This document shows, one piece after another, positions 1 to 64,000 of a stretch of DNA of 64,000 nucleotides (the first letter of the stretch is position 1; each line of letters starts with the position of its first letter). The position numbers were made by a program, and so were the translations under genes. The stretch comes from Parvularculaceae bacterium. GTDB lineage: Bacteria; Pseudomonadota; Alphaproteobacteria; Caulobacterales; Parvularculaceae. The stretch covers positions 62,001 to 126,000 of the forward strand of contig JANQMJ010000012.1 in assembly GCA_028280115.1 (NCBI GenBank), written 5' to 3'. The notes under the pieces were generated by a model. The model worked only from the letters and a program-made list of their open reading frames with translations. It searched no databases and had not been told where the DNA came from.

Positions 1-657
1 CGAATGCTCAAGCATCAAAACGCGGTTGGCGGACGCCAGCGCCACGGCGCCGCCCGATCCGCCTTCGCCGACGATGACCGACACGACCGGCGCGCCCAGC
101 CCCAGGGATTTTTCCGTACACGATGCGATGGCTTCGGCCTGGCCGCGCTCCTCCGCGCCGCGCCCGGGATAGGCGCCGGGCGTATCGACCAGCGTCACCA
201 CCGGCAGATCGAACCGTTCGGCAAGTTCCATCAGTCGGATCGCCTTGCGATAGCCTTCGGGCCGGGCCATGCCGAAATTGTGTTTGACGCGGCCCGCCGT
301 GTCGGAGCCCTTTTCATGGCCGATCAAAACGATCGAGCGGCCGCGAAAGCGCGCCGGCCCGCCGATGATCGCCAAATCCTCGCCGAAGGCGCGATCGCCG
401 GCAAGCGGCGTGAAGTCGTCGACCAGCCGGCCCACATAATCGGAAAAATGCGGCCGCGCCGCATGGCGCGCCACCTGGGTTTTTTGCCAGCGGGTTAACT
501 TGCCATAGGCGTCGGAGAGCAGCTGGTCGGCCTTGGCCTGCAGCTTTTCGACTTCCTCGGCCACATTGACGCCGCTGTCGGCGTCCATCTGGCGCAAGTC
601 CTCAATGCGGCCTTCGAGTTCGGCGATGGGTTTTTCAAAATCGAGATAGGTGCGCAT
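1..657 (-). CDS. accA: Acetyl-CoA carboxylase carboxyltransferase subunit alpha, partial
   Basis: Cytosolic subunit that, with AccD, moves the carboxyl group from carboxybiotin to acetyl-CoA to form malonyl-CoA for fatty acid synthesis. Only the first 219 codons are in the window; the family is usually near 320 residues, so about 100 are missing beyond the left edge. The protein begins [18 protein letters not shown], a helical N-terminal region, and continues into the crotonase-like core, with [11 protein letters not shown] at about residues 154-164 and the glycine-rich [12 protein letters not shown] at about 197-208. These are family signatures. The start is the ATG at 655-657. No strong ribosome site precedes it. 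It lies downstream of xerD on the same strand with about 100 bases of repeat-rich spacer between. The identity is secure. Confidence 0.95.
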
Positions 658-660
658 TCA

Positions 661-771
661 GGGACTAGGGGTTAGGGGCTGGGGATTAGGGTGAGCCTGT
701 TTGTTAAGTCCTAATATTTCACAAAGGGCGCGGCAACCCTGCCTAATCCCTATTCCCTAATCCCTATTCCC
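661..771. repeat. G-rich 7-base-phased repeat in inverted arrangement
   Basis: The accA-xerD spacer holds a left arm (661-691) built of TAGGG-type units (ACTAGGGG, TTAGGGG, ATTAGGG). A right arm (742-771) carries the complementary units CCTAATCCCTATTCCC repeated. The arms could pair imperfectly as an RNA hairpin, and the right arm is followed by a T-run (770-777). The right arm overlaps the end of xerD: the last codons, Gly-Asn-Arg-Asp and the TAG stop, are read from repeat units. The period is about 7 bases. A similar but different 7-base-phased repeat lies at 54410-54496. Confidence 0.6.
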
Positions 772-1722
772 TTTTTTCTTCGCCAGGGGATGTTTCGAAA
801 AGACAAGATCGCGCAGCCGGTCCTGGGCGACATGGGTGTAAATCTGCGTCGTCGTTATGTCGGCGTGGCCGAGCATCTGCTGAACGCTTCTGAGATCGGC
901 GCCGCCTTCGAGCAAATGGGTGGCGAAGGCGTGGCGCAACACATGGGGCGAAACCCTGGCCGGCGAAACCCCCGCCGAGACGGCGAGGTCCTTGAGCATT
1001 TGCGCGAACCGCGCCGCGGTGACATGGCCGGTCTTGCCGCGCGAGGGAAAGAGCCAGGGCGACGCGCTCGCGCCGGCTTTTTTCTTCGGTAAAAACGCCT
1101 TGCGCACCTCAAGATAGGCGTCGATCGCCGCAACCGCGCGCGGGGTCAGCGGCGCAAGACGTTCCCGCCCGCCCTTGCCGCGGACAATCAATGCGCGCTC
1201 GCCCTTGCGCGCCGCCGCCAGCGGCAGGCTGACCAGTTCGGAAACCCGCAGGCCCGCTGCGTATAACAGCTCCAGCATGGCGGTCAGGCGCAAGCCCGCC
1301 GCGCCGTCGATGTTTTCGGCTGCGTCGAACAGCGCGGCGACTTCATCAGTGCTCAGAATTTTCGGCAGCGGGCGGCGGGTTTTCGGCCGATCGATCGATG
1401 CGGCGGGATTGTCGGCGCGATAGCCCTCTTCGTACAAAAACCGATAGAACTGTTTCAGCGCGGAAACCTTAAGCGCGGCCGTCGAGGCGGCGATCCCGTC
1501 AGCCTCGAGCGCCGCCAGCCAGGCGGCGATGTCGCCTGCGCCCGCGGTTTCCAGCGTCTCCCCGCGCGCGCCGGCGAAGACCGCGAAACGCATGAGATCC
1601 CGGCCGTAGTTTTTCAGCGTGTTCGCCGCGGCGGCCCGCTCGACCGCCATCATTTCCAAAAACGCATCCATCAGACGCCGGTCGGCGCCGGCGGGATCGG
1701 GCGCGGCCGCCGCCTCGGTCAT
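757..1722 (-). CDS. xerD: Tyrosine recombinase XerD
   Basis: Site-specific recombinase (321 aa) that acts with XerC at dif to resolve chromosome dimers at division. An N-terminal SAM-like core-binding domain covers about residues 15-105. The catalytic domain follows with its expected residues: Arg in GLRVSEL (about 159), Lys in the beta-hairpin RGKGGRER, HVLRHAFATHLL (His-x-x-Arg, about 262-265), His in LGHADI, and the nucleophile Tyr in TQIYTHV (about 297). The start ATG overlaps the stop of the upstream exported-protein gene by four bases (ATGA), so the two are probably translated together. XerC is the alternative; the neighbourhood next to aroK and accA favours XerD. The C-terminus (GNRD) is encoded by an intergenic repeat. 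Confidence 0.9.
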   Translation of the reverse strand: MTEAAAAPDPAGADRRLMDAFLEMMAVERAAAANTLKNYGRDLMRFAVFAGARGETLETAGAGDIAAWLAALEADGIAASTAALKVSALKQFYRFLYEEGYRADNPAASIDRPKTRRPLPKILSTDEVAALFDAAENIDGAAGLRLTAMLELLYAAGLRVSELVSLPLAAARKGERALIVRGKGGRERLAPLTPRAVAAIDAYLEVRKAFLPKKKAGASASPWLFPSRGKTGHVTAARFAQMLKDLAVSAGVSPARVSPHVLRHAFATHLLEGGADLRSVQQMLGHADITTTQIYTHVAQDRLRDLVFSKHPLAKKKGNRD

Positions 1723-3419
1723 TGGGTGCGCGGAGGCTTCAGCCGCGGGATGAGGCCGCCCTCTTCTTCTTGTTTTGGTTCCTCCGGCGTCTCCTCGGCG
1801 GCCGGCGGGGTTTCGTCGGGGACAAATTTCGCCGCCCAGGCGCGCTCGAACGCGTAACGCCGGCGCAGGGCCGTCATGCCCGCGGCGCGCAAGGACTGGC
1901 TGATCGCGACGGTTTCGATTTCGCCGCCGGAAGCAGTCCCCGCCGAGGCGGCGAGCGCGGCGAGCCCGGCCTGGCCCACCTTGTCTTCCAGCGCGGCGTC
2001 GAACGCGGCTTCAAGAATGCGCGCGGTCACCGCGGGGTCCTGATGCGACGCCGCCGAGGACGCCGGGCGCACATCCCCGCCGAGCAGGGAAACGTCGCCG
2101 GCCCGGGCGACTTGCGCGGCGGTCAGCGGATCGAGCACGGCGAGCAGATTGACCTGATCGATGAACGCCAGCCCCTGCGCTTCAGGCAGCGCCGCGACGC
2201 TGTCGTTGGGGCCGAGCATCGCCAGCAGCCATTGGCCGGCGCCGACGCTGTCGCCCACGGCCATGCGCGCCAGCGCGAAGCGCGCCGCCGCGTTCGGCGA
2301 CAGAAGCGTTCCTTCCAGCGCCGCGATTTCATTCGCATAAAGAAGACTGAGCGCATAGGCGCGATGAAAACTGTCGGCAACGCCCAGGGCGAGCGCAATC
2401 CGCTGCGCCTTGTCGCGCAGGAATTCCGGCGCGCTCATCGCCAAAACCGACTGATAAAGCGCCGCGTCGGTGAAGGGGTCTTGCGGCCGCGCCCGCGCCG
2501 CAACCGCTGCGCCGCCAATGTCGTCCGCCGCCAATTCAACGCTTTCAAGAACGCCGGCAAGGACCGCCGGGCCGATCACGCCCATGGCGACGGCGCGTTC
2601 GGCCGCATCGATGCGCGTTGCCGGATCAAGGCTCGCATCGCGGGCGACGGCGCCGAGAACACCGCCGTCGGCGGCGTCAAGACGGTCCGGCGTGAAAGGA
2701 AGCCTTAGCTTGCGGGCGATGGCGTATTGCAACGCGTCCGCCACAGCGGGCGGGTTTTGCGGCAGCGCGCCGGTCGTCGCGGCGGACAGAAAGACGTCGT
2801 CGCTTTCGCTCAATTCGCCTTGATCGCGCAGAATGCCGAGGGTTAAATCCGCCGCGTCGCGTTCGTCCGCTTCGGCGTAACAGAACACGCGCAGGCGAAC
2901 CCAGAACAATTCTTCGCGCCCCGAAGTCAGGCCCGCGCCGCGGCGGCAGGCGGCGGCGACATCGCCGTCGAGCAAGTCGGCGACCGCTTCGGCCTGCCCT
3001 GTCCAGGGATCGCCGCGCTCCGCGGTCGAAAGACTCGCCACCGTGCGCGCCTCGTCGACAAAACCGGCGCGCGCAAGGGCCAGCAGCTTTTTTCCGCCCA
3101 AGGACGGTCCGGCGCCCGCAGGCGCGTCGCCGGGCGAAAGAAGGGTTCGCTTCATGGCGTCGCCGAGGCTCGGCGCGGAAAGCCGGGCCGGCAGATTGGT
3201 CAGCAGGAACTCCACCGTCTGCGGGTCCGATCCGCGCCACAGGCTCGCCGGCAAGGCGCCGCTCGCGGGATCGAGCGTGCCGGTGGAAAACGCGTCCCGC
3301 GAAAGCGGCTGTGACTCGACCGCCTCCGGCAGCGCGACCTGGGCTGTCGCCGTCATCGACGCGCTCAAGCTGAGGCCGAACAAGACGATGGCGAAAGGAA
3401 ACGACTTATGACGCGACAT
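1719..3419 (-). CDS. Exported protein of unknown function
   Basis: A 566-residue protein that begins with a clear signal peptide: basic MSRHK, a hydrophobic stretch to about residue 24, and a likely cleavage after ATA before QVALPEAV. The mature part is alanine- and leucine-rich, apparently all-helical, with no catalytic motif I recognise. The composition and repeated short helices suggest a solenoid (TPR/HEAT-like), an inference only. The tail (about 540-566) is rich in Pro, Glu and Lys, which suggests a disordered end. The start ATG is preceded by a strong AGGAGG site that lies inside the upstream small gene, and the two overlap by 14 bases. The four-base overlap with xerD downstream makes a three-gene transcription unit likely. 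I do not assign a function. Confidence 0.8.
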   Translation of the reverse strand: MSRHKSFPFAIVLFGLSLSASMTATAQVALPEAVESQPLSRDAFSTGTLDPASGALPASLWRGSDPQTVEFLLTNLPARLSAPSLGDAMKRTLLSPGDAPAGAGPSLGGKKLLALARAGFVDEARTVASLSTAERGDPWTGQAEAVADLLDGDVAAACRRGAGLTSGREELFWVRLRVFCYAEADERDAADLTLGILRDQGELSESDDVFLSAATTGALPQNPPAVADALQYAIARKLRLPFTPDRLDAADGGVLGAVARDASLDPATRIDAAERAVAMGVIGPAVLAGVLESVELAADDIGGAAVAARARPQDPFTDAALYQSVLAMSAPEFLRDKAQRIALALGVADSFHRAYALSLLYANEIAALEGTLLSPNAAARFALARMAVGDSVGAGQWLLAMLGPNDSVAALPEAQGLAFIDQVNLLAVLDPLTAAQVARAGDVSLLGGDVRPASSAASHQDPAVTARILEAAFDAALEDKVGQAGLAALAASAGTASGGEIETVAISQSLRAAGMTALRRRYAFERAWAAKFVPDETPPAAEETPEEPKQEEEGGLIPRLKPPRTQ

Positions 3420-3531
3420 CGCGCGCTTCCTCCTCGATCATGCGCTGCTCGGGATCGAGCATCTGACCGTAGACATAAAGGCCGGCCATCGCCGCCAGGA
3501 AAAGCAACAAAATCACAATAATGAACCGCAC
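3406..3531 (-). CDS. Small single-span membrane protein
   Basis: A 41-residue protein from a GTG start at 3529-3531, chosen because an AGGAG site lies about 9 bases upstream and because extending to the ATG at 3639 adds a basic, non-conserved-looking stretch that runs into the aroK promoter region. It is almost all one transmembrane helix (FIIVILLLFLAAMAGLYVYG) followed by a short acidic tail, MLDPEQRMIEEEARDVAS. No function is known to me. Its end overlaps the start of the exported-protein gene and supplies that gene's ribosome site, so it probably leads the operon and is coupled to it. It is divergent from aroK. Confidence 0.65.
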   Translation of the reverse strand: MRFIIVILLLFLAAMAGLYVYGQMLDPEQRMIEEEARDVAS

Positions 3532-3677
3532 GGTCCGCCGCTCCTTCGCCGATGAGAGTTCGCCCGATAGAAAGGCCCAGCCCAGCCCCAGTTTCGCAGT
3601 TCGGCGCAAGCGACCTCTTCCGGCAAGCGCTCGCCCCATCTAGCGCTCGCGCGCGCACTCGCCTACATCTAGCCGCC

Positions 3678-4259
3678 ATGGTCCAATCCGGCAAATACCC
3701 CCATTTTCAATGCGATCGGACGATCGTTCTGGTGGGCATGATGGGGTCAGGCAAGACCACCGTCGGCCGGCGCCTGGCGCCGCGCATCGGCCTGGGATTC
3801 TTCGACGTGGACGCGGAGATCGAAAAGGCCGCCGGAATGCCGGTTTCCGAGCTTTTTCAAATACATGGCGAGGATAGCTTCCGTGACGGGGAAGCAAAGG
3901 TCATCAAGCGTTTGCTGAACGGGCCGCCTCATGTGCTGGCGACCGGCGGCGGCGCGCTGATGCGGGCGGAAACGCGCCGGCTGGTCGCGGAAAAGTCGGT
4001 CTCGATCTGGCTCAAGGCCGATCTCGACACCCTGGCCCGGCGCGCCACCCGCCGGGGCACGCGCCCGCTCCTGAAAAAGGGCGATCCGCGCGAGACCCTG
4101 AAAACCCTCCTCGCCGAGCGCCTGGCCTATTACACCGCCGCCGATATTCACATTGAAAGCCAGCCCGGTCCCCATGGCGCCACGGTCAACCTGATCGTCG
4201 ATACGCTTGCGGATTATTTCGGCGTCGACCACAGCGAGCAGCGCGAGGCGTCGACATGA
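3678..4259 (+). CDS. aroK: Shikimate kinase
   Basis: Phosphorylates shikimate at the 3-hydroxyl with ATP, fifth step of the chorismate pathway, in the cytosol. The 193-residue protein shows a Walker A motif GMMGSGKT at residues 20-27, DVDAEIE with the shikimate-binding Asp at about 45, the GGGA shikimate loop at about 90-93, and the lid arginine in GTRPLL. I chose the ATG at 3678: a reading frame extends to 3552, but the added N-terminus is Arg/Pro-rich and outside the family. The stop overlaps the aroB start (ATGA), so aroK-aroB are translationally coupled, as in many proteobacteria. It is divergent from the small membrane-protein gene. Confidence 0.95.
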   Translation: MVQSGKYPHFQCDRTIVLVGMMGSGKTTVGRRLAPRIGLGFFDVDAEIEKAAGMPVSELFQIHGEDSFRDGEAKVIKRLLNGPPHVLATGGGALMRAETRRLVAEKSVSIWLKADLDTLARRATRRGTRPLLKKGDPRETLKTLLAERLAYYTAADIHIESQPGPHGATVNLIVDTLADYFGVDHSEQREAST

Positions 4260-5371
4260 GCGTTGAATGCGTGCGCGTGGCGTTGGGCGCGCGCGCTTAT
4301 GACATTCACATCGGAGAAGGGTTGCTCGAGCGCGCTGGCGCGTTTCTCGCGCCGCTGCTGCACCGTCCGCGCGTCGTCATCGTGACCGATGAAAACGTCG
4401 CCGCCGCGCAAGGGGCGCGTTTGAAAAGCGGCCTTGAAAAAGCCGCGATCGATCATGAATTCGTCGTCCTGACGCCGGGCGAAGAAACCAAATCGTTCAA
4501 CCAGCTCGAAGCGCTGACCGGCAGACTGCTCGATCTCGGCGTGGAACGCCGCGATCTTATCGTCGCTTTCGGCGGCGGCATGATTGGCGATCTTGCCGGT
4601 TTCGCGGCGGCGATCCTGCGTCGCGGCTGCCGGTTCGCGCAGCTGCCGACCACCTTGCTGGCGCAGGTCGACAGCGCCGTCGGCGGCAAGACCGCGATCA
4701 ATACCGCCCAGGGCAAGAACCTGATCGGCGCGTTTCATCAGCCGGCGCTGGTGCTTGCAGACATCGAAGCGCTTGAAACCCTCCCCGAACGGGAATTGCG
4801 CGCGGGCTATGCGGAAGTCGTCAAATACGGCCTGATCGCCGACGCCGACTTTTTCGCCTGGCTGGAAACCAACGGCGCTGCGCTGATCGCCGGCGATGCG
4901 GACGCGCGGCGCCATGGTGTCAAAACCTCCTGCGCCGCGAAGGCGGCGGTCGTCAGCGCGGACGAAACCGAGCAAAACACGCGCGCGCTTTTAAACTTCG
5001 GACATACGTTCGGTCATGCTTTCGAAGCCGCCTATGGCTACTCCGACCGGCTGCTCCACGGCGAAGCGGTCGCGTTGGGTATGAGTCTGGCGCTTGATTA
5101 TTCCGTGCGGCGCGGATTGCTGCCGGGCGACAAAGCCGAGCGCGCAAAGGCCCATCTCAAAGCCGTCGGCCTGCCGGTCTCGATAGCGGATTTGAAACCC
5201 GGCGCGGATATCTCAAGCGGCAAGCTTGCCGAGCTGATGATGCAGGATAAAAAGGTCGAGAGCGGCCGGCTCACCCTGATCCTCGCGCGGAACATCGGCG
5301 AGGCGGCGATCGTCAAGGACGCGCCCGTCGGCGACATTGAAGACTTCCTAAAACAGAAAACCGCCCGCTAA
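4256..5371 (+). CDS. aroB: 3-dehydroquinate synthase
   Basis: Converts DAHP to 3-dehydroquinate, second step of the chorismate pathway; a cytosolic, metal- and NAD-dependent enzyme. At 371 residues it matches the family. Visible signatures are GGGMIGDLAGF (NAD-binding turn, about 105-115), LPTTLLAQVDSAVGGKT with the active-site Lys, AGYAEVVKYG with a metal-ligand Glu, NFGHTFGHA and LLHGEAVALGM with the metal-ligand histidines. It overlaps aroK by four bases and is followed after 20 bases by the CNNM-type gene, so all three could share one transcript. Confidence 0.95.
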   Translation: MSVECVRVALGARAYDIHIGEGLLERAGAFLAPLLHRPRVVIVTDENVAAAQGARLKSGLEKAAIDHEFVVLTPGEETKSFNQLEALTGRLLDLGVERRDLIVAFGGGMIGDLAGFAAAILRRGCRFAQLPTTLLAQVDSAVGGKTAINTAQGKNLIGAFHQPALVLADIEALETLPERELRAGYAEVVKYGLIADADFFAWLETNGAALIAGDADARRHGVKTSCAAKAAVVSADETEQNTRALLNFGHTFGHAFEAAYGYSDRLLHGEAVALGMSLALDYSVRRGLLPGDKAERAKAHLKAVGLPVSIADLKPGADISSGKLAELMMQDKKVESGRLTLILARNIGEAAIVKDAPVGDIEDFLKQKTAR

Positions 5372-5391
5372 CGGGCGTTGAGGCGACATTC

Positions 5392-6684
5392 ATGGAAAAT
5401 TTCGATTCGACCTTGCTCGTTCCCATCGGGATCATCGCTCTGTTGCTCTTGCTGTCGGCGTTCTTTTCCGGTTCGGAAACCGCGCTGACCGCGACGTCAA
5501 AGGCGCGCATGCACAAGCTTGAAAGCGACGGCGACTTGCGCGCGCGGCGGGTCAATGTCCTGATCCGCGACCGCGAACGGCTGATCGGGGCCATTCTGCT
5601 GGGCAACAATCTCGTCAACATTCTCGCCTCGGCGCTCGCCACCAGCGTGTTCCTCAATCTGTTCGGCGGGTCGCAAATCGCCGTCGCCTGGGCCACCGTC
5701 ACCATGACCGTCCTGGTGCTGGTCTTTGCTGAAGTCACGCCCAAGACCGCCGCCATCGCCCGGCCCGACGCCTTCGCCATGCTGGTCGCGCCGCTAATGC
5801 GCTGGGTGGTGTTCCTGTTCGCGCCGGTCACCCGTATCGTTCAACTGATCGTGCGCGGGGCGCTGCATCTGTTCGGCCTCGACGTCTCCAAGGACAGCGC
5901 GGTGTTTTCCGTCGCCGAGGAACTGCGCGGCGCCATCGACCTGCACCATTCCGAAGGGCGCGTCGGCAAGGAGGCGCGCGATCTCTTCCGCGGCGCCCTC
6001 GATCTTCACGAAATCCGCATCGAAGAGATCATGGTCCACCGCAAGTCGATCGAAATGCTCGACCTTGATCGGCCCAAAGAAGAAATCATCCAGCAGGCGC
6101 TCAAAAGCGTGCACACAAGGCTGCCGCTTTACCGCGGCGATCCCGACAACGTCCTGGGGGTCCTGCACGCCAAGGATCTCCTGCGGGCGCTCTGGGACAG
6201 CGAAGGCGACGTCGGCGGGATCGATATCGAGGAAATCGCGCGCACGCCCTATTTCGCGCCGGAAACGACGACGCTGGAAGAGCAACTCGACGCCTTCAAG
6301 GTCAAGCAAGAACATTTCGCGCTGGTCGTCGACGAATATGGCGCGCTGATGGGCCTGGTCACCATGGAGGACATCCTCGAGGAGATCGTCGGCGAAATCG
6401 AGGACGAATATGACAGTCCGGTCCAGGGCGTGCGGCCGCAAGGGGACGGCTCGCTCAATGTCGACGGCGACGTGACCATTCGCGATCTCAACCGCGCCAT
6501 GGACTGGTCCCTGCCCGACGACGAAGCCGTCACCGTCGCCGGCCTGGTCATCCATGAAGCGCAGTCGATCCCGGAAGTCGGCCAGACATTCTCTTTTCAC
6601 AGCTTCCGCTTCAAGATATTGAGACGGCGGCGCAACCAGATCACCGCCGTCAAGATCACCCCGATTGCCGACCTGGCCGACTGA
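5392..6684 (+). CDS. CNNM/CorC-type (hemolysin C family) membrane protein
   Basis: A 430-residue member of the CNNM/CorC family. It has an N-terminal DUF21 domain with about four membrane segments (residues 10-175, first segment at PIGIIALLLLLSAFFSG), a pair of CBS domains (about 200-330), and a C-terminal CorC_HlyC domain (about 345-425). Family members are linked to magnesium or cobalt handling; the older name hemolysin is misleading. The Ser-Gly-Ser-Glu turn (FSGSETALTA) near residue 25-34 is the typical DUF21 signature. It follows aroB closely and precedes the MFS gene by 38 bases. Confidence 0.88.
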   Translation: MENFDSTLLVPIGIIALLLLLSAFFSGSETALTATSKARMHKLESDGDLRARRVNVLIRDRERLIGAILLGNNLVNILASALATSVFLNLFGGSQIAVAWATVTMTVLVLVFAEVTPKTAAIARPDAFAMLVAPLMRWVVFLFAPVTRIVQLIVRGALHLFGLDVSKDSAVFSVAEELRGAIDLHHSEGRVGKEARDLFRGALDLHEIRIEEIMVHRKSIEMLDLDRPKEEIIQQALKSVHTRLPLYRGDPDNVLGVLHAKDLLRALWDSEGDVGGIDIEEIARTPYFAPETTTLEEQLDAFKVKQEHFALVVDEYGALMGLVTMEDILEEIVGEIEDEYDSPVQGVRPQGDGSLNVDGDVTIRDLNRAMDWSLPDDEAVTVAGLVIHEAQSIPEVGQTFSFHSFRFKILRRRRNQITAVKITPIADLAD

Positions 6685-6722
6685 GCGGCCGCTCGGCCAG
6701 ATTGAAAAGCGGAAAAGGGTTT

Positions 6723-8024
6723 ATGGCGAAATCGCCGGGCCGAAACGCCCTGTTGTTCATATTTATCACCGTCGTGCTCAACATGATCGGCCTTGGCGTC
6801 ATCATGCCGGTGATGCCGCAGCTGATTATGGACGTGACCGGCGACGATCTCGCCCACGCCGCGCAATGGGGCGGCTATCTGACGCTCGTTTATGCGCTCA
6901 TGCAATTCATCATGATGCCGGTGATGGGCGGGCTGTCGGACCGTTACGGACGCCGGCCGGTTCTTCTGGCCTCGATGGCGGCCTACGCGTTTGATTTTTT
7001 CATCATGGCGGTGGCGCCGGTAATCAGCATTATCTTGATCGCGCGCGTGCTCGCCGGCGCCTTTGCGGCGACCTTCGCCACCGCCAACGCCTATATCGCC
7101 GACATCACGCCGCCGGAAAAACGCGCCGCCAATTTCGGCCTGATCGGCGCGGCGTTCGGTCTGGGCTTCGTCATCGGGCCTGGCCTTGGCGGTCTCCTGG
7201 GCGATCAGTTCGGACCGCGCGCGCCGTTTTATTTCGTCGCCGTCCTGGGCGCGGCGAACTTTGTGTTCGGTTTCTTGGTCCTGCCCGAAACCCTTAAACC
7301 GGAACATCGCCGGCCGTTCGACTGGAAGCGCGCCAATGCGTTCGGCAACTTCAAGCAATTTGCGCAATATCCGATCATGCTGCCCATCGCCGGGGTGCTG
7401 CTGATCGCCCAGTTGGCGCACTGGGCCTATCCTTCGGTTTGGGCCTATTACGCGGAAGAAAAATTTAGCTGGACGCCGGCGACGATCGGCGTGTCCTTGA
7501 TGTTTATCGGCTTTACGGCGGCTGTCGTGCAGGGCGGGCTGACCCGCATTATCATCCCGAAGATCGGAGAACGCGCCGCGGCCATCGGCGCCATGCTGGT
7601 GACGATGTTCGCCTATATCGGTTTTTCCCTGGCGACGACAGCCTGGATGGTCTACGTCCTGATCGCTATTTCATCGCTCGGGGGTCTCGCCCAGCCGGCG
7701 CTGCAGGGCATCATGTCGCGCACCATTCCGCCCAATGCGCAAGGCGAGCTGCAAGGCGCCATCGCCGCGGTCATGAGCATCACCATGGTGATCAGCCCGC
7801 TGGTGATGACGCAGATCTTTTCCGCCTTCATCTCGCCGGGCGAGCCGTATTCCATATTGAACGTGACAATCCTGCCGGATGGCGCGCCGTTTTATTTTCC
7901 GGGCGCGCCCTTCGTGTTTTCCGCGTTCCTGGAAATCTGCGCCATCGCCATGCTGTTCGTGGCGTTCGGCCGCATCAAGCGGCCGCGAAAGGACGCATCG
8001 GAACCGTCCAACGCCTCGGCCTAG
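6723..8024 (+). CDS. MFS exporter, TetA-like
   Basis: A 433-residue major facilitator of the 12-helix drug/H+ antiporter type. TM1 (LFIFITVVLNMIGLGVIMPV) and the loop motif GGLSDRYGRRPVL (motif A, about 65-77) closely resemble the tetracycline-exporter branch; motif C-like glycine and proline positions are visible near AAFGLGFVIGPGLGG. The substrate cannot be named from sequence. I chose the ATG at 6723, with GGAAAAGGG just upstream, over a TTG at 6702. The stop codon TAG lies inside the CTAGAG end of the following repeat. Confidence 0.88.
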   Translation: MAKSPGRNALLFIFITVVLNMIGLGVIMPVMPQLIMDVTGDDLAHAAQWGGYLTLVYALMQFIMMPVMGGLSDRYGRRPVLLASMAAYAFDFFIMAVAPVISIILIARVLAGAFAATFATANAYIADITPPEKRAANFGLIGAAFGLGFVIGPGLGGLLGDQFGPRAPFYFVAVLGAANFVFGFLVLPETLKPEHRRPFDWKRANAFGNFKQFAQYPIMLPIAGVLLIAQLAHWAYPSVWAYYAEEKFSWTPATIGVSLMFIGFTAAVVQGGLTRIIIPKIGERAAAIGAMLVTMFAYIGFSLATTAWMVYVLIAISSLGGLAQPALQGIMSRTIPPNAQGELQGAIAAVMSITMVISPLVMTQIFSAFISPGEPYSILNVTILPDGAPFYFPGAPFVFSAFLEICAIAMLFVAFGRIKRPRKDASEPSNASA

Positions 8025-8181
8025 AGTGATCTGACTTGGAATTGATTCACTTCACCATCCTTCGAGACGCAAAAATCTCCTCATCCTGAGGGTCGCCGTA
8101 AGGCGACGTCTCGAAGGACGAGGAGATTTTTGCTCCTCAGGATGAGGCTGAGTGCATCAACTTAAGTTCAGGATGCTCTAG
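8021..8181. repeat. Nested palindromic repeat (CTAGAG...CTCTAG outer, CTTCGAGAC inner)
   Basis: The outer element has imperfect inverted arms: the left begins CTAGAGTGATCTGACTTGG (8021-) and the right ends AAGTTCAGGATGCTCTAG (-8181). Inside lies a second palindromic unit of about 90 bases (8059-8146) with several paired segments: CCTTCGAGAC (8059-8068) with GTCTCGAAGG (8108-8117), AAAAATCTCCTC (8071-8082) with its complement (8120-8131), CTCATCCTGAGG (8080-8091) with its complement (8135-8146), and GTCGCC/GGCGAC at the tip. It separates two convergent genes, and both of their TAG stop codons lie in the element's ends. Confidence 0.75.
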
Positions 8182-8624
8182 CGGTCTTGCTTCCCGCCCA
8201 GGTGAAGCTGCCCGGCGGCGTCGAACAAAAACGCCGCGGAAAGCCCGAACAGCAAGAAACCATTCGCAGCGGTGGCCCCGGCGAGCAGCCGCCATTCGTC
8301 CGGCGCGAGAACGTCGCCGAAACCGAGCGTCGTGTAGCTTGCCGCCGAAAAATAAAGCGCCGTCTCAAAACTGTCGAACAGATCATAATGCAGATAGGTC
8401 CACGCCCACATGGCGATTTCAATCAAATGGGCGGCCATCAGCCACAAAACCAGGATCACCAGAACGGCGCTGTCGCGCACGAAGCGGAAGGCGCCCCAGA
8501 CGCGCCTGTTGACCGTGCGGAAGATCGCCGCCGCCGCGGCCACGAAAACACCGTGTACGAATGTCGTCGCGGCGATCAATACGCCGGAAATCGTCAATTG
8601 CAGATAAAGCTGGCTGTGATCCAT
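8178..8624 (-). CDS. Two-pore-helix K+ channel-like membrane protein
   Basis: A 148-residue protein with an ion-channel (Ion_trans_2-like) layout: a first hydrophobic helix near residues 8-30, a second near 48-70, a pore helix with a selectivity-filter-like TTLGFGD at about residues 97-103, and a last helix near 115-138. The canonical K+ filter is T-x-G-Y-G-D; Phe replaces Tyr, as in some natural channels. There is no attached RCK or CNMP domain. The start ATG follows a GGGGAG site. The stop TAG is provided by the palindromic repeat at its 3' end. It faces the MFS gene convergently. Ion selectivity is inferred from the filter only. Confidence 0.75.
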   Translation of the reverse strand: MDHSQLYLQLTISGVLIAATTFVHGVFVAAAAAIFRTVNRRVWGAFRFVRDSAVLVILVLWLMAAHLIEIAMWAWTYLHYDLFDSFETALYFSAASYTTLGFGDVLAPDEWRLLAGATAANGFLLFGLSAAFLFDAAGQLHLGGKQDR

Positions 8625-8685
8625 GACCCCGCTCCCCGTCGACGGTTGAAATATTGTGCCGCCGCCGGCGCGCGATCAAGTCCGG

Positions 8686-9060
8686 TCAGTCGTTGTTTCG
8701 GCCATTTTTTAGGGACTGCAAAATCAGCTTGAGCCGGCCGTTGGCGCGTTTGACCGCCTCGTCGATCCCGGCCAGGATTTCCGCCATTTCCGCGCGTTCT
8801 TCCGCATCGGCGTTGAGGATCGATCTTGCTTTTTTGATTTCCGCCTCAAGCGCGCTCAATTTGGCTGACGCAGCAGCATCGCTTTCCAGCGCAGCGCCGG
8901 GAACACGCTCTTCAGGCTCGCTGCCCAGATCCCCGCCAGGCGCGTCAGGCTTGGGGTCGGTCATGCGCCTTGCCGCCCAAGCGGCAAGCAACCCAAGCAG
9001 AAAGGCGATGACGGCAACCGCCCACTGGCTTCCCCCTTGCGTTAACCAATCTTGGCCCAT
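8686..9060 (-). CDS. Membrane-anchored coiled-coil protein, unknown function
   Basis: A 124-residue protein with one membrane helix at about 13-31 (AVAVIAFLLGLLAAWAA), a Pro/Asp/Glu-rich linker (about 32-58) and a C-terminal helical region (about 60-118) with heptad-like leucine, isoleucine and alanine spacing that suggests a coiled coil. No enzyme motif is present. It could be a small envelope-associated scaffold; no function is claimed. It follows infC on the same strand after a 150-base spacer, and the channel gene follows it after 61 bases. Confidence 0.6.
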   Translation of the reverse strand: MGQDWLTQGGSQWAVAVIAFLLGLLAAWAARRMTDPKPDAPGGDLGSEPEERVPGAALESDAAASAKLSALEAEIKKARSILNADAEERAEMAEILAGIDEAVKRANGRLKLILQSLKNGRNND

Positions 9061-9211
9061 GTCTCATACCGCCCTGCGCCGCGCCGGCACAGCGGCGACC
9101 GCGCTGCGCGCGGGCCTGCCGCTTATGCTTAAGGTCAAAGCAAAGGACGCGCCAGCGCCCGGCAGCGCCGGGATTAAATGATAAATTATTAAGCGTTCGA
9201 AACGGGTGCGG

Positions 9212-9751
<540 letters not shown>

Positions 9752-9844
9752 GGACTTCTCTCCTTGGGTTGCTGAAGATTAATTCCTGCCTGGAATATCG
9801 TGAAAAACCATTAAGGCCTTAACGAAACCAGGCGGAAGCGGCGA

Positions 9845-9872
9845 TATATAGGCTAATCGGGTCACGGATCAA
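9845..9872 (-). promoter_or_regulatory. Possible sigma70-type promoter of infC
   Basis: On the minus strand TTGATC (9867-9872) and TATATA (9845-9850) are separated by 16 bases, about 95 bases before the infC ATA start. The -35 overlaps the stop codon of the upstream glycosyltransferase gene. The 5' leader also contains the perfect palindrome TTAAGGCCTTAA. The call rests on hexamer match and position only. Confidence 0.35.
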
Positions 9873-10849
9873 CGGGCGCTGGCCGATTGCGGCGGACCGC
9901 CGGCGACGTCGATCAGCCCCATATTCGACAGCGTGCGCCAGACAAAGGCGGGATCCACCGCGCCGAGACCGCTTTGCGAGGTCAGGGTGACGACATGGCG
10001 TCCCGGCGGCGCGGCGACGATTGACTTCGGATTGGCGACCAGCACGCCCTCGCAGCCGATGCTGACAGCGAGATGGATTTCCTCCGCGCCGTCGCTGACG
10101 AAAAAGGCGGCCTCCTGCGCGAGCGCGGCCAGTTGGAGATGATCGGTCTTGCCGGTGAGATCCACAAGCTGCGGGGATTCCTCGGCGACGCGATCGCCGA
10201 AATCATGCAGCTCTTTCGGACCGGCGAGCACCGGCATGAATCCAGCCTGGGTCATGATTTTCGAAAGGCCGGCATAGCCTGACGGCGTCCAGCGCTGTTC
10301 CGCATGCCGGCCCGGCATAAGCAGGCCGAACGCGCCGGATATGCCGTACCAGGACGGCTTCATGTTCGCCGAATCCTTGCGCGCATCCAGCGCCCAGCGG
10401 AAATCGGGCAGCCGGTTCGGGCGCTCTACGCCGGCGCTGTCGAGCATGGCGTCCGTATCCGGCAGGGCGAGTGTAGCCGCGCCCTTGCGCGTCTTCTTCG
10501 GGGCCGACGGCGCCGAATGCCATTTCGGACCGAACATGCCCATCGCGCCGCGCAGCTTCTTGCCGGCGTCGTCATTGGCAAGATCGTAAACCCGCTCGAA
10601 CTTGGCGGCGCGCAGCTGTTTGACGAATTCCTTGCGCGCTTGGGGATCGCGAAAATTCGGCATCGCGGCGACCTGATCGAAATAGGACGCGGCGCGCGCC
10701 AGGCGCTGCAGCGTCGGGATAGTCAAAAGACTGATCTGGGCGTCGGGATGGCGTTTGCGGATGGCGTCGAAAGCCGGCTCCGCGGCCACGAAGCCCGTCA
10801 GACCGTCCGTCTTGATGACCAGAATATTCGCATTCTTACGACCGAACAT
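9869..10849 (-). CDS. Glycosyltransferase family 9 (heptosyltransferase-like)
   Basis: A 326-residue GT-B protein resembling the ADP-heptose:LPS heptosyltransferase family. The N-terminal ILVIKTDGLTGFVAAEPAF (about 9-27) matches the acceptor-domain opening, where family members read (R)(L/H)GDxxxxxP. The second domain contains MPGRHAEQRWTPSGYAGL (about 185-202), matching the family's W-P-x-x-x-(F/Y) element, and FFVSDGAEEIHLAVSIG (about 258-274), matching the donor-site SDSGxxHLA element but with Ala-Glu-Glu in place of Ser-Gly. Divergent motifs make the sugar uncertain. It probably acts on a lipopolysaccharide core or another envelope glycan at the inner membrane. A short reading frame ends 9 bases before its start. 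Confidence 0.75.
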   Translation of the reverse strand: MFGRKNANILVIKTDGLTGFVAAEPAFDAIRKRHPDAQISLLTIPTLQRLARAASYFDQVAAMPNFRDPQARKEFVKQLRAAKFERVYDLANDDAGKKLRGAMGMFGPKWHSAPSAPKKTRKGAATLALPDTDAMLDSAGVERPNRLPDFRWALDARKDSANMKPSWYGISGAFGLLMPGRHAEQRWTPSGYAGLSKIMTQAGFMPVLAGPKELHDFGDRVAEESPQLVDLTGKTDHLQLAALAQEAAFFVSDGAEEIHLAVSIGCEGVLVANPKSIVAAPPGRHVVTLTSQSGLGAVDPAFVWRTLSNMGLIDVAGGPPQSASAR

Positions 10850-10858
10850 CGATCCGCC

Positions 10859-11005
10859 CTACGCCCACTCGACACGATAAGCGCGCAGGACCGCCGCCGA
10901 CAGCGCAGACGGCGTAACGATAAGATCGGCCCGGCTGCAAACCGCCGAACCGCCGGCGTAATCGCCGACTCCATAGACCATGTGGCCCACCCCACGCTTG
11001 TCCAT
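10859..11005 (-). CDS. Possible 48-residue small protein upstream of the GT9 gene
   Basis: A minus-strand frame from ATG 11003-11005 to TAG 10859-10861 encodes MDKRGVGHMVYGVGDY followed by AGGSAVCSRADLIVTP and ends RAYRVEWA. A TTG four codons upstream is an alternative start. The composition looks protein-like (mixed hydrophobic and charged, one Cys), and the stop lies 9 bases before the start of the glycosyltransferase gene, which would allow coupling. The ribosome site is weak (GAAAGACG). It could equally be the remnant of a longer gene. No function recognised. Confidence 0.35.
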   Translation of the reverse strand: MDKRGVGHMVYGVGDYAGGSAVCSRADLIVTPSALSAAVLRAYRVEWA

Positions 11006-11218
11006 GCGTTCGCGCAACGTCTTTCGTAATCATGCCGACCCTGCGCGGCCCGGTGCGAGACTAGCGTCAAACCCCGCCCATGGCCAGAGCGTATGCGCCT
11101 TTGGGGCGATCTGGTTAACCATGTCGACGGCATACGCCGCCTGTGGATAATTTGCCCGGCGCATTGATTGGCGCCCAAGCGATTCCTATGCTGGCCGGCG
11201 CCGATCCCACGCCCATGA
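11006..11218. other. Intergenic spacer without recognised gene
   Basis: About 210 bases between the possible small minus-strand gene and the plus-strand hydrolase. I see no conserved protein frame, tRNA or strong hairpin. It must hold the divergent promoters for these two units, but no hexamer pair stands out. Confidence 0.5.
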
Positions 11219-11974
11219 ATGCCGCCCGCCATGCACCCTTCCCCCGCCTCTTTCATCGACGGACCCCACGGCCGCCTCGCCTATCGCCGGCGCACCGGGG
11301 CGGGACCGGGCGTTGTCTGGTTCGGCGGGTTCGTCTCGGACATGCTCGGGACCAAGGCGGGCTTTCTCGACGACTGGGCAGAGCGGCGCGGCCGGGCCTA
11401 TTTGCGGTTCGATTATTCCGGCCATGGGGAATCCGACGGCCGGTTCGAGGACGGCTGCATCGGCGACTGGGCCGCGGACGCTCTCGCGGCTTTTGACGGG
11501 CTGACCGAGGGCCCGCAAATCCTGGTGGGCTCGTCCATGGGCGCCTGGACGGCAAGCCTTGTGGCGCTTGCCCGGCCGGAACGGGTCGCCGTGGCGGTCT
11601 TTATCGCCCCGGCGCCTGACTTTACCGAAAAACTCATGTGGCCTTCGTTTTCGGAAGAGCAGCGCAATACCCTGATGCGCGACGGCCGGCTCGAACTGCC
11701 GTCCGACTATGGCGACGAGCCCGACATTATTACCCGCAAGCTGATCGAAGACGGCCGCAACCATCTCGTCATGACCGGCGCCGTGGCGATGCGCGCGCCG
11801 GTGCGCATCCTCCAGGGCATGCAGGACGACGTCGTGCCCTACGCCCACGCGCTCGCCTTCGCCGATCAGATCGAAAGCCAGGATGTGGACATCGTCCTGA
11901 GCAAGACCGGCGATCATCGCCTGTCGAGCCCGGCCGATCTCGAACGGCTGGCGGCGACGCTGGATGCGCTATGA
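11219..11974 (+). CDS. Alpha/beta hydrolase
   Basis: A 251-residue serine hydrolase of unknown substrate. The fold signatures are in order: the oxyanion-side VVWFGGFVSDM (about 31-41), the strand and turn LRFDYSGHGESDG (about 60-72), the nucleophile elbow GSSMG (about 102-106), the acid QDDVV (about 201-205) and the base GDHRLSS (about 232-238). The layout is close to small thioesterase or ABHD10-like depalmitoylases, but that is a loose resemblance. The first ATG is at 11219; a second at 11231 is equally possible, and neither has a good ribosome site. Its end overlaps the end of the convergent Fic-like gene by six bases. Confidence 0.85.
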   Translation: MPPAMHPSPASFIDGPHGRLAYRRRTGAGPGVVWFGGFVSDMLGTKAGFLDDWAERRGRAYLRFDYSGHGESDGRFEDGCIGDWAADALAAFDGLTEGPQILVGSSMGAWTASLVALARPERVAVAVFIAPAPDFTEKLMWPSFSEEQRNTLMRDGRLELPSDYGDEPDIITRKLIEDGRNHLVMTGAVAMRAPVRILQGMQDDVVPYAHALAFADQIESQDVDIVLSKTGDHRLSSPADLERLAATLDAL

Positions 11975-12583
11975 TCCTTTGAGAGAACGGGCAGAATCGA
12001 CAAACGCCAAAATCGGATCGAATTCGCCTTTATCAGCGGCCCGCAACGCGGCGATATATTCATCGCGTCGGGCATTGCTTCTCAACAGATCATGTCCCGC
12101 CGCCCAATCGATCGGCGGACGGTCAAAATACGCCCGCAAATACTCATCCGCCATCATCCGGCCATGGCGCCCGTTGCCGTTTGGGAAACAGTGAATCTGC
12201 ACCAGACGATGATGAAATCGCGCCGCAGCCTCGAGCGGTGAATATGTTCCGTTCTCCGCCCAATAGCACGCATCGTCCAGCAGCATGCGAAGCCGCTCGC
12301 CGATCTGCGTCGGATCGACGCCGATGGTTTTTTCCGTTTGCCGGAATGTCCCGGCCCAGCGCCACACATCGCCGAAAAGCCTGCGATGGAGCTCACGCAC
12401 AAACGCTTCGCTGAGCACATCCCTTTTGCGGCGACGTTTCAACCAGATGAGACCGCTTGCCACATTGGCCTGTTCAAGCGCATCCAGTTCGCCGCGCGTG
12501 GCGACATGCTTGAACTTAAGCCCTACCGTTTCATCGGGATCAAGCGGTGTGGCGCCGTCGGGCTCATCATCGGCGCCATTCAT
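11969..12583 (-). CDS. Fic-domain mobile mystery protein B
   Basis: A 204-residue Fic protein of the mobile mystery protein B type. Fic enzymes usually transfer AMP from ATP onto hydroxyls of target proteins. The loop here is HCFPNGNGRHGR (residues 131-142): the catalytic His131 and Arg139/Arg142 are kept, but Asn occupies the position where active Fic enzymes usually have Asp or Glu for Mg2+. The start at 12583 was chosen because its ATG overlaps the stop of the partner gene (ATGA) behind a GGGAAAAAG sequence. The pair behaves like a toxin-antitoxin module in layout (HTH protein first, Fic second). The name reflects frequent occurrence on mobile DNA. Targets are unknown. Confidence 0.85.
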   Translation of the reverse strand: MNGADDEPDGATPLDPDETVGLKFKHVATRGELDALEQANVASGLIWLKRRRKRDVLSEAFVRELHRRLFGDVWRWAGTFRQTEKTIGVDPTQIGERLRMLLDDACYWAENGTYSPLEAAARFHHRLVQIHCFPNGNGRHGRMMADEYLRAYFDRPPIDWAAGHDLLRSNARRDEYIAALRAADKGEFDPILAFVDSARSLKGS

Positions 12584-13050
12584 TCTTTTTCCCAAAAATC
12601 AGACGGCGGATCGCGCAAAAGATCGCGCGCGAGATCTTTTATTTCATCTTCCAGCGCATCTTTACTGAGCACCTGTTGCTCCAGCGCCATATGCGTGCTG
12701 GCGCGCATCACAATCGCCTGCGCTTTTTTCCAGGCCTGTTTTTTCAGCGCATCATCGATCCCGCCCTCCGCCGGGATGACGGCGTAGACAAACCGGCACC
12801 CCATCGCCTCGGCCATGGTTTTCATCGTGCGCAGCGTAGCGCGCTCATTTTGTTCGGATCGTTCAATCGACGAGATGTTGGCGCGCGTACTGCCGACCAT
12901 GCGGCCAAGCTGCGCGGCGGAAATGCCGAGCGCCTTTCGCGCGCTGGCGATCCAGCCCTCGCGCGGTTGCTTAAGGTCCTGCATGGTCGCGACAGCGGCC
13001 CTGTCGATCATGGCCTGATATTGCTTTCGCGCTGTCGTTTTCGCATTCAT
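12580..13050 (-). CDS. HTH-domain mobile mystery protein A
   Basis: A 156-residue DNA-binding protein. A helix-turn-helix of the Xre/Cro type spans about residues 34-75, with ISAAQLGRMVGSTRANISSIER as its core (quoted in part here: LGRMVGSTRANISSIE). The C-terminal part (about 85-156) is helical and probably contacts the partner. Such proteins occur almost always next to the Fic-like partner B, and by layout this one is the likely autorepressor and antitoxin. The upstream region is strikingly AT-rich for this genome. The ATG at 13050 has only a weak ribosome site. Function is inferred from context. Confidence 0.82.
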   Translation of the reverse strand: MNAKTTARKQYQAMIDRAAVATMQDLKQPREGWIASARKALGISAAQLGRMVGSTRANISSIERSEQNERATLRTMKTMAEAMGCRFVYAVIPAEGGIDDALKKQAWKKAQAIVMRASTHMALEQQVLSKDALEDEIKDLARDLLRDPPSDFWEKE

Positions 13051-13089
13051 TGTATACTTGTAGCTTTTCTTTCTGCATAAATCGTAAAT

Positions 13090-13120
13090 TTATAACTATA
13101 CAATTATAGAAATATGTCAA
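13090..13120 (-). promoter_or_regulatory. AT-rich promoter/operator region of the mobile mystery pair
   Basis: On the minus strand TTGACA (13115-13120) is followed by a run of TATA-like sequence, and a near-palindrome CTATACAATTATAG (plus-strand 13096-13109) lies within it. It is a plausible autoregulatory operator for the HTH protein. The exact -10 cannot be fixed because several TATA-like hexamers overlap. Confidence 0.4.
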
Positions 13121-13245
13121 GTTTTGAATTTACATTTTTGCTACCAGCCATCTGAAGTATGAAGCGGCGTCGGAGCAGTACATCACGGTTCATCGCACCA
13201 TGGGCTCGGTTCGCCGCATCGGGGCGACAATCCCCCAAACGATCC

Positions 13246-13287
13246 TTGCTACAACTGTCGCAATAGGCTAGTATCGCGACAATTGTA
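13246..13287 (+). promoter_or_regulatory. blaI promoter with paired BlaI-type operators
   Basis: TTGCTA (13246-13251) and TAGTAT (13269-13274) form a sigma70-like promoter with a 17-base spacer. It is bracketed by two inverted 12-base arms: TACAACTGTCGC (13250-13261) and GCGACAATTGTA (13276-13287). They match at 11 of 12 positions as inverted copies. Each contains an ACA-NN-TGT core, the second being the perfect palindrome ACAATTGT, in keeping with TACA/TGTA-type BlaI/MecI operators. The left arm overlaps the -35 and the right sits just after the -10, an arrangement expected for autorepression. Confidence 0.7.
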
Positions 13288-13322
13288 ACGGGCGTCCCTG
13301 CGCCTGGGGCGGCGAGCAAGGC

Positions 13323-13709
13323 ATGAGCGAAAAACCCTCCGACAATCCGACCAAGCCTGAACTGGCGATCCTAAAACTCTTGTGGCGCGGCAAGGTGATG
13401 AACGCGCGGCAAATCCATACCCAAATCGCCGACGACTTCGACTGGTCCTATTCGACCGTGCGCACCGTGCTCGAGCGCATGACCGAAAAAGGCCTAGTCT
13501 CGAAGACGCCTCGCGACGGGGTCAATATCTATGAAGCCCAGATCGGCAAGGTCGCCCTGCTTGGCCGCATGATCGCGGATTTTTCAAAACGCGTGCTGGA
13601 ACTCGACGGCGCGCCCGCGGCGGCGTTTTTCGCCGACTCTAAACTTTTGTCGGAAGACGAGCTTGATGAGCTCGAAGCCATTTTGCGCAAAGAGGAGAAG
13701 GAAAGATGA
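13323..13709 (+). CDS. blaI: BlaI/MecI/CopY-family repressor
   Basis: A 128-residue winged-helix repressor. The DNA-binding domain (about 8-80) includes ELAILKLLWRGKVMNARQIH and SYSTVRTVLERMTEKGLV, the family's recognition-helix region. The C-terminal dimerisation part (about 85-128) is acidic and helical. In the family, signalling through an M56 membrane protease cleaves or inactivates the repressor. Here the next gene is such a protease and overlaps by four bases (ATGA), the classical blaI-blaR1 arrangement. Operator-like arms flank the promoter upstream, so autorepression is likely. The start ATG follows GAGCAAGG. Confidence 0.9.
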   Translation: MSEKPSDNPTKPELAILKLLWRGKVMNARQIHTQIADDFDWSYSTVRTVLERMTEKGLVSKTPRDGVNIYEAQIGKVALLGRMIADFSKRVLELDGAPAAAFFADSKLLSEDELDELEAILRKEEKER

Positions 13710-16057
13710 GCGCGATCGTCGAACCCTTCTTTATATGCCTTCTGACCTCGATGATCTGGGCGCCGATCGTCTTTTTGATTGCCGGACAGCTTCAACAGAA
13801 AGAACCGCCCGCCTTCGCCGACAAGATCTGGCCCGCCGCGCTGTTGATCGCCGCCCTGCCCGCGCTCATGGCGCCGGTCGCGGCCGCCTTCGGCCTGTCG
13901 TTGCGCGCGCAAGGCGCGCCGGAACCGCCCATGGCGGTCCTTCCCGCCGCCGACGTTGCGCCGGTGATTGCGCAAGCGCCGGCGCCCGCAGCGGCGGTCC
14001 CGGCGATGGACATCGCCGCGCTCCTGGAAGCGAGCGCGGCGCTTTATGTTTACGGCTTTTTGCTGTTCCTGGTGCTCGGCGCCGTGCGGCTGGCGGGTTT
14101 TTCCTATCGCGTGCGCTATGCCGTCGATCTCGACGAACCGCGGCTCAGAGCCGGGCTTGACGCCTGGCGCCGCCGCATGGGGCTGCGGCAAGCGCCGCGC
14201 TATGCCTTTTCCGATGCGGTTTCGAGCGTGTGCGTGCACGGATTTTTCCGGCCGGTCATATTAATGCCCATGTATCTGCTCGACCGGGTCTCGATTGACG
14301 ACGCGGTGTTGATGGGCGCGCATGAGATGGCGCATATCAAGCGCGGCGACACCTGGCTGTTCGCGTTCACGCGGATTGTCAAAGCGATCTTCTGGTTCAA
14401 CCCGTTTATTCACCGCATCAGCGCCCGCGCCCATCTCGCCGCCGAACAGGCTGCGGATGCGCTGGTCATTGCCCGCGGCGTCAATCGCCGGCACTACGCC
14501 AAATGCTTCGTCGAGGGCCTGCGTTTTTCCGCCGGCCTGCGGCCGAACGAGCAAGCGCTGGTTCCTTCTTTCACGCCGTTCGACAAGCGCTCGCGACGCG
14601 AACGTTTGGACGCGATCCTGTCGGGCGCCGGCGGCGCGGCTATGATCAGCCTCAAGGGCAAGATCGGTCTTGCGCTGAGCGTTGTCGCGGCCAGCGGGCT
14701 CGCCTTCGCCCAGGCCGCCTTCGCCGTCGCGCCGAAACCGCCCGAAGAAGCGCTGCCGGCGATCCCGGTCGAGGGCAAGATCACCTTCGGCTTTGGCGCG
14801 GAAGATGTGAAGCTCGGCGCCTACCGGCGCACCCATCAAGGCGTTGACATCAAGGCGGCGCGCGGAACGCCGGTGCGCGCGGCCGGCGACGGCAAAGTGA
14901 TCGATGCGACGCGACGCTATAAGGGCTCAAAGGCCTGGGGCAATGTCGTCGTCATCGATCACGGCCACGGCCTCATCACCCGTTACGCCCATCTCGACAG
15001 CTACGCCGTCAAAAAGGGCGACATCGTCAAGGCCGGCGATACGATCGGCGCGGTCGGTTCGAGCGGCGTCGTCAGCGGACCGCATCTGCATTTCGAAGTC
15101 ATCCGCGACGGCGTTCATATCGACCCGACGCCGCTGGTCGCCGCCAAGCCCATGCCCGCGCCCAAGCCGCTGCCAGAGATCAAGTCGGCCCGCGCCGCCA
15201 TCGTCGCGCCCAAGATCGCAATCGCGCCGACGCCAGCCGCGTCCGTCGAACCGTCGGTCGGCGAGCGCCTGGCGGAAAAACTCAAAAACCGTTTCAATCA
15301 TCTCGACGACCAGTTCGCCGATCTGACCGCCGATCTCGACGGCCTGACCGTCAGGATCGACAACGAATTCAACGGGTTTGAAGGCTTCACGGTCGCGCTT
15401 GACGATATGGATGTGCAAACGTTCATTGAGGCGCAAGAACTCGCCTTGAACGCGTTGGATCAGGTGCGCGACATTGAGTATCTGTCCGAAGAAGACCAAG
15501 AAAAAATCCGCGAGGCCAAACGCGCGGCGCTGGAAAAAGCGCGCGAGGCCGAACGTCGCGCCGAACGCGTTGAACGCCGCGCCGAGGAAACCGTCGAGCG
15601 GGCCGAGCGTTATCGCGAGCTCACCGAGGAGGAAATCGAACGCATCGAAGACGAGGTCGAGCGCGCTCGGGAATGGGCGGAGGAAGAAGCCGAGCGCGCC
15701 ATGGAACGCGCTGAAGAATTGGCCGAACGCGCCCGCGAGCGCGCCGAAGAGGAAGCCGAACGCCAAAGAGAACACGCCGAACGACAGCGCGAACGCGCCG
15801 AACGCGAACGCGAGCGCGCCATCGAACGCGCTGAACGAGACAGGGAGCGCGCCGAGGCCGCGCGTGAAGACTATGCGCACCGCTATAGCTATGCCTACGA
15901 TGACGAAGACCACGGCGCGGCGGAAGAACATCTTGAAGCGCATGCAGAGGCCTTGCGCAAAGCCAAGGCGCAAATCGAACGGGAAATCGCCGAAATCGAG
16001 CGCCAGCGCGCCGAGCTGAAGCGCAAAGAAAAAGATAAAGACAAATCCGGAAAGTAA
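13706..16057 (+). CDS. M56/M23 metallopeptidase fusion (BlaR1-like) with coiled-coil tail
   Basis: A 783-residue envelope protein with three parts. Residues 1-340 form a BlaR1-like M56 peptidase: membrane helices near 5-27, 42-65 and 110-130, and the zinc motif HEMAH at 206-210. After a membrane segment near 320-340 comes an M23/LytM endopeptidase domain (about 355-475) with all zinc ligands visible: His377 and Asp381 (HQGVD), and His460 and His462 (HLHFE). From about 520 to 783 the chain is an Arg/Glu-rich coiled coil with repeated ERA-like units and a basic Lys end. In BlaR1 the C-terminal domain is a penicillin sensor; here a peptidoglycan-hydrolase fold takes its place. It probably senses or cuts cell wall and relieves BlaI. 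M23/M56 fusions exist elsewhere, so the architecture is rare but not unique. Confidence 0.85.
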   Translation: MSAIVEPFFICLLTSMIWAPIVFLIAGQLQQKEPPAFADKIWPAALLIAALPALMAPVAAAFGLSLRAQGAPEPPMAVLPAADVAPVIAQAPAPAAAVPAMDIAALLEASAALYVYGFLLFLVLGAVRLAGFSYRVRYAVDLDEPRLRAGLDAWRRRMGLRQAPRYAFSDAVSSVCVHGFFRPVILMPMYLLDRVSIDDAVLMGAHEMAHIKRGDTWLFAFTRIVKAIFWFNPFIHRISARAHLAAEQAADALVIARGVNRRHYAKCFVEGLRFSAGLRPNEQALVPSFTPFDKRSRRERLDAILSGAGGAAMISLKGKIGLALSVVAASGLAFAQAAFAVAPKPPEEALPAIPVEGKITFGFGAEDVKLGAYRRTHQGVDIKAARGTPVRAAGDGKVIDATRRYKGSKAWGNVVVIDHGHGLITRYAHLDSYAVKKGDIVKAGDTIGAVGSSGVVSGPHLHFEVIRDGVHIDPTPLVAAKPMPAPKPLPEIKSARAAIVAPKIAIAPTPAASVEPSVGERLAEKLKNRFNHLDDQFADLTADLDGLTVRIDNEFNGFEGFTVALDDMDVQTFIEAQELALNALDQVRDIEYLSEEDQEKIREAKRAALEKAREAERRAERVERRAEETVERAERYRELTEEEIERIEDEVERAREWAEEEAERAMERAEELAERARERAEEEAERQREHAERQRERAERERERAIERAERDRERAEAAREDYAHRYSYAYDDEDHGAAEEHLEAHAEALRKAKAQIEREIAEIERQRAELKRKEKDKDKSGK
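15535..15860 (+). repeat. Imperfect GAACGCGCC-type codon repeats within the coiled-coil tail
   Basis: Within the metallopeptidase gene, units encoding Glu-Arg-Ala and Glu-Arg-Glu recur with small variation (GAACGCGCC, GAGCGCGCC). The low-complexity DNA also yields misleading open frames on other strands. It is the coding source of the charged coiled coil rather than a separate element. Confidence 0.5.
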
Positions 16058-16185
16058 ACCGTTCCATGCCCCGGATCGGTTCGCCGCATTTCAAACCCAA
16101 CTCGTCGATATTCGGATGCGACGCCTGTTGAAAAGGGCGAAGATAATGGTGCGGGAGTGCGCCTAAACGCCGGGAGAGATCTTCC

Positions 16186-19100
16186 ATGGGCCTTACGCGG
16201 CTTTGCCTGAAAAACCCGGCGGCGGCCGGGGTCGTACTCGCGATCATCACGCTGCTCGGCGTGTTATCGATAACCCGCCTGCCGGTGCAGCTTTTCCCAT
16301 CGATCGAGCGTCCGCAAATCAGCATCTGGACGGAATGGCGGGCGGCTTCTCCGCGCGAAATCGAGAGCGAAATCACCGAGCCGATCGAGCGCGAACTGCG
16401 CGGCATTCCGGGCATGGTCCAAATGCAGTCCTGGTCGAACGCCGGCGGGGTCTGGATGAATCTCGAATTCGCCCTCGGCGCCGACATGGACCAGGCGTTT
16501 ACGGAAGTGAATTCGCGCCTCCAGCGGGTGCGCGGCCTGCCCGCCGAAGCAGAACGTCCCCGGGTGAATTTGGGCGGCGGCGGCAACGCCGGCGAAACAT
16601 TGATCTATTTGTTTTTGCAACGGCTGCCGAGCAACACCGAACCCGGCTCCAACCTCACCGCTTTCGCCGAACAGCGCATTCGCCCCGAAATCGAAGCCGT
16701 CCCCGGCGTCGCGGGCGTCGACGTCAATGCCGACGACGGCGAACCGATCGTTCATATCGAATTCGACCCGTTCCTCGCGGCGCAACTCGGCGTGACGCTC
16801 GATGAGATCTCGCAAAATGTAAATCGCTCTGCAGACGTGACGGGAGGATCGGTCGAAGTCGGGCGGCGCAATTATACGCTTCGGTTCGAAGGCCGTTTCG
16901 ATGCGTCGCAATTAAATGAAACGATCCTCGCCTGGCGCGACGGCGCGCCGGTCAAACTCGGCGATATTGCGGAAATTTCCGTACAGCCGGACGATTCCGG
17001 CGGCGCCGTCTACCAAAACGGCAATCCCGCGATCGGCATGCGCGTTATTCGCGAACCCGGTTCGAATACGCTTGAGGCCATCGATGCGTTGACGGAAGTG
17101 CTCGACCGGCTGAATGCGGGACCGCTCGCCCAGAAAGGCTATTCAATCCAGAAGAGCTTTGACCCATCGGTCTTTATCAAGCGCGCGATTTCGCTGCTCA
17201 CCAACAATCTGATGCTGGGAATCATGCTCGCCGTCGGCGCGTTATGGCTCTTCCTGCGCCGCTCCGCGGCGACGCTGATCATCGCCGCGGCGATTCCCAT
17301 CTGCATGATGGCCACGATTGTCGTCCTTAACCTCTCCGGGCGTTCGATCAACGTGATTTCGCTCGCGGGCCTGGCTTTCGCCACCGGCATGGTGCTCGAT
17401 GCGGCGATTGTCGTTCTGGAAAACTACGTCCGTCTGCGCGAGGACGGCCGCAAGCCCTTCGAAGCGGCGCAAACCGCTGTGGGGCAGGTTTTCGGCGCGC
17501 TCTTCGCGTCCACCGTCACCACGGTCGCGATCTTCATCCCGATCATGTTTTTTGAAGACGTCGAAGGCCAGCTGTTCGCCGATCTCGCGCTGACGATCGC
17601 CATCGCCGTTTCCTTCAGTCTGGTCGTCGCCGTCACCTTGCTGCCGACGGGCGCGCGCCTTTTCATCAAAAAGGAGGCCGGGGGGAAGAATGGCGGACGG
17701 CCGCAAATGGTAGAGACGATCGCCGATTTCATCATGACGGCGACGGCGACCAATCCGCGCCGGCTGGCGCTTGTCGGCGGATTGATCGGCGCGCCGATCG
17801 CGATTTCCTTCCTGCTGTGGCCGCAGCTCAATTACCTGCCGCCGGTCAAACGCGATGCGGTCGATGCGTTTATCGGCCTGCCGTCCGGCGCCAGCGCGGA
17901 CATGGTGCGCGAAGAAATCGCCGAAGTAATCGTCGAACGCCTGCAGCCCTATATGGATGGCGAGAAAGAACCGTCGCTGCGCAACTATTACCTCTTCACC
18001 GGGTCGTGGGGCGGCAATACCGGCATCCGCATCAACGATCAGTCCCGGATCGACGAAATGGTCAAGATCGTCAACGAGGAAATCCTCGCCGGTTTTCCCG
18101 ACACCCGCGTGTTCGCCAGCCAGGGCAATCTGTTCGGCAATTGGGGCGCGGCCGGCTCGATCAGCCTTGAACTTCAAGCCGCCGATTTCGACGCGCTTGG
18201 CGACGCGGTGCCGGCCGCCATCGACGTCATCCAGGAAGCCCTGCCCGGCGCGCAGGTCTGGCCCAATCCCGATCCGCAGATCGTTACGCCGGAATTGCGG
18301 CTTCTGCCCAATGACCGCCGCATCGCCGAAGTGGGTATGACGCGCGATGCTGTCGCCCGCGCCGTGCGTGCCCTTGGCGACGGCCAGTGGCTCGGCGAAT
18401 TCTTCCATGAGGACGGTCGCATCGACATTTACCTGCGCGCCAAGGAATGGACCGAACCGGAATTTCTCGGCACGGCGCTGATTGCAACGCCCACGGGCGC
18501 CGTGGTGCCGCTTGGCGAACTCGTCGCCATAGAGCGCGGCGTCGGCCCGCAGCAGATCCGCCGCCTTGACGCGCGCCGAACCATCACGCTCGGCATTACG
18601 CAGCCCGAAGGCATGGCGCTGGGGCCGGCGGTGGACATCCTCAGACAGAACGCCGAGTCGCGGCTTTACGAGGTGCTCCCGCAAGGCGCCTCGCTGAAAT
18701 GGGGCGGCGATGCGGACTCGCTGGCGCGCGCGGTAAAAAACCTCGGCAGTAATTTCCTGCTCGCCATCGTTATCTTGTTCCTGATCATGGCGGCGCTGTT
18801 CAAATCGGTGAAGGATTCATTCCTCGTCATCGTCACGCTGCCGATGGCGACGGTCGGCGGCATCCTCGCCATTCGCGGCGCCGATCTTGTGAGCGACCTG
18901 CCGCTCGACCTGCTCGGCATGATCGGCTTCATCATTCTTCTCGGCCTGGTGGTGAACAACGCCATTTTGTTGGTCGCCCAGACCCGCGCGTCCGAAGCGG
19001 AAGGCAAGTCGCGGCCCGAAGCGGTGCACGAAGCGCTGAAACTGCGCATCCGGCCGATCTTCATGTCGATGTCGACGTCGCTCATGGGCATGCTGCCGCT

Positions 19101-19278
19101 GGTGCTCTCGCCCGGCGCCGGCAGTCTCATCTATCGCGGCCTTGCTACGGTCATCGTCGGCGGCATGGCCGTCTCGACCATCTTCACCCTGCTCTTGTTG
19201 CCGGCGCTCCTGCAACTGGGCGCAAGGCCGGCGCTTGCGCGCTTGCCCATAGCCGACGCTCCGCAGCCCGCCCAATAG
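16186..19278 (+). CDS. RND efflux transporter permease subunit
   Basis: A 1030-residue inner-membrane pump of the HAE1/AcrB-like RND superfamily, driven by protons and working with a periplasmic adaptor and an outer-membrane channel. TM1 (GVVLAIITLLGVLSI) near residue 14, two large periplasmic loops, and TM blocks at about 335-500 and 860-1010 are visible. TM4 reads GMVLDAAIVVLEN, so the proton-relay pair is Asp-Ala rather than the Asp-Asp of AcrB; TM10 has GLVVNNAILLV. The start has a GGGAGAG site. The gene precedes its adaptor by 16 bases. The upstream BlaI unit ends 128 bases before, so co-regulation is possible. The substrate is unknown, and no outer-membrane channel gene is adjacent. Confidence 0.92.
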   Translation: MGLTRLCLKNPAAAGVVLAIITLLGVLSITRLPVQLFPSIERPQISIWTEWRAASPREIESEITEPIERELRGIPGMVQMQSWSNAGGVWMNLEFALGADMDQAFTEVNSRLQRVRGLPAEAERPRVNLGGGGNAGETLIYLFLQRLPSNTEPGSNLTAFAEQRIRPEIEAVPGVAGVDVNADDGEPIVHIEFDPFLAAQLGVTLDEISQNVNRSADVTGGSVEVGRRNYTLRFEGRFDASQLNETILAWRDGAPVKLGDIAEISVQPDDSGGAVYQNGNPAIGMRVIREPGSNTLEAIDALTEVLDRLNAGPLAQKGYSIQKSFDPSVFIKRAISLLTNNLMLGIMLAVGALWLFLRRSAATLIIAAAIPICMMATIVVLNLSGRSINVISLAGLAFATGMVLDAAIVVLENYVRLREDGRKPFEAAQTAVGQVFGALFASTVTTVAIFIPIMFFEDVEGQLFADLALTIAIAVSFSLVVAVTLLPTGARLFIKKEAGGKNGGRPQMVETIADFIMTATATNPRRLALVGGLIGAPIAISFLLWPQLNYLPPVKRDAVDAFIGLPSGASADMVREEIAEVIVERLQPYMDGEKEPSLRNYYLFTGSWGGNTGIRINDQSRIDEMVKIVNEEILAGFPDTRVFASQGNLFGNWGAAGSISLELQAADFDALGDAVPAAIDVIQEALPGAQVWPNPDPQIVTPELRLLPNDRRIAEVGMTRDAVARAVRALGDGQWLGEFFHEDGRIDIYLRAKEWTEPEFLGTALIATPTGAVVPLGELVAIERGVGPQQIRRLDARRTITLGITQPEGMALGPAVDILRQNAESRLYEVLPQGASLKWGGDADSLARAVKNLGSNFLLAIVILFLIMAALFKSVKDSFLVIVTLPMATVGGILAIRGADLVSDLPLDLLGMIGFIILLGLVVNNAILLVAQTRASEAEGKSRPEAVHEALKLRIRPIFMSMSTSLMGMLPLVLSPGAGSLIYRGLATVIVGGMAVSTIFTLLLLPALLQLGARPALARLPIADAPQPAQ

Positions 19279-19294
19279 AAAGGATCGGCGAAGC

Positions 19295-20416
19295 ATGAAC
19301 CGAAAACTCGTCATCGCCGGGACCGCCGGCGCCATCCTCATCGCCGCGGGAATGGGCGCATTCATTTATGGCGACACGGTCGGCGCAAGCGCGGGCGCCG
19401 AGGAAGCCAGCGGCGCGCCGCAGGGCCCGCCGCCAGCGACCGTCGCGGTGGCCAAGGCCGTCCAGCGTCAACTGGCGCCGCGCTCGGAAACGCCCGGCTC
19501 GGTGGTGTCCACAAGAGACAGCCTTGTTTCCGCTGCGACCTCGGGAAAGATCGAATGGGTCGCCGAAGTGGGGGCCGAAGTCGAAGAAGGCGACGTTATC
19601 GCCCGCATAGAAACCGCCGACGCCGAATTAACGCGCGACAACAGTGCGGCGGAAGTCGCGCGCCTGCGCGCCCGGCTGGAATATCTCGACAGCCTTTACA
19701 AGCGCTATGTGGGCCTGGGCGAGGAAGCCGGCGAATCGGAAGCGACCCTCGATGAAATGCGCGCCAACCGGGACGAAGCCCGCGAGGCGATGACACAGGC
19801 CGAGGTTGCGCTTCGCCGCGCGCAAATCAATCTCGCCCGCACCGAGGTCGAAGCGCCGTTCGCGGGCCGCGTCGTCTCGCAAGAGTCCCAGATCGGCGAG
19901 TTCGCCAATCCGGGCACGGAGCTTGTCCGTCTCGTCGACACGCGCCGGCTGGAAGTCACGGCGCGCACGCCGGCTGGGCTCGCCCGCAATATCGCGGCGG
20001 GCGACATGATCAGAGTGACCAACGGCGCCGAAACGGCGCAGGCCGCGGTGCGCGCCGTGGTGCCCGTCGGCGACGCGCTGTCGCGCTTGTTGGAATTGCG
20101 CCTCGAACTGCCGGAAACCGACTGGTATATCGGCTCCGCGGTCCGCGTCAGCCTGCCGGCGGCGGCGGCGCGCACGGTCACCGCCGTGCCGCGGGACGCG
20201 CTGGTGCTGCGCGCCGACCGCATCAGCGTTTACGTCATCGATGCGGACAACAACGCCAAACGCGTCGATGTGGAGCTTGGGGCCGCCGAAGGCGACTTCA
20301 TCGAAGTCATCGGCGACATCAATCCCGGCGACAGCGTGGTGATCCGCGGCGGCGAGCGCCTGCGCGACGGCCAGGCGGTGACGATTTCGACACTCTCCGG
20401 CGAGCCTTCGGTGTAA
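19295..20416 (+). CDS. RND efflux periplasmic adaptor (membrane fusion protein)
   Basis: A 373-residue HlyD/AcrA-type adaptor linking the RND permease to an outer-membrane channel. A signal anchor at about residues 4-25 (KLVIAGTAGAILIAAGMGAF) is followed by a barrel-sandwich half (about 60-100), an alpha-helical hairpin (about 105-180, EVARLRARLEYLDSLYKRY), the second half with VEAPFAGRVVSQE, the beta-barrel domain and a membrane-proximal end. The start follows AAAGGATCGG. The order permease-then-adaptor is the reverse of the common one. A 242-base terminal-inverted-repeat element begins 3 bases after the stop. Confidence 0.9.
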   Translation: MNRKLVIAGTAGAILIAAGMGAFIYGDTVGASAGAEEASGAPQGPPPATVAVAKAVQRQLAPRSETPGSVVSTRDSLVSAATSGKIEWVAEVGAEVEEGDVIARIETADAELTRDNSAAEVARLRARLEYLDSLYKRYVGLGEEAGESEATLDEMRANRDEAREAMTQAEVALRRAQINLARTEVEAPFAGRVVSQESQIGEFANPGTELVRLVDTRRLEVTARTPAGLARNIAAGDMIRVTNGAETAQAAVRAVVPVGDALSRLLELRLELPETDWYIGSAVRVSLPAAAARTVTAVPRDALVLRADRISVYVIDADNNAKRVDVELGAAEGDFIEVIGDINPGDSVVIRGGERLRDGQAVTISTLSGEPSV

Positions 20417-20419
20417 AGT

Positions 20420-20661
20420 CGGTTGCGGATCGCGTAATCCATTTCACCGCTCATTCCCGCGCCCGCGCGCGAAGGCGCGCTAATTATAGTTTGACCGCAT
20501 TCGCGGTCGGGCCGGGAATCCAGTCCTATGAATAAAGTCGGGCTTCGCCCGTCATCTTTTTATTCACTGGATCCCGGCTCTGCGCAGCATCACCCCGGAT
20601 TATGATCCGGGGCGCTGCAGCGCGTCCGGGATGACCGGGCGATCCGTCCGATCCGCAACCG
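20420..20661. repeat. 242-bp terminal-inverted-repeat element, copy 1
   Basis: Bounded by perfect 13-base inverted ends, CGGTTGCGGATCG (20420-20432) and CGATCCGCAACCG (20649-20661). The interior carries strong hairpins, including CCCCGGATTATGATCCGGGG and GTCGGGCTTCGCCCGTC, and REP-like parts such as CCGCTCATTCCCGCG. A second copy at 58303-58543 matches it at roughly nine of ten positions, including the interior. It has no coding frame of note, so it looks like a non-autonomous, MITE-like or intergenic repeat unit. It sits between two convergent genes. No target-site duplication is obvious. Confidence 0.8.
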
Positions 20662-20670
20662 GTTCAACCC

Positions 20671-20952
20671 TTACGCGTCTTCGCCAAACCGGTCGTTCAC
20701 GAGCTTGACCAGCGAGTCGACCGCTTCGGCCGCTTGCGGGCCCGTGGCGGAGATCTCAAGCGTCGCGCCCTGGCTGGCGAGCAACATCAACAAATCAAGC
20801 TGAGAATCGGCCGAGGCGGTGCGATCCTGATTGCGCACGCTGACGACCGCGTCATACGACTTCGCCAGGGCCGAGAAATACCGCGACGGACGAATATGCA
20901 GGCCGAGCCTGTTCTGGATGACGGCGGTCGCTGTGACTGGCTCGTCGCTCAC
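20671..20952 (-). CDS. ptsH: HPr-family phosphocarrier
   Basis: A 93-residue phosphocarrier of the phosphotransferase system. The active-site His19 lies in NRLGLHIRPS (the usual form is GLHARPA). The equivalent of regulatory Ser46 is probably Ser50 in SADSQLDLLML, but the usual KSIMGLMML context is changed. Start is GTG at 20950-20952, since no in-frame ATG occurs between it and the stop of the EIIA gene 15 bases upstream. It most likely forms a regulatory, not sugar-transporting, PTS with the EIIA-Man protein. No hprK or ptsI is present in the window. Confidence 0.88.
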   Translation of the reverse strand: MSDEPVTATAVIQNRLGLHIRPSRYFSALAKSYDAVVSVRNQDRTASADSQLDLLMLLASQGATLEISATGPQAAEAVDSLVKLVNDRFGEDA

Positions 20953-20967
20953 GGGATGGCTCGGCCT

Positions 20968-21378
20968 TTATTCCGTTGTCTCGCCGGACAGCACCCAGGA
21001 GGCGACGTTGATATATTTGCGGCCCGCCTCGTGGGCGGCTTTGACCGCGTCGTCGAGTTCGTCATTGGCGCGCACCGAGGCGAGCTTGATCAGCATCGGG
21101 AGATTGACGCCGGCGACGACTTCGGCGTTCGCTTTTTCCATCACCGAGATGGCGAGATTGGACGGCGTGCCGCCGAACATGTCCGTCAGGATGATGACGC
21201 CGTCGCCGGCGTCAACGTCCTTGGCCGCATCGAGAATGTCCTGGCGGCGCTTTTCCATATCGTCGTCGGGGCCGATGGACACGGCCTTGACCTGCTCTTG
21301 CGGTCCCACGACATGTTCGGCTGCGGACAAAAACTCCTCCGCAAGACGCCCGTGCGTGACGACAACCAGCCCAATCAT
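20968..21378 (-). CDS. PTS EIIA-Man-type protein
   Basis: A 136-residue EIIA of the mannose/fructose family, phosphorylated by HPr on His9 (VVTHGRLAEE). The fold signature LTDMFGGTPSNLAI (about 63-76) is intact. In alphaproteobacteria this gene with ptsH forms a regulatory phosphorelay near chvG/chvI that lacks membrane sugar permease components; none is seen here. It is 15 bases upstream of ptsH and 70 bases downstream of the sensor kinase gene, a distance too short for hprK, which usually lies between them. Confidence 0.9.
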   Translation of the reverse strand: MIGLVVVTHGRLAEEFLSAAEHVVGPQEQVKAVSIGPDDDMEKRRQDILDAAKDVDAGDGVIILTDMFGGTPSNLAISVMEKANAEVVAGVNLPMLIKLASVRANDELDDAVKAAHEAGRKYINVASWVLSGETTE

Positions 21379-21448
21379 GCGCGACTCCGAGTTGATTCGA
21401 GCCCCTTATGGTGCGTTGGAAATCGTATATGTCCACTAAAATCGTCGG

Positions 21449-23167
21449 TTAATCGGCCGGCAGTTCGACGATAAACCGGGCGCCCAAACGCGGGCCCGCC
21501 GGATCGTCTGGGTTTTCGAGCCGGTTTTCGGCGTAAATCCGTCCGCCATGGGAATTGACGATCTGCCGCGAGATGGCCAGTCCGAGCCCGGAATTGTTGC
21601 CGAAGGCCGAGCCGCGCGGCCGTTTGGTGTAGAACCGTTCGAAGACCGCTTCGAGGTTTTCCGGCGGCACGCCCGGCCCTTCATCGTCGACGATCAGCCG
21701 CGCCAGGCGCGAGCGCTGCGCCGGGGCTTCCAGATAGACCCGCACCCTGCCGCCGTCGGGACTGAACGAGCGGGCGTTGTCGATCAGATTGCGCACGACC
21801 TGGCTCAGCGCGGTAGGATTGCCGAGCACGTATACCGACCGGACGGGATCGTTGAACATCACGGTCGCATCGCCGTCTTTCGCGGTGTCTTCGTACATCG
21901 AAACGATGTCCCTGAGGAGACGGGTCAGATCGACGGCTTCGCGTGTTTCCCGCGCAAGCTCGGCGTCCAGGCGCGAGGCGTTTGAAATGTCCGTAATCAG
22001 ACGATCCATCCGCGCGACGTCTTTTTGAATGACCTGCATCAGCTTTTCCTGCTGCTCGGGCGTTTTGGCGATGGCGAGGGTCTCCGATGCGCTGCGGATC
22101 GAGGTCAGCGGGTTTTTCAATTCATGGGCGACGTCCGCAGCGAAGCTTTCGATGGCGTCGATGCGCGCATAGATCGCCTTGGTCATGGATTTGAGGGACG
22201 AGGCCAGTTCGCCGATTTCATCCTTGCGGTGCGTAAAATCGGGAATCCGCGCGCGGCCGGCGGCGGCGATCCCTTCGCGCACCTTGTCGGCGGCGATCGC
22301 GAGCTGGCGGATCGGCTGAGCGATCATCGCCGTCAACAAGAGAGAGGATAGGATCGCCGCGACGACCGCGAATCCGAAAATCGGCAAGATCGCCAGGCGC
22401 GCTTCCTCCACCAATGTGTCGATGCCGCCGCTTTCCGCCGTCACCAGCCCGTAAATCGCCTGCACACGGCGGATCGGCACGGTCACCGAGACGACCAGTT
22501 CGCCTTCTTCGTTGAGACGCACCGACGCCGCGCCGCGCTCTTCGGCGAAGGGCGAGGACGCCAGCGCCTGGTTGAGTTCGCTTTCCAGCGTGATGCGCGC
22601 GGCCTGCATGCGATAATCGCGCGAGAAAAGCCGCAAGATCGTATGGCCGACGTCGCCCCAGCGCAGGCGGCGGGCGCCGTCGTCGTCGATCGACGGCAAC
22701 GCCTCGGCGATGATCTTGTCCTCGCGCAGGACGACATCCTCGATCAGCAGCGCATTGGCGTCACTGACCGGCGGATTTTCAAAGGTCTGCGGCGCGTTGA
22801 AGATGCGCACCCGGCCTTCGAAACTGTCCCACACGCGATTGAAAACCTCGCGCACGTCGGTCTGGGAGAGCGCCAGGGAACACAGCGCGGTCTCTTCGCC
22901 CTGGCGGGCGATGTCGGCTTCGTCCACCGGCTGGCAGGAGCTTTCGTCGATCGCCACCTGGCCGAGCACGTCGGCGATGATCTGCGCCTGGGCGCGCACG
23001 CCCTCAAGTTTGGCCTGAATGAGCCCGTCGCGATATTGGGTGAGCGCGAAGGAGCCGACCAGCAAGATGAACAGGCCGATCAGATTGGCGACAACGATGA
23101 TCAGCGTCAGGCGCGAAAGCGCCACGCGCGCGCGGCGTTTTCGCACCCTGCCGCTATCGCCGTTCAT
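21449..23167 (-). CDS. chvG: ChvG/ExoS-type sensor histidine kinase
   Basis: A 572-residue inner-membrane kinase. TM1 lies at about 21-43, a periplasmic sensor region at about 45-255, TM2 at about 259-282, then HAMP (about 283-335), the dimerisation domain with DVAHELKNPLTS (phosphorylated His348) and a catalytic ATPase domain with NLIDNARSFS, DEGPGVPP and GLGLAISRQI. ChvG senses acid or envelope stress through periplasmic ExoR in rhizobia; exoR is not in the window. The gene follows the response regulator by 6 bases, so they share a transcript. Assignment to ChvG rests on the domain order and the neighbouring HPr/EIIA genes. Confidence 0.88.
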   Translation of the reverse strand: MNGDSGRVRKRRARVALSRLTLIIVVANLIGLFILLVGSFALTQYRDGLIQAKLEGVRAQAQIIADVLGQVAIDESSCQPVDEADIARQGEETALCSLALSQTDVREVFNRVWDSFEGRVRIFNAPQTFENPPVSDANALLIEDVVLREDKIIAEALPSIDDDGARRLRWGDVGHTILRLFSRDYRMQAARITLESELNQALASSPFAEERGAASVRLNEEGELVVSVTVPIRRVQAIYGLVTAESGGIDTLVEEARLAILPIFGFAVVAAILSSLLLTAMIAQPIRQLAIAADKVREGIAAAGRARIPDFTHRKDEIGELASSLKSMTKAIYARIDAIESFAADVAHELKNPLTSIRSASETLAIAKTPEQQEKLMQVIQKDVARMDRLITDISNASRLDAELARETREAVDLTRLLRDIVSMYEDTAKDGDATVMFNDPVRSVYVLGNPTALSQVVRNLIDNARSFSPDGGRVRVYLEAPAQRSRLARLIVDDEGPGVPPENLEAVFERFYTKRPRGSAFGNNSGLGLAISRQIVNSHGGRIYAENRLENPDDPAGPRLGARFIVELPAD

Positions 23168-23173
23168 CCGCGA

Positions 23174-23869
23174 TCAGTCTTCCTTATATTTGTACCCGAC
23201 GCCGTAAAGCGTTTCGATGGCGTCGAAATCGTCGTCAACGGCGCGGAACTTCTTTCGCACCCGTTTGATATGGCTGTCGATCGTCCGGTCGTCCACATAA
23301 ACCTGGTCGTCATAGGCCGCGTCCATCAACTGATCGCGGCTTTTGACGAACCCCGGACGCTGGGCGAGCGAATGCAGGATCAAAAACTCGGTCACCGTCA
23401 GCACGACCGGCTTATCCTTCCACATGCAGGCGTGACGCAGCGGATCGAGCGTCAGGCTGCCGCGGCGCAGGATTTTCTTTTCCTCGTCGGGCGTGGGCGT
23501 TTCCGACGCCTGGCCGCGCCGAAGCACGGCCTTGACCCGCTCCATCAACAGCCGCTGGGAGAACGGTTTCTTGACGTAATCGTCCGCGCCCATCGTAAGA
23601 CCGAGCACTTCGTCGATCTCTTCGTCCTTGGATGTCAGGAAGATGAGCGGCAGCGATGAATCCTGGCGGATGCGGCGCAACAGTTCCATGCCGTCCATGG
23701 TCGGCATCTTGATGTCCGATACGACAAGGTCCGGCGGGGTCGCGTTGATATATTCCAGCGCCGCCGCGCCGTCCTCGAAGGTCTTCACCGTATGGCCGTC
23801 CGCCTCCATCGCCATGGATACGGAGGTCAGGATGTTCTCGTCGTCGTCAACCAGCGCGATTGTGGCCAT
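23174..23869 (-). CDS. chvI: ChvI-type response regulator
   Basis: A 231-residue OmpR-family transcription factor. The receiver domain (1-120) has acidic Asp8-Asp9, phospho-acceptor Asp52 ([12 protein letters not shown]), and Lys in SKDEEID near 104. The winged-helix domain (about 135-231) contains [18 protein letters not shown] and [13 protein letters not shown]. It precedes chvG, six bases apart, and is probably phosphorylated by it. In related bacteria ChvI controls exopolysaccharide and envelope genes; whether it acts on the polysaccharide locus in this window is only a possibility. Confidence 0.9.
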
Positions 23870-23961
23870 GATCTCTATCCCCGTGTGATTTCAACTTCTT
23901 ACTATGCGTTGCGCCGGGCGCATAGAAGGCGTCGCCAAGGCCGTTTTGTGGCGGGCGCCGG

Positions 23962-24261
23962 TTAACCGGCCTCCCTGGCGGCGTCTTCGATCACTTCCGC
24001 AAGCGCAACGTCCCGGGCGCTGAGGCCCCCGGCGTCATGCGTGGTCAGGGTGATGTCGACCCGATTATAGACATTGAACCATTCGGGATGATGATCGGCC
24101 TTTTCGGCCGCCAAGGCGATCCGCGTCATGAAACCGAACGCTGTATTGAAATCCTTGAACTTGAAGCTTTTCGCGACTGCATCGCGGCCGTCGACAAGCG
24201 TCCAACCGGGATAGGCTTTAAGGAACGAAGCCCGTTCCGCCTCTGTCAGTTTCTCCGTCAT
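23962..24261 (-). CDS. phhB: 4a-hydroxytetrahydrobiopterin dehydratase
   Basis: A 99-residue pterin-4a-carbinolamine dehydratase (PCD/DCoH family), which regenerates the pterin cofactor after aromatic amino acid hydroxylation. The active-site signature [17 protein letters not shown] has His57 and His58, and His75 in [10 protein letters not shown] completes the trio. I chose the ATG at 24259-24261; an extension to 24372 adds a Cys/Arg-rich stretch foreign to the family. No phenylalanine hydroxylase gene is nearby, which is common, as PCD is often unlinked. Confidence 0.92.
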
Positions 24262-24393
24262 GTTCGTCCCATACCGTTGTCTTGTGCGCATGTAGGCGCG
24301 CTGGCGGGCAATGTCATGACGAAACAAAAAATTCAGCCATGCGGCACATCTGCGATTGACAGTCATTCTCATTACAGCTACCAGCGCTGATAT

Positions 24394-24408
24394 TGCAAAT
24401 CATTTGCA
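24394..24408 (+). promoter_or_regulatory. Fur-box-like palindrome upstream of the siderophore receptor
   Basis: TGCAAATCATTTGCA is a perfect 7-1-7 inverted repeat, 49 bases before the receptor start. It resembles the TGCAAAT/ATTTGCA-type sites of alphaproteobacterial Fur-family regulators. A TTGACA lies at 24356-24361 and a further CATTCTCATT stretch follows it. The site suggests iron-repressed expression of the receptor. Confidence 0.55.
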
Positions 24409-24457
24409 GGCGAAAAACACAGCCGGCCAGGCTGCGCTGGGAAATGGGGAATACATC

Positions 24458-26560
24458 ATGGCGAGACTTCAGTCGGCGACAGCCGCAGCGATCTGCGCGC
24501 TTGTCGCGCACTCAAACGCGCTTGCACAGGATACAGACGACGAGATCATCGTCGTCGGCAAGGTGCTTTACACGGACCAGGTCAACGCGCTCAAAGCGCC
24601 GACGCCAATCATTGACGTGCCGCAAAGCCTTTCGATCGTCACCGCCGACCAAGTTGCGCAGCGGGGCTTCGCGAGTGTCGGTGAAATCATCGACTACACG
24701 CCCGGCGTCAACAATTCCCAAGGCGAAGGCCATCGCGATGCGATTGTGTTTCGCGGCGTGCGCTCGACCGCCGATTTCTTTATCGACGGCGTTCGCGACG
24801 ACGTTCAATATTATCGTCCGCTCTATAATCTGGAGCAGATAGAAATCCTTCGCGGTCCGAATGCGCTTCTGTTCGGACGCGGCGGCACGGGCGGTATTTT
24901 AAATCGCGTCACCAAAAAAGGCGTGATCGGTGAAAACTTCAGCGGCTTCCAAGCAAGCGTCGACACATTCGGCGAGTTCGGTTTTCAGATCGACGCCAAT
25001 TATTCCACAAGCGACAAAGCCGCCTTCCGCATCAACGCGATGTATGAAAGCCTGAACAATCACCGGGATTTCTATGACGGCGACCGGTTCGGCGTTAACC
25101 CGACTGTCGAATTTAAATTGAGTCCGTCAACGACGATCGATCTGTCCTATGAGTATATCGATCACGAGCGTTTTATCGATCGCGGCATTCCCACAGGCAC
25201 GGACGGACGCCCGGTTGAAGCGTTCAAGGATATTGTCTTCGGCGATCCGGAGGAAAACTTTCACGAGCTTGAAGCCCATCTTCTTCGCGCGTCCCTGCAG
25301 CATGAATTTTCCGACAATGTGAAGGGGAATTTCAGCGCGTTTTACGGCGATTACGACAAGGTGTACTTGAACTTCTACGCTTCAGGTTACGATCAGGCGG
25401 CGACGCCGGATGTCGTCACGCTCGACGGCTATATCGACGCAACCAAACGCGAAAACCTGATCCTGTCGGGCAATCTGGTCGGGGAATTTGCGGCAGGCGG
25501 CGTCAACCACACCCTTGTCGCCGGGGGCGAGTACATCAACACCTCATCGGATCAGGACCGTTTCAATGCGTTCTGGGACACGACGATGGACGATAATGAA
25601 ATTTTCACCATCATGCGTCCTCTCAATCTGAGCGGCGGCGTCGGAGTCAACGCATCCGGCGTGCCGACGACAAACAGCTACACGACCGATCTCAATGACG
25701 ACACGCGTGTCAACATCGACGTCTTTTCCGCCTATATCCAGGACCAGATCGAAATTACACAATGGCTGGATGTTGTTGTGGGCGTTCGGTTCGACAGCTT
25801 CGAGATCGAAGTCTTCAACGTTCCCGCAAACGAAACGCGCACCCGAACGGATGAAGAAATCTCGCCGCGCTTCGGTCTGATCCTCAAACCGCAGGAAAAC
25901 GTCTCCGTTTACGGGAGCTTTAGCGAATCCTTCCTGCCGCGCAGCGGCGAGCAGTTTGCGAACATCAATGGCAACAATAACGCGCTCGACCCGAACACAT
26001 TCCAAAACCTTGAGGCCGGCGTGAAATGGGATATCAATCCAGGTCTCAGCTTTACAGGCGCCATCTTCCAGATCGAGCAAAGCTCGCCGCAGGTCGCCGA
26101 CAACGATCCGGCGACGCTGGATGTCATCGACTCGAAAATCAAAGGCTTCGAGTTTCAACTCCAGGGTCAGGTGACGGACCGGTGGTTCGTATCCGCAGGC
26201 TACAGCTATCTTGACGGCGAGCAGGTCAACCGATTAGGCCCGACAGGCTTGCGCCCGCGTGAGTTGCCGGAAAACATGTTCTCGATGTGGAATAGTTTCC
26301 AGGCGACTGACAAGTTTGGCGTCGGCCTGGGCCTGACCTATCAGGACGAAAGCTTCATCAATAACGGCAATAGCGCGGTCCTGCCGAGCTATGTCCGTCT
26401 TGATGCGGCGGCGTATTACGACGTGTCGGACAATCTACGCGTTCAGGTCAATGTGGAGAACCTGACCGACACGCTCTATTTCCCGCATGCGCACTCGACG
26501 CACCAGGCGAGCGTGGGCGCGCCGCTGAACGCACGTTTTACCGTCAGCGGGCAATTCTGA
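24458..26560 (+). CDS. TonB-dependent siderophore receptor
   Basis: A 700-residue outer-membrane gated channel for ferric siderophore uptake, energised by TonB-ExbB-ExbD (not in the window). A signal peptide runs to about residue 24 (LVAHSNALAQ). It is followed by a TonB-box-like DEIIVVG at about 28-34, a plug domain (about 45-160, VPQSLSIVTADQVAQRGF and IEILRGPNALLFGRGGTGG), and a 22-strand barrel ending in the classic C-terminal Phe (RFTVSGQF). ATG at 24458 was chosen, with GGGGA upstream, over an in-frame GTG/ATG-type extension from 24356. A Fur-box-like palindrome is upstream and a terminator hairpin downstream. The siderophore is unknown. Confidence 0.93.
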   Translation: MARLQSATAAAICALVAHSNALAQDTDDEIIVVGKVLYTDQVNALKAPTPIIDVPQSLSIVTADQVAQRGFASVGEIIDYTPGVNNSQGEGHRDAIVFRGVRSTADFFIDGVRDDVQYYRPLYNLEQIEILRGPNALLFGRGGTGGILNRVTKKGVIGENFSGFQASVDTFGEFGFQIDANYSTSDKAAFRINAMYESLNNHRDFYDGDRFGVNPTVEFKLSPSTTIDLSYEYIDHERFIDRGIPTGTDGRPVEAFKDIVFGDPEENFHELEAHLLRASLQHEFSDNVKGNFSAFYGDYDKVYLNFYASGYDQAATPDVVTLDGYIDATKRENLILSGNLVGEFAAGGVNHTLVAGGEYINTSSDQDRFNAFWDTTMDDNEIFTIMRPLNLSGGVGVNASGVPTTNSYTTDLNDDTRVNIDVFSAYIQDQIEITQWLDVVVGVRFDSFEIEVFNVPANETRTRTDEEISPRFGLILKPQENVSVYGSFSESFLPRSGEQFANINGNNNALDPNTFQNLEAGVKWDINPGLSFTGAIFQIEQSSPQVADNDPATLDVIDSKIKGFEFQLQGQVTDRWFVSAGYSYLDGEQVNRLGPTGLRPRELPENMFSMWNSFQATDKFGVGLGLTYQDESFINNGNSAVLPSYVRLDAAAYYDVSDNLRVQVNVENLTDTLYFPHAHSTHQASVGAPLNARFTVSGQF

Positions 26561-26584
26561 AGCGCGCAAGACCCCAAATGCAAA

Positions 26585-26618
26585 GGGCCGCTCACGAAGA
26601 GCGGCCCTAACCTTTTTC
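26585..26618. terminator. Rho-independent terminator after the siderophore receptor
   Basis: GGGCCGCTC (26585-26593), loop ACGAA, and GAGCGGCCC (26599-26607) form a perfect 9-base stem, followed by TAACCTTTTT. The opposite strand also shows a T-rich end (TTTGCATTTG), so it may stop transcription from both sides. Confidence 0.85.
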
Positions 26619-26674
26619 AAGGCTCGTAATTTCTTCAGCCTGAAGGCCTCAAGATTTTTGAAAATCCGGCAAGG

Positions 26675-26752
26675 TCAGACAGCGCTCGAAGGCTGCTCCG
26701 ATGCGCGCATTCCCCGCAAAGACCCACTCGGCCTCATGAAATCACTCGACAT
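26675..26752 (-). CDS. Possible 25-residue microprotein with near-perfect ribosome site
   Basis: On the minus strand AGGAGGTGATC (26755-26765) matches the anti-Shine-Dalgarno end of 16S rRNA at every position. It is placed 7 bases (from the AGGAGG core) before an ATG at 26750-26752. The frame is 25 codons, beginning MSSDFMRPSGSLRG and ending SSAV, stop TGA. It lies 90 bases downstream of anmK on the same strand, and about 60 bases before the bidirectional terminator. The ribosome site is stronger than those of most annotated genes here. Peptide function is unknown. Confidence 0.45.
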   Translation of the reverse strand: MSSDFMRPSGSLRGMRASEQPSSAV

Positions 26753-26842
26753 CGGATCACCTCCTCTCGTTTGTTGAACATGAGGTCCGACTCTGGAGTG
26801 CGCCGGCCCCGATTGCAAGGGGGTGAAGGTTAACGCGCGCGT

Positions 26843-27976
26843 TTAAACCGGCGCGCGACGGAGGACGCCGCCGCGGGTCGGCGCCGGGACGCGCGTCGTC
26901 ATGGGATAACTCAGCGGCAATTTCTTGAGGCTTCGCACCGCAAGATAGGCGAAACATTCCGCCTCCAGATCATCGCCGCGCCAGCCGAAGTCCTCCGCCG
27001 ACTTGACCGGCGCCTCAAGGCGCGCGCGCAGCGCCCGCATCATCGCCGGGTTGCGCCGGCCGCCGCCGCAGACGATCCACCGTTCCACCGGCTCAGGCAA
27101 AAACGCTTCCGATCTGCGCACGCATTCGGCGGTGAACGCGGTCAGCGTCGCCGCGCCGTCTTCGGGCGACAGTCTTGTCGCCGGATCGAGCTTGAAATCG
27201 TAACGGTCAAGCGACTTCGGCGGCTTGCGACGCAGATAAGGCGCGAGCAACATCATGCGCAGGGATTCTTCGTGCACGGCGCCGGCGCTGGCGAGCGCGC
27301 CGTCCTTGTCCATCGGCTCGCCGGTTTTCATTTCGACCCATTCGTCGATCAGGCCGTTGCCCGGCCCGCAGTCGAACGCCATCAGATCAACGCCGAGCGC
27401 ATCCTTGGGCACATAGGTGAGGTTCGCCACGCCGCCGAGATTAATAACGCCCACCGCGCCCATGGCCGGCGGGTCCAACGCCGCGACCAGCGCCCGGTGA
27501 TAGATCGGGGCGAACGGCGCGCCCTCCCCGCCGGCGGCCATGTCCGCGGCGCGGAAATCGCAAACCGCGTCGATGCGCGTTTCCTCGGCGAGCGCGCCGC
27601 CGTCGCCGATCTGCCAGGTGCGGCCGACTTCGCCCGGCTGACGCGCCGGCCGATGCAAAATGGTTTGGCCGTGAAAGCCGATCACGTCGACATCCTTGCG
27701 CTTAACGCCGGATTGTTCGAGCAGGGTTTCGACCGCTGCCGCATGGGCGTAGGTGATTTCGCCGGCCGCCCTGGCGATTTCGGTGGCGCCGTCGCGGCCT
27801 TCCAGCGCCGCCTTGATGGCGCGGCGGACCCAGATTTTGAGTTCGCGGCTATAGGGAACGTGCAGCGCCGGCCCGGACTCGATCACATCCTCGCCGTCAG
27901 TGGTCAAAAACGCGGCGTCGATCCCGTCGAGCGAGGTGCCGCTCATAAGGCCGATGGCTGTAAGGGTGTCGGACAT
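26843..27976 (-). CDS. anmK: Anhydro-N-acetylmuramic acid kinase
   Basis: A 377-residue kinase of the ASKHA fold that hydrolyses the 1,6-anhydro bond and phosphorylates anhydroMurNAc, recycling cell-wall sugar. The opening IGLMSGTSLDGIDAA (about 8-22) is the family signature; FHGQTILHRP, NLGGVANLTY and CGGGRRNPAMM follow. I chose ATG 27974-27976 with AAGGAG upstream rather than a TTG one codon earlier, which would leave too short a spacing. It is divergent from a creatininase-like gene, and tyrS lies just beyond, a familiar neighbourhood for anmK. Confidence 0.95.
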   Translation of the reverse strand: MSDTLTAIGLMSGTSLDGIDAAFLTTDGEDVIESGPALHVPYSRELKIWVRRAIKAALEGRDGATEIARAAGEITYAHAAAVETLLEQSGVKRKDVDVIGFHGQTILHRPARQPGEVGRTWQIGDGGALAEETRIDAVCDFRAADMAAGGEGAPFAPIYHRALVAALDPPAMGAVGVINLGGVANLTYVPKDALGVDLMAFDCGPGNGLIDEWVEMKTGEPMDKDGALASAGAVHEESLRMMLLAPYLRRKPPKSLDRYDFKLDPATRLSPEDGAATLTAFTAECVRRSEAFLPEPVERWIVCGGGRRNPAMMRALRARLEAPVKSAEDFGWRGDDLEAECFAYLAVRSLKKLPLSYPMTTRVPAPTRGGVLRRAPV

Positions 27977-28101
27977 CAAGGCTCCTTTTCCCGCCGGGAC
28001 AGGGCAAATATGGGAAAGACTGTTTTACAATCTGTTTTGTTTCTGCGTGAAATGCAAAATCCGCCCGGTCTGGAGAAAAGCGGAGAAGAAAGGTCAAAAA
28101 C

Positions 28102-28857
28102 ATGCGTCTTGCACTGAGCACATGGCAAGAAATCGAAGCCTATCTGAGCCGCTCGAAAGCGATCGTCATTCCCATCGGTTCGTTCGAACAGCACGGGCCG
28201 AACGGCCTTATCGGCACCGATGCGCTGTGTCCGGAAATTATCGCCGGAAAAGCCGCCGCCGACAGCGACGACATTCTGATCGGCCCGACCTTCAATGTGG
28301 GCTGCGCCCAGCATCACATGGCGTTTGCGGGCTCCATGACCCTGCGCCCGTCGACGATGATCGCCGCGCTTGCGGACTGGACCGCGTCCCTGCGCCGCCA
28401 TGGTTTCGAGCGCATCTATTTCTTCAACGGCCATGGCGGCAACATCGCGACGATCAACGCCGCGTTTTCGGAGATTTACGCCGAGGAAAGTCTTAAGGCG
28501 CCGCAAAACGACGGCGGGCGCTTCGCCCTTTGCCTGCGCAACTGGTGGGAGCTTGAAGGGGTGCAGGCGTTCTGCGAAGAGCTCTATCCCGCCGGGCACG
28601 GATCACATGCGACGCCGTCGGAAGTGGCGGTCACCTATTACGCCTACCCTGAGGCCGTCAAAGACGCGGCGATGAGCCCGCCCATCGCGCCCACCGGGCC
28701 GATCCGCGACGCGGCGGATTACCGGCGGCGTTTCCCGGACGGGCGCATCGGATCGAACCCGGCGCTCGCGACCCCTGAGGACGGCGCGAAGATCGTCGCG
28801 CGCGCCGCCGAGGCGTTCCGGGCCGATTTCGAACGCTTCGCCAGCGCCGACGGCTGA
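28102..28857 (+). CDS. Creatininase-family hydrolase
   Basis: A 251-residue member of the creatininase / MftE fold, a metal-dependent amidohydrolase that opens cyclic amides. Metal ligands are visible: Glu29 and His31 in FEQHGP, Asp40 in GTDAL, the NGHGGN loop with a central His (about 113-118), and Glu in SHATPSE (about 170-176). A GAAGAAAGG site precedes the ATG. The substrate cannot be read from sequence. It is divergent from anmK and precedes tyrS. Confidence 0.88.
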   Translation: MRLALSTWQEIEAYLSRSKAIVIPIGSFEQHGPNGLIGTDALCPEIIAGKAAADSDDILIGPTFNVGCAQHHMAFAGSMTLRPSTMIAALADWTASLRRHGFERIYFFNGHGGNIATINAAFSEIYAEESLKAPQNDGGRFALCLRNWWELEGVQAFCEELYPAGHGSHATPSEVAVTYYAYPEAVKDAAMSPPIAPTGPIRDAADYRRRFPDGRIGSNPALATPEDGAKIVARAAEAFRADFERFASADG

Positions 28858-28955
28858 CCCAGGGCGATCATCGCCGCGCCTTGCCTAAGAGCGCGCCTTG
28901 ATTGGAAATCGGCGCGGCGCATGCTACGGCGAGCGCCCGACCGGCTGGAATGGAA

Positions 28956-30209
28956 ATGACCGCAGACGCTTACAAATCCGACTTCTTGCGCGTCCTTAAT
29001 GAGCGCGGATTCATCGCCCAGGGCACTAATCTCGAAGGCCTCGACGAGAAGGCCGCCGGCGGGATCGTTCCCGGCTATATCGGCTTCGACGCGACGGCGA
29101 AAAGCCTTCATGCGGGCAGTCTCATCCAGATCATGCTGCTCTACTGGCTGCAAGAGACCGGTCACAAGCCCATCGCCCTGATGGGCGGCGGCACCACCAA
29201 GGTCGGCGATCCTGCGGGCAAGGACGAACAGCGAAAGCTCCTGAGCGATCAGGAAATCGCCGCCAATATCGCCTCGATCAAGACCGTGTTCGAGAAATTC
29301 CTGACCTTCGGCGACGGGCCGACCGACGCGATCATGCCCGACAATGACGAATGGCTGTCCAAACTCGGCTATGTCGAGTTCCTGCGCGAATACGGCGTGC
29401 ATTTCACGATCAACCGCATGCTGACGTTCGACAGCGTCAAGCTGCGGCTCGACCGCGAAAGTCCCATGACCTTTCTCGAATTCAATTACATGCTCATGCA
29501 GGCCTACGATTTCCATGAGCTCTATAATCGCCATGGCTGCATCCTGCAGCTCGGCGGCACGGATCAGTGGGGCAATATCGTCAACGGCGTCGAACTGTGC
29601 CGACGCAAGGACGGGGTCGAGGTTTTCGGCCTGACGACGCCGCTCCTGACCACGGCGTCCGGCAAGAAGATGGGCAAGACCGAAGAGGGCGCGGTCTGGC
29701 TCAACGCCGACATGTTCGCGCCTTATGATTATTGGCAATATTGGCGCAACGCCGAGGACGCCGATGTGGGCACGTTGCTGGCGCGCTTTACCACCCTGCC
29801 GATGGACGAAGTCGGCCGCCTCGCCGCGCTCGAAGGATCGGAAATCAACGAGGCGAAAAAGATTCTCGCCACCGAAGCGACGACGCTGCTGCACGGCCGC
29901 GAGGCGGCGCAAAGGGCTGCGGCCACGGCGGAGGAAACTTTCGAACAAGGCGGGCTCGGCGGCGATCTGCCCCAGGTCGATCTCACCGCCGGCGACATCG
30001 ACGCCGGCGCCGCGCTGATCGATCAGTTTCTCGCCGCGGGTATCGTCGCTTCGAAAGGCGAGGCGCGCCGTCACATCAAGGCCGGCGCGCTCAAGGTGAA
30101 TGACCAGGCGGTCCGCGAGGAACGCGATCTTCGCGCCGACGATATCCGCGACGGCGCGGTCAAACTTTCCATCGGCAAGAAAAAACACGCGATCATCCGC
30201 GTGGTCTGA
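28956..30209 (+). CDS. tyrS: Tyrosyl-tRNA synthetase
   Basis: Cytosolic class I enzyme of 417 residues that charges tRNA-Tyr. The HIGH-equivalent is SLHAGSL (about 49-55), the tyrosine-binding [10 protein letters not shown] and GGTDQWGNI follow, and the KMSKS-equivalent is KKMGKT (about 238-243). A C-terminal S4 RNA-binding domain spans about 355-415. Start chosen at ATG 28956, which gives the normal length; ATG 28950 and a longer frame to 28902 exist. The stop abuts the first base of the convergent AsmA-like gene. Confidence 0.94.
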
Positions 30210-33200
30210 TCATTCCGTCCCCGGATCCTGGTCGTTTTCCGCTGCTTCACCGTCCCCCGTCTCTCCAGGCCGATATTGCGACGGCTGCATGATCGCGCGG
30301 AGAATGCCGGGGGTGACGGCGGAAAGCGGATTGACGGTCACTTCGGGATCCGCGCGCGCGCCGTTCACCGCATAGGAAAGCGCCACCAGACCTTCGCCTT
30401 TCTTACCGACCAGAAGATCGCCGATGATCGGCGCGCTGGCGAATGCGGAATTAAGCCGATAGGCGGGGGCGACGGCGCCGCCGACATTGATCTCGCCCCC
30501 TTCGCGCATGGCGACGGTTCCGCGGGCGGTCATGCCCACGGACGGTCCCGTCGCACGAAAATTGCGCACCGTCAGCATGCTGTCGGCCAAATTGAACTCT
30601 CCGTATGCGTATGTCAGGTCGATCCCCTCATTGTTGAGAAGATTGGAAAGACCGTCGAGCGAGCCGGCCGAAAAAATCCGCGCCATCAGCGGCGCTCGCG
30701 TCACTTTGATGTTGCGCGCCTCGACCTCGCCCGAAAGCGTCCGGCTGCCCGGTTCGCCGAGATCGATCCGCATGATCCCGTCGCCGCCGCCGATCGACGT
30801 CAGCCCCGCCACGCCGCGCAACAGCGCGCCGACGTCGCTGGTGCGCGCCTCGACGGTCTGGCCCGGCGCGGCGTCTTCGCCGGTCTCAGCCGTGGCGATG
30901 CGCAGGGGCGCGCCGTTTAGATCAAGGGCGGTAAAGTCCAGCGCCTGAAGCCGCTCTGCGTCGCGCCAGAAATCGAGCGTGACGTCGCGATATTCGGTCC
31001 CCTCGCGCAACTCCATCAGGTCTATGCGCGCGGTCGCCTCAAGGCCCGGCCCCCAGTCAAAGCCTTCTTCTTCCCCCTCCCCGCCGCCGGGACCGCTGAG
31101 CATCCTTTCGATCAGCGGGCCGGCATTGAAATAGCGGCCGGTGGCGGTCACGGCGAGCGAGCCGGCGTCTTTCCGCGCTGCCTCCAGCGCCAGATCCACC
31201 GCGTCTTCAAGATAAAATTGCGGGATGTCCGCCGCCTCAAGCGCGCCGTCGCTGCGAAAGGCGAAGTCGCCCGTCAGCGCGAGGCCGTCGCCGGCCAACT
31301 CGAGCTCTTCAACCGCAACGCCCTGGGGCGAGAACGCCAGACGCATCCGCCCCTGTGCGGCGACGCCGGCGGGCTTGCTCCAGTCGAGGGCGTCGACGGA
31401 AAGCGTCGTGTCGCGGAAGTCGGCGTTAAGGTTCAGCGTTTCAAAGGCGCCGAGATCGCCGGTCGCTTTTGCGGACAGGGCGATGGGTCCGATCGCGAAG
31501 CGACGCGAGCCGACGCCGAAACCGTAAAGCGTCGATGCGTCGATGGTTCCCGTCACCGCAAAGCTTGAAGGGCCGTCTTCCTCGAAGAAATTCTGCCGCC
31601 AGACGATGTCAAGCGGTAAGTCGTCCAGATCGGCGCGCGCGAAGACTCTGACAAAGCGCGATTCCAGCTCAAGATCGCCCGTCCCGCCGGTGAACTCCAG
31701 ATCCTGCACGATATCTTGGACGAGCATGTTCTTGAACGTCGCCGTTCCTTCATAGCCGTATTCTTCCGTGTCGACGCGGCGTTTGTTCGGCCGGGTGATG
31801 ACGACATCCGCGACCGCGTCGCCCTGAAACTGTTCCGGTTGCAGATTGATTTTCGACAACACGCGCAACGGCTCCTGATCGAGCACGGTGAGCATCGCCT
31901 CTGAACGGCCTGTCGCGACGAAGCGATAATAGGTCAGCTCCCATTTCGGCACGAAGACCGGAAACTCGACCTCACCCTTGGATATCGCGATGTCGCCGAC
32001 GCGGGCGCGGTCGATGGTCAGGGTGAAACTGTTGCCGCGCAGAATGCCGCTGCCCTCGCCCCGGGTGAGCGGCGTCATGCGCTTGTCGTAAAACGCTTTC
32101 ACGCCGCGCGCATTGAAGGTGACGGCGACGGCGTCGTCGGGGACGAGCCCGTCGGGTCCAACCAAGCCTTCTTTCAAATCGACCTTTGCGAGGATGTTAT
32201 CGATGGCAGCGGCGGCAAGACGGTCCGCGACCCATTCGCGCGCGCCCGCGGCCGGCCCCAGCGGCCACAAATTGAGCAGCCGTTGCGGATCGAGCGCGCC
32301 GTCGACGCGGATGTCCGCATTGACCGCGGGCGAAGGCCTTGCGCCCTCTTCGTCCGCAACCGGAAAATTCATGGCGAACGATCCCGCCGCCTGAATATCG
32401 AGCAATTCGAGATCGATGGCGTCAAGATCGATTTTCCGTTCGTCAATGTGATAGGCGCCGGCGACCGCCGCGCGCGAAAACGCCAAAGGCTCAACGAAGA
32501 CTCCGGGCAGATTGGCCGTCAGCGTCTCGCCGGAAAGATCGAAAGAGAGGGCCTTGGGATCGCGCGCATCATCGCCGAAGGCGATCCCCACCGCGCCGCT
32601 GAAAACGCCGCTGCTGCCGCCCGCATCGAAAGCGAACCGATTAATGTCGAACTCGTTCTTTTCGGGATCAAACTGCGCGTCCCATTCGATGAACTCGACC
32701 GGCGCGCCGTCGGCGCCGACATTCAGCCGGCCCTTGTCGATACGCGCCGTAAAATGCGAGGCGAGAACGTCTCCCTCGGACGTGAACGAGATCACCGCCT
32801 TGCCGGACGCCGGCGCATCGACGATGGCGGCGTTTTCCCCGTAAAACATGCTCAATATGTCGCCGATGGGGAAGTTTTCGCCATCGATGTCGGCGGTGAC
32901 GATCCCGCTTTCTTCCGTATAGGCTGCATTGGCCCGGATCGACGCCGCTGCGCCGTCAAGATCGATTTGCGCGCTGACATCGGCGTCAAGACCGTCCGCG
33001 CTGCGGCGGATGAGAATGCGCGCATCGTTCGACGTCCAGGAGCGGCCCGACGCCGCATCGAGAAAGACCACATGGGCGTCGGTCATTTCCGCCCGGTCGA
33101 ACGCGCTTTCAAGAATGCCGCCGTCAATCAGCGGCGCCAGGACGGGGAACGGCCGTTCTTCGCGCCGACGCGGCGCGGCCGGTATTTCCACCGACTGCGC

Positions 33201-33599
33201 GGCGTTTCGGACGATGCGGAAGGCGGCGCCTTCGGCCAGCACCGTTTGCGGCCCCACCTTGCCCGCCAGCATGTCGCCGAGCGCGAAGGAAAGCGTCGCC
33301 CTTTGCGCGCGCGCGGCTTCGACACCTGCGTCGTCGCTGATGGCGACCCCGGAAAGCAACACCCGGTAGACGCCGCGCTTTTCGTCGCGCGCCAGTTCGA
33401 GTTTTTCAAAGGCGCAGTTATAACCGGCCGGCAGGCGCCGTTCGGCGGCGAGTTCCACGCTGGGTTTTAAAATCCCAAGCGAGACCGGTCCCTGCTCAAG
33501 ACGCCAATATAAAAACGCCGCGCCGGCGGCGAAGACGGCGATGAGGATCGCAACCGCTTCGAGAAAGATCAGGCCGGCTTTCGCGGCGGTCTTTTTCAT
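30210..33599 (-). CDS. AsmA/YhdP-like giant envelope protein
   Basis: A 1129-residue protein with one N-terminal membrane anchor (about 8-32, KAGLIFLEAVAILIAVFAAG) and a long periplasmic beta-rich body. The repeating pattern of short strands with Gly/Asp turns, the DUF3971-like middle and an AsmA_2-type C-terminal part (GEVEARNIKVTRAPLMARI, IDLTYAYGEFNLADSML) place it with YhdP. That family is thought to bridge the periplasm and move phospholipids to the outer membrane. The C-terminus is acidic and disordered. The ATG at 33597-33599 was chosen over a GTG two codons upstream. It abuts tyrS convergently. Confidence 0.83.
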   Translation of the reverse strand: MKKTAAKAGLIFLEAVAILIAVFAAGAAFLYWRLEQGPVSLGILKPSVELAAERRLPAGYNCAFEKLELARDEKRGVYRVLLSGVAISDDAGVEAARAQRATLSFALGDMLAGKVGPQTVLAEGAAFRIVRNAAQSVEIPAAPRRREERPFPVLAPLIDGGILESAFDRAEMTDAHVVFLDAASGRSWTSNDARILIRRSADGLDADVSAQIDLDGAAASIRANAAYTEESGIVTADIDGENFPIGDILSMFYGENAAIVDAPASGKAVISFTSEGDVLASHFTARIDKGRLNVGADGAPVEFIEWDAQFDPEKNEFDINRFAFDAGGSSGVFSGAVGIAFGDDARDPKALSFDLSGETLTANLPGVFVEPLAFSRAAVAGAYHIDERKIDLDAIDLELLDIQAAGSFAMNFPVADEEGARPSPAVNADIRVDGALDPQRLLNLWPLGPAAGAREWVADRLAAAAIDNILAKVDLKEGLVGPDGLVPDDAVAVTFNARGVKAFYDKRMTPLTRGEGSGILRGNSFTLTIDRARVGDIAISKGEVEFPVFVPKWELTYYRFVATGRSEAMLTVLDQEPLRVLSKINLQPEQFQGDAVADVVITRPNKRRVDTEEYGYEGTATFKNMLVQDIVQDLEFTGGTGDLELESRFVRVFARADLDDLPLDIVWRQNFFEEDGPSSFAVTGTIDASTLYGFGVGSRRFAIGPIALSAKATGDLGAFETLNLNADFRDTTLSVDALDWSKPAGVAAQGRMRLAFSPQGVAVEELELAGDGLALTGDFAFRSDGALEAADIPQFYLEDAVDLALEAARKDAGSLAVTATGRYFNAGPLIERMLSGPGGGEGEEEGFDWGPGLEATARIDLMELREGTEYRDVTLDFWRDAERLQALDFTALDLNGAPLRIATAETGEDAAPGQTVEARTSDVGALLRGVAGLTSIGGGDGIMRIDLGEPGSRTLSGEVEARNIKVTRAPLMARIFSAGSLDGLSNLLNNEGIDLTYAYGEFNLADSMLTVRNFRATGPSVGMTARGTVAMREGGEINVGGAVAPAYRLNSAFASAPIIGDLLVGKKGEGLVALSYAVNGARADPEVTVNPLSAVTPGILRAIMQPSQYRPGETGDGEAAENDQDPGTE

Positions 33600-33792
33600 G
33601 CCCACACCAGGCCGCTCGATGACTATACCAGGCCCCCGTCCCCCCGGAGGTTCGGAACATTACGGGTACCGGTCAAACCGCCGGGCCGCAAGTGCGTCCG
33701 CCAGCGGCGCGGCTGTCAGCGGTTGCAAATCCGCGTCGTTTGTTGCAACGCCGTATACAGACGGCTGCTTGCAGAAAGGTTAGGATGCGCCA

Positions 33793-34263
33793 ATGGCCAA
33801 TAGTCTTGCGCCGGGGGCGAAAGCGCCCGCGTTCTCCCTCCTCGCCGACGACGGATCGAAAATCGCCCTAAAGGACCTGAAGGGCAAGAAAGTCGTCCTC
33901 TATTTCTATCCCAAGGACGATACGCCCGGCTGCACCAAAGAGGCGATCGCGTTTTCCGAGGATATCGCCAAGTTCAAACGGGCCGGCGCGGTGGTCATCG
34001 GCGTTTCCAAGGACAGCGTCGCCAAGCATCAAAAATTCAAGGACAAGCATAACCTCAAGGTCAGCCTCGGGGCCGACGAAGCCGGCGAGGTCATCGAGAA
34101 ATACGGCGTTTGGGTCGAAAAAAGCATGTATGGCCGCAAATTCATGGGCATCGAACGGGCGACCTATCTGATCGACGAAAAGGGCGTGATCCGAAACGTC
34201 TGGCGCAAGGTGAAAGTGGCGGGCCATTCGGAGGAAGTGCTCGCCGCGGTCAAGGCGCTTTGA
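33793..34263 (+). CDS. bcp: Thioredoxin-dependent thiol peroxidase (Bcp)
   Basis: A 156-residue peroxiredoxin of the Bcp/PrxQ group that reduces organic and hydrogen peroxides. The peroxidatic Cys47 lies in KDDTPGCTKEA. The resolving Cys found five residues later in many homologues is absent (Ala instead), and Cys47 is the only cysteine, so this is a 1-Cys form needing an outside thiol. Length and fold signatures (VVLYFYPKDDTPGCT, GVSKDSVAKH) are otherwise typical. Its stop overlaps the TTG start of the next gene. Confidence 0.93.
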   Translation: MANSLAPGAKAPAFSLLADDGSKIALKDLKGKKVVLYFYPKDDTPGCTKEAIAFSEDIAKFKRAGAVVIGVSKDSVAKHQKFKDKHNLKVSLGADEAGEVIEKYGVWVEKSMYGRKFMGIERATYLIDEKGVIRNVWRKVKVAGHSEEVLAAVKAL

Positions 34264-35078
34264 GCGGCGCGCGCGGGCAAACGCTGCTTGCGGCGGGCCG
34301 CTGCGTATTGGCGTCCGCCTCGCCGCCGGCCAAATCGGCCGCGGCGGCCGAAGCCCTGCGCCTCCTCGATGCGGGCGCGCCGGTCGGCGATCTTGCCGCG
34401 CCGGCCCCGCCGATCCGCCCGGCCCGGCCGGCCCTGCCGCAACTGGTCCCGCCCGGAGAGGTTCCAAGGCGGCGGCTGGGATCGCCCGCAGGCCGGGCCG
34501 CCCTTCTCCACGCCGTCGCCCATATCGAGTTCAACGCGATCGATCTCGCCTTCGACATGGCGGTTCGGTTCGCGCCTGAGGTCGCCCGGCTCGATCTCGA
34601 TCCCGGGGCGTTTGTGGCCGACTGGTTCGGCGTCGGCGGCGAGGAAGCGCGCCATTTCGGCCTCATCGAAGCCAGGCTGGCGCGCTTTAATTGCGCTTAT
34701 GGCAACCTTCCGGCCCATGACGGGCTGTGGGAGGCGGCCGAAAGAACCGCTGACGATCTCGCCGCCCGGCTCGTTGTCGCGCCGCTCATTTTGGAAGCGA
34801 GAGGATTAGACGTCACCCCCGACATGATCCGCCGGCTGCGCGCGGCGGGGGATCAGGAAAGCGCCGCCATGCTGGAGATTGTCTATCGCGACGAAATCGG
34901 CCATGTCTCATGTGGAAAACGCTGGTTTCATATGGTTTGTCAGCAACTTGGCCAGGATCCTGCGAGGACCTTCCAGGACCTGCGAAAGCGCCGGTTTGCG
35001 GGAGCGCTCAAGGCGCCGTTCAACTATAGCGCGCGGGACGCCGCCGGCCTGCCGCGGGCCTATTATGAACCAAAATGA
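34260..35078 (+). CDS. DUF455 ferritin-like domain protein
   Basis: A 272-residue protein of the DUF455 family, a ferritin-like helical bundle. Candidate diiron ligands are visible in order: Glu in HAVAHIEFNAID (about 84-95), Glu-Glu with His in GGEEARHFG (about 123-131) and the C-terminal Glu and His in YRDEIGHVSCGKRW (about 213-226). Function is not established; RNA hydroxylase-like or oxidative chemistry is only suggested by the fold. A TTG start at 34260 gives the usual length and overlaps the bcp stop (TTGA), so the pair is probably coupled. The frame stays open upstream into bcp, but that part does not resemble the family. Confidence 0.8.
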   Translation: MSGARGQTLLAAGRCVLASASPPAKSAAAAEALRLLDAGAPVGDLAAPAPPIRPARPALPQLVPPGEVPRRRLGSPAGRAALLHAVAHIEFNAIDLAFDMAVRFAPEVARLDLDPGAFVADWFGVGGEEARHFGLIEARLARFNCAYGNLPAHDGLWEAAERTADDLAARLVVAPLILEARGLDVTPDMIRRLRAAGDQESAAMLEIVYRDEIGHVSCGKRWFHMVCQQLGQDPARTFQDLRKRRFAGALKAPFNYSARDAAGLPRAYYEPK

Positions 35079-35151
35079 AACCGCTCGCTCGATAAGATCG
35101 CCCGATGACACCGTATCGTCAAAAAAACCCGTTACACCATCACATAAAATG

Positions 35152-35180
35152 TTGCGTAATGTCTGATTTTCCGCTGCAAT
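35152..35180 (+). promoter_or_regulatory. Possible promoter of the M23-bactofilin pair
   Basis: TTGCGT (35152-35157) and TGCAAT (35175-35180) are 17 bases apart inside a locally AT-rich stretch about 60 bases before the M23 start. The hexamers are only partial matches. Confidence 0.3.
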
Positions 35181-35238
35181 ATCATCTTAAGGGGTGGCGG
35201 CGCATAATGTGTTTGTGCGCGTCAGGGGCGTTAGTTGG

Positions 35239-36555
35239 ATGAGCCGTCGTACCAGTAAATTTCGGCGTTTTCTGAGCCGTCTGTTCAAAGAGCGGCAGAT
35301 TTACCACCGCAGCGACGGTGTCGTTCACTTTATCTCCATGTCCTCCAAGACCCAGGTGGCGCTTGCCATCGTGGTCGGCGCGGCGCTGTTGTGGGTCGCC
35401 TACGCCTCGGTCAACGTGGTCTTCAAGGAGCAGATTATTGTCGCCAAGGAGCAGGATTTCCTGGTCATGCAGACCAACCTGTCCAAGCGGCTGCACGACG
35501 CCCAGAAAGCCTATGACGACGTCAACTGGCTGAACCACACCATCGAGAACGAATTCAACGAAACTATGGATGACGTCTGGGCCCGCCACAATGTCCTCAA
35601 GAACATGGTGGAGCGAAAGGCGGCGATTGACGACAGCCTGGCGGCGCAAGCGATCGGCCTATCGGCCGCCGGCGGTCCCAGCGGACAAAAGCCGACCAAC
35701 GGCAACCGCCTGATGATCGACATTTCGCCGGGCGAGCCGACGCCGCGCCAGTCGCGTCAGTCTGTGCTGCGCAAGGAGGCGGCCGAAGAAGCCGCGCGGC
35801 GACGGTCGCAATCGGGCGATGACGGCATCGCCGAAGAGGCGGTCGAGGCGATGGAAAAGGCCGCGGCCCAACTCTACACGGAGCAGATGCTGCTGCTTGC
35901 CGCCGTCGAAGAAAAGGCCAACGCCGAAATCGAAAAACTGCGCGGCGTCATCTACAGCACCGGGGTGTCGCCAGATTCCCTCATTACGCCGGCGAAAATT
36001 TCCAACGTCGCGCTCGCCCAGGGCGGGCCGTTTATCGACGCGGCCGGCGTTGGCGGCGCATCGGAAAAATTCTTCCGGGGCGCCAACCGGGCGGCGAACG
36101 CGGTGGACGAACTCGCTGCGATCCAGGCCGTCATCAGTCACTTGCCGCTGTCGTCGCCGCTGACCGTCACGCGGCGCTTCACCAGCGGCTTCGGCATCAG
36201 ACGCGACCCGATCACCGGCCGTCACGCAAGCCACTATGGCATTGATTTTGCTGCGCCCTGGGCCTCGCCGGTGACGGCCACCGGCGCAGGCGTGGTCAAA
36301 TTCGCCGGCACCCGCACCGGTTTCGGGCGCACGGTCGAGATCGATCACGGCAATGGTTTCTTCACGCGCTATGCGCATCTCAGCCGCATTTCGGTAAAGC
36401 GGGGCCAGAGAGTTAACTTACATGCAAAGGTGGGTGAGCTAGGATCGAGCGGCCGGGTGACCGGTCCGCACGTTCATTACGAGGTTCATTACCGCAACCG
36501 TCCGCTCAATCCCCGCCGGTTCATAGAGGCAGGTAGATATGTTTTCGAAAGCTAA
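35239..36555 (+). CDS. M23 (LytM) peptidoglycan endopeptidase, membrane-anchored
   Basis: A 438-residue inner-membrane protein that likely trims peptide cross-links. A basic N-terminus precedes a membrane helix at about 37-58 (VALAIVVGAALLWVAYAS), then a coiled coil (about 65-130), a linker rich in Arg and Ala, a second helical stretch and an M23 domain (about 310-430). Zinc ligands are His332 and Asp336 (HYGID) and His411/His413 (HVHYE). The start at ATG 35239 was chosen over a GTG at 35194 that lacks a properly spaced ribosome site. Its end overlaps the bactofilin gene by 17 bases. In related bacteria bactofilins position such M23 partners to shape the cell. Confidence 0.88.
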   Translation: MSRRTSKFRRFLSRLFKERQIYHRSDGVVHFISMSSKTQVALAIVVGAALLWVAYASVNVVFKEQIIVAKEQDFLVMQTNLSKRLHDAQKAYDDVNWLNHTIENEFNETMDDVWARHNVLKNMVERKAAIDDSLAAQAIGLSAAGGPSGQKPTNGNRLMIDISPGEPTPRQSRQSVLRKEAAEEAARRRSQSGDDGIAEEAVEAMEKAAAQLYTEQMLLLAAVEEKANAEIEKLRGVIYSTGVSPDSLITPAKISNVALAQGGPFIDAAGVGGASEKFFRGANRAANAVDELAAIQAVISHLPLSSPLTVTRRFTSGFGIRRDPITGRHASHYGIDFAAPWASPVTATGAGVVKFAGTRTGFGRTVEIDHGNGFFTRYAHLSRISVKRGQRVNLHAKVGELGSSGRVTGPHVHYEVHYRNRPLNPRRFIEAGRYVFES

Positions 36556-37135
36556 GTCCAAGCCGTCAGCAGACGCAAAACAGCAGTCCGGCTCGCTTCA
36601 CGACGCGACGCCGCCGCCGCAAACCAATCTTCAGCCAACGTCAAAGAGGTCCGGTTCCATGAAGCCATCCGGCGTGCCGTCGATCATTTCCGCCGATGTC
36701 GTTATGCGCGGCAATGTCAACTCTTCCGGCGAAATCCAGCTTGACGGTTCGCTCGAGGGCGACATCAAAGCCGGTTCGCTGATCATTGGCGACAAGGCCA
36801 GCGTCAAAGGCGAAGTCATCTGCGAAACAGTCACCGTGCGCGGCCGCGTCGAGGGCGGCATTCGCGCCAAGTCGGTTTCGCTCGCCGCGACCGCGCATAT
36901 TCAGGGCGACATCCTGCACAGCTCGCTGTCGGTCGAAACCGGCGCGCATTTCGAAGGCAACTGCCGCCATTCGGACGATCCATTGTCTGAAGCGTCGGCC
37001 AAGGATTTCCGCCGCGCCCGTCCGTCGGCGCCGGCGCCGCGGCCCGCCCCATCGATGGCCGATGAGGATGCGAATGCGAGCCGTTCCGGCGACACGCCGG
37101 CGTTCTTGAGCCAGGGCCGCTCGCCCCTGCGCTAG
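36539..37135 (+). CDS. Bactofilin
   Basis: A 198-residue polymer-forming cytoskeletal protein. The central bactofilin domain (about 45-150) is a right-handed beta helix with a six-residue rhythm, seen in SSGEIQLDGSLEGDIKAG and GEVICETVTVRGRVEGGI. It is flanked by disordered Pro/Ser-rich ends. Bactofilins form nucleotide-free filaments at the membrane and recruit peptidoglycan enzymes. The 17-base overlap with the upstream M23 gene implies coupled synthesis of enzyme and scaffold. A perfect terminator follows 28 bases after the stop. Confidence 0.93.
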   Translation: MFSKAKSKPSADAKQQSGSLHDATPPPQTNLQPTSKRSGSMKPSGVPSIISADVVMRGNVNSSGEIQLDGSLEGDIKAGSLIIGDKASVKGEVICETVTVRGRVEGGIRAKSVSLAATAHIQGDILHSSLSVETGAHFEGNCRHSDDPLSEASAKDFRRARPSAPAPRPAPSMADEDANASRSGDTPAFLSQGRSPLR

Positions 37136-37163
37136 GCTGACACAACAAAACATGTTCAACAAA

Positions 37164-37191
37164 AAGGCCGCCCGCTAGGGCGGCCTTTTTT
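37164..37191. terminator. Rho-independent terminator after the bactofilin gene
   Basis: AAGGCCGCCC (37164-37173), loop GCTA, GGGCGGCCTT (37178-37187) and then a T-run to 37191. The opposite side also has an A-run, so it likely serves both convergent genes. Confidence 0.88.
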
Positions 37192-37213
37192 GCAGCTGCG
37201 GTTCGGGCAGCGG

Positions 37214-37696
37214 TTATCGACCGCGCAAGCCCGCCAGTCCGGAGATCAGCGTCAGCAGGCCCGCGGCGGCGGCGAGATAGGCGCCCCAGCGCAACCCGGT
37301 AAGGCCGATGCCGTCGATCCCGATCAGCGTGAGCGCCAACAGGCCCATGGAAGCGAGCGCGGCAAGTCCCGCCAGGATGGTGACGATGCTGGTCAGCCGG
37401 CCGATGAAAGGGATCAGGCCGACAACCCCAAGCGCCGCCGCGGCCAGCGCCAGCATCGACGCCCAGGTGATAATCTGGCCGACCATGACCGATCCGTTGA
37501 GCTTGCCTTCCGAAGCGCATTCCTCGCCGATAGGCGCTTTCAGCTTGAGCAGGCAATCGACGGCGTTGCCGATGAAATATTCCCCGTAGCGAGGCGTCAT
37601 ATTGGAGCCGGTCGCCGAGCCGGTCGTCACTTCGGCGAACAACGGTCCGAAAAAAATGGCCGCCACAATGGCCAGCGGCAGAAAAATGCGAGCCAT
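37214..37696 (-). CDS. Small multi-span membrane protein, unknown function
   Basis: A 160-residue protein with a signal or first membrane helix (about 3-20, IFLPLAIVAAIFFGPLFA). A soluble loop with two cysteines (CLLKLKAPIGEEC, about 48-60) follows, then three hydrophobic helices at about 70-95, 98-122 and 125-155. The frame stays open to 37936, but the ATG at 37694-37696, preceded by GAGGGGGG, gives the sensible start. No family recognised. It converges on the bactofilin gene and is divergent from the nitrilase gene. Confidence 0.65.
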   Translation of the reverse strand: MARIFLPLAIVAAIFFGPLFAEVTTGSATGSNMTPRYGEYFIGNAVDCLLKLKAPIGEECASEGKLNGSVMVGQIITWASMLALAAAALGVVGLIPFIGRLTSIVTILAGLAALASMGLLALTLIGIDGIGLTGLRWGAYLAAAAGLLTLISGLAGLRGR

Positions 37697-37901
37697 GAAG
37701 ACCCCCCTCTCATACGAACAGTGACGCGGGAGTTTAGCCCCAGTCCGGAGGCAAGCCAAGCGCCGCCAATTCGCCCAAAACCGGCGTTTCGGCCCGCATT
37801 CCCGCCGGCCCCCCGCTGGATTGTGATGGACCCGGCGCTGGCGCGGCGCGTCGGGACGGCTATGTTCGCCCAGCCCCATTGCAACACGCGTCCGGAGCCC
37901 C

Positions 37902-38912
37902 ATGACCAAGTCCAAGACCTTTACGCTCGCCGCCATTCAGGCGTCCCCCGTTCTCTTCGACAAGGACGCATCGACGGAAAAAGCCTGCGCGCTCATCGGG
38001 AAAGCGGGCGCTGAGGGCGCGGATATCGCCGCTTTCGGCGAGGGCTGGCTGCCCGGCTATCCGTTCTGGGTCGACGGCGCGGTCGTCGATCTTACCTGGG
38101 AGGCGAGCGCGGCTTATCTTGAAAACGCGATCGCCTTGCCGGGGCCTGAAACCGACGCCCTGTGCGCGGCGGCCAAAGCCGCCGGCGTCGACGTCGTCAT
38201 CGGCATTGCGGAAAAAGATCCCTTTACGGAGGGAACCGTCTATTGCACCGCGCTGACCGTCGGCCGCGAAGGCGAGATCGTCAACCGCCACCGCAAGCTG
38301 AAACCGACCCATGCGGAACGCATCATCTGGGGCGACGGCGACGGGGCCGGTCTTCGAACGGTCGAAAGATCATACGGCCGCATCAGCGCGCTGAATTGTT
38401 GGGAGCATCAGATGATGTTGCCGAGCTACGCGTTGGCCGCGCAGGGAACGCAAATCCACGCCGCCCTGTGGCCGGGCTGGGAAAAGACCCCGCGCCAAGG
38501 CGAATATTGCTGGGCGCGCCAGCATCTTTTATCGCGCGCCTTCGCCAGCCAGGCCGGGGCCTATGTGATCTGCGCCGCCGGCCTGCGACTGGAACGGGAT
38601 ATCCCCGAACGCTGGCGCCCGCTTGGCGTTTGGGAGCATACCGGCCAGTCGGCGATCATCGATCCGCGCGGGGAAATCATCGCCGCCGCCGACAGCGAGG
38701 AGACCGTCCTGATCGCACAGGGCTCGCACGACATGATCCGCGCCGCAAAAGCCGCCTGCGATATCGCCGGTCATTATTCCCGGCCCGATATTTTCGACTT
38801 GTTCGTCAACGCCGAGCCTGCCCCGCCCCGGGCGCAGCTCTATGTGGACGATGACAATCTCGCCGAGGGCGCCGGCGAAGAAAATGGCGACGAGGACGGC
38901 GAAGAAGAATAA
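37902..38912 (+). CDS. Nitrilase-family carbon-nitrogen hydrolase
   Basis: A 336-residue enzyme of the nitrilase superfamily, with the Glu-Lys-Cys triad visible: Glu47 (AFGEGWLPGYP), Lys132 (HRKLKPTHAER) and Cys166 (ALNCWEHQMML). The order and spacing fit true nitrilases that hydrolyse organic nitriles to acids and ammonia. The substrate is unknown. It has a GGAG site. The C-terminus ends in a run of Glu, Asp and Gly (GEENGDEDGEEE). Its last 73 bases overlap the end of the convergent glycosyltransferase gene. It splits the polysaccharide locus from the bactofilin unit. Confidence 0.88.
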   Translation: MTKSKTFTLAAIQASPVLFDKDASTEKACALIGKAGAEGADIAAFGEGWLPGYPFWVDGAVVDLTWEASAAYLENAIALPGPETDALCAAAKAAGVDVVIGIAEKDPFTEGTVYCTALTVGREGEIVNRHRKLKPTHAERIIWGDGDGAGLRTVERSYGRISALNCWEHQMMLPSYALAAQGTQIHAALWPGWEKTPRQGEYCWARQHLLSRAFASQAGAYVICAAGLRLERDIPERWRPLGVWEHTGQSAIIDPRGEIIAAADSEETVLIAQGSHDMIRAAKAACDIAGHYSRPDIFDLFVNAEPAPPRAQLYVDDDNLAEGAGEENGDEDGEEE

Positions 38913-40117
38913 TCGCCGATCATCGCGCCGAGCGCCGCATCGAAGCGCCCAAGCTGGCGGTCCCACGCATAGCGTTCGAGCATGGCCGCGCGCGCCGCGA
39001 GCCCCATGCGCGCGCGGGCGCGGTCGTCGTTGAGCAGCGATAGTATCAAGCGGGCGGTTGCGTCGGGTGCGTCGGCGACCAGCAACTCTTCGCCCAGGCG
39101 CGCCTCGATGCCCGTCGCCGCGGCGGTCGTGGCGACCACCGGCTTTGCCATGGCCATGGCTTCGAGCACTTTATTCTGCATGCCGCGCGCAACGCGCAGA
39201 GGCGCGACGGCGATTTTGGCGCCCTGCAGCCAGGGACGGATGTCGTCGACGCGGCCGGTGACGATGACGCCGTTTTTCCCGTCTTGCGCCCGCAAGGATT
39301 TCACCGGCCGCGCCCCCACGATAGCAAAGCGCGCATGGGGCGCGGCGGCGCGTATGCGCGGCCAGACCTTATCAAGTAAATCGTGGGCCGCCTCGACATT
39401 GGCGCGGTAATCCATGGCGCCGGTGAATGCGACGTCGACGTTTTTGGCCGGTTCCCGCAGCGGGGCCATGGGACTGAAATAATCCGTATCAACGCCATTT
39501 GCCCACCAGTCGACATGAACGCGCATTTCCGGACGCCCATTGAACAGCGCCGCCTCCTGGGGCGTGACCGCAAAACTTGCATCGAACCGATTGGCGATGG
39601 CGGTCTCTGCCGCTTTCAGCCGCGCCGCCTCGCGGGCGTAAATCCAGGCCATGGGCCCGGATGCGGTTTGCCCATAGGCGCGCCATTTTTCCGAATCCGC
39701 GTCGCAGAAATCGACAATGCGCGGGCGGCCTTCGACGGCCGGTTCGAGATATTGCGCCATGCTTGAGGAAAACGCGATTTCGGCGGCGAGCGGCCGGGCG
39801 CGCACCGCCCTGACCGCGCGCTGCATTTTCTCGCTGTAATAATAGGCCATCGACAGCGGCTTGCCGGAAAAAACGCCTCGCGCGCTTTTTAGTCTTGCCA
39901 TGCGAGACCCTAAGGGAATGAACGCCGCCGACCGGCACAGGCGACGCAGAAAATCCGTATGCGCAATGTCGGCGGGATCGTCGATAAAACAGGCAAGATG
40001 CACATCGAAGCGCGCCGTAAGATGTTTAAGCAGCCGCCAGGAGCGGATTTTATCGCCCTTATCCGGCGGATAGGGAATCCGGTGAACAAGAAACAAAATC
40101 TCGGGCCGGCTGCTCAT
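38840..40117 (-). CDS. XrtA/PEP-CTERM-associated glycosyltransferase (TIGR03087-like)
   Basis: A 425-residue GT-B enzyme similar to sugar transferases of exosortase-A exopolysaccharide loci. The N-terminal ILFLVHRIPYPPDKGDKIRS (about 6-25) is characteristic of that group. The C-terminal domain has PLRVARGMQNKVLEAMAMAK with the donor-binding Glu, near residue 330. The start ATG overlaps the stop of the FemAB-like gene. The last 24 residues (Ser/Pro-rich, SSSPSSSPFSSPAPS) are antisense to the acidic tail of the nitrilase gene and are probably not part of the family fold. It is the last gene of the polysaccharide operon in this window. Confidence 0.87.
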   Translation of the reverse strand: MSSRPEILFLVHRIPYPPDKGDKIRSWRLLKHLTARFDVHLACFIDDPADIAHTDFLRRLCRSAAFIPLGSRMARLKSARGVFSGKPLSMAYYYSEKMQRAVRAVRARPLAAEIAFSSSMAQYLEPAVEGRPRIVDFCDADSEKWRAYGQTASGPMAWIYAREAARLKAAETAIANRFDASFAVTPQEAALFNGRPEMRVHVDWWANGVDTDYFSPMAPLREPAKNVDVAFTGAMDYRANVEAAHDLLDKVWPRIRAAAPHARFAIVGARPVKSLRAQDGKNGVIVTGRVDDIRPWLQGAKIAVAPLRVARGMQNKVLEAMAMAKPVVATTAAATGIEARLGEELLVADAPDATARLILSLLNDDRARARMGLAARAAMLERYAWDRQLGRFDAALGAMIGDYSSSPSSSPFSSPAPSARLSSST

Positions 40118-41199
40118 GGAAAGTTCCTTGCCAGAACCGGCCCCAGCCGGTTCGCCGCCGCCAGGGGCAGGCGTTTCCAAAGGCTCGACAGTTGCGCGAA
40201 TTTGGGATTGGTCGCACTGACATCCGGCGCGGCGCGCGCGCAGATAAGCTTGTAATGATAAACCAGCGGCTCTGGCTCGACGCCCCACAGTTTTTTAAAC
40301 CGATAGGCGCCGCCGCCGACCTTGCTGCGGCCGAAATCGAAGGTCTCGAACCCGCGCGCGGCGGCCCGGCGCATCAGCTTCCAGTAGAGGAATTCATGCG
40401 CCCTCGCCCCGCGGGCGCAGGGCAGGCCGCCGATGTAATAGGGCAAAACCGTCTTCTTGAACGTAAAACTCAACAGCCCGGCCGCCGGCGCGCCTTTGCG
40501 GTCGGCGAATAAAAGCGTTGTCCTGTCGCCAAACGCCCTGAACAGTGCGTCAAGGAAGGTTTTTGGAAAGACCGGTGTGCCGAGACCGTGCACCGATTTT
40601 GCGTAGAGCGCGTAAAAACGGTCCGGATCGTTTTCCCGGCGCAAATGCAAGGCGCCGGCTTTTTCCGCCTGCAAGGCTTTTCGGATTTCGGCGCGGCGCC
40701 GTCTTGGAATGGCTTTAAGGTGAAGGTCTTCATCCGCCGGCAAGGTCATTTTAAAGCCGGCATATTTCCCAGTCTTGGCGATCCAGCCGTCAAGACCGCT
40801 TTGATCGCTGCGAAATTCCACATACTGAACGCGCCGCGCCGCACCCAGGGCTTGCGCTTCCTTCGCCAACAGCGCGACGACGGCGTCGTCATCGCCGAGC
40901 GGGCCGCCGCCGACGGTAAAACCGGTCGAGACCAGCGCACGACCGAGCAGCGGCGATCTGACATCGATCAGCGGCAGGACGCCGACAATCTCCCCGCCGC
41001 GCCATGCGGCAAGATAGATCGGCTCATACCCATAGGCGGCGCGCACCGCCGCGCCCCAGCCAAAGAGATGAAAGAACGATCCTTCAGCGTGGCGCTCCAC
41101 ATAAGAGTCCCACAGCGCCGCTTGTTCCGGCGCGCACCGCTCGACCAAGACCGGCGCGGGGGCGGCAGGCGTCGCGGACCTGTGTGCGACCGCCGTCAT
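40114..41199 (-). CDS. FemAB-like PEP-CTERM/XrtA-associated protein
   Basis: A 361-residue acetyltransferase-fold protein of the FemAB type found in exosortase polysaccharide loci (TIGR03019-like). The GNAT fold is doubled. Visible signatures are YVERHAEGSFFHLFGWG (about 32-48), PLLGRALVSTGFTVGGGP (about 82-99), and the C-terminal AHEFLYWKLMRRAAARGF and FDFGRSKVGGGAYRFKKLWG. FemAB enzymes add amino acids from aminoacyl-tRNA, but the substrate here is unknown and may be a glycan. It overlaps its neighbours on both sides by four bases (ATGA), a tight operon. Confidence 0.87.
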   Translation of the reverse strand: MTAVAHRSATPAAPAPVLVERCAPEQAALWDSYVERHAEGSFFHLFGWGAAVRAAYGYEPIYLAAWRGGEIVGVLPLIDVRSPLLGRALVSTGFTVGGGPLGDDDAVVALLAKEAQALGAARRVQYVEFRSDQSGLDGWIAKTGKYAGFKMTLPADEDLHLKAIPRRRRAEIRKALQAEKAGALHLRRENDPDRFYALYAKSVHGLGTPVFPKTFLDALFRAFGDRTTLLFADRKGAPAAGLLSFTFKKTVLPYYIGGLPCARGARAHEFLYWKLMRRAAARGFETFDFGRSKVGGGAYRFKKLWGVEPEPLVYHYKLICARAAPDVSATNPKFAQLSSLWKRLPLAAANRLGPVLARNFP

Positions 41200-42077
41200 G
41201 ACGTCGCCCCTGCTGCAAGGTCCAGCGTCTCATCCACGCGCCGCCAGCGAAACGCCGCGAGCACGCTTGCCAGTTTTTTCGGCATCCGCCTGATATTGAC
41301 ATAGTGGCGCAGTTTCGACGTCAGTCGCGCGCCGGCGATGCGCGGCTGGCCGACGTCGATCTCCCAGGGATGAAAATAAAATATCACCGGACCGTCGAGG
41401 GTTTGCGCCGCGCGGCGCAACAGCGCTTTGGACAGGGCGACCGGCGCCAGGCGAAACCGCCCGCCCCCGGCGCAACCGATCCGCCGTCCGAACACCCTCG
41501 CCGTCGCCGCCGGCGCTTCGATGAAATCGGCGCCGCTGACGGGGCGATAGGGATTTTGCGGCGCCGCCGGATCGCCATAGTGATCGTGCGCGGCGGGATG
41601 AACGCTCGACGAATAGCGATAGCCGATCTCCGCCAGGGTTTCATGCGCCCAGGGCGTCTCAGGACCGATCGAAAAGCCCGCAGCGCGATAGCCCTTCACC
41701 GCAACCCCGGCGATATCTTCAAGCAGTTTTTTTGCGCGCGATGCGTCTTTGAAAAACGCGCCGCGCGTCTGCGCGTCGACCTTCGTATGATCGTACCCAT
41801 GGCTGGCGAGTTCGTGGCCGCGCGCGACGATCTCGCGGACCAGCGCGCGGTCGCGTTCGGCGACCCATCCCAGGGTGAAGAAGGTTCCCTTGACCTCATG
41901 CCGGTCGAACATGTCGAGACAGGCGCGGGTCATGTCCCCGACCCGGAAGTCGAAACCGTCCCAGCTTTCTTTCCTGATGACGTCGGAAAACGCCCAGACC
42001 TGGAAGTAATCCTCCACATCGACGGAAAGCGCGAAGGCGGCGTCCGGCCGGACGGCGGCTGGAGAGGCGTTTTTCAT
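41196..42077 (-). CDS. XrtA-system polysaccharide deacetylase
   Basis: A 293-residue carbohydrate esterase-4-type deacetylase with the DUF3473-like C-terminus of exosortase-associated members (TIGR03006-like). Visible are FALSVDVEDYFQVWAF with the catalytic/metal Asp (about 15-30), a metal-binding HELASHGYDH (about 88-97), GYRAAGFSIGPET (about 128-140) and a C-terminal FYFHPWEIDVGQPR. It removes N-acetyl groups from a polysaccharide in the envelope. It overlaps femAB by four bases. A palindromic repeat separates it from the ATPase gene. Confidence 0.9.
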   Translation of the reverse strand: MKNASPAAVRPDAAFALSVDVEDYFQVWAFSDVIRKESWDGFDFRVGDMTRACLDMFDRHEVKGTFFTLGWVAERDRALVREIVARGHELASHGYDHTKVDAQTRGAFFKDASRAKKLLEDIAGVAVKGYRAAGFSIGPETPWAHETLAEIGYRYSSSVHPAAHDHYGDPAAPQNPYRPVSGADFIEAPAATARVFGRRIGCAGGGRFRLAPVALSKALLRRAAQTLDGPVIFYFHPWEIDVGQPRIAGARLTSKLRHYVNIRRMPKKLASVLAAFRWRRVDETLDLAAGATS

Positions 42078-42104
42078 GGCGAAGGACGCTATGCAAATGC
42101 CGCG

Positions 42105-42209
42105 CTAGAGCACGTTCACTTTTGTCGGATTCATGGACGTCCTCTAGATTCTTGTTTTATCGCGTTTTCTAGGGAAAACCGGCTCCCTCTTTTCCTGAAA
42201 ACGCTCTAG
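42105..42209. repeat. CTAGAGC...GCTCTAG palindromic repeat
   Basis: A 105-base element ending in the inverted heptamers CTAGAGC (42105-42111) and GCTCTAG (42203-42209). The inside is AT-richer than the surroundings, with TTTTCTAGGGAAAACC and CTTTTCCTGAAAACG segments. It resembles common intergenic repeats of alphaproteobacteria and shares its ends with the outer element at 8021-8181. The ATPase gene's TAG stop (42206-42208) is within its right end. Confidence 0.7.
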
Positions 42210-43534
42210 CCCTGGGCGTTGCGGATCTCGCTTAAGAGATTTTCGGCCTCGGCCAGACTGGCGGCGACCTGCGCGCGGTGTTCTTCGCGGCGCTTACGCA
42301 TATCCTCCAGCGACTCGCGCAGACGGTTAACGCTTGAATGGGCCTCTTTGAGCTCATCGCGGGTTTCGCTGATCGTGCGCAGGACCGAGTTGCGCCATTC
42401 CGCCCGGGCGTTAAGCGCGTCTTCGGGCGTTTCCGGATCGGCGGGAAACTCCCGCGGCTCGCCCGCCGCCGCATCGGCGATGGCCGCGGCCACATCGCTC
42501 AACGTTGCGTCTTCCGGCGCATCGGCGTGCGTTTCCTCGACATGTCCGCCGCGCTTCGCCCTGAGGCGGTCGAAGACGCTGCCGCCGGCGCTCGGCGCGG
42601 CGGGTTTTGTCTTGGCGGGCTTCTTTTTGCCCGCGGATTTTCCGTTCGCCGCGCTGACCGTGCGCACCGGCGGCATATCGACCTTTTTCGCTTCCGCCGG
42701 CGCCGGCGTCTCCTCGCCGCTGAGTTTTTCGTCCTTGAGTTCCTCGATCACGGCTTTGACCACTTCCCCGGTGACGGCATGGCGTTTTTCCAGCGCGCAA
42801 TACAGCATCAAACGGTTGGCGAGCGTATTGATGCGGCGCGGACGGCCGTGGGTTTCAGCATAGATCGCAACAAACGCTTCCTCAGTGAACGTCGGATCGT
42901 CTTTCCAGCCGACGACCGAAAGCCGGTGCAGGATGTATTCGCGCGCCTCTTCGGCGGTCAGGCCTTCCAAATGATAGGAAGCGATCACGCGCTGCTTTAG
43001 CTGTTCGAGCTTTTTTGAATCGAGCGTGGCGCGAAAGTCCGGCTGGCCGACCAGGAACACCTGGAACAGCGGCGTGCCGTCATAGTCGATATTGGACAGC
43101 ATACGCAGCTCTTCAAGCGTCTTGTGCGGCAGGTTCTGCGCTTCGTCCATGATCAGCAAGACCCGCCGGCCGCGATCGAGCTGATCGAAAAGATAATCCT
43201 CAAAGGCTTCGAATTGGCCGGTGCGCCCTTCGCCCTCCGGCTCGATGCGGAACGCCGACAGGATGTGGCTGACGAGGTCGTCCGGTTCGATATTCGACGT
43301 TAAAAGCTGGGCGGCGACAATGTTCGAGGTCGAAAGCTGATCGAGAAGATGGCTGATCAGCATGGTCTTGCCGGCGCCGACCGGCCCGGTGATGACGATG
43401 AATCCCTCGGCCTGTTTCAGGCCGTAATGAAGGTAAGCCATCGCCTTGTTATGGCTGCGGCTGCCGAAAAAGAACTTAGGATCGGGATTGAGCTTGAAGG
43501 GCGCGCCCGACAGGCCGAAATACTCTTCATACAT
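42206..43534 (-). CDS. XrtA-associated secretion-type ATPase (TIGR03015-like)
   Basis: A 442-residue AAA ATPase of the ExeA/GspA type that accompanies exosortase-A polysaccharide loci. Walker A is GPVGAGKT (50-57), Walker B is RVLLIMDEAQNL (about 125-136). The first 270 residues form the ATPase and lid. From about 280 on the chain is Pro/Ala/Lys-rich and disordered (AGKKKPAKTKPAAPS). It ends in a helical coiled coil (about 370-442). It follows the outer-membrane gene by one base. The stop TAG is inside the following palindromic repeat. Confidence 0.9.
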   Translation of the reverse strand: MYEEYFGLSGAPFKLNPDPKFFFGSRSHNKAMAYLHYGLKQAEGFIVITGPVGAGKTMLISHLLDQLSTSNIVAAQLLTSNIEPDDLVSHILSAFRIEPEGEGRTGQFEAFEDYLFDQLDRGRRVLLIMDEAQNLPHKTLEELRMLSNIDYDGTPLFQVFLVGQPDFRATLDSKKLEQLKQRVIASYHLEGLTAEEAREYILHRLSVVGWKDDPTFTEEAFVAIYAETHGRPRRINTLANRLMLYCALEKRHAVTGEVVKAVIEELKDEKLSGEETPAPAEAKKVDMPPVRTVSAANGKSAGKKKPAKTKPAAPSAGGSVFDRLRAKRGGHVEETHADAPEDATLSDVAAAIADAAAGEPREFPADPETPEDALNARAEWRNSVLRTISETRDELKEAHSSVNRLRESLEDMRKRREEHRAQVAASLAEAENLLSEIRNAQG

Positions 43535-43535
43535 C

Positions 43536-45227
43536 TTAAAATTCCAACGTGAGACCCGCCGTCAAAACGTTTTCTCCGTATTCCAATTCATCGACCGGCG
43601 AAAAACGCTTCGCATAGGAATATTCGCCGAACACGGAGACGTTTTCGTAAAGCTGGTAGGCCGCGCCCAGCCGGCCGATGAGCGTATTGGTCAAGCCGTT
43701 TCTTGTCTCCACGTCAGCGCATGCGAGAGCCGCATCGAACATCGGCGCAAGCGGATCGAGACCGAACAGAATTGGATTGGCCTCGCACGTATCCGCATCG
43801 ACGCTGGTTTCGGCTCGCCGGAATTCAACGCCGCCATAGGCGTTGAGCTTGCGCGACATGCGATGGCGCATGTTCAGTCTCGCGCCGATGGTTTCAACCC
43901 GGCGAAATCCGAACTCGTCGTCGGAATAATTCGCGCTCATCGTCATTTGGGTGCGGTCGTAGACCGTCGACAGGGCTGCGAAGGCGTTGTCGGAAACACT
44001 CACGCCCGCGGTTTGCGCCGAGCGCGTAGAAAGGGTGTTGGCGAAATGGTTAGCCGCTAGGATGACGCCGCGCGGCGAAAGCGAAGCCCCTTCGCGCAGG
44101 CGATCGGCGAAATCGAGCGTGCGCGCCTCAACGGCGCGGAAGCTGGTGTTGAGCCCCTGCGCGCGATTGCGGAACTGGCGGTTCGCGCCCGCCGTGAAAA
44201 TCATCCGTGAAGAGACTTCATAAGAAAGATCGGCGTCGATGAAATCGTCGCCGTAGCGCTCGCCATATTCGACGCGAATACGCGACCGCCGCCCCGGCTC
44301 CGCGGTGAAGCCGGCGCGCCAGAACACGCCCGACAGCGTATTATCGTCGAAAAACAGCGACGCGGCCGACTGGGTCTCGACTTCGTCATAGCCGACGGCG
44401 CCGCTCAGAAAGAAGCTTTGGCTGAGCCCGAATTGCGCTTCCGTGAAGAGCGATCCCTGCTTGTATTCGAACTGCGGCAATAGACTGGAGCCGGTCTCCT
44501 CTATTTTTGCGCCGTAAGCGACGGCGCGGAAGCGAAAGCGGTCGAACATGACGCCGCTTTCAAAACTGGCGGTTGCTTCATGGGACAGGGAATCGTTCAG
44601 GAAGTCGCCGCCGAAAAGATTGGCGCTGGCCTTGTCGTCATCGATGAACACTTGCGAATAGCGGTAGCGCAGTTCAACCGAAGATTGATCCGGCATGAGG
44701 CGATAAAGGTACGGACTCACCGAGAAAGAATGCACATTGGCCTGCTGGCGCCGAGCGGTGTTGGCGTTGCCGGAAAAGCGCGCATTGTCGCCGATAAGCT
44801 GGCGCGACGTCTGGCCTGACGCATCGAAGTAAAGCCAGTTGTCCACAAGCGTGAATGTGCTCGCCCCGCCTATACTCTGGTTAACGACGAAGTCGCCATC
44901 ATCGATCAGATAGGAAAAATCGAGATCGCCCAGAATAAGTCCAGTCACCCTCGGGGTGCTGACGATGGCGCCGCCGGTGAACAATGTCGAAAGAATAAGC
45001 TCGTCTTCCTTAAGACCATCGCCTTGAAGATTGATATTGTCCGTATAGGTGACGCGCGGCGAGACGCTGGCGGCGTACCCAAAATAGTCCGACTTCAATC
45101 TCAGCGGCGCGTCCGGATTGGCGATCTGCGCCACTGCAGCGCTGACGAGCACTCCGGCCCCAGCGCCGGCGAGCAGCGCTTTGACGATTCTCCGGGCAAG
45201 ATTGCGTTTTTGCTTATCCCTGCACAT
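43536..45227 (-). CDS. XrtA-associated outer membrane protein (TIGR03016-like)
   Basis: A 563-residue outer-membrane barrel-type protein. It has a signal peptide ending near LVSAAVAQIA (about residue 35), many amphipathic strands with Tyr, Phe and Arg, and a final strand ending LTLEF with the C-terminal Phe of outer-membrane barrels. It is the putative exit or assembly component of the exosortase-associated polysaccharide system. The start at 45227 gives a normal signal peptide; the frame stays open to 45296 but adds only a basic stretch. It overlaps the autokinase gene by 14 bases. Confidence 0.85.
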   Translation of the reverse strand: MCRDKQKRNLARRIVKALLAGAGAGVLVSAAVAQIANPDAPLRLKSDYFGYAASVSPRVTYTDNINLQGDGLKEDELILSTLFTGGAIVSTPRVTGLILGDLDFSYLIDDGDFVVNQSIGGASTFTLVDNWLYFDASGQTSRQLIGDNARFSGNANTARRQQANVHSFSVSPYLYRLMPDQSSVELRYRYSQVFIDDDKASANLFGGDFLNDSLSHEATASFESGVMFDRFRFRAVAYGAKIEETGSSLLPQFEYKQGSLFTEAQFGLSQSFFLSGAVGYDEVETQSAASLFFDDNTLSGVFWRAGFTAEPGRRSRIRVEYGERYGDDFIDADLSYEVSSRMIFTAGANRQFRNRAQGLNTSFRAVEARTLDFADRLREGASLSPRGVILAANHFANTLSTRSAQTAGVSVSDNAFAALSTVYDRTQMTMSANYSDDEFGFRRVETIGARLNMRHRMSRKLNAYGGVEFRRAETSVDADTCEANPILFGLDPLAPMFDAALACADVETRNGLTNTLIGRLGAAYQLYENVSVFGEYSYAKRFSPVDELEYGENVLTAGLTLEF

Positions 45228-46107
45228 GAGCGAGGCCCTTTGCTGGCTGCGCGGGCGCTTCCGGCGATGCGTCCTGGCCGCGGTCGTAATATTCATATGA
45301 CTGATAGTGTGATCCGCCCGCGCCGATCAAACATCGGTTGAGCACCAGGCTGACATTGGGATTGACGTCCAGCAGTTCGTCAATCGCCGCCGCCGCTGCG
45401 GGCTCTGCGGTCGCATTGGCCTCGACGACAAAGACGATTTCATCGACATATTTGGCGAGCACCACTGCTTCCGTCGTCGCCAGCACCGGCGGCGCGTCAA
45501 TGATGACCAGCCGGTCGCGATCGGCGGTTGAAAGCGCCGTCCACAAACGCTGTGACGTTTCGGTTGCGAAAAGTTCCTTTGCGCGTTCGGCGGGCGCGCC
45601 TTCGGGCAAAATGCTGAGCGGCGCCTGGCCTGCGCGAAAACAAAGACTTTCGGCGTCGAGCGACGGATCGGTCAGCCAGTCGGCAAGACCGAGGCCGCGC
45701 GGCAGGTCGAAACGCGCGCGCACCCGCGGCCGGGGAATGTCCGCGTCGACCAGCAGGGTTTCGATCTGATCTTCCACCGCCAGGCTGAGCGCCAGATTGA
45801 CCGCCATATAGGTCTTGCCTTCGCCGGCGCGCGTCGAGGTGACGAGAATAAGATTGCGCTGGCGGCCCGGCATGCGGAACGCCTGGCGTTCGCCGGACGA
45901 TCGCAAAAATCCTATCCGGCGCAACAGGCGGCGCTTGACCGCGCGCAGCTCCAGCGCGAGCTGAGTCGATTCGGCGCTGGGATGATAATGTCCGAGCGTT
46001 TCAAGTCTTGCAAAATCAAGATCGAACGGTTTTGGCGCGCCCGCCGGCGTCTGCTTAACGGGCGCGATCTCATGGGCCGTTCCGGCGACTCTTTCAACAA
46101 CGCTCAT
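45214..46107 (-). CDS. XrtA-associated tyrosine autokinase (CpsD/BY-kinase type)
   Basis: A 297-residue bacterial tyrosine kinase. Walker A-type STRAGEGKT (91-99), Walker A-prime LLVDADIPRP (about 118-127) and the Walker B-like RLVIIDAPPVLA (about 197-208) are in order. The C-terminus carries a tyrosine cluster, HYQSYEYYDRG (about 268-278), where autophosphorylation of such kinases occurs. It works with the chain-length protein encoded next to it to control polymer length and export. It overlaps the chain-length gene by four bases (ATGA). It is a cytoplasmic form needing an external membrane activator. Confidence 0.92.
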   Translation of the reverse strand: MSVVERVAGTAHEIAPVKQTPAGAPKPFDLDFARLETLGHYHPSAESTQLALELRAVKRRLLRRIGFLRSSGERQAFRMPGRQRNLILVTSTRAGEGKTYMAVNLALSLAVEDQIETLLVDADIPRPRVRARFDLPRGLGLADWLTDPSLDAESLCFRAGQAPLSILPEGAPAERAKELFATETSQRLWTALSTADRDRLVIIDAPPVLATTEAVVLAKYVDEIVFVVEANATAEPAAAAAIDELLDVNPNVSLVLNRCLIGAGGSHYQSYEYYDRGQDASPEAPAQPAKGLAHVQG

Positions 46108-47651
46108 CGAAACGCCTCCGTCGCGGTTTGTTCAAAGCCGGCTGTCTCGGCCGTATCCGGAGCGACCGACGGCAATCTGAGTACGGAAAAATACGCGTAA
46201 AACACGCCAAGCAGCATCAGCGCCGCAAACGCCCCGCCAAGCCGCTTCAAGTCCCGACGGCGCAAGGCGCGCAGTTCGTCCGAGGGCGCCTCGCTGACGA
46301 CCCCGAGCACCGGCAGGCCGAACGCCTCCTGCAGTTCGCTGGCCTGGGCGTAGCTTTTGTCGATGGCGGTCAGCAGCATGCCCGCGCCGACGCCGACGCC
46401 GGCGGCCAGGAACACCGCGCCGAAAATCAGGAGCAGCCGCGGCGGATCGGCCGGCACGAGCGCGCGTTCAGGCCGTTCGAAGATCTGGTATTCGACGCCG
46501 CGCCCCGCCGCGCCGAGATTCTTTGTCAGATCAAGCCGGTCGCGGCGCTCCAAGAGCTCTTCATAGGTTTTCTTGGTGATGTCGTACTGGCGTTCGATCT
46601 GCTGCAGCTGGGCAAGCGCCGCAGGCGCCTGATCGGCCGCGCGTTCGAGCGCCTCAAGCTCTTTGCGAAGGCCGGCTTCCCGTTCTTCCTGCGATGCAAC
46701 CGCATCCTCGGCGATGCGCAGTTCCGATTGCAAGCGGATATATTCGGAACTGTAGGAAAGCGCGCCGCCGCTGGCGCGTTCGAGTTGTTCGATACGGGCG
46801 ATAACGCCGCGAATGTCCGGATGGGTTTCGCGATACTTGCTGCGCAGATCGGCAAGCTCTAATTTCAGCTTGTTGAGTTCGTCGCCCGACGTCGTGCGCG
46901 GCGTCGCGGATAAAAGGTTTTGCAGCGTGATGACGCGGCCTTTGGCGCGCTCAAGCTCTTTGCTCACGCGGGTAAGCTCATTCTCCTTCAGTTCGTCGCG
47001 GCGGCGGCTTTCGCTCTTGTTGGCCGCCAGTTCGGCGGCGTGTGCGCTGCGGAATTCCGCGACCCGGCGCTCATTGGCGGAAAGCCGTTCTTCATATTCC
47101 TCGATTTGGAGATTGAGCCGGCGGCGCGCCGCCTGATTTTCCGACAGGCTGGTGCCGAGATCCTGCTCGATCAGCGTGTTGAGCACCGCATCGACGACCG
47201 CGCGCGCGACTTCCGGATCGCTGTTCTTGTAGGAAATCACGAAATACATGTCCCGCGGACTGTCGATCATGATATCGCCGGAAACCCAGTTGATCAGCTT
47301 TTCCATCTTGGCGCGACGTTCCACTGCGGAGCCCGCATCGATCGTTTTGTCGAGCCCGGCGCGGTAAATCACTTCTTCCACATTGGGACGGGTGAGCAGT
47401 TGCAGGCGCATGACTTCAACGCGCTCGGTATAGTCCGGCCGCGCGGTGAAACCGTCGAGCACCGGCTCGAGAACGGTCTCGGTCTGGACGAAAACATGGG
47501 CGCGCGATTCATATTTATCTGGAATGAGCGAGACCGCGAACCAACCGGCCAGCGCGGCGAACCAGAAGACGGCGACGACGATCCATCGCCGCCGCCAAAG
47601 CCCGTTCAAATGCCGGATGACCGGCCGCGGCAGATCCGAAAATGCAAACAC
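46104..47651 (-). CDS. XrtA-associated polysaccharide chain-length determinant (Wzz-like)
   Basis: A 515-residue inner-membrane protein of the polysaccharide copolymerase type. TM1 lies at about 24-45 (WIVVAVFWFAALAGWFAVSL). A long periplasmic coiled coil follows (about 155-400, with RVSKELERAKGRVITLQNLL). TM2 is near 410-432, and a short further segment (about 465-485) lies near the end. It lacks its own kinase domain; the adjacent autokinase supplies it. I chose GTG at 47651, seven bases after AGAAGGA, instead of a TTG at 47669 that directly abuts its ribosome site. It follows the export lipoprotein by 38 bases. Confidence 0.86.
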   Translation of the reverse strand: MFAFSDLPRPVIRHLNGLWRRRWIVVAVFWFAALAGWFAVSLIPDKYESRAHVFVQTETVLEPVLDGFTARPDYTERVEVMRLQLLTRPNVEEVIYRAGLDKTIDAGSAVERRAKMEKLINWVSGDIMIDSPRDMYFVISYKNSDPEVARAVVDAVLNTLIEQDLGTSLSENQAARRRLNLQIEEYEERLSANERRVAEFRSAHAAELAANKSESRRRDELKENELTRVSKELERAKGRVITLQNLLSATPRTTSGDELNKLKLELADLRSKYRETHPDIRGVIARIEQLERASGGALSYSSEYIRLQSELRIAEDAVASQEEREAGLRKELEALERAADQAPAALAQLQQIERQYDITKKTYEELLERRDRLDLTKNLGAAGRGVEYQIFERPERALVPADPPRLLLIFGAVFLAAGVGVGAGMLLTAIDKSYAQASELQEAFGLPVLGVVSEAPSDELRALRRRDLKRLGGAFAALMLLGVFYAYFSVLRLPSVAPDTAETAGFEQTATEAFR

Positions 47652-47688
47652 AAACTCGTCCTTCTCCAACCCTGCTGCGCGATTTCGA

Positions 47689-48333
47689 TCAGAAAACGCT
47701 TTCGGGGATCAAAATGACGTCTCCGGGCAGCACCGGCACATTGGCCGAGATGTCGCCCTTGCGCAGCAAACCGTCGAGATGCAGGCGATAGGAATTGCGC
47801 TCTGCGCCATGACCGCGGATCAACACCGCGCGGTTGCCGGCGGCGAATTCGGTCAGCCCGCCAACCGCGACCATAACGTCCAGCACCGTCATGCCGGCCT
47901 GATAGGGAAGCGCGATCGGTTGTTGCGCTTCGCCGAGCACGCGCACCTGCTGATCAAAGGTCGATGAAAAATTGCTGACGATGACGGTGACTTCCGGCGC
48001 TTTGACATAGGCTGCAAGCGACTTTTCAAGATCGCCGGCGAGCTGCGACGGCGTCTTGCCCGACGCGACCATGTCTTCGACCAGCGGCGTGGAGATCCGC
48101 CCGTCGGGACGCACCGTCACCTCGGTCGACAACTCCGGCGCGCGCCAGACGAATATTTCCAGTTCGTCGAGCGGGCCGATCAGATAATCCGGCGCCGCCG
48201 CAACCGCATCCTCGGGGGTTGCCGGCGCTGCGGTAAGTTTTTCGCCGCCAAGCCCGACCGTGCTGCAACCGGCGATCAGGGCCGCCGCCGCCGCGATGAC
48301 GACGCTCCGCATGAATTCCAGAGGGTTCTTCAT
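47689..48333 (-). CDS. XrtA-associated polysaccharide export lipoprotein (Wza-like)
   Basis: A 214-residue outer-membrane polysaccharide export protein of the short type. The lipobox LIAGC places the lipidated Cys at residue 23. The Poly_export domain (DYLIGPLDELEIFVWRAPEL, about 44-63) and a SLBB-like part (QVRVLGEAQQPIALPYQAGM, about 125-144) follow. It forms a periplasmic/outer-membrane export path with the Wzz-like protein. ATG at 48333 was chosen because it sets the lipoprotein signal; the frame is open to 48378. It leads the long exopolysaccharide operon, with a 204-base spacer to the sugar transferase. Confidence 0.9.
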   Translation of the reverse strand: MKNPLEFMRSVVIAAAAALIAGCSTVGLGGEKLTAAPATPEDAVAAAPDYLIGPLDELEIFVWRAPELSTEVTVRPDGRISTPLVEDMVASGKTPSQLAGDLEKSLAAYVKAPEVTVIVSNFSSTFDQQVRVLGEAQQPIALPYQAGMTVLDVMVAVGGLTEFAAGNRAVLIRGHGAERNSYRLHLDGLLRKGDISANVPVLPGDVILIPESVF

Positions 48334-48537
48334 AATCCGTTCCTTGATGTGTCCGATTCCGCGCCATCCCGGGCGCAATGCAGGCCGATTCCCGTTTTCC
48401 GCTTATTGTCTCCGCAAGTTCTTTGCCACGGCGAAACCTGGCGGTTAACGGCCTTAACAGCCGTGCGGAGCGCCAATGAATTCAGGCCTTGTCGCGTCTG
48501 GGAAAAGCTTTGCCGCCCGCCGCCCGGGCCAAAGTCG

Positions 48538-49347
48538 TTAACGGCTGCCGATGCCGAACAGCGCCACGCGCACGGTCTTCAGGATGATCAGGATATCCAT
48601 CAGCGGCGTGAAGTGGCGAATGTAGTAAAGATCGTAGCGCAGCTTTTCGCGCGCGCCTTCGATCGTGGCGGCGTATTCATATTTGACCTGCGCCCAGCCG
48701 GTGATGCCGGGCTTGACCAGATGGCGCGCATGGTAATGGGGAATCTCGTTCTCCAAAATCGCGACGAATTCAGGCCGTTCAGGGCGCGGGCCGACAAAGC
48801 TCATTTCGCCGCGCAGGACGTTGATCGCCTGCGGGATTTCGTCGATCCGCGTCTTGCGGATCAGGCGGCCGACGCGGGTGACGCGATGGTCGCCGGCCAC
48901 GGCGAATTGCGGACCGTTCTTTTCCGCGTCGACCTGCATCGAGCGGAACTTAAAGACTTCAAACGGCCGGCCGCGATAGCCGATGCGCTTTTGGCGGTAG
49001 AGGACGGGCCCCGGACTGTCGAGGCGGATCGCCAGCATCGTCACCATGAGCACCGGCGCCAGTCCGATCAACAGCGCGAGGCTCGCAGCGATATCGATGG
49101 CGCGTTTGACAGACGCGGTGCGCACGTCTTTTGCGCCGGCGGCGGCTCTGCCGACGGTAAACGCATTCGCGGCGTTGATGTCGAGCTTGCCCCTGACCGA
49201 TCCGGAAATCGCGGCCGCATCGCCAATCGCCCGGAAGAATCGCCCCGGCCACAGCGCGCCGGCGGCCTTGGCGAGCATGCGGCCGGGTCGCATCGTGGCA
49301 ATCGTTACGGCTGCAAGCGACAGCACCAGAAATTCGAAACCGGTCAT
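48538..49347 (-). CDS. Undecaprenyl-phosphate sugar phosphotransferase
   Basis: A 269-residue initiating glycosyltransferase of the bacterial sugar transferase (PglC/WbaP catalytic) type. It moves a sugar-1-phosphate onto undecaprenyl phosphate at the inner membrane to start repeat-unit synthesis. A short N-terminal membrane helix precedes the catalytic core, which begins VKRAIDIAASLALLIGLAPV. Family motifs KFRSMQVDAE (about 155-164), RLIRKTRIDEIPQ and SFVGPRPERPEF are intact. ATG at 49347, with a GGGAGTGGGG site, was preferred; upstream ATGs at 49380 and 49407 are weaker. It is divergent from the GT-deacetylase fusion gene. Confidence 0.88.
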   Translation of the reverse strand: MTGFEFLVLSLAAVTIATMRPGRMLAKAAGALWPGRFFRAIGDAAAISGSVRGKLDINAANAFTVGRAAAGAKDVRTASVKRAIDIAASLALLIGLAPVLMVTMLAIRLDSPGPVLYRQKRIGYRGRPFEVFKFRSMQVDAEKNGPQFAVAGDHRVTRVGRLIRKTRIDEIPQAINVLRGEMSFVGPRPERPEFVAILENEIPHYHARHLVKPGITGWAQVKYEYAATIEGAREKLRYDLYYIRHFTPLMDILIILKTVRVALFGIGSR

Positions 49348-49498
49348 CCCCACTCCCGTCAACGCGCGGCAAAGCCCCATCTCCGTCCGCGCCGACCGCC
49401 GAAGCATGTCTTATGCCTAACGCTTCGTTAACGGGTGAAAGTGGGGCCTTCCTTGCACAGCGCTTGACAGCAGTAGTCGCCGAAACGGCGAGCCGGTT

Positions 49499-51637
49499 AT
49501 GAGAATTCTGGTTTTCACAACGCTTTTTCCCAACGTCGCCATGCCGTGGCATGGCGTGTTCGTGGAAAACCGCCTGCGCGCTTTTCGCGCCCGGCATGGT
49601 TGCGACATCAAAGTGGTCGCACCGATTCCCTGGTTTCCGTTCAAAAATGAGACATTCGGCCGTTACGCAAGATGGGCGCGCGTTCCCGAACGGGAAAGGC
49701 GCGACGGGATTGAAGTCCTCCACCCGCGCTATTTTCTGCCGCCGAAAATCGGCATGACCTACGCGCCGCATGGGCTTGCGCGCTGCCTGCGCAGGACGAT
49801 CGGCGAACTCGCCCGCGACGGATGGGATTTCGATATTCTGGACGCCCATTATCTTTATCCCGACGGCGTTGCCGCCGTCGCGGTCGCAAAGGAACTGGGC
49901 AGGCCCGTCGCCGTCACGGCGCGGGGAAGCGACGTTACGCATATTCCGAATTATCCCGGCCCGCGGCGCTCTGTCCTCGCCGCCGTCAATCAGGCCGATG
50001 CGGTCATCGCGGTGGCGGCGGCGCTCAAGGATCAGCTTGTCCGTCTCGGCGCGCCGGAAAAGAAAATCGACGTCTTGCGCAACGGCGTCGACCTGGAGCG
50101 GTTCGGGCCTCAAGACCGCGCGCCCATTCGCAAACGGAAGAACCTTTCCGGCCGGGTGCTGTTAAGCGCCGGTCATCTCATCGACCGCAAGGGACACGAC
50201 CTGGTCATCGACGCCCTAAGCGAGATGCCCGATGCGACGCTGCTCATCGCCGGCGAAGGCGAACGGCGCGCCAGGCTGGAAGCGCACGCAAGAAAGACCG
50301 GCGTTGCGGATCGCGTGCGATTCCTGGGCGCGGTTTCGCCTGAAGAAATGCCGGCGCTTTACAATACCGCGGATGTTCTGACGCTGGCGTCGTCGCGCGA
50401 AGGCTGGCCCAATGTTCTGCTCGAAGCCATGGCCTGCGGAACGCCCTGCGTCGCAACAAAGGCCGGAGGCGTCGGCGAGATCATCCGCGCGCCCGAAGCC
50501 GGCAAATTGGCCGAAGAAAGAACGCCGAAAGCGATCGCCGCTTCCGTAAACGACCTGCTCGCCAACCCGCCGGACCGCGGCGCGACCCGCGCCTATGCGG
50601 AAGCTTATTCCTGGAACGAGACCGCCGATCGCATGGCGTCGATCTTTTCCGAAATGACCCGGCAAAAAGAAGCGCGATGCGCGCTGAAGACGGCGCCGAT
50701 CACCTTGCCGCGCGCAGCGCCCAAACTGATCGTCACCGTCGATGCGGAAGAGGCCTTCGACTGGAACGACTTCGAAAACAGCCGCCACCGCGTGTGCGAT
50801 GTCGACGGCGTTAAGCGATTTCAGTCTCTGTGCGCCAAAGCGGGCGCTAAGCCGCTTTACTTTTTGACCTATCCTCTGCTCGCCGATCCGGACGCCGTTT
50901 CTTGCTTTCGGCGATTTCTACGCGGCGGCGAGGCCGATTGCGGTCTTCATCTCCACCCGTGGACGACGCCGCCCAAGAGCGAGTTCAACGGCGAATATTA
51001 TTCCTTTCAAAAGAACCTGCCGCCGGATGTGCACAAGAAAAAACTCAAAGCCCTTGCGGACCAATATGAAGCGGTCTTCGGCACGCGCGCCATCGCCCAC
51101 CGCGCCGGCCGTTACGGCGTTGCGCCTGACGATTACGCCCTGCTCGCCGATATCGGCGTCAAATATGATTTCAGCCCCAGCGCCGCCTTCGACTATTCGC
51201 GCACCGGCGGGCCGGATTATTCCTGTTGCTCCAACCGTCCGCTGGCCGTTGCAAACGGGGCGTGGTCGATGCGCGTCACGCCGGTATGCGGCGCGCACGC
51301 CCTGCGGCGCACGCGCCTGTTCGTCAGTCAGGAACATATCGGGCCGGCGCGCTTGAATGGTTTCCTGCAACCCGTCCGCCTGTCGCCGGAAGGCGCGTCT
51401 CTAAACGATCTCAAAGCGCTCACCAAACGGGTTCTTGCAGACCAAATCCCCGTGCTGACCTTTACGCTTCATTCAACAAGTTTAACGCCCGGCGCCAATA
51501 ACTTTGCGAAAAGCGCCGCAGACGTCGACAAAATGCTTGAAACGACGCGTTCCTATTTCGACTGGTTTCGCAACCATGTGGGCGGCGGCATGATTTCTCT
51601 TAACGATCTCGCTGCGCTTTACGAACGCCGCGCTTAA
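49499..51637 (+). CDS. Glycosyltransferase family 4 fused to a WalW-like polysaccharide deacetylase
   Basis: A 712-residue two-domain enzyme. The N-terminal GT-B part (about 1-385) opens MRILVFTTLFPN and carries the donor-site SREGWPNVLLEAMACGTPCV (about 300-319) with the two Glu of the EX7E motif. A linker near 390-400 leads to a deacetylase-like domain (about 400-712) with VTVDAEEAFDWNDF (about 410-423), GLHLHPWT (about 483-490) and AHRAGRYG (about 529-536), resembling WalW. These are usually separate genes in polysaccharide loci. Fusion would couple sugar addition and deacetylation. It is divergent from the sugar transferase. A weak ribosome site precedes the ATG. Confidence 0.85.
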   Translation: MRILVFTTLFPNVAMPWHGVFVENRLRAFRARHGCDIKVVAPIPWFPFKNETFGRYARWARVPERERRDGIEVLHPRYFLPPKIGMTYAPHGLARCLRRTIGELARDGWDFDILDAHYLYPDGVAAVAVAKELGRPVAVTARGSDVTHIPNYPGPRRSVLAAVNQADAVIAVAAALKDQLVRLGAPEKKIDVLRNGVDLERFGPQDRAPIRKRKNLSGRVLLSAGHLIDRKGHDLVIDALSEMPDATLLIAGEGERRARLEAHARKTGVADRVRFLGAVSPEEMPALYNTADVLTLASSREGWPNVLLEAMACGTPCVATKAGGVGEIIRAPEAGKLAEERTPKAIAASVNDLLANPPDRGATRAYAEAYSWNETADRMASIFSEMTRQKEARCALKTAPITLPRAAPKLIVTVDAEEAFDWNDFENSRHRVCDVDGVKRFQSLCAKAGAKPLYFLTYPLLADPDAVSCFRRFLRGGEADCGLHLHPWTTPPKSEFNGEYYSFQKNLPPDVHKKKLKALADQYEAVFGTRAIAHRAGRYGVAPDDYALLADIGVKYDFSPSAAFDYSRTGGPDYSCCSNRPLAVANGAWSMRVTPVCGAHALRRTRLFVSQEHIGPARLNGFLQPVRLSPEGASLNDLKALTKRVLADQIPVLTFTLHSTSLTPGANNFAKSAADVDKMLETTRSYFDWFRNHVGGGMISLNDLAALYERRA

Positions 51638-51698
51638 CGCGGCTTTAAGCATGGCGCCGGTAATTTTTGCCTAGTTCGCAACGGGCAAAGGCGCAGTC

Positions 51699-52073
51699 AT
51701 GATCGCCGCCGAAATCATTCGCGTAATCTTCGCGCTCATGGCCGTCATCGGCCTGATCGGCCTGGGCGCGCTCGCCTTGCGCAAGGCGGGACTTTTAACT
51801 GCATCCGGCGGCTTTGTGCGCAAGCGCCGCCTCGCCCTTGTGGAAACCCTGGCGCTCGATGCGCGCCGGCGCCTCGCCATTATTAAATGCGACGGCGCCG
51901 AACATCTCGTCATTCTGGGACCGAACAGCGAAACCCTGATCGCAGAGAACCTTGAAGGCGCGCCGGAAAGCGCTGGCGCGGCGCCGACGGCGGAAAATCC
52001 TTTCCACATCTTCGAACGCTTCGCGGCGCAGCGGCGGCCCGCCCAGGACGCCGACAATAGGAACGCCGCCTGA
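51699..52073 (+). CDS. fliO: Flagellar biosynthesis protein FliO
   Basis: A 124-residue single-span protein that assists assembly of the FliP ring in the flagellar export gate. The membrane helix lies at about 4-28 (AEIIRVIFALMAVIGLIGLG). The cytoplasmic part has RRLALVETLALDARRRLAI, the FliO signature, and a Pro/Ala-rich tail. An AAAGG site precedes the ATG. It overlaps fliP by one base (TGATG). Confidence 0.87.
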   Translation: MIAAEIIRVIFALMAVIGLIGLGALALRKAGLLTASGGFVRKRRLALVETLALDARRRLAIIKCDGAEHLVILGPNSETLIAENLEGAPESAGAAPTAENPFHIFERFAAQRRPAQDADNRNAA

Positions 52074-52822
52074 TGCGGCCCGCCAGCGTTTTCACCGCAA
52101 GTCTTATCGCCGGGCTAGCGCTGGCCGGCGATGCGACGGCGCAAACGCTGACGTTCGATATGGGCGATGGCGACGGCGCGGGATTTTCCGCGCGCATCGT
52201 TCAACTTATCCTGCTGACGACGGTGCTTTCGCTCGCCCCGTCCATTCTCATCATGATGACGAGTTTTATCCGCATCGTCGTCGTTCTGTCGCTGTTGCGC
52301 ACCGCCATCGGCCTTCAGCAAAGCCCGCCCAATCCGGTGATTATTTCGCTCGCCCTGTTCCTGACCGCCTTCATCATGGCGCCGACCTTCGGCGAGGCTT
52401 ATGTCGCCGGCGTCAAGCCGTTCATGGACAATGAAATCACCGTCGAGGAGGCGTTTCCCCGCGCCGCCGCGCCGATGAAGGAATTCATGCTGCGTCAGAC
52501 GCGGGAAAAGGACCTGGCGCTTTTCTTCGACATGGCGGAAGTCGAGCCGGAAACGCCCGAGGCGACGCCGCTGCATGTGCTCGTGCCGGCCTTTATGATT
52601 TCCGAACTCAGGCGCGCCTTCGAGATCGGGTTCATGGTGTTCATCCCGTTTCTCATCATCGACATGGTGATCTCGTCGATCCTCATGGCCATGGGCATGC
52701 TGATGCTGCCGCCCATCGTCATCTCCCTGCCGTTCAAGCTGATTTTCTTTGTGCTGATCGACGGCTGGCGGCTGATCGCCGGCAGTCTGGTGGAGAGTTT
52801 CGCGACCGGACCGCCGATATAG
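52073..52822 (+). CDS. fliP: Flagellar export gate protein FliP
   Basis: A 249-residue integral membrane component of the flagellar type III export gate, forming a ring with FliQ and FliR. A cleavable signal peptide runs to about residue 23 (LALAGDATAQ). The family signature ILIMMTSFIRIVVVLSLLR (about 58-76) is intact, followed by GLQQSPPNPVIISLALFLT. C-terminal helices include MVFIPFLIIDMVISSILMAM. No other flagellar gene is in the window, so fliO-fliP are split from the main flagellar cluster or mark one edge. Confidence 0.95.
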   Translation: MRPASVFTASLIAGLALAGDATAQTLTFDMGDGDGAGFSARIVQLILLTTVLSLAPSILIMMTSFIRIVVVLSLLRTAIGLQQSPPNPVIISLALFLTAFIMAPTFGEAYVAGVKPFMDNEITVEEAFPRAAAPMKEFMLRQTREKDLALFFDMAEVEPETPEATPLHVLVPAFMISELRRAFEIGFMVFIPFLIIDMVISSILMAMGMLMLPPIVISLPFKLIFFVLIDGWRLIAGSLVESFATGPPI

Positions 52823-52829
52823 TATCGGT

Positions 52830-52974
52830 TGTCATTCCGGGGCCGGCGCAGCCGGAACCCGGAATCCATGGCGCACAATCGCCACAAGCAAACCTGTTGA
52901 AACAACCCCCATCGGCCCTTCGTTCGGGCCGTTGGAAGGGGTTGGGGCCCCTTCCAACCCCCCGCAAGCGGGGG
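52830..52974. repeat. REP-like sequence and three consecutive hairpins between fliP and lpdA
   Basis: After fliP there is a REP-like GTCATTCCGGGGCCGG with its complement CCGGAACCCGGAATCC. Three compact hairpins follow: GGCCC/GGGCC (52914-52930), GGAAGGGG/CCCCTTCC (52934-52955) and CCCCCGC/GCGGGGG (52959-52974). They probably stop or stabilise transcripts from both convergent genes. No T-run follows, so terminator function is only likely. Confidence 0.5.
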
Positions 52975-52990
52975 AAGAAGGACATGACGC

Positions 52991-54379
52991 TTATATATGC
53001 AACGCATGCCCCAGGGTGCGCAGCGCCGCTTCCTGGAAGGCTTCTCCTTGCGTCGGGTGCGCATGGATGGTGCCGGCGATGTCTTCAAGGCGCGCGCCCA
53101 TTTCGATGGCGAGGCCGAACGCGGTCGACAGTTCGGCAATCCCGCCGCCCACGGCCTGAACGCCGAGCACCACATGATTGTCCTTGCGCGCGACGCAGCG
53201 GATGAAACCGTCTTCGGCTTCCATGGTCATGGCGCGGCCGTTGGCGGAGAAGGGGAAAAGCTGCGTGACGACATCGAAGCCTTCCTGCTTCGCTTCATCG
53301 GGCGACAGGCCGACCGCGACGACTTCGGGATCGGTGAAACAGATCGCCGGGACCGCCCGCTTGTCCCAGCGCCGGTTTTCGCCGGCGATGATTTCCGCGA
53401 CCATCTCCCCCTGCGCCATGGCGCGGTGAGCCAGCATGGGCTCGCCGGTGACATCGCCGATGGCGTAGATCCCGGTCATGGAGGTGCGGCACTGATCGTC
53501 GATCCTGATATGCCTGCCGTCCATGTCGAGGACGAGATTTTCCCGCCCCCAGCCTTCAGTCAGCGGCGTGCGGCCCACAGTCACAAGAATTTTGTCCACG
53601 GGAATTTTTTTCGTTTCGCCCTTAGCAGTTTCAACTTCGAGGTGTTTGCCGCTTTGGCCCTTCGCCCTGGCGCCGAGCAAGACTTCCATGCCGAGCGCTT
53701 TCATCTTTTTGGCGACCGGCCGCGTCAACGCTTCGTCCCACACCGGCAGAATGCGGTCGAGCGCTTCGACGACGGTGACTTTCGAGCCCATTTTCGCAAA
53801 GGCGATCCCGAGTTCCAGGCCGATATAGCCGGCGCCGACCACGGCGAGGTTTTTCGGCGGGGCCGGCAGATCGAGCGCTTCGGTCGAGGAAATCACATCG
53901 CCGCCGAAGGGCAGGAACGGTAGCTCTATGGATTCCGATCCCGTGGCGATAATGACGTTTTCGGCGCGGATAGTCTGCTCGCCCTCTTTGGTTTTGACGC
54001 GAACCGTCTTGCCGTCGACGAATGCGGCCCAACCTTCAATGGCCTTGACTTTGTTCTTTTTCAAAAGCCCGCCGACGCCGGTGGTGAGGCGTTTAACGAT
54101 GCCGTCCTTCCAGTCGACGGTTTTCTTAAGGTCGATCCGGGGTTTGGCGACTTCGATGCCGATGGCCGAACCGTTTGCGAAATGCGTCGCCTTTTCGAAT
54201 TCGTCCGCGGCGTGGATCAACGCTTTCGAGGGAATGCAGCCGACAGTAAGGCACGTCCCGCCATGGGCCTTGGCCTCGACGATCACCGTGTCGAGGCCGA
54301 GCTGGCCGGCGCGGATCGCCGCCACATAACCGCCCGGTCCCGCGCCGATGACAAGGAGTTTGCATTCGATGTCGGTCAT
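52991..54379 (-). CDS. lpdA: Dihydrolipoyl dehydrogenase (E3)
   Basis: A 462-residue FAD enzyme that reoxidises dihydrolipoyl groups with NAD+. FAD-binding [10 protein letters not shown] (12-21), the redox disulfide [13 protein letters not shown] (Cys43, Cys48), NAD-binding [10 protein letters not shown] (about 178-187), [18 protein letters not shown] and the C-terminal HAHPTQGE (catalytic His-Glu) are present. ATG at 54379 was chosen; the frame is open to 54406. It closes the branched-chain dehydrogenase operon and is separated from the E2 gene by a repeat-containing spacer of 114 bases. Confidence 0.96.
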
Positions 54380-54409
54380 ATGACTTCCGCTGTTTACGTT
54401 TATCATCCA

Positions 54410-54496
54410 GTGCGTAGTTTGTAGTGCGTAGTCCGTAGGGGATTTTAGCCGATACCCCTTCGACGCTACGCACTAAGCACTACCCACTACGAACTA
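54410..54496. repeat. TAGTGCG-type 7-base-phased inverted repeat between E2 and E3 genes
   Basis: Left arm 54410-54440 is built from GTGCGTAG/TTTGTAG/TGCGTAG units; the right arm 54464-54494 carries the complement (CTACGCACTAAGCACTACC). Between them AGGGG/CCCCT (54437-54441, 54455-54459) form a tip stem. The E2 gene's TAG stop lies in the right end. The element would form a hairpin in the transcript between E2 and E3. It is analogous to the 661-771 repeat. Confidence 0.6.
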
Positions 54497-55786
54497 TTCA
54501 TCAATGAAAATCATCGCCGGGTTTTCCATCAGCGTCTTGATGCGCTGGATGAACACCGCCGCGTCCCAGCCGTCGATGACCCGATGATCGAAGCTCGACG
54601 ACAGGTTCATGACCTTGCGGGGCATGAATTCCGAACCGTTCCAGCGCGGCAGGGTCTGCATCTTGTTGACGCCGATGATGGCGACTTCCGGATGGTTGAT
54701 GACCGGCGTCGTGACGATCCCGCCCAGCGCCCCCAGCGAAGTGATGGTGATGGTCGACCCCGAAAGCTCTTCGCGCGCCGCCTTGCCTTCCTTCGCCGCT
54801 TCTGAAAGCCGGGCGACTTCCGCGGCGCAATCCCAGATGTCGCGCGCTTCGCAATGGCGCACGACCGGCACCATCAGCCCATTCGGCGTTTGTGCGGCGA
54901 CGCCGATATGAACGCCGCCATGCTGGTGAATAACGCCCGCTTCATCGTCGAAAATTGAATTCAGATGCGGCTGTTCGGCGATCGCCTTGACCATGGCGCG
55001 CATCAAAAACGGCAGAATGGTCAGCTTGGGCCGGCCTTCCTTGCGCGTATCGTTGAGCTTGGCGCGCAACTCTTCCAGCGCGGTCATGTCGACATCGTCC
55101 ACATAGGTGATCGGCACGATGCGCGCGTTCGCCGCTTCCATTTGCTCAGCGATCTTGCGCCTGAGGCCGATGACCGGAACGTCCGTCACCGATGAATTGC
55201 GCACGAGCGCGCCGCGCCCGCCGCCGGCCGCACCCCCGGCCTCGAAATAAGCGTCAAGATCGCCATGGGAAATGCGTCCCGCGGGGCCGGTCCCGCGCAC
55301 CCGACGCAGATCGACGCCGGCATCGAGCGCGCGCTTTCGCACCGCTGGCGAGGCCAGCGGCTTTTCGCCTTCGGCCCGCGGCGCGCCGGCAAATTGCGGC
55401 CGGGCCGCGCCGGCGCCGTTGGTCGCAGCTTTCTTCGCTTGCGTTTTTTTGGGTTCGGCTTTTGCCGATTCGAGCTCGGGTTTTTCTTCCTTTTTGGGCG
55501 GCGGGGCGGCGGCGGGTTCGGCGCCCGGCTTGACATTGCCTGGCCCGTCGACTTCGAGCCTGATGAGCGGCGAGCCCACGGCGAGGGTTTCGCCGATCTT
55601 GGCGGCGCGCCAGACCACCTTGCCTTCGACCGGCGAGGGAATTTCCACCGTCGCCTTGTCGGTCATCACCGAGGCGAGCACCTCGTCCTCGCGCACATTG
55701 GCGCCGATGTCGGCCATCCACTCGACGAGTTCAGCTTCCGCCACGCCCTCGCCCACATCGGGCAGCTTGATGACATATTCGCCCAT
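54494..55786 (-). CDS. bkdB: Branched-chain 2-oxoacid dehydrogenase E2 (dihydrolipoyl acyltransferase)
   Basis: A 430-residue core enzyme that carries the acyl group on lipoate to CoA. One lipoyl domain (1-80) has the lipoylated Lys44 in MTDKATVEIPSP. A Pro/Ala/Lys-rich linker follows (about 85-140). An E3/E1-binding domain (about 148-185, LASPAVRKRALDAGVDLRRV) precedes the catalytic domain, with SSFDHRVIDGWDAA (HxxxDG) near residue 395-410. ATG at 55786 overlaps the E1 beta stop by one base (TAATG); the frame stays open to 55852. A single lipoyl domain is typical for this complex. Confidence 0.92.
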   Translation of the reverse strand: MGEYVIKLPDVGEGVAEAELVEWMADIGANVREDEVLASVMTDKATVEIPSPVEGKVVWRAAKIGETLAVGSPLIRLEVDGPGNVKPGAEPAAAPPPKKEEKPELESAKAEPKKTQAKKAATNGAGAARPQFAGAPRAEGEKPLASPAVRKRALDAGVDLRRVRGTGPAGRISHGDLDAYFEAGGAAGGGRGALVRNSSVTDVPVIGLRRKIAEQMEAANARIVPITYVDDVDMTALEELRAKLNDTRKEGRPKLTILPFLMRAMVKAIAEQPHLNSIFDDEAGVIHQHGGVHIGVAAQTPNGLMVPVVRHCEARDIWDCAAEVARLSEAAKEGKAAREELSGSTITITSLGALGGIVTTPVINHPEVAIIGVNKMQTLPRWNGSEFMPRKVMNLSSSFDHRVIDGWDAAVFIQRIKTLMENPAMIFIDE

Positions 55787-56802
55787 TACGACCCCTCCAT
55801 CACTTTTTTCAGGGCGGCGCTGACGCGTTTTGGTCCCGGAAAATAATGCCATTCATGGGCATGGGGATAAGGCGTGTCGTAACCGGTGACGCGAATGACC
55901 GGCGCTTCGAGCCGCCAGAAACATCCTTCCATCACCACCGCCATAAGCTCCGCGCCAAAGCCGCATGTGCGGGTCGCTTCATGCACGATGACGCAGCGGC
56001 CGGTTTTGTTCACCGACGCCTCAATCGTTTCGTAATCGAGCGGCAGGATGGTTCTAAGATCGATGATTTCCGCATCGATCCCGGTTTCCGCAGCAGCGGC
56101 TTCAGCGACATAGACCATCGTGCCGTAAGCCAGCACCGTGACCTCCTCGCCCGGGCGGCGGATCGCCGCCTTGCCGAGGGGAACGGCGTAATAATCCTCG
56201 GGCACTTCGCCAAGCTCATGCTTCGACCAGGGCGTCACCGGCCGGTCGTGATAGCCGTCGAAAGGACCGTTATAAAGACGCTTGGGCTCTAAAAACATCA
56301 CCGGATCGTCGTCTTCGATCGACGCGATCAGAAGGCCCTTGGCGTCATAGGGATTGGACGGAATCACCGTCTTGAGGCCGGAGACATGCGCGAAGATCGC
56401 TTCGGGGCTCTGAGAATGGGTCTGGCCGCCGAATATGCCGCCGCCGGTGGGCATGCGCACCACAATGGGGACGGTGAAGTCGTTGGCCGAGCGATAGCGA
56501 ATGCGCGCGGCTTCCTGGGAAAGCTGGTCGAACGCCGGCATGACATAGTCCGCGAACTGAACTTCGACGCAGGGACGCAGCCCATAGGCCGCCATGCCGA
56601 TCGCCGCGCCGACAATGCCGCACTCGTTGATCGGGCTGTCGAAGCATCGCTGCTTGCCGTATTTTTCCTGCAGCCCTTCGGTGCAGCGGAAAACGCCGCC
56701 GAAATAACCGACATCCTCGCCGAAGACGACGACATCGTCGTCGCGGCCCATGGCGTTGTCCATGCCGTTGCGGATCGCCTGGATCATGGTCATGCGCGCC
56801 AT
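55786..56802 (-). CDS. bkdA2: Branched-chain 2-oxoacid dehydrogenase E1 beta
   Basis: A 338-residue transketolase-like subunit pairing with E1 alpha for thiamine-dependent decarboxylation of branched-chain 2-oxoacids. It opens MARMTMIQAIRNGMDNAM, with the conserved Glu in FGEDVGYFGGVF (about 27-38) that activates the thiazolium, then YGLRPCVEVQFADYVMPAF and GGGIFGGQTHSQSPEA. The C-terminal domain has LDYETIEASVNKTGRCVIVHE. It follows E1 alpha by five bases. Confidence 0.94.
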   Translation of the reverse strand: MARMTMIQAIRNGMDNAMGRDDDVVVFGEDVGYFGGVFRCTEGLQEKYGKQRCFDSPINECGIVGAAIGMAAYGLRPCVEVQFADYVMPAFDQLSQEAARIRYRSANDFTVPIVVRMPTGGGIFGGQTHSQSPEAIFAHVSGLKTVIPSNPYDAKGLLIASIEDDDPVMFLEPKRLYNGPFDGYHDRPVTPWSKHELGEVPEDYYAVPLGKAAIRRPGEEVTVLAYGTMVYVAEAAAAETGIDAEIIDLRTILPLDYETIEASVNKTGRCVIVHEATRTCGFGAELMAVVMEGCFWRLEAPVIRVTGYDTPYPHAHEWHYFPGPKRVSAALKKVMEGS

Positions 56803-56807
56803 GGGCT

Positions 56808-58302
<1,495 letters not shown>

Positions 58303-58543
58303 CGGTTGCGGATTGGTTGGAACATTTCACCGCTCATTCCCGCGCCCGCGCGCGAAGGCGCGCTAATCATAGTTAGACCGCATTCTCGGTCGGGCTGGGA
58401 ATCCAGTCTTACCAAGAAAGTCGGGCTTCGCCCGTCATTTTTCGTTCGCTGGATCCCGGCTCTGCGCAGCATCACCCCGGATGATGATCCGGGGCGCTGC
58501 AGCGCGTCCGGGATGAGCGGGTGATCTGTTCGATCCGCAACCG
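58303..58543. repeat. Terminal-inverted-repeat element, copy 2
   Basis: Second copy of the element at 20420-20661, 241 bases, same orientation, with ends CGGTTGCGGATTG (58303-58315) and CGATCCGCAACCG (58531-58543). The flanking bases extend the inverted ends slightly (TAGGGTCGG on the left, CCGATCCTA on the right). The interior hairpins (GTCGGGCTTCGCCCGTC, CCCCGGATGATGATCCGGGG) are conserved. It lies between the bkd promoter region and the 3' end of the exonuclease gene, whose TAG stop falls in the right flank. Confidence 0.8.
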
Positions 58544-58546
58544 ATC

Positions 58547-61966
<3,420 letters not shown>

Positions 61967-62030
61967 TTATTGCCTGCACGAAAAATGACAAACGATCGGT
62001 CCCAGCAGGGATGCTCATTTCGCTACCCGT

Positions 62031-62101
62031 CCGCTCATTCCCGCGAAAGCGGGAAGCCAGGAAATGTTGTCGTAGATTCCCGCTTTCGCGGGAATGAGCG
62101 G
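62031..62101. repeat. Perfect 25-base inverted repeat (REP-like) between recN and ligA
   Basis: Arm CCGCTCATTCCCGCGAAAGC plus GGGAA (62031-62055) is exactly complementary to 62077-62101, with a 21-base loop. The sequence is of the TCATTCCCGCGAAAGCGGGAA type common in many genomes, and the arm start CCGCTCATTCCCGCG is shared with the interior of the 242-bp element. In the recN-to-ligA direction it would form a very stable hairpin, possibly an attenuator or terminator. Confidence 0.8.
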
Positions 62102-62123
62102 AGGAAAGGTTCATTGTAATTCC

Positions 62124-63821
62124 TTACCCGGCCTTCGCCAGTTTTTTCCGCTGCGGCGCGCCGAGCAGCCGGCGGGCGGCGGCGCGGGCCTCGTCGGTGA
62201 TTTCCGCGCCCGAGAGCATGCGGGCGAGTTCCTCGATCCGGTCCTCGCGCGTCAGATGCGCCAGCGCCGTGGTCGTTTTGCTTTTGCGCTGGGTCTTTTC
62301 GATACGCCAGTGATGATCGGCGCGGGCGGCGACCTGCGGACTGTGGGTGACGACCAGGACCTGGGCGTCCTGGGACAGGCGCGCCAGGCGTTCGCCGACC
62401 GCGTCCGCGACGGCGCCGCCGATCCCGGCGTCGACTTCATCGAAAATAATCACCGTGCGGTTTTCCTTCGCCGCCAATGCGGCCTTCATGGCCAGCACGA
62501 AACGGGAGAGTTCGCCGCCCGAAGCGATGGTCTTGAGCGGCCCGGCCGGCGCGCCGGGATTGGTGGCGACCATGAATTCGACCCGGTCAAAACCTTCCGA
62601 TGTGGGATTATCGCGATCGGTCTTGACGGCGGTCTTGAACTGCGCCTTGCCGAGTTTGAGCGGCGCCAGCTCCCGCGCGACGGCTGTGTCGAGCTTTTCC
62701 GCGGCGCGAACGCGGTCGCGCGACAGCGTCTCGGCGGCTTTATCGTAGTCCGCGTTCGCCGCGGCGACGGCGCGTTCAAGATCTTCATAGGCCTTTTCGC
62801 CCAGTTCGAGATCGTCGAGCGCGGTTTTGGATTGCGCCAGAAACACGCTGAGCTGATCGGGCTGAACGCCGTGCTTGCGCGCTTCCCCGCGCAGGGCGAA
62901 CAATCGCTCTTCCGCACGATCAAGCGCCTCGGCATCGACGCCGAATTCGCGTTCCGCGCGCGCCATCATATCGCGCGCCTCGGCGGCCTCGTTCAGCGCA
63001 CTTTCCAAATGTTCCGCCGCCGCCGTCAATGTCGGCGACGGCGCGGCAAGCCGGCCGGCGGCGCGCTCGGCGGCGCGCAAGGCGACGGAAAGCTTCGTCT
63101 CGACCCCGCCCTCGTCAAGCGCGTTGCGCGCGGCGCTCAAGTCTTCGGCGATCTTTTCCGCCGCCATCAGCGCCGCGCGGCGTTCGGCGAGGTCGACTTC
63201 CTCATCGGGCCGGGGATCGAGATCTTCCAGCGTCTTGACCACATAGCGCAGATAGTCCGCCTCCCGCGCGGCTGCCTCGCTGCGCCGGCGGCGCTCTTCC
63301 AAAGCGGCTTCGCGTTCCCGCCAGGCCCGCCACAGGCCGGCCAGCCTTGCTGCTTTTTTCTCCAGACCGCCAAATGCGTCGAGCATGCCGCGATGGGCCG
63401 GCGCGGCGAGAAAACCGCGGCTGTCATGCTGGCCATGGACTTCGAGGAGGAGTTCGCCAGCCGCCTTGAGCACGCCGATCGAAACCGGCTGGTCGTTGAC
63501 GAAGCCCCGGCTGCGCCCGTCCGACGCGACGACGCGGCGCAGAATGATCTGGTCGTCGTCGCCGGCAAGGCCGTTTTCTTCGAGAAAGGTCCACACCGGG
63601 TGATCCGCGCGCGGTTCGAAAGACGCAGCGATCACGCATTGCGCCGCGCCCCGGCGCACGACCCCGCGCTCGGCGCGCCCGCCGATCGCCATGCCCAGCG
63701 CGTCAAGCAGGATCGACTTGCCGGCGCCGGTTTCCCCGGTCAGCGCGGTCAGGCCCGGCGCCAGCGCCAAGCGCGCCTGATCGATCAGCACGAAGTCCTG
63801 GATATGGAGCGCGGTGAGCAT
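62124..63821 (-). CDS. recN: DNA repair protein RecN
   Basis: A 565-residue SMC-like ATPase involved in double-strand break repair. Walker A is GETGAGKS (29-36) in the N-terminal head, a coiled-coil middle runs through about 160-370, and the C-terminal head has the ABC signature (ASGGELSRFVLAMKAAL, about 435-451) and Walker B (VIIFDEVDAGIGG, about 457-469). The ATG at 63821 starts MLTALHIQDFVLID, the normal RecN opening. It follows a probable bamD gene, as in many alphaproteobacteria, and precedes ligA. Confidence 0.95.
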   Translation of the reverse strand: MLTALHIQDFVLIDQARLALAPGLTALTGETGAGKSILLDALGMAIGGRAERGVVRRGAAQCVIAASFEPRADHPVWTFLEENGLAGDDDQIILRRVVASDGRSRGFVNDQPVSIGVLKAAGELLLEVHGQHDSRGFLAAPAHRGMLDAFGGLEKKAARLAGLWRAWREREAALEERRRRSEAAAREADYLRYVVKTLEDLDPRPDEEVDLAERRAALMAAEKIAEDLSAARNALDEGGVETKLSVALRAAERAAGRLAAPSPTLTAAAEHLESALNEAAEARDMMARAEREFGVDAEALDRAEERLFALRGEARKHGVQPDQLSVFLAQSKTALDDLELGEKAYEDLERAVAAANADYDKAAETLSRDRVRAAEKLDTAVARELAPLKLGKAQFKTAVKTDRDNPTSEGFDRVEFMVATNPGAPAGPLKTIASGGELSRFVLAMKAALAAKENRTVIIFDEVDAGIGGAVADAVGERLARLSQDAQVLVVTHSPQVAARADHHWRIEKTQRKSKTTTALAHLTREDRIEELARMLSGAEITDEARAAARRLLGAPQRKKLAKAG

Positions 63822-63883
63822 CGCCGGACCATCCCGTTCGGAAGGCCCGAATTTACATGAGTTCGTCCGCGCCCGAAAGCCGC

Positions 63884-64000
63884 TTAGTAGGCGCCGGTCT
63901 CTTCGTTCCGGGGACCGGCGGCTTCAAGATCGGCGGTGTCGTCTTCGCGCAGTTCCGGCGGCGCGAGCGCGGCCGGCGCTGCCCGGAGCGGGGCCGGCGC
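63884..64000 (-). CDS. bamD: C-terminal end of probable BamD lipoprotein, partial
   Basis: The last 38 codons of a minus-strand gene that runs off the right edge. The visible end is Pro/Ala-rich, then PPELREDDTADLEAAGPRNE and ETGAY, stop TAA at 63884-63886. This tail has no diagnostic motif. The gene is called bamD because in alphaproteobacteria bamD (outer-membrane assembly factor) commonly lies immediately before recN. The codon pattern (GC at third positions) is typical of coding DNA here. Confidence 0.45.
   Translation of the reverse strand, partial: APAPLRAAPAALAPPELREDDTADLEAAGPRNEETGAY

Follow-up and report, generated by a model that had tools for sequence, protein, structure and literature searches.

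A BlaI-paired, BlaR1-type M56 protease with an M23 domain in place of the penicillin-binding sensor in a Parvularculaceae bacterium

The BlaR1/BlaI system is best known as a switch for antibiotic resistance, which staphylococci use to detect penicillin. In BlaR1, autocleavage occurs at the Ser283-Phe284 bond (PMC9834060), and in Bacillus licheniformis, repression by BlaI is relieved by a peptidoglycan dipeptide (PMC3305447). The M56 domain is a rare partner of M23 domains (under 1 %), and a role for it in peptidoglycan cleavage has not been shown (PMC9662197). The survey that lists the M56/M23 architecture (PMC9662197) assigns it no function and does not describe a coupling to BlaI, operators or a regulon, and we met no account of a BlaI-M56-M23 system in the literature searched.

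The locus described here lies in a 64-kb window, by which we mean the whole stretch of DNA that was analyzed, from a Parvularculaceae genome of 3.0 Mb (30 contigs) that encodes a single BlaI and a single M56 protein over the family cut-off. A first-pass annotation of this DNA had reported BlaI coupled to an M56-M23 fusion, and the pair is real: Pfam finds both proteins, and the HEMAH motif at residues 206-210, His377, Asp381, His460 and His462 all lie at the positions given in that annotation (Table 1). To these features we add His429, a charged helical tail that follows the M23 domain, and two conserved operators before blaI. Our preferred reading, to which we assign a probability of roughly 55%, is that the locus encodes a derepression circuit of the BlaR1 type, with a zinc-bound periplasmic M23 (LytM) domain and a long helix taking the place of the beta-lactam sensor.

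Table 1. Features of the blaI locus, with positions in the window
Feature	Position	Strand	Basis
Putative blaI promoter core, TTGCTA (-35), 17 nt, TAGTAT (-10)	13246..13274	+	conservation
Operator O1, GCTACAACTGTCGC, 12/12 to GCKACANNTGTMGC, overlaps -35	13248..13261	+	motif scan
Operator O2, GCGACAATTGTAAC, 11/12, just 3' of -10	13276..13289	+	motif scan, genus conservation
blaI, winged-helix repressor, 128 aa	13323..13709	+	PF03965, 78.7 bits
Predicted BlaI cleavage site Phe102|Phe103 (P1' Phe)	13626..13631	+	aligned to MecI Asn101-Phe102
M56-M23 membrane protease/sensor, 783 aa	13706..16057	+	4-nt overlap (ATGA) with blaI stop
M56 (BlaR1-type) domain, aa 13-270	13742..14515	+	PF05569, 102.4 bits
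HEMAH zinc site of M56, aa 206-210	14321-14335	+	inside M56 domain
Predicted autocleavage site Ser288|Phe289 of M56-M23	14567..14572	+	aligned to BlaR1 Ser283|Phe284
Fourth transmembrane helix (TM4), ends AQAAFA-V	14663..14734	+	hydropathy, column conservation
M23 domain, aa 376-474	14831..15127	+	PF01551, 113.6 bits; conservation; Foldseek
Long helix predicted in the periplasmic tail, rich in E/R/A, aa 595-726	15488..15883	+	low-confidence model secondary structure, composition
RND efflux permease	16186..19278	+	PF00873, 634.7 bits; synteny in genus, genera g3 and g4
RND periplasmic adaptor (membrane-fusion protein)	19295..20416	+	TIGR01730, 189.8 bits, above cut-off

We compared both proteins with their counterparts in BlaR1/BlaI and MecR1/MecI. 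A profile of 33 M56-M23 members matched the BlaR1 cryo-EM entry 8exp (E=6e-20), and in this alignment H206, H210, E247, D251, D215, Y264 and R300 were invariant among the 33 members, pairing in that order with BlaR1 H201, H205, E242, D246, D210, Y261 and R294. The fusions accordingly contain the H-E-x-x-H and E-x-x-x-D gluzincin motifs along with the Asp210, Tyr261 and Arg294 equivalents, and the equivalents of these residues are named as catalytic in the BlaR1 structure paper (PMC9834060). BlaR1 Phe284 aligns with Phe289, which is Phe in 32/33 members. The window BlaI matches MecI in the PDB (E=2e-8), the P1' residue of its predicted cleavage site is Phe in 38/41 loci, and with its winged-helix Penicillinase_R domain, ACA-NN-TGT operators and P1' Phe it belongs to the PF03965 group. 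Against the blaR1_generic NCBIfam model the fusion scored 42 bits (cut-off 400), and the BlaI/MecI equivalog models (NCBIfam exception) gave at most 39 bits (cut-offs 180-250). Hydropathy places transmembrane helices at about residues 1-30, 40-66, 102-136 and 320-343, which is the BlaR1 topology and leads us to predict that the M23 domain and the tail are periplasmic. A penicillin-binding (class D-like) sensor is absent from M56-M23, in which Pfam finds only M56 and M23. As judged from these alignments, the cytosolic machinery is that of BlaR1, and the difference is limited to the predicted outside sensor; M56-M23 is a protein that would work like BlaR1, yet it is not a beta-lactam receptor.

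Upstream of blaI, a TTGCKA-17-TAGNNT element between the two operators is conserved across the genus, and the promoter was called from this conservation, as its core fails a sigma-70 consensus scan. The spacing between the centres of O1 and O2 is 28 bp and constant through the genus, and it is 19 bp in one sister genus. Within the window, O1 and O2 are the sole sites that score at least 11/12. Sites of this quality precede blaI in 35 of 41 loci, compared with an average of about 0.15-0.17 for permuted palindromes, and none of 99 permuted palindromes reached the counts observed at blaI, tonB or the M16 peptidase gene described below. Conservation is confined to the operator 14-mer (1.5 bits per column, versus 0.1-0.4 in the flanks). 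We also considered as a regulon seven perfect CGACAATTGTCG palindromes recovered with a TACAAYTGTCG scan (1 mismatch), which we rejected because they sit in a dispersed repeat, GCGGTCCGCCCCGACAATTGTCGGAGCC... This intergenic repeat, with the core GCGGTCCGCCCCGACAATTGTCGGAGCCTGCG, occurs in at least seven copies in the source genome (G000; copies L062-L068 at C4:287240, C16:580, C19:207526, C26:77708, C28:31996, C29:126068 and C30:5599), and its perfect palindrome mimics a BlaI operator.

The coupling of the fusion to BlaI was borne out by a survey of the order, in which blaI lies directly upstream and on the same strand in 39 of 41 M56-M23 loci, mostly with a 4-nt overlap, and 1.7 kb upstream in the two exceptions. 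The architecture was found in every same-genus genome sampled; all 200 sampled genomes of the order gave a match, many of them only to a stand-alone M23 gene. Outside the order, BlaI-M56-M23 was found in one Clostridia MAG (L239) and one Croceivirga MAG (L274, Bacteroidota). The surroundings of the locus include, just upstream of blaI, a toxin-antitoxin-like pair on the minus strand (11969-12595 and 12580-13050), in which a Fic-domain protein overlaps an Xre-type HTH protein; tblastn gave no match to either one in the syntenic relatives that we searched. Downstream of the blaI-RND block, HPr, a mannose-type PTS EIIA and a sensor histidine kinase are encoded on the minus strand (20671-23167), and their synteny with the block is conserved through most of the genus.

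In a class-wide sample, all 13 clearly M56 matches (L366-L378) adjoin BlaI, and their C-termini differ: M23 in L366, TonB_C in L372, DUF3471 in L374, a charged tail without M23 in L367, L368, L371, L373 and L375, and no C-terminal module in L369, L370 and L376-L378. From these sequences, M23 is one of several predicted periplasmic modules on a BlaI-M56 chassis. In some M56 proteins linked to BlaI a periplasmic domain is missing altogether, which indicates that a sensor is not always needed.

We next consider what the M23 domain contributes. By analogy with LytM, we take His377, Asp381 and His462 to be the zinc ligands and His429 and His460 to be the catalytic histidines. The first-pass annotation had counted His460 among four intact zinc ligands; the residues are indeed present, but in our assignment this one is catalytic. 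The zinc triad (HxxxD and HxH motifs) is generally kept, being found in 40 of 41 M56-M23 members. His429, the histidine of the YAHL motif, is H in 22 of the 40 triad-keeping fusions and Q, S or R in the other 18. Stand-alone M23 proteins with the triad have H at this position in 76/77 cases, a control set drawn from a profile scan with a narrower alignment, whose matches were mostly stand-alone M23 genes, and one that may favour canonical members because M23 motif patterns were used to retrieve it; in the source genome's own stand-alone M23 proteins with the triad, the residue is always H. A tree built from only the M56 part requires at least five changes between H and non-H, with one falling within the window's genus (L040-L042). 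Zinc is thus kept while catalysis is repeatedly lost, a pattern that suits a binding module more than a hydrolase and suggests that M23 is less an obligatory cutter than a binding sensor that holds zinc. The recurrent loss of His429 in domains that keep zinc also supplies naturally occurring variants with which binding could be told apart from cutting. In one locus (L047 of genome G094, ORF 6787-8931), the M23 region is without any zinc or catalytic residue, and this locus retains M56 (HELAH), BlaI, operators and RND genes despite the dead M23.

The window protein itself carries all five residues, and its M23 may be active as an enzyme. Foldseek matched the domain to ShyA, Pgp3 and the LytM domain of DipM, and its closest solved relatives are active enzymes. 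These observations would suit a model in which M23 is an effector, that is, a working DD-endopeptidase that is made only when BlaI repression is relieved and is perhaps freed by signal peptidase, while M56 senses something else. The end of TM4 (aa 333-343, nt 14702-14734) bears an AQAAxA-V motif that is strongly conserved in most members and resembles a signal-peptidase I site (A-x-A), so that the M23 part might be released to the periplasm by a cut after TM4. However, the replacement of His429 in so many zinc-keeping fusions argues that cutting is not the conserved function, and a mere effector would need no fusion to a BlaR1-type protease, for which reasons we regard the effector model as unlikely. 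The first-pass proposal of a peptidoglycan-status switch acting on BlaI remains the best reading given the whole BlaR1 apparatus, although its M23 domain does not hold up as a general cutting sensor, considering the substitutions at His429 and the lost ligands of L047.

The tail after M23 comprises ~300 residues, is charged and helical, and includes a predicted helix of ~130 residues. All 17 members of the RND-linked clade in which M23 is intact have it, and most other members lack it. When tested as a salt-bridged single helix, the tail showed i,i+4 pairs no more commonly than shuffled sequences, and an AlphaFold model of M56-M23 from 4 sequences reached a pLDDT of 55.7, which is too poor for mechanistic use. 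The tail could be the true sensor, directed towards the outer membrane or the RND pump, with M23 merely anchoring it to the wall. Such an arrangement would account for the tail's presence throughout the M23-intact RND clade and for L367 and L368, which belong to another family of the same order and have BlaI, an operator, M56 and a charged tail without M23. Most M56-M23 proteins elsewhere in the order are tail-less, yet they keep BlaI and the operator, and we therefore consider this arrangement quite unlikely. Nonetheless, the first-pass identification of M23 as the sensor has to be softened, since other BlaI-linked M56 proteins bear different modules or none and the helical tail is a second candidate.

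We then examined operator sites at other promoters. Across 28 genomes of the genus, GCKACANNTGTMGC is not commoner genome-wide than its reversed control; without such an excess, the candidate regulon was built on recurrence at orthologous promoters, and counts alone were not used. A tonB gene (193 aa) beside S-adenosylhomocysteinase has the operator in 13 of 22 orthologues of the genus (permuted mean 0.05), and the tonB of the window's genome has GCTACATAAGTAGC upstream (11/12, one mismatch). The operator was found before 0/8 other TonB paralogues and at 0/8 loci of tonB orthologues from other genera. For a TonB-dependent receptor-like protein (~710 aa, PF00593), 6/7 orthologues have the operator, compared with 0/10 paralogues of the receptor, and the copy in the window's own genome has a perfect site (C19:32140). 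An M16 peptidase has it in 7/26 cases, mostly in one subclade (permuted mean 0.01). Other matches, which we leave outside the candidate regulon, occurred at an S9 peptidase, a DUF-type membrane protein, an EF-P neighbour and a secreted esterase (~300 aa, PF00756), which in three genomes of the genus (L142, L144 and L165) has a perfect operator match within ~30 bp of its called start. We conclude that the candidate regulon is lineage-specific and envelope-directed, with BlaI presumably binding at these sites, and we suggest that the switch controls outer-membrane transport genes rather than resistance.

The sites at tonB and the receptor could instead be those of a different regulator that recognizes a similar palindrome, in which case BlaI would control its own operon alone. 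ACA-NN-TGT is a common winged-helix palindrome, and the CGACAATTGTCG form of it found in this genome is part of a dispersed, unrelated repeat, both of which lend this explanation some weight. We nevertheless find it improbable, as the sites share the full 14-mer with the same flanks common to blaI promoters, the window's genome has one BlaI, and the recurrence is orthologue-specific. In a sister genus, one locus (L031) has a tonB gene 102 bp behind the M56-M23 gene, and in another family of the class, a BlaI-linked M56 protein (L372:1198-2880) ends in a TonB_C domain (PF03544, 34 bits). Together with the tonB operators, these arrangements hint at a wider connection between BlaI and TonB.

The RND genes invite a different interpretation. 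The first-pass annotation had pointed to RND neighbours, an association that holds in the window's clade and is confined to it: the genes for the permease and the adaptor come after the pair in the genus and sister genera g3 and g4, but not in more distant loci. An operator-like site precedes the RND gene at 6 loci in the genus and sister genera, and none lies directly before the window's own RND gene. Conceivably, a cell-wall drug or damage induces the RND pump, much as BlaR1 induces beta-lactamase, which would explain both the gene order and the operators found before some RND genes. Other families, however, have no RND genes near the pair, the sensor protein has no penicillin-binding domain, the window's RND gene has no operator of its own, and the other operator-marked genes have transport or periplasmic rather than resistance functions. 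Antibiotic-responsive efflux is consequently the explanation that we consider very unlikely.

We return to the derepression circuit as the preferred reading, one in which the switch would respond to the state of the cell wall or envelope. From the domains, catalytic residues, cleavage-site residues, operators and operator recurrence at orthologous promoters, we infer BlaI binding, cleavage, a ligand and the direction of the response as follows. Dimeric BlaI on the two operators that bracket the promoter would shut off blaI-m56m23 and the RND genes behind, and in the genus it would also repress tonB and the TonB-dependent outer-membrane receptor, as well as the M16 peptidase in some species. 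The M23/helix module would bind or lose a cell-wall ligand, for which a stem peptide or cross-link of peptidoglycan is the likeliest candidate, and the change would pass via TM4 to the cytosolic M56 site. M56 would then autocleave before Phe289 and cut BlaI before Phe103, and the envelope-transport genes would be induced until new BlaI restored repression. More tentatively, and with somewhat less than even confidence, we propose as a broader possibility that zinc-holding, often non-cutting M23 receptors bind peptidoglycan and control TonB energisation and outer-membrane receptors via a BlaR1 protease, with modules (M23, TonB_C, DUF3471, coiled coil or none) swapped between lineages.

The pair is a conserved chromosomal system across a proteobacterial order; its external part is a peptidoglycan-enzyme module, and operators precede genes of the TonB system. 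If the proposal is true, the state of the cell wall would be wired directly to the regulation of TonB-dependent transport, and the system would suggest a role of the BlaR1 chassis outside resistance and offer a second sensor-to-protease coupling for comparison with BlaR1 structures.

Among known systems, the LytM/M23 peptidases (ShyA, Pgp3, DipM and MepM) share the M23 fold and zinc ligands, as indicated by Foldseek and sequence, whereas here M23 is tethered to a BlaR1-type protease and its second catalytic histidine is often replaced. EnvC, NlpD and Csd2 are non-cutting M23 regulators (PMC9662197) that resemble the fusions in replacement of catalytic histidine, but the fusions differ in keeping the zinc ligands. 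B. licheniformis BlaI provides an earlier example of a BlaI circuit that responds to a cell-wall fragment (PMC3305447); that fragment acts on BlaI in the cytoplasm, whereas here a periplasmic M23 is proposed to read the wall. A further likeness is to BlaR1/BlaI and MecR1/MecI of Staphylococcus and Bacillus, with which the window pair shares a repressor paired with an M56 protease that has four TM helices and every catalytic residue, aligned Phe residues at the autocleavage and BlaI cleavage sites, and ACA-NN-TGT operators. In contrast to those systems, the window protein has M23 and a helical tail instead of a penicillin-binding sensor, and we predict control of TonB, an outer-membrane receptor and RND genes rather than of beta-lactamase or PBP2a.
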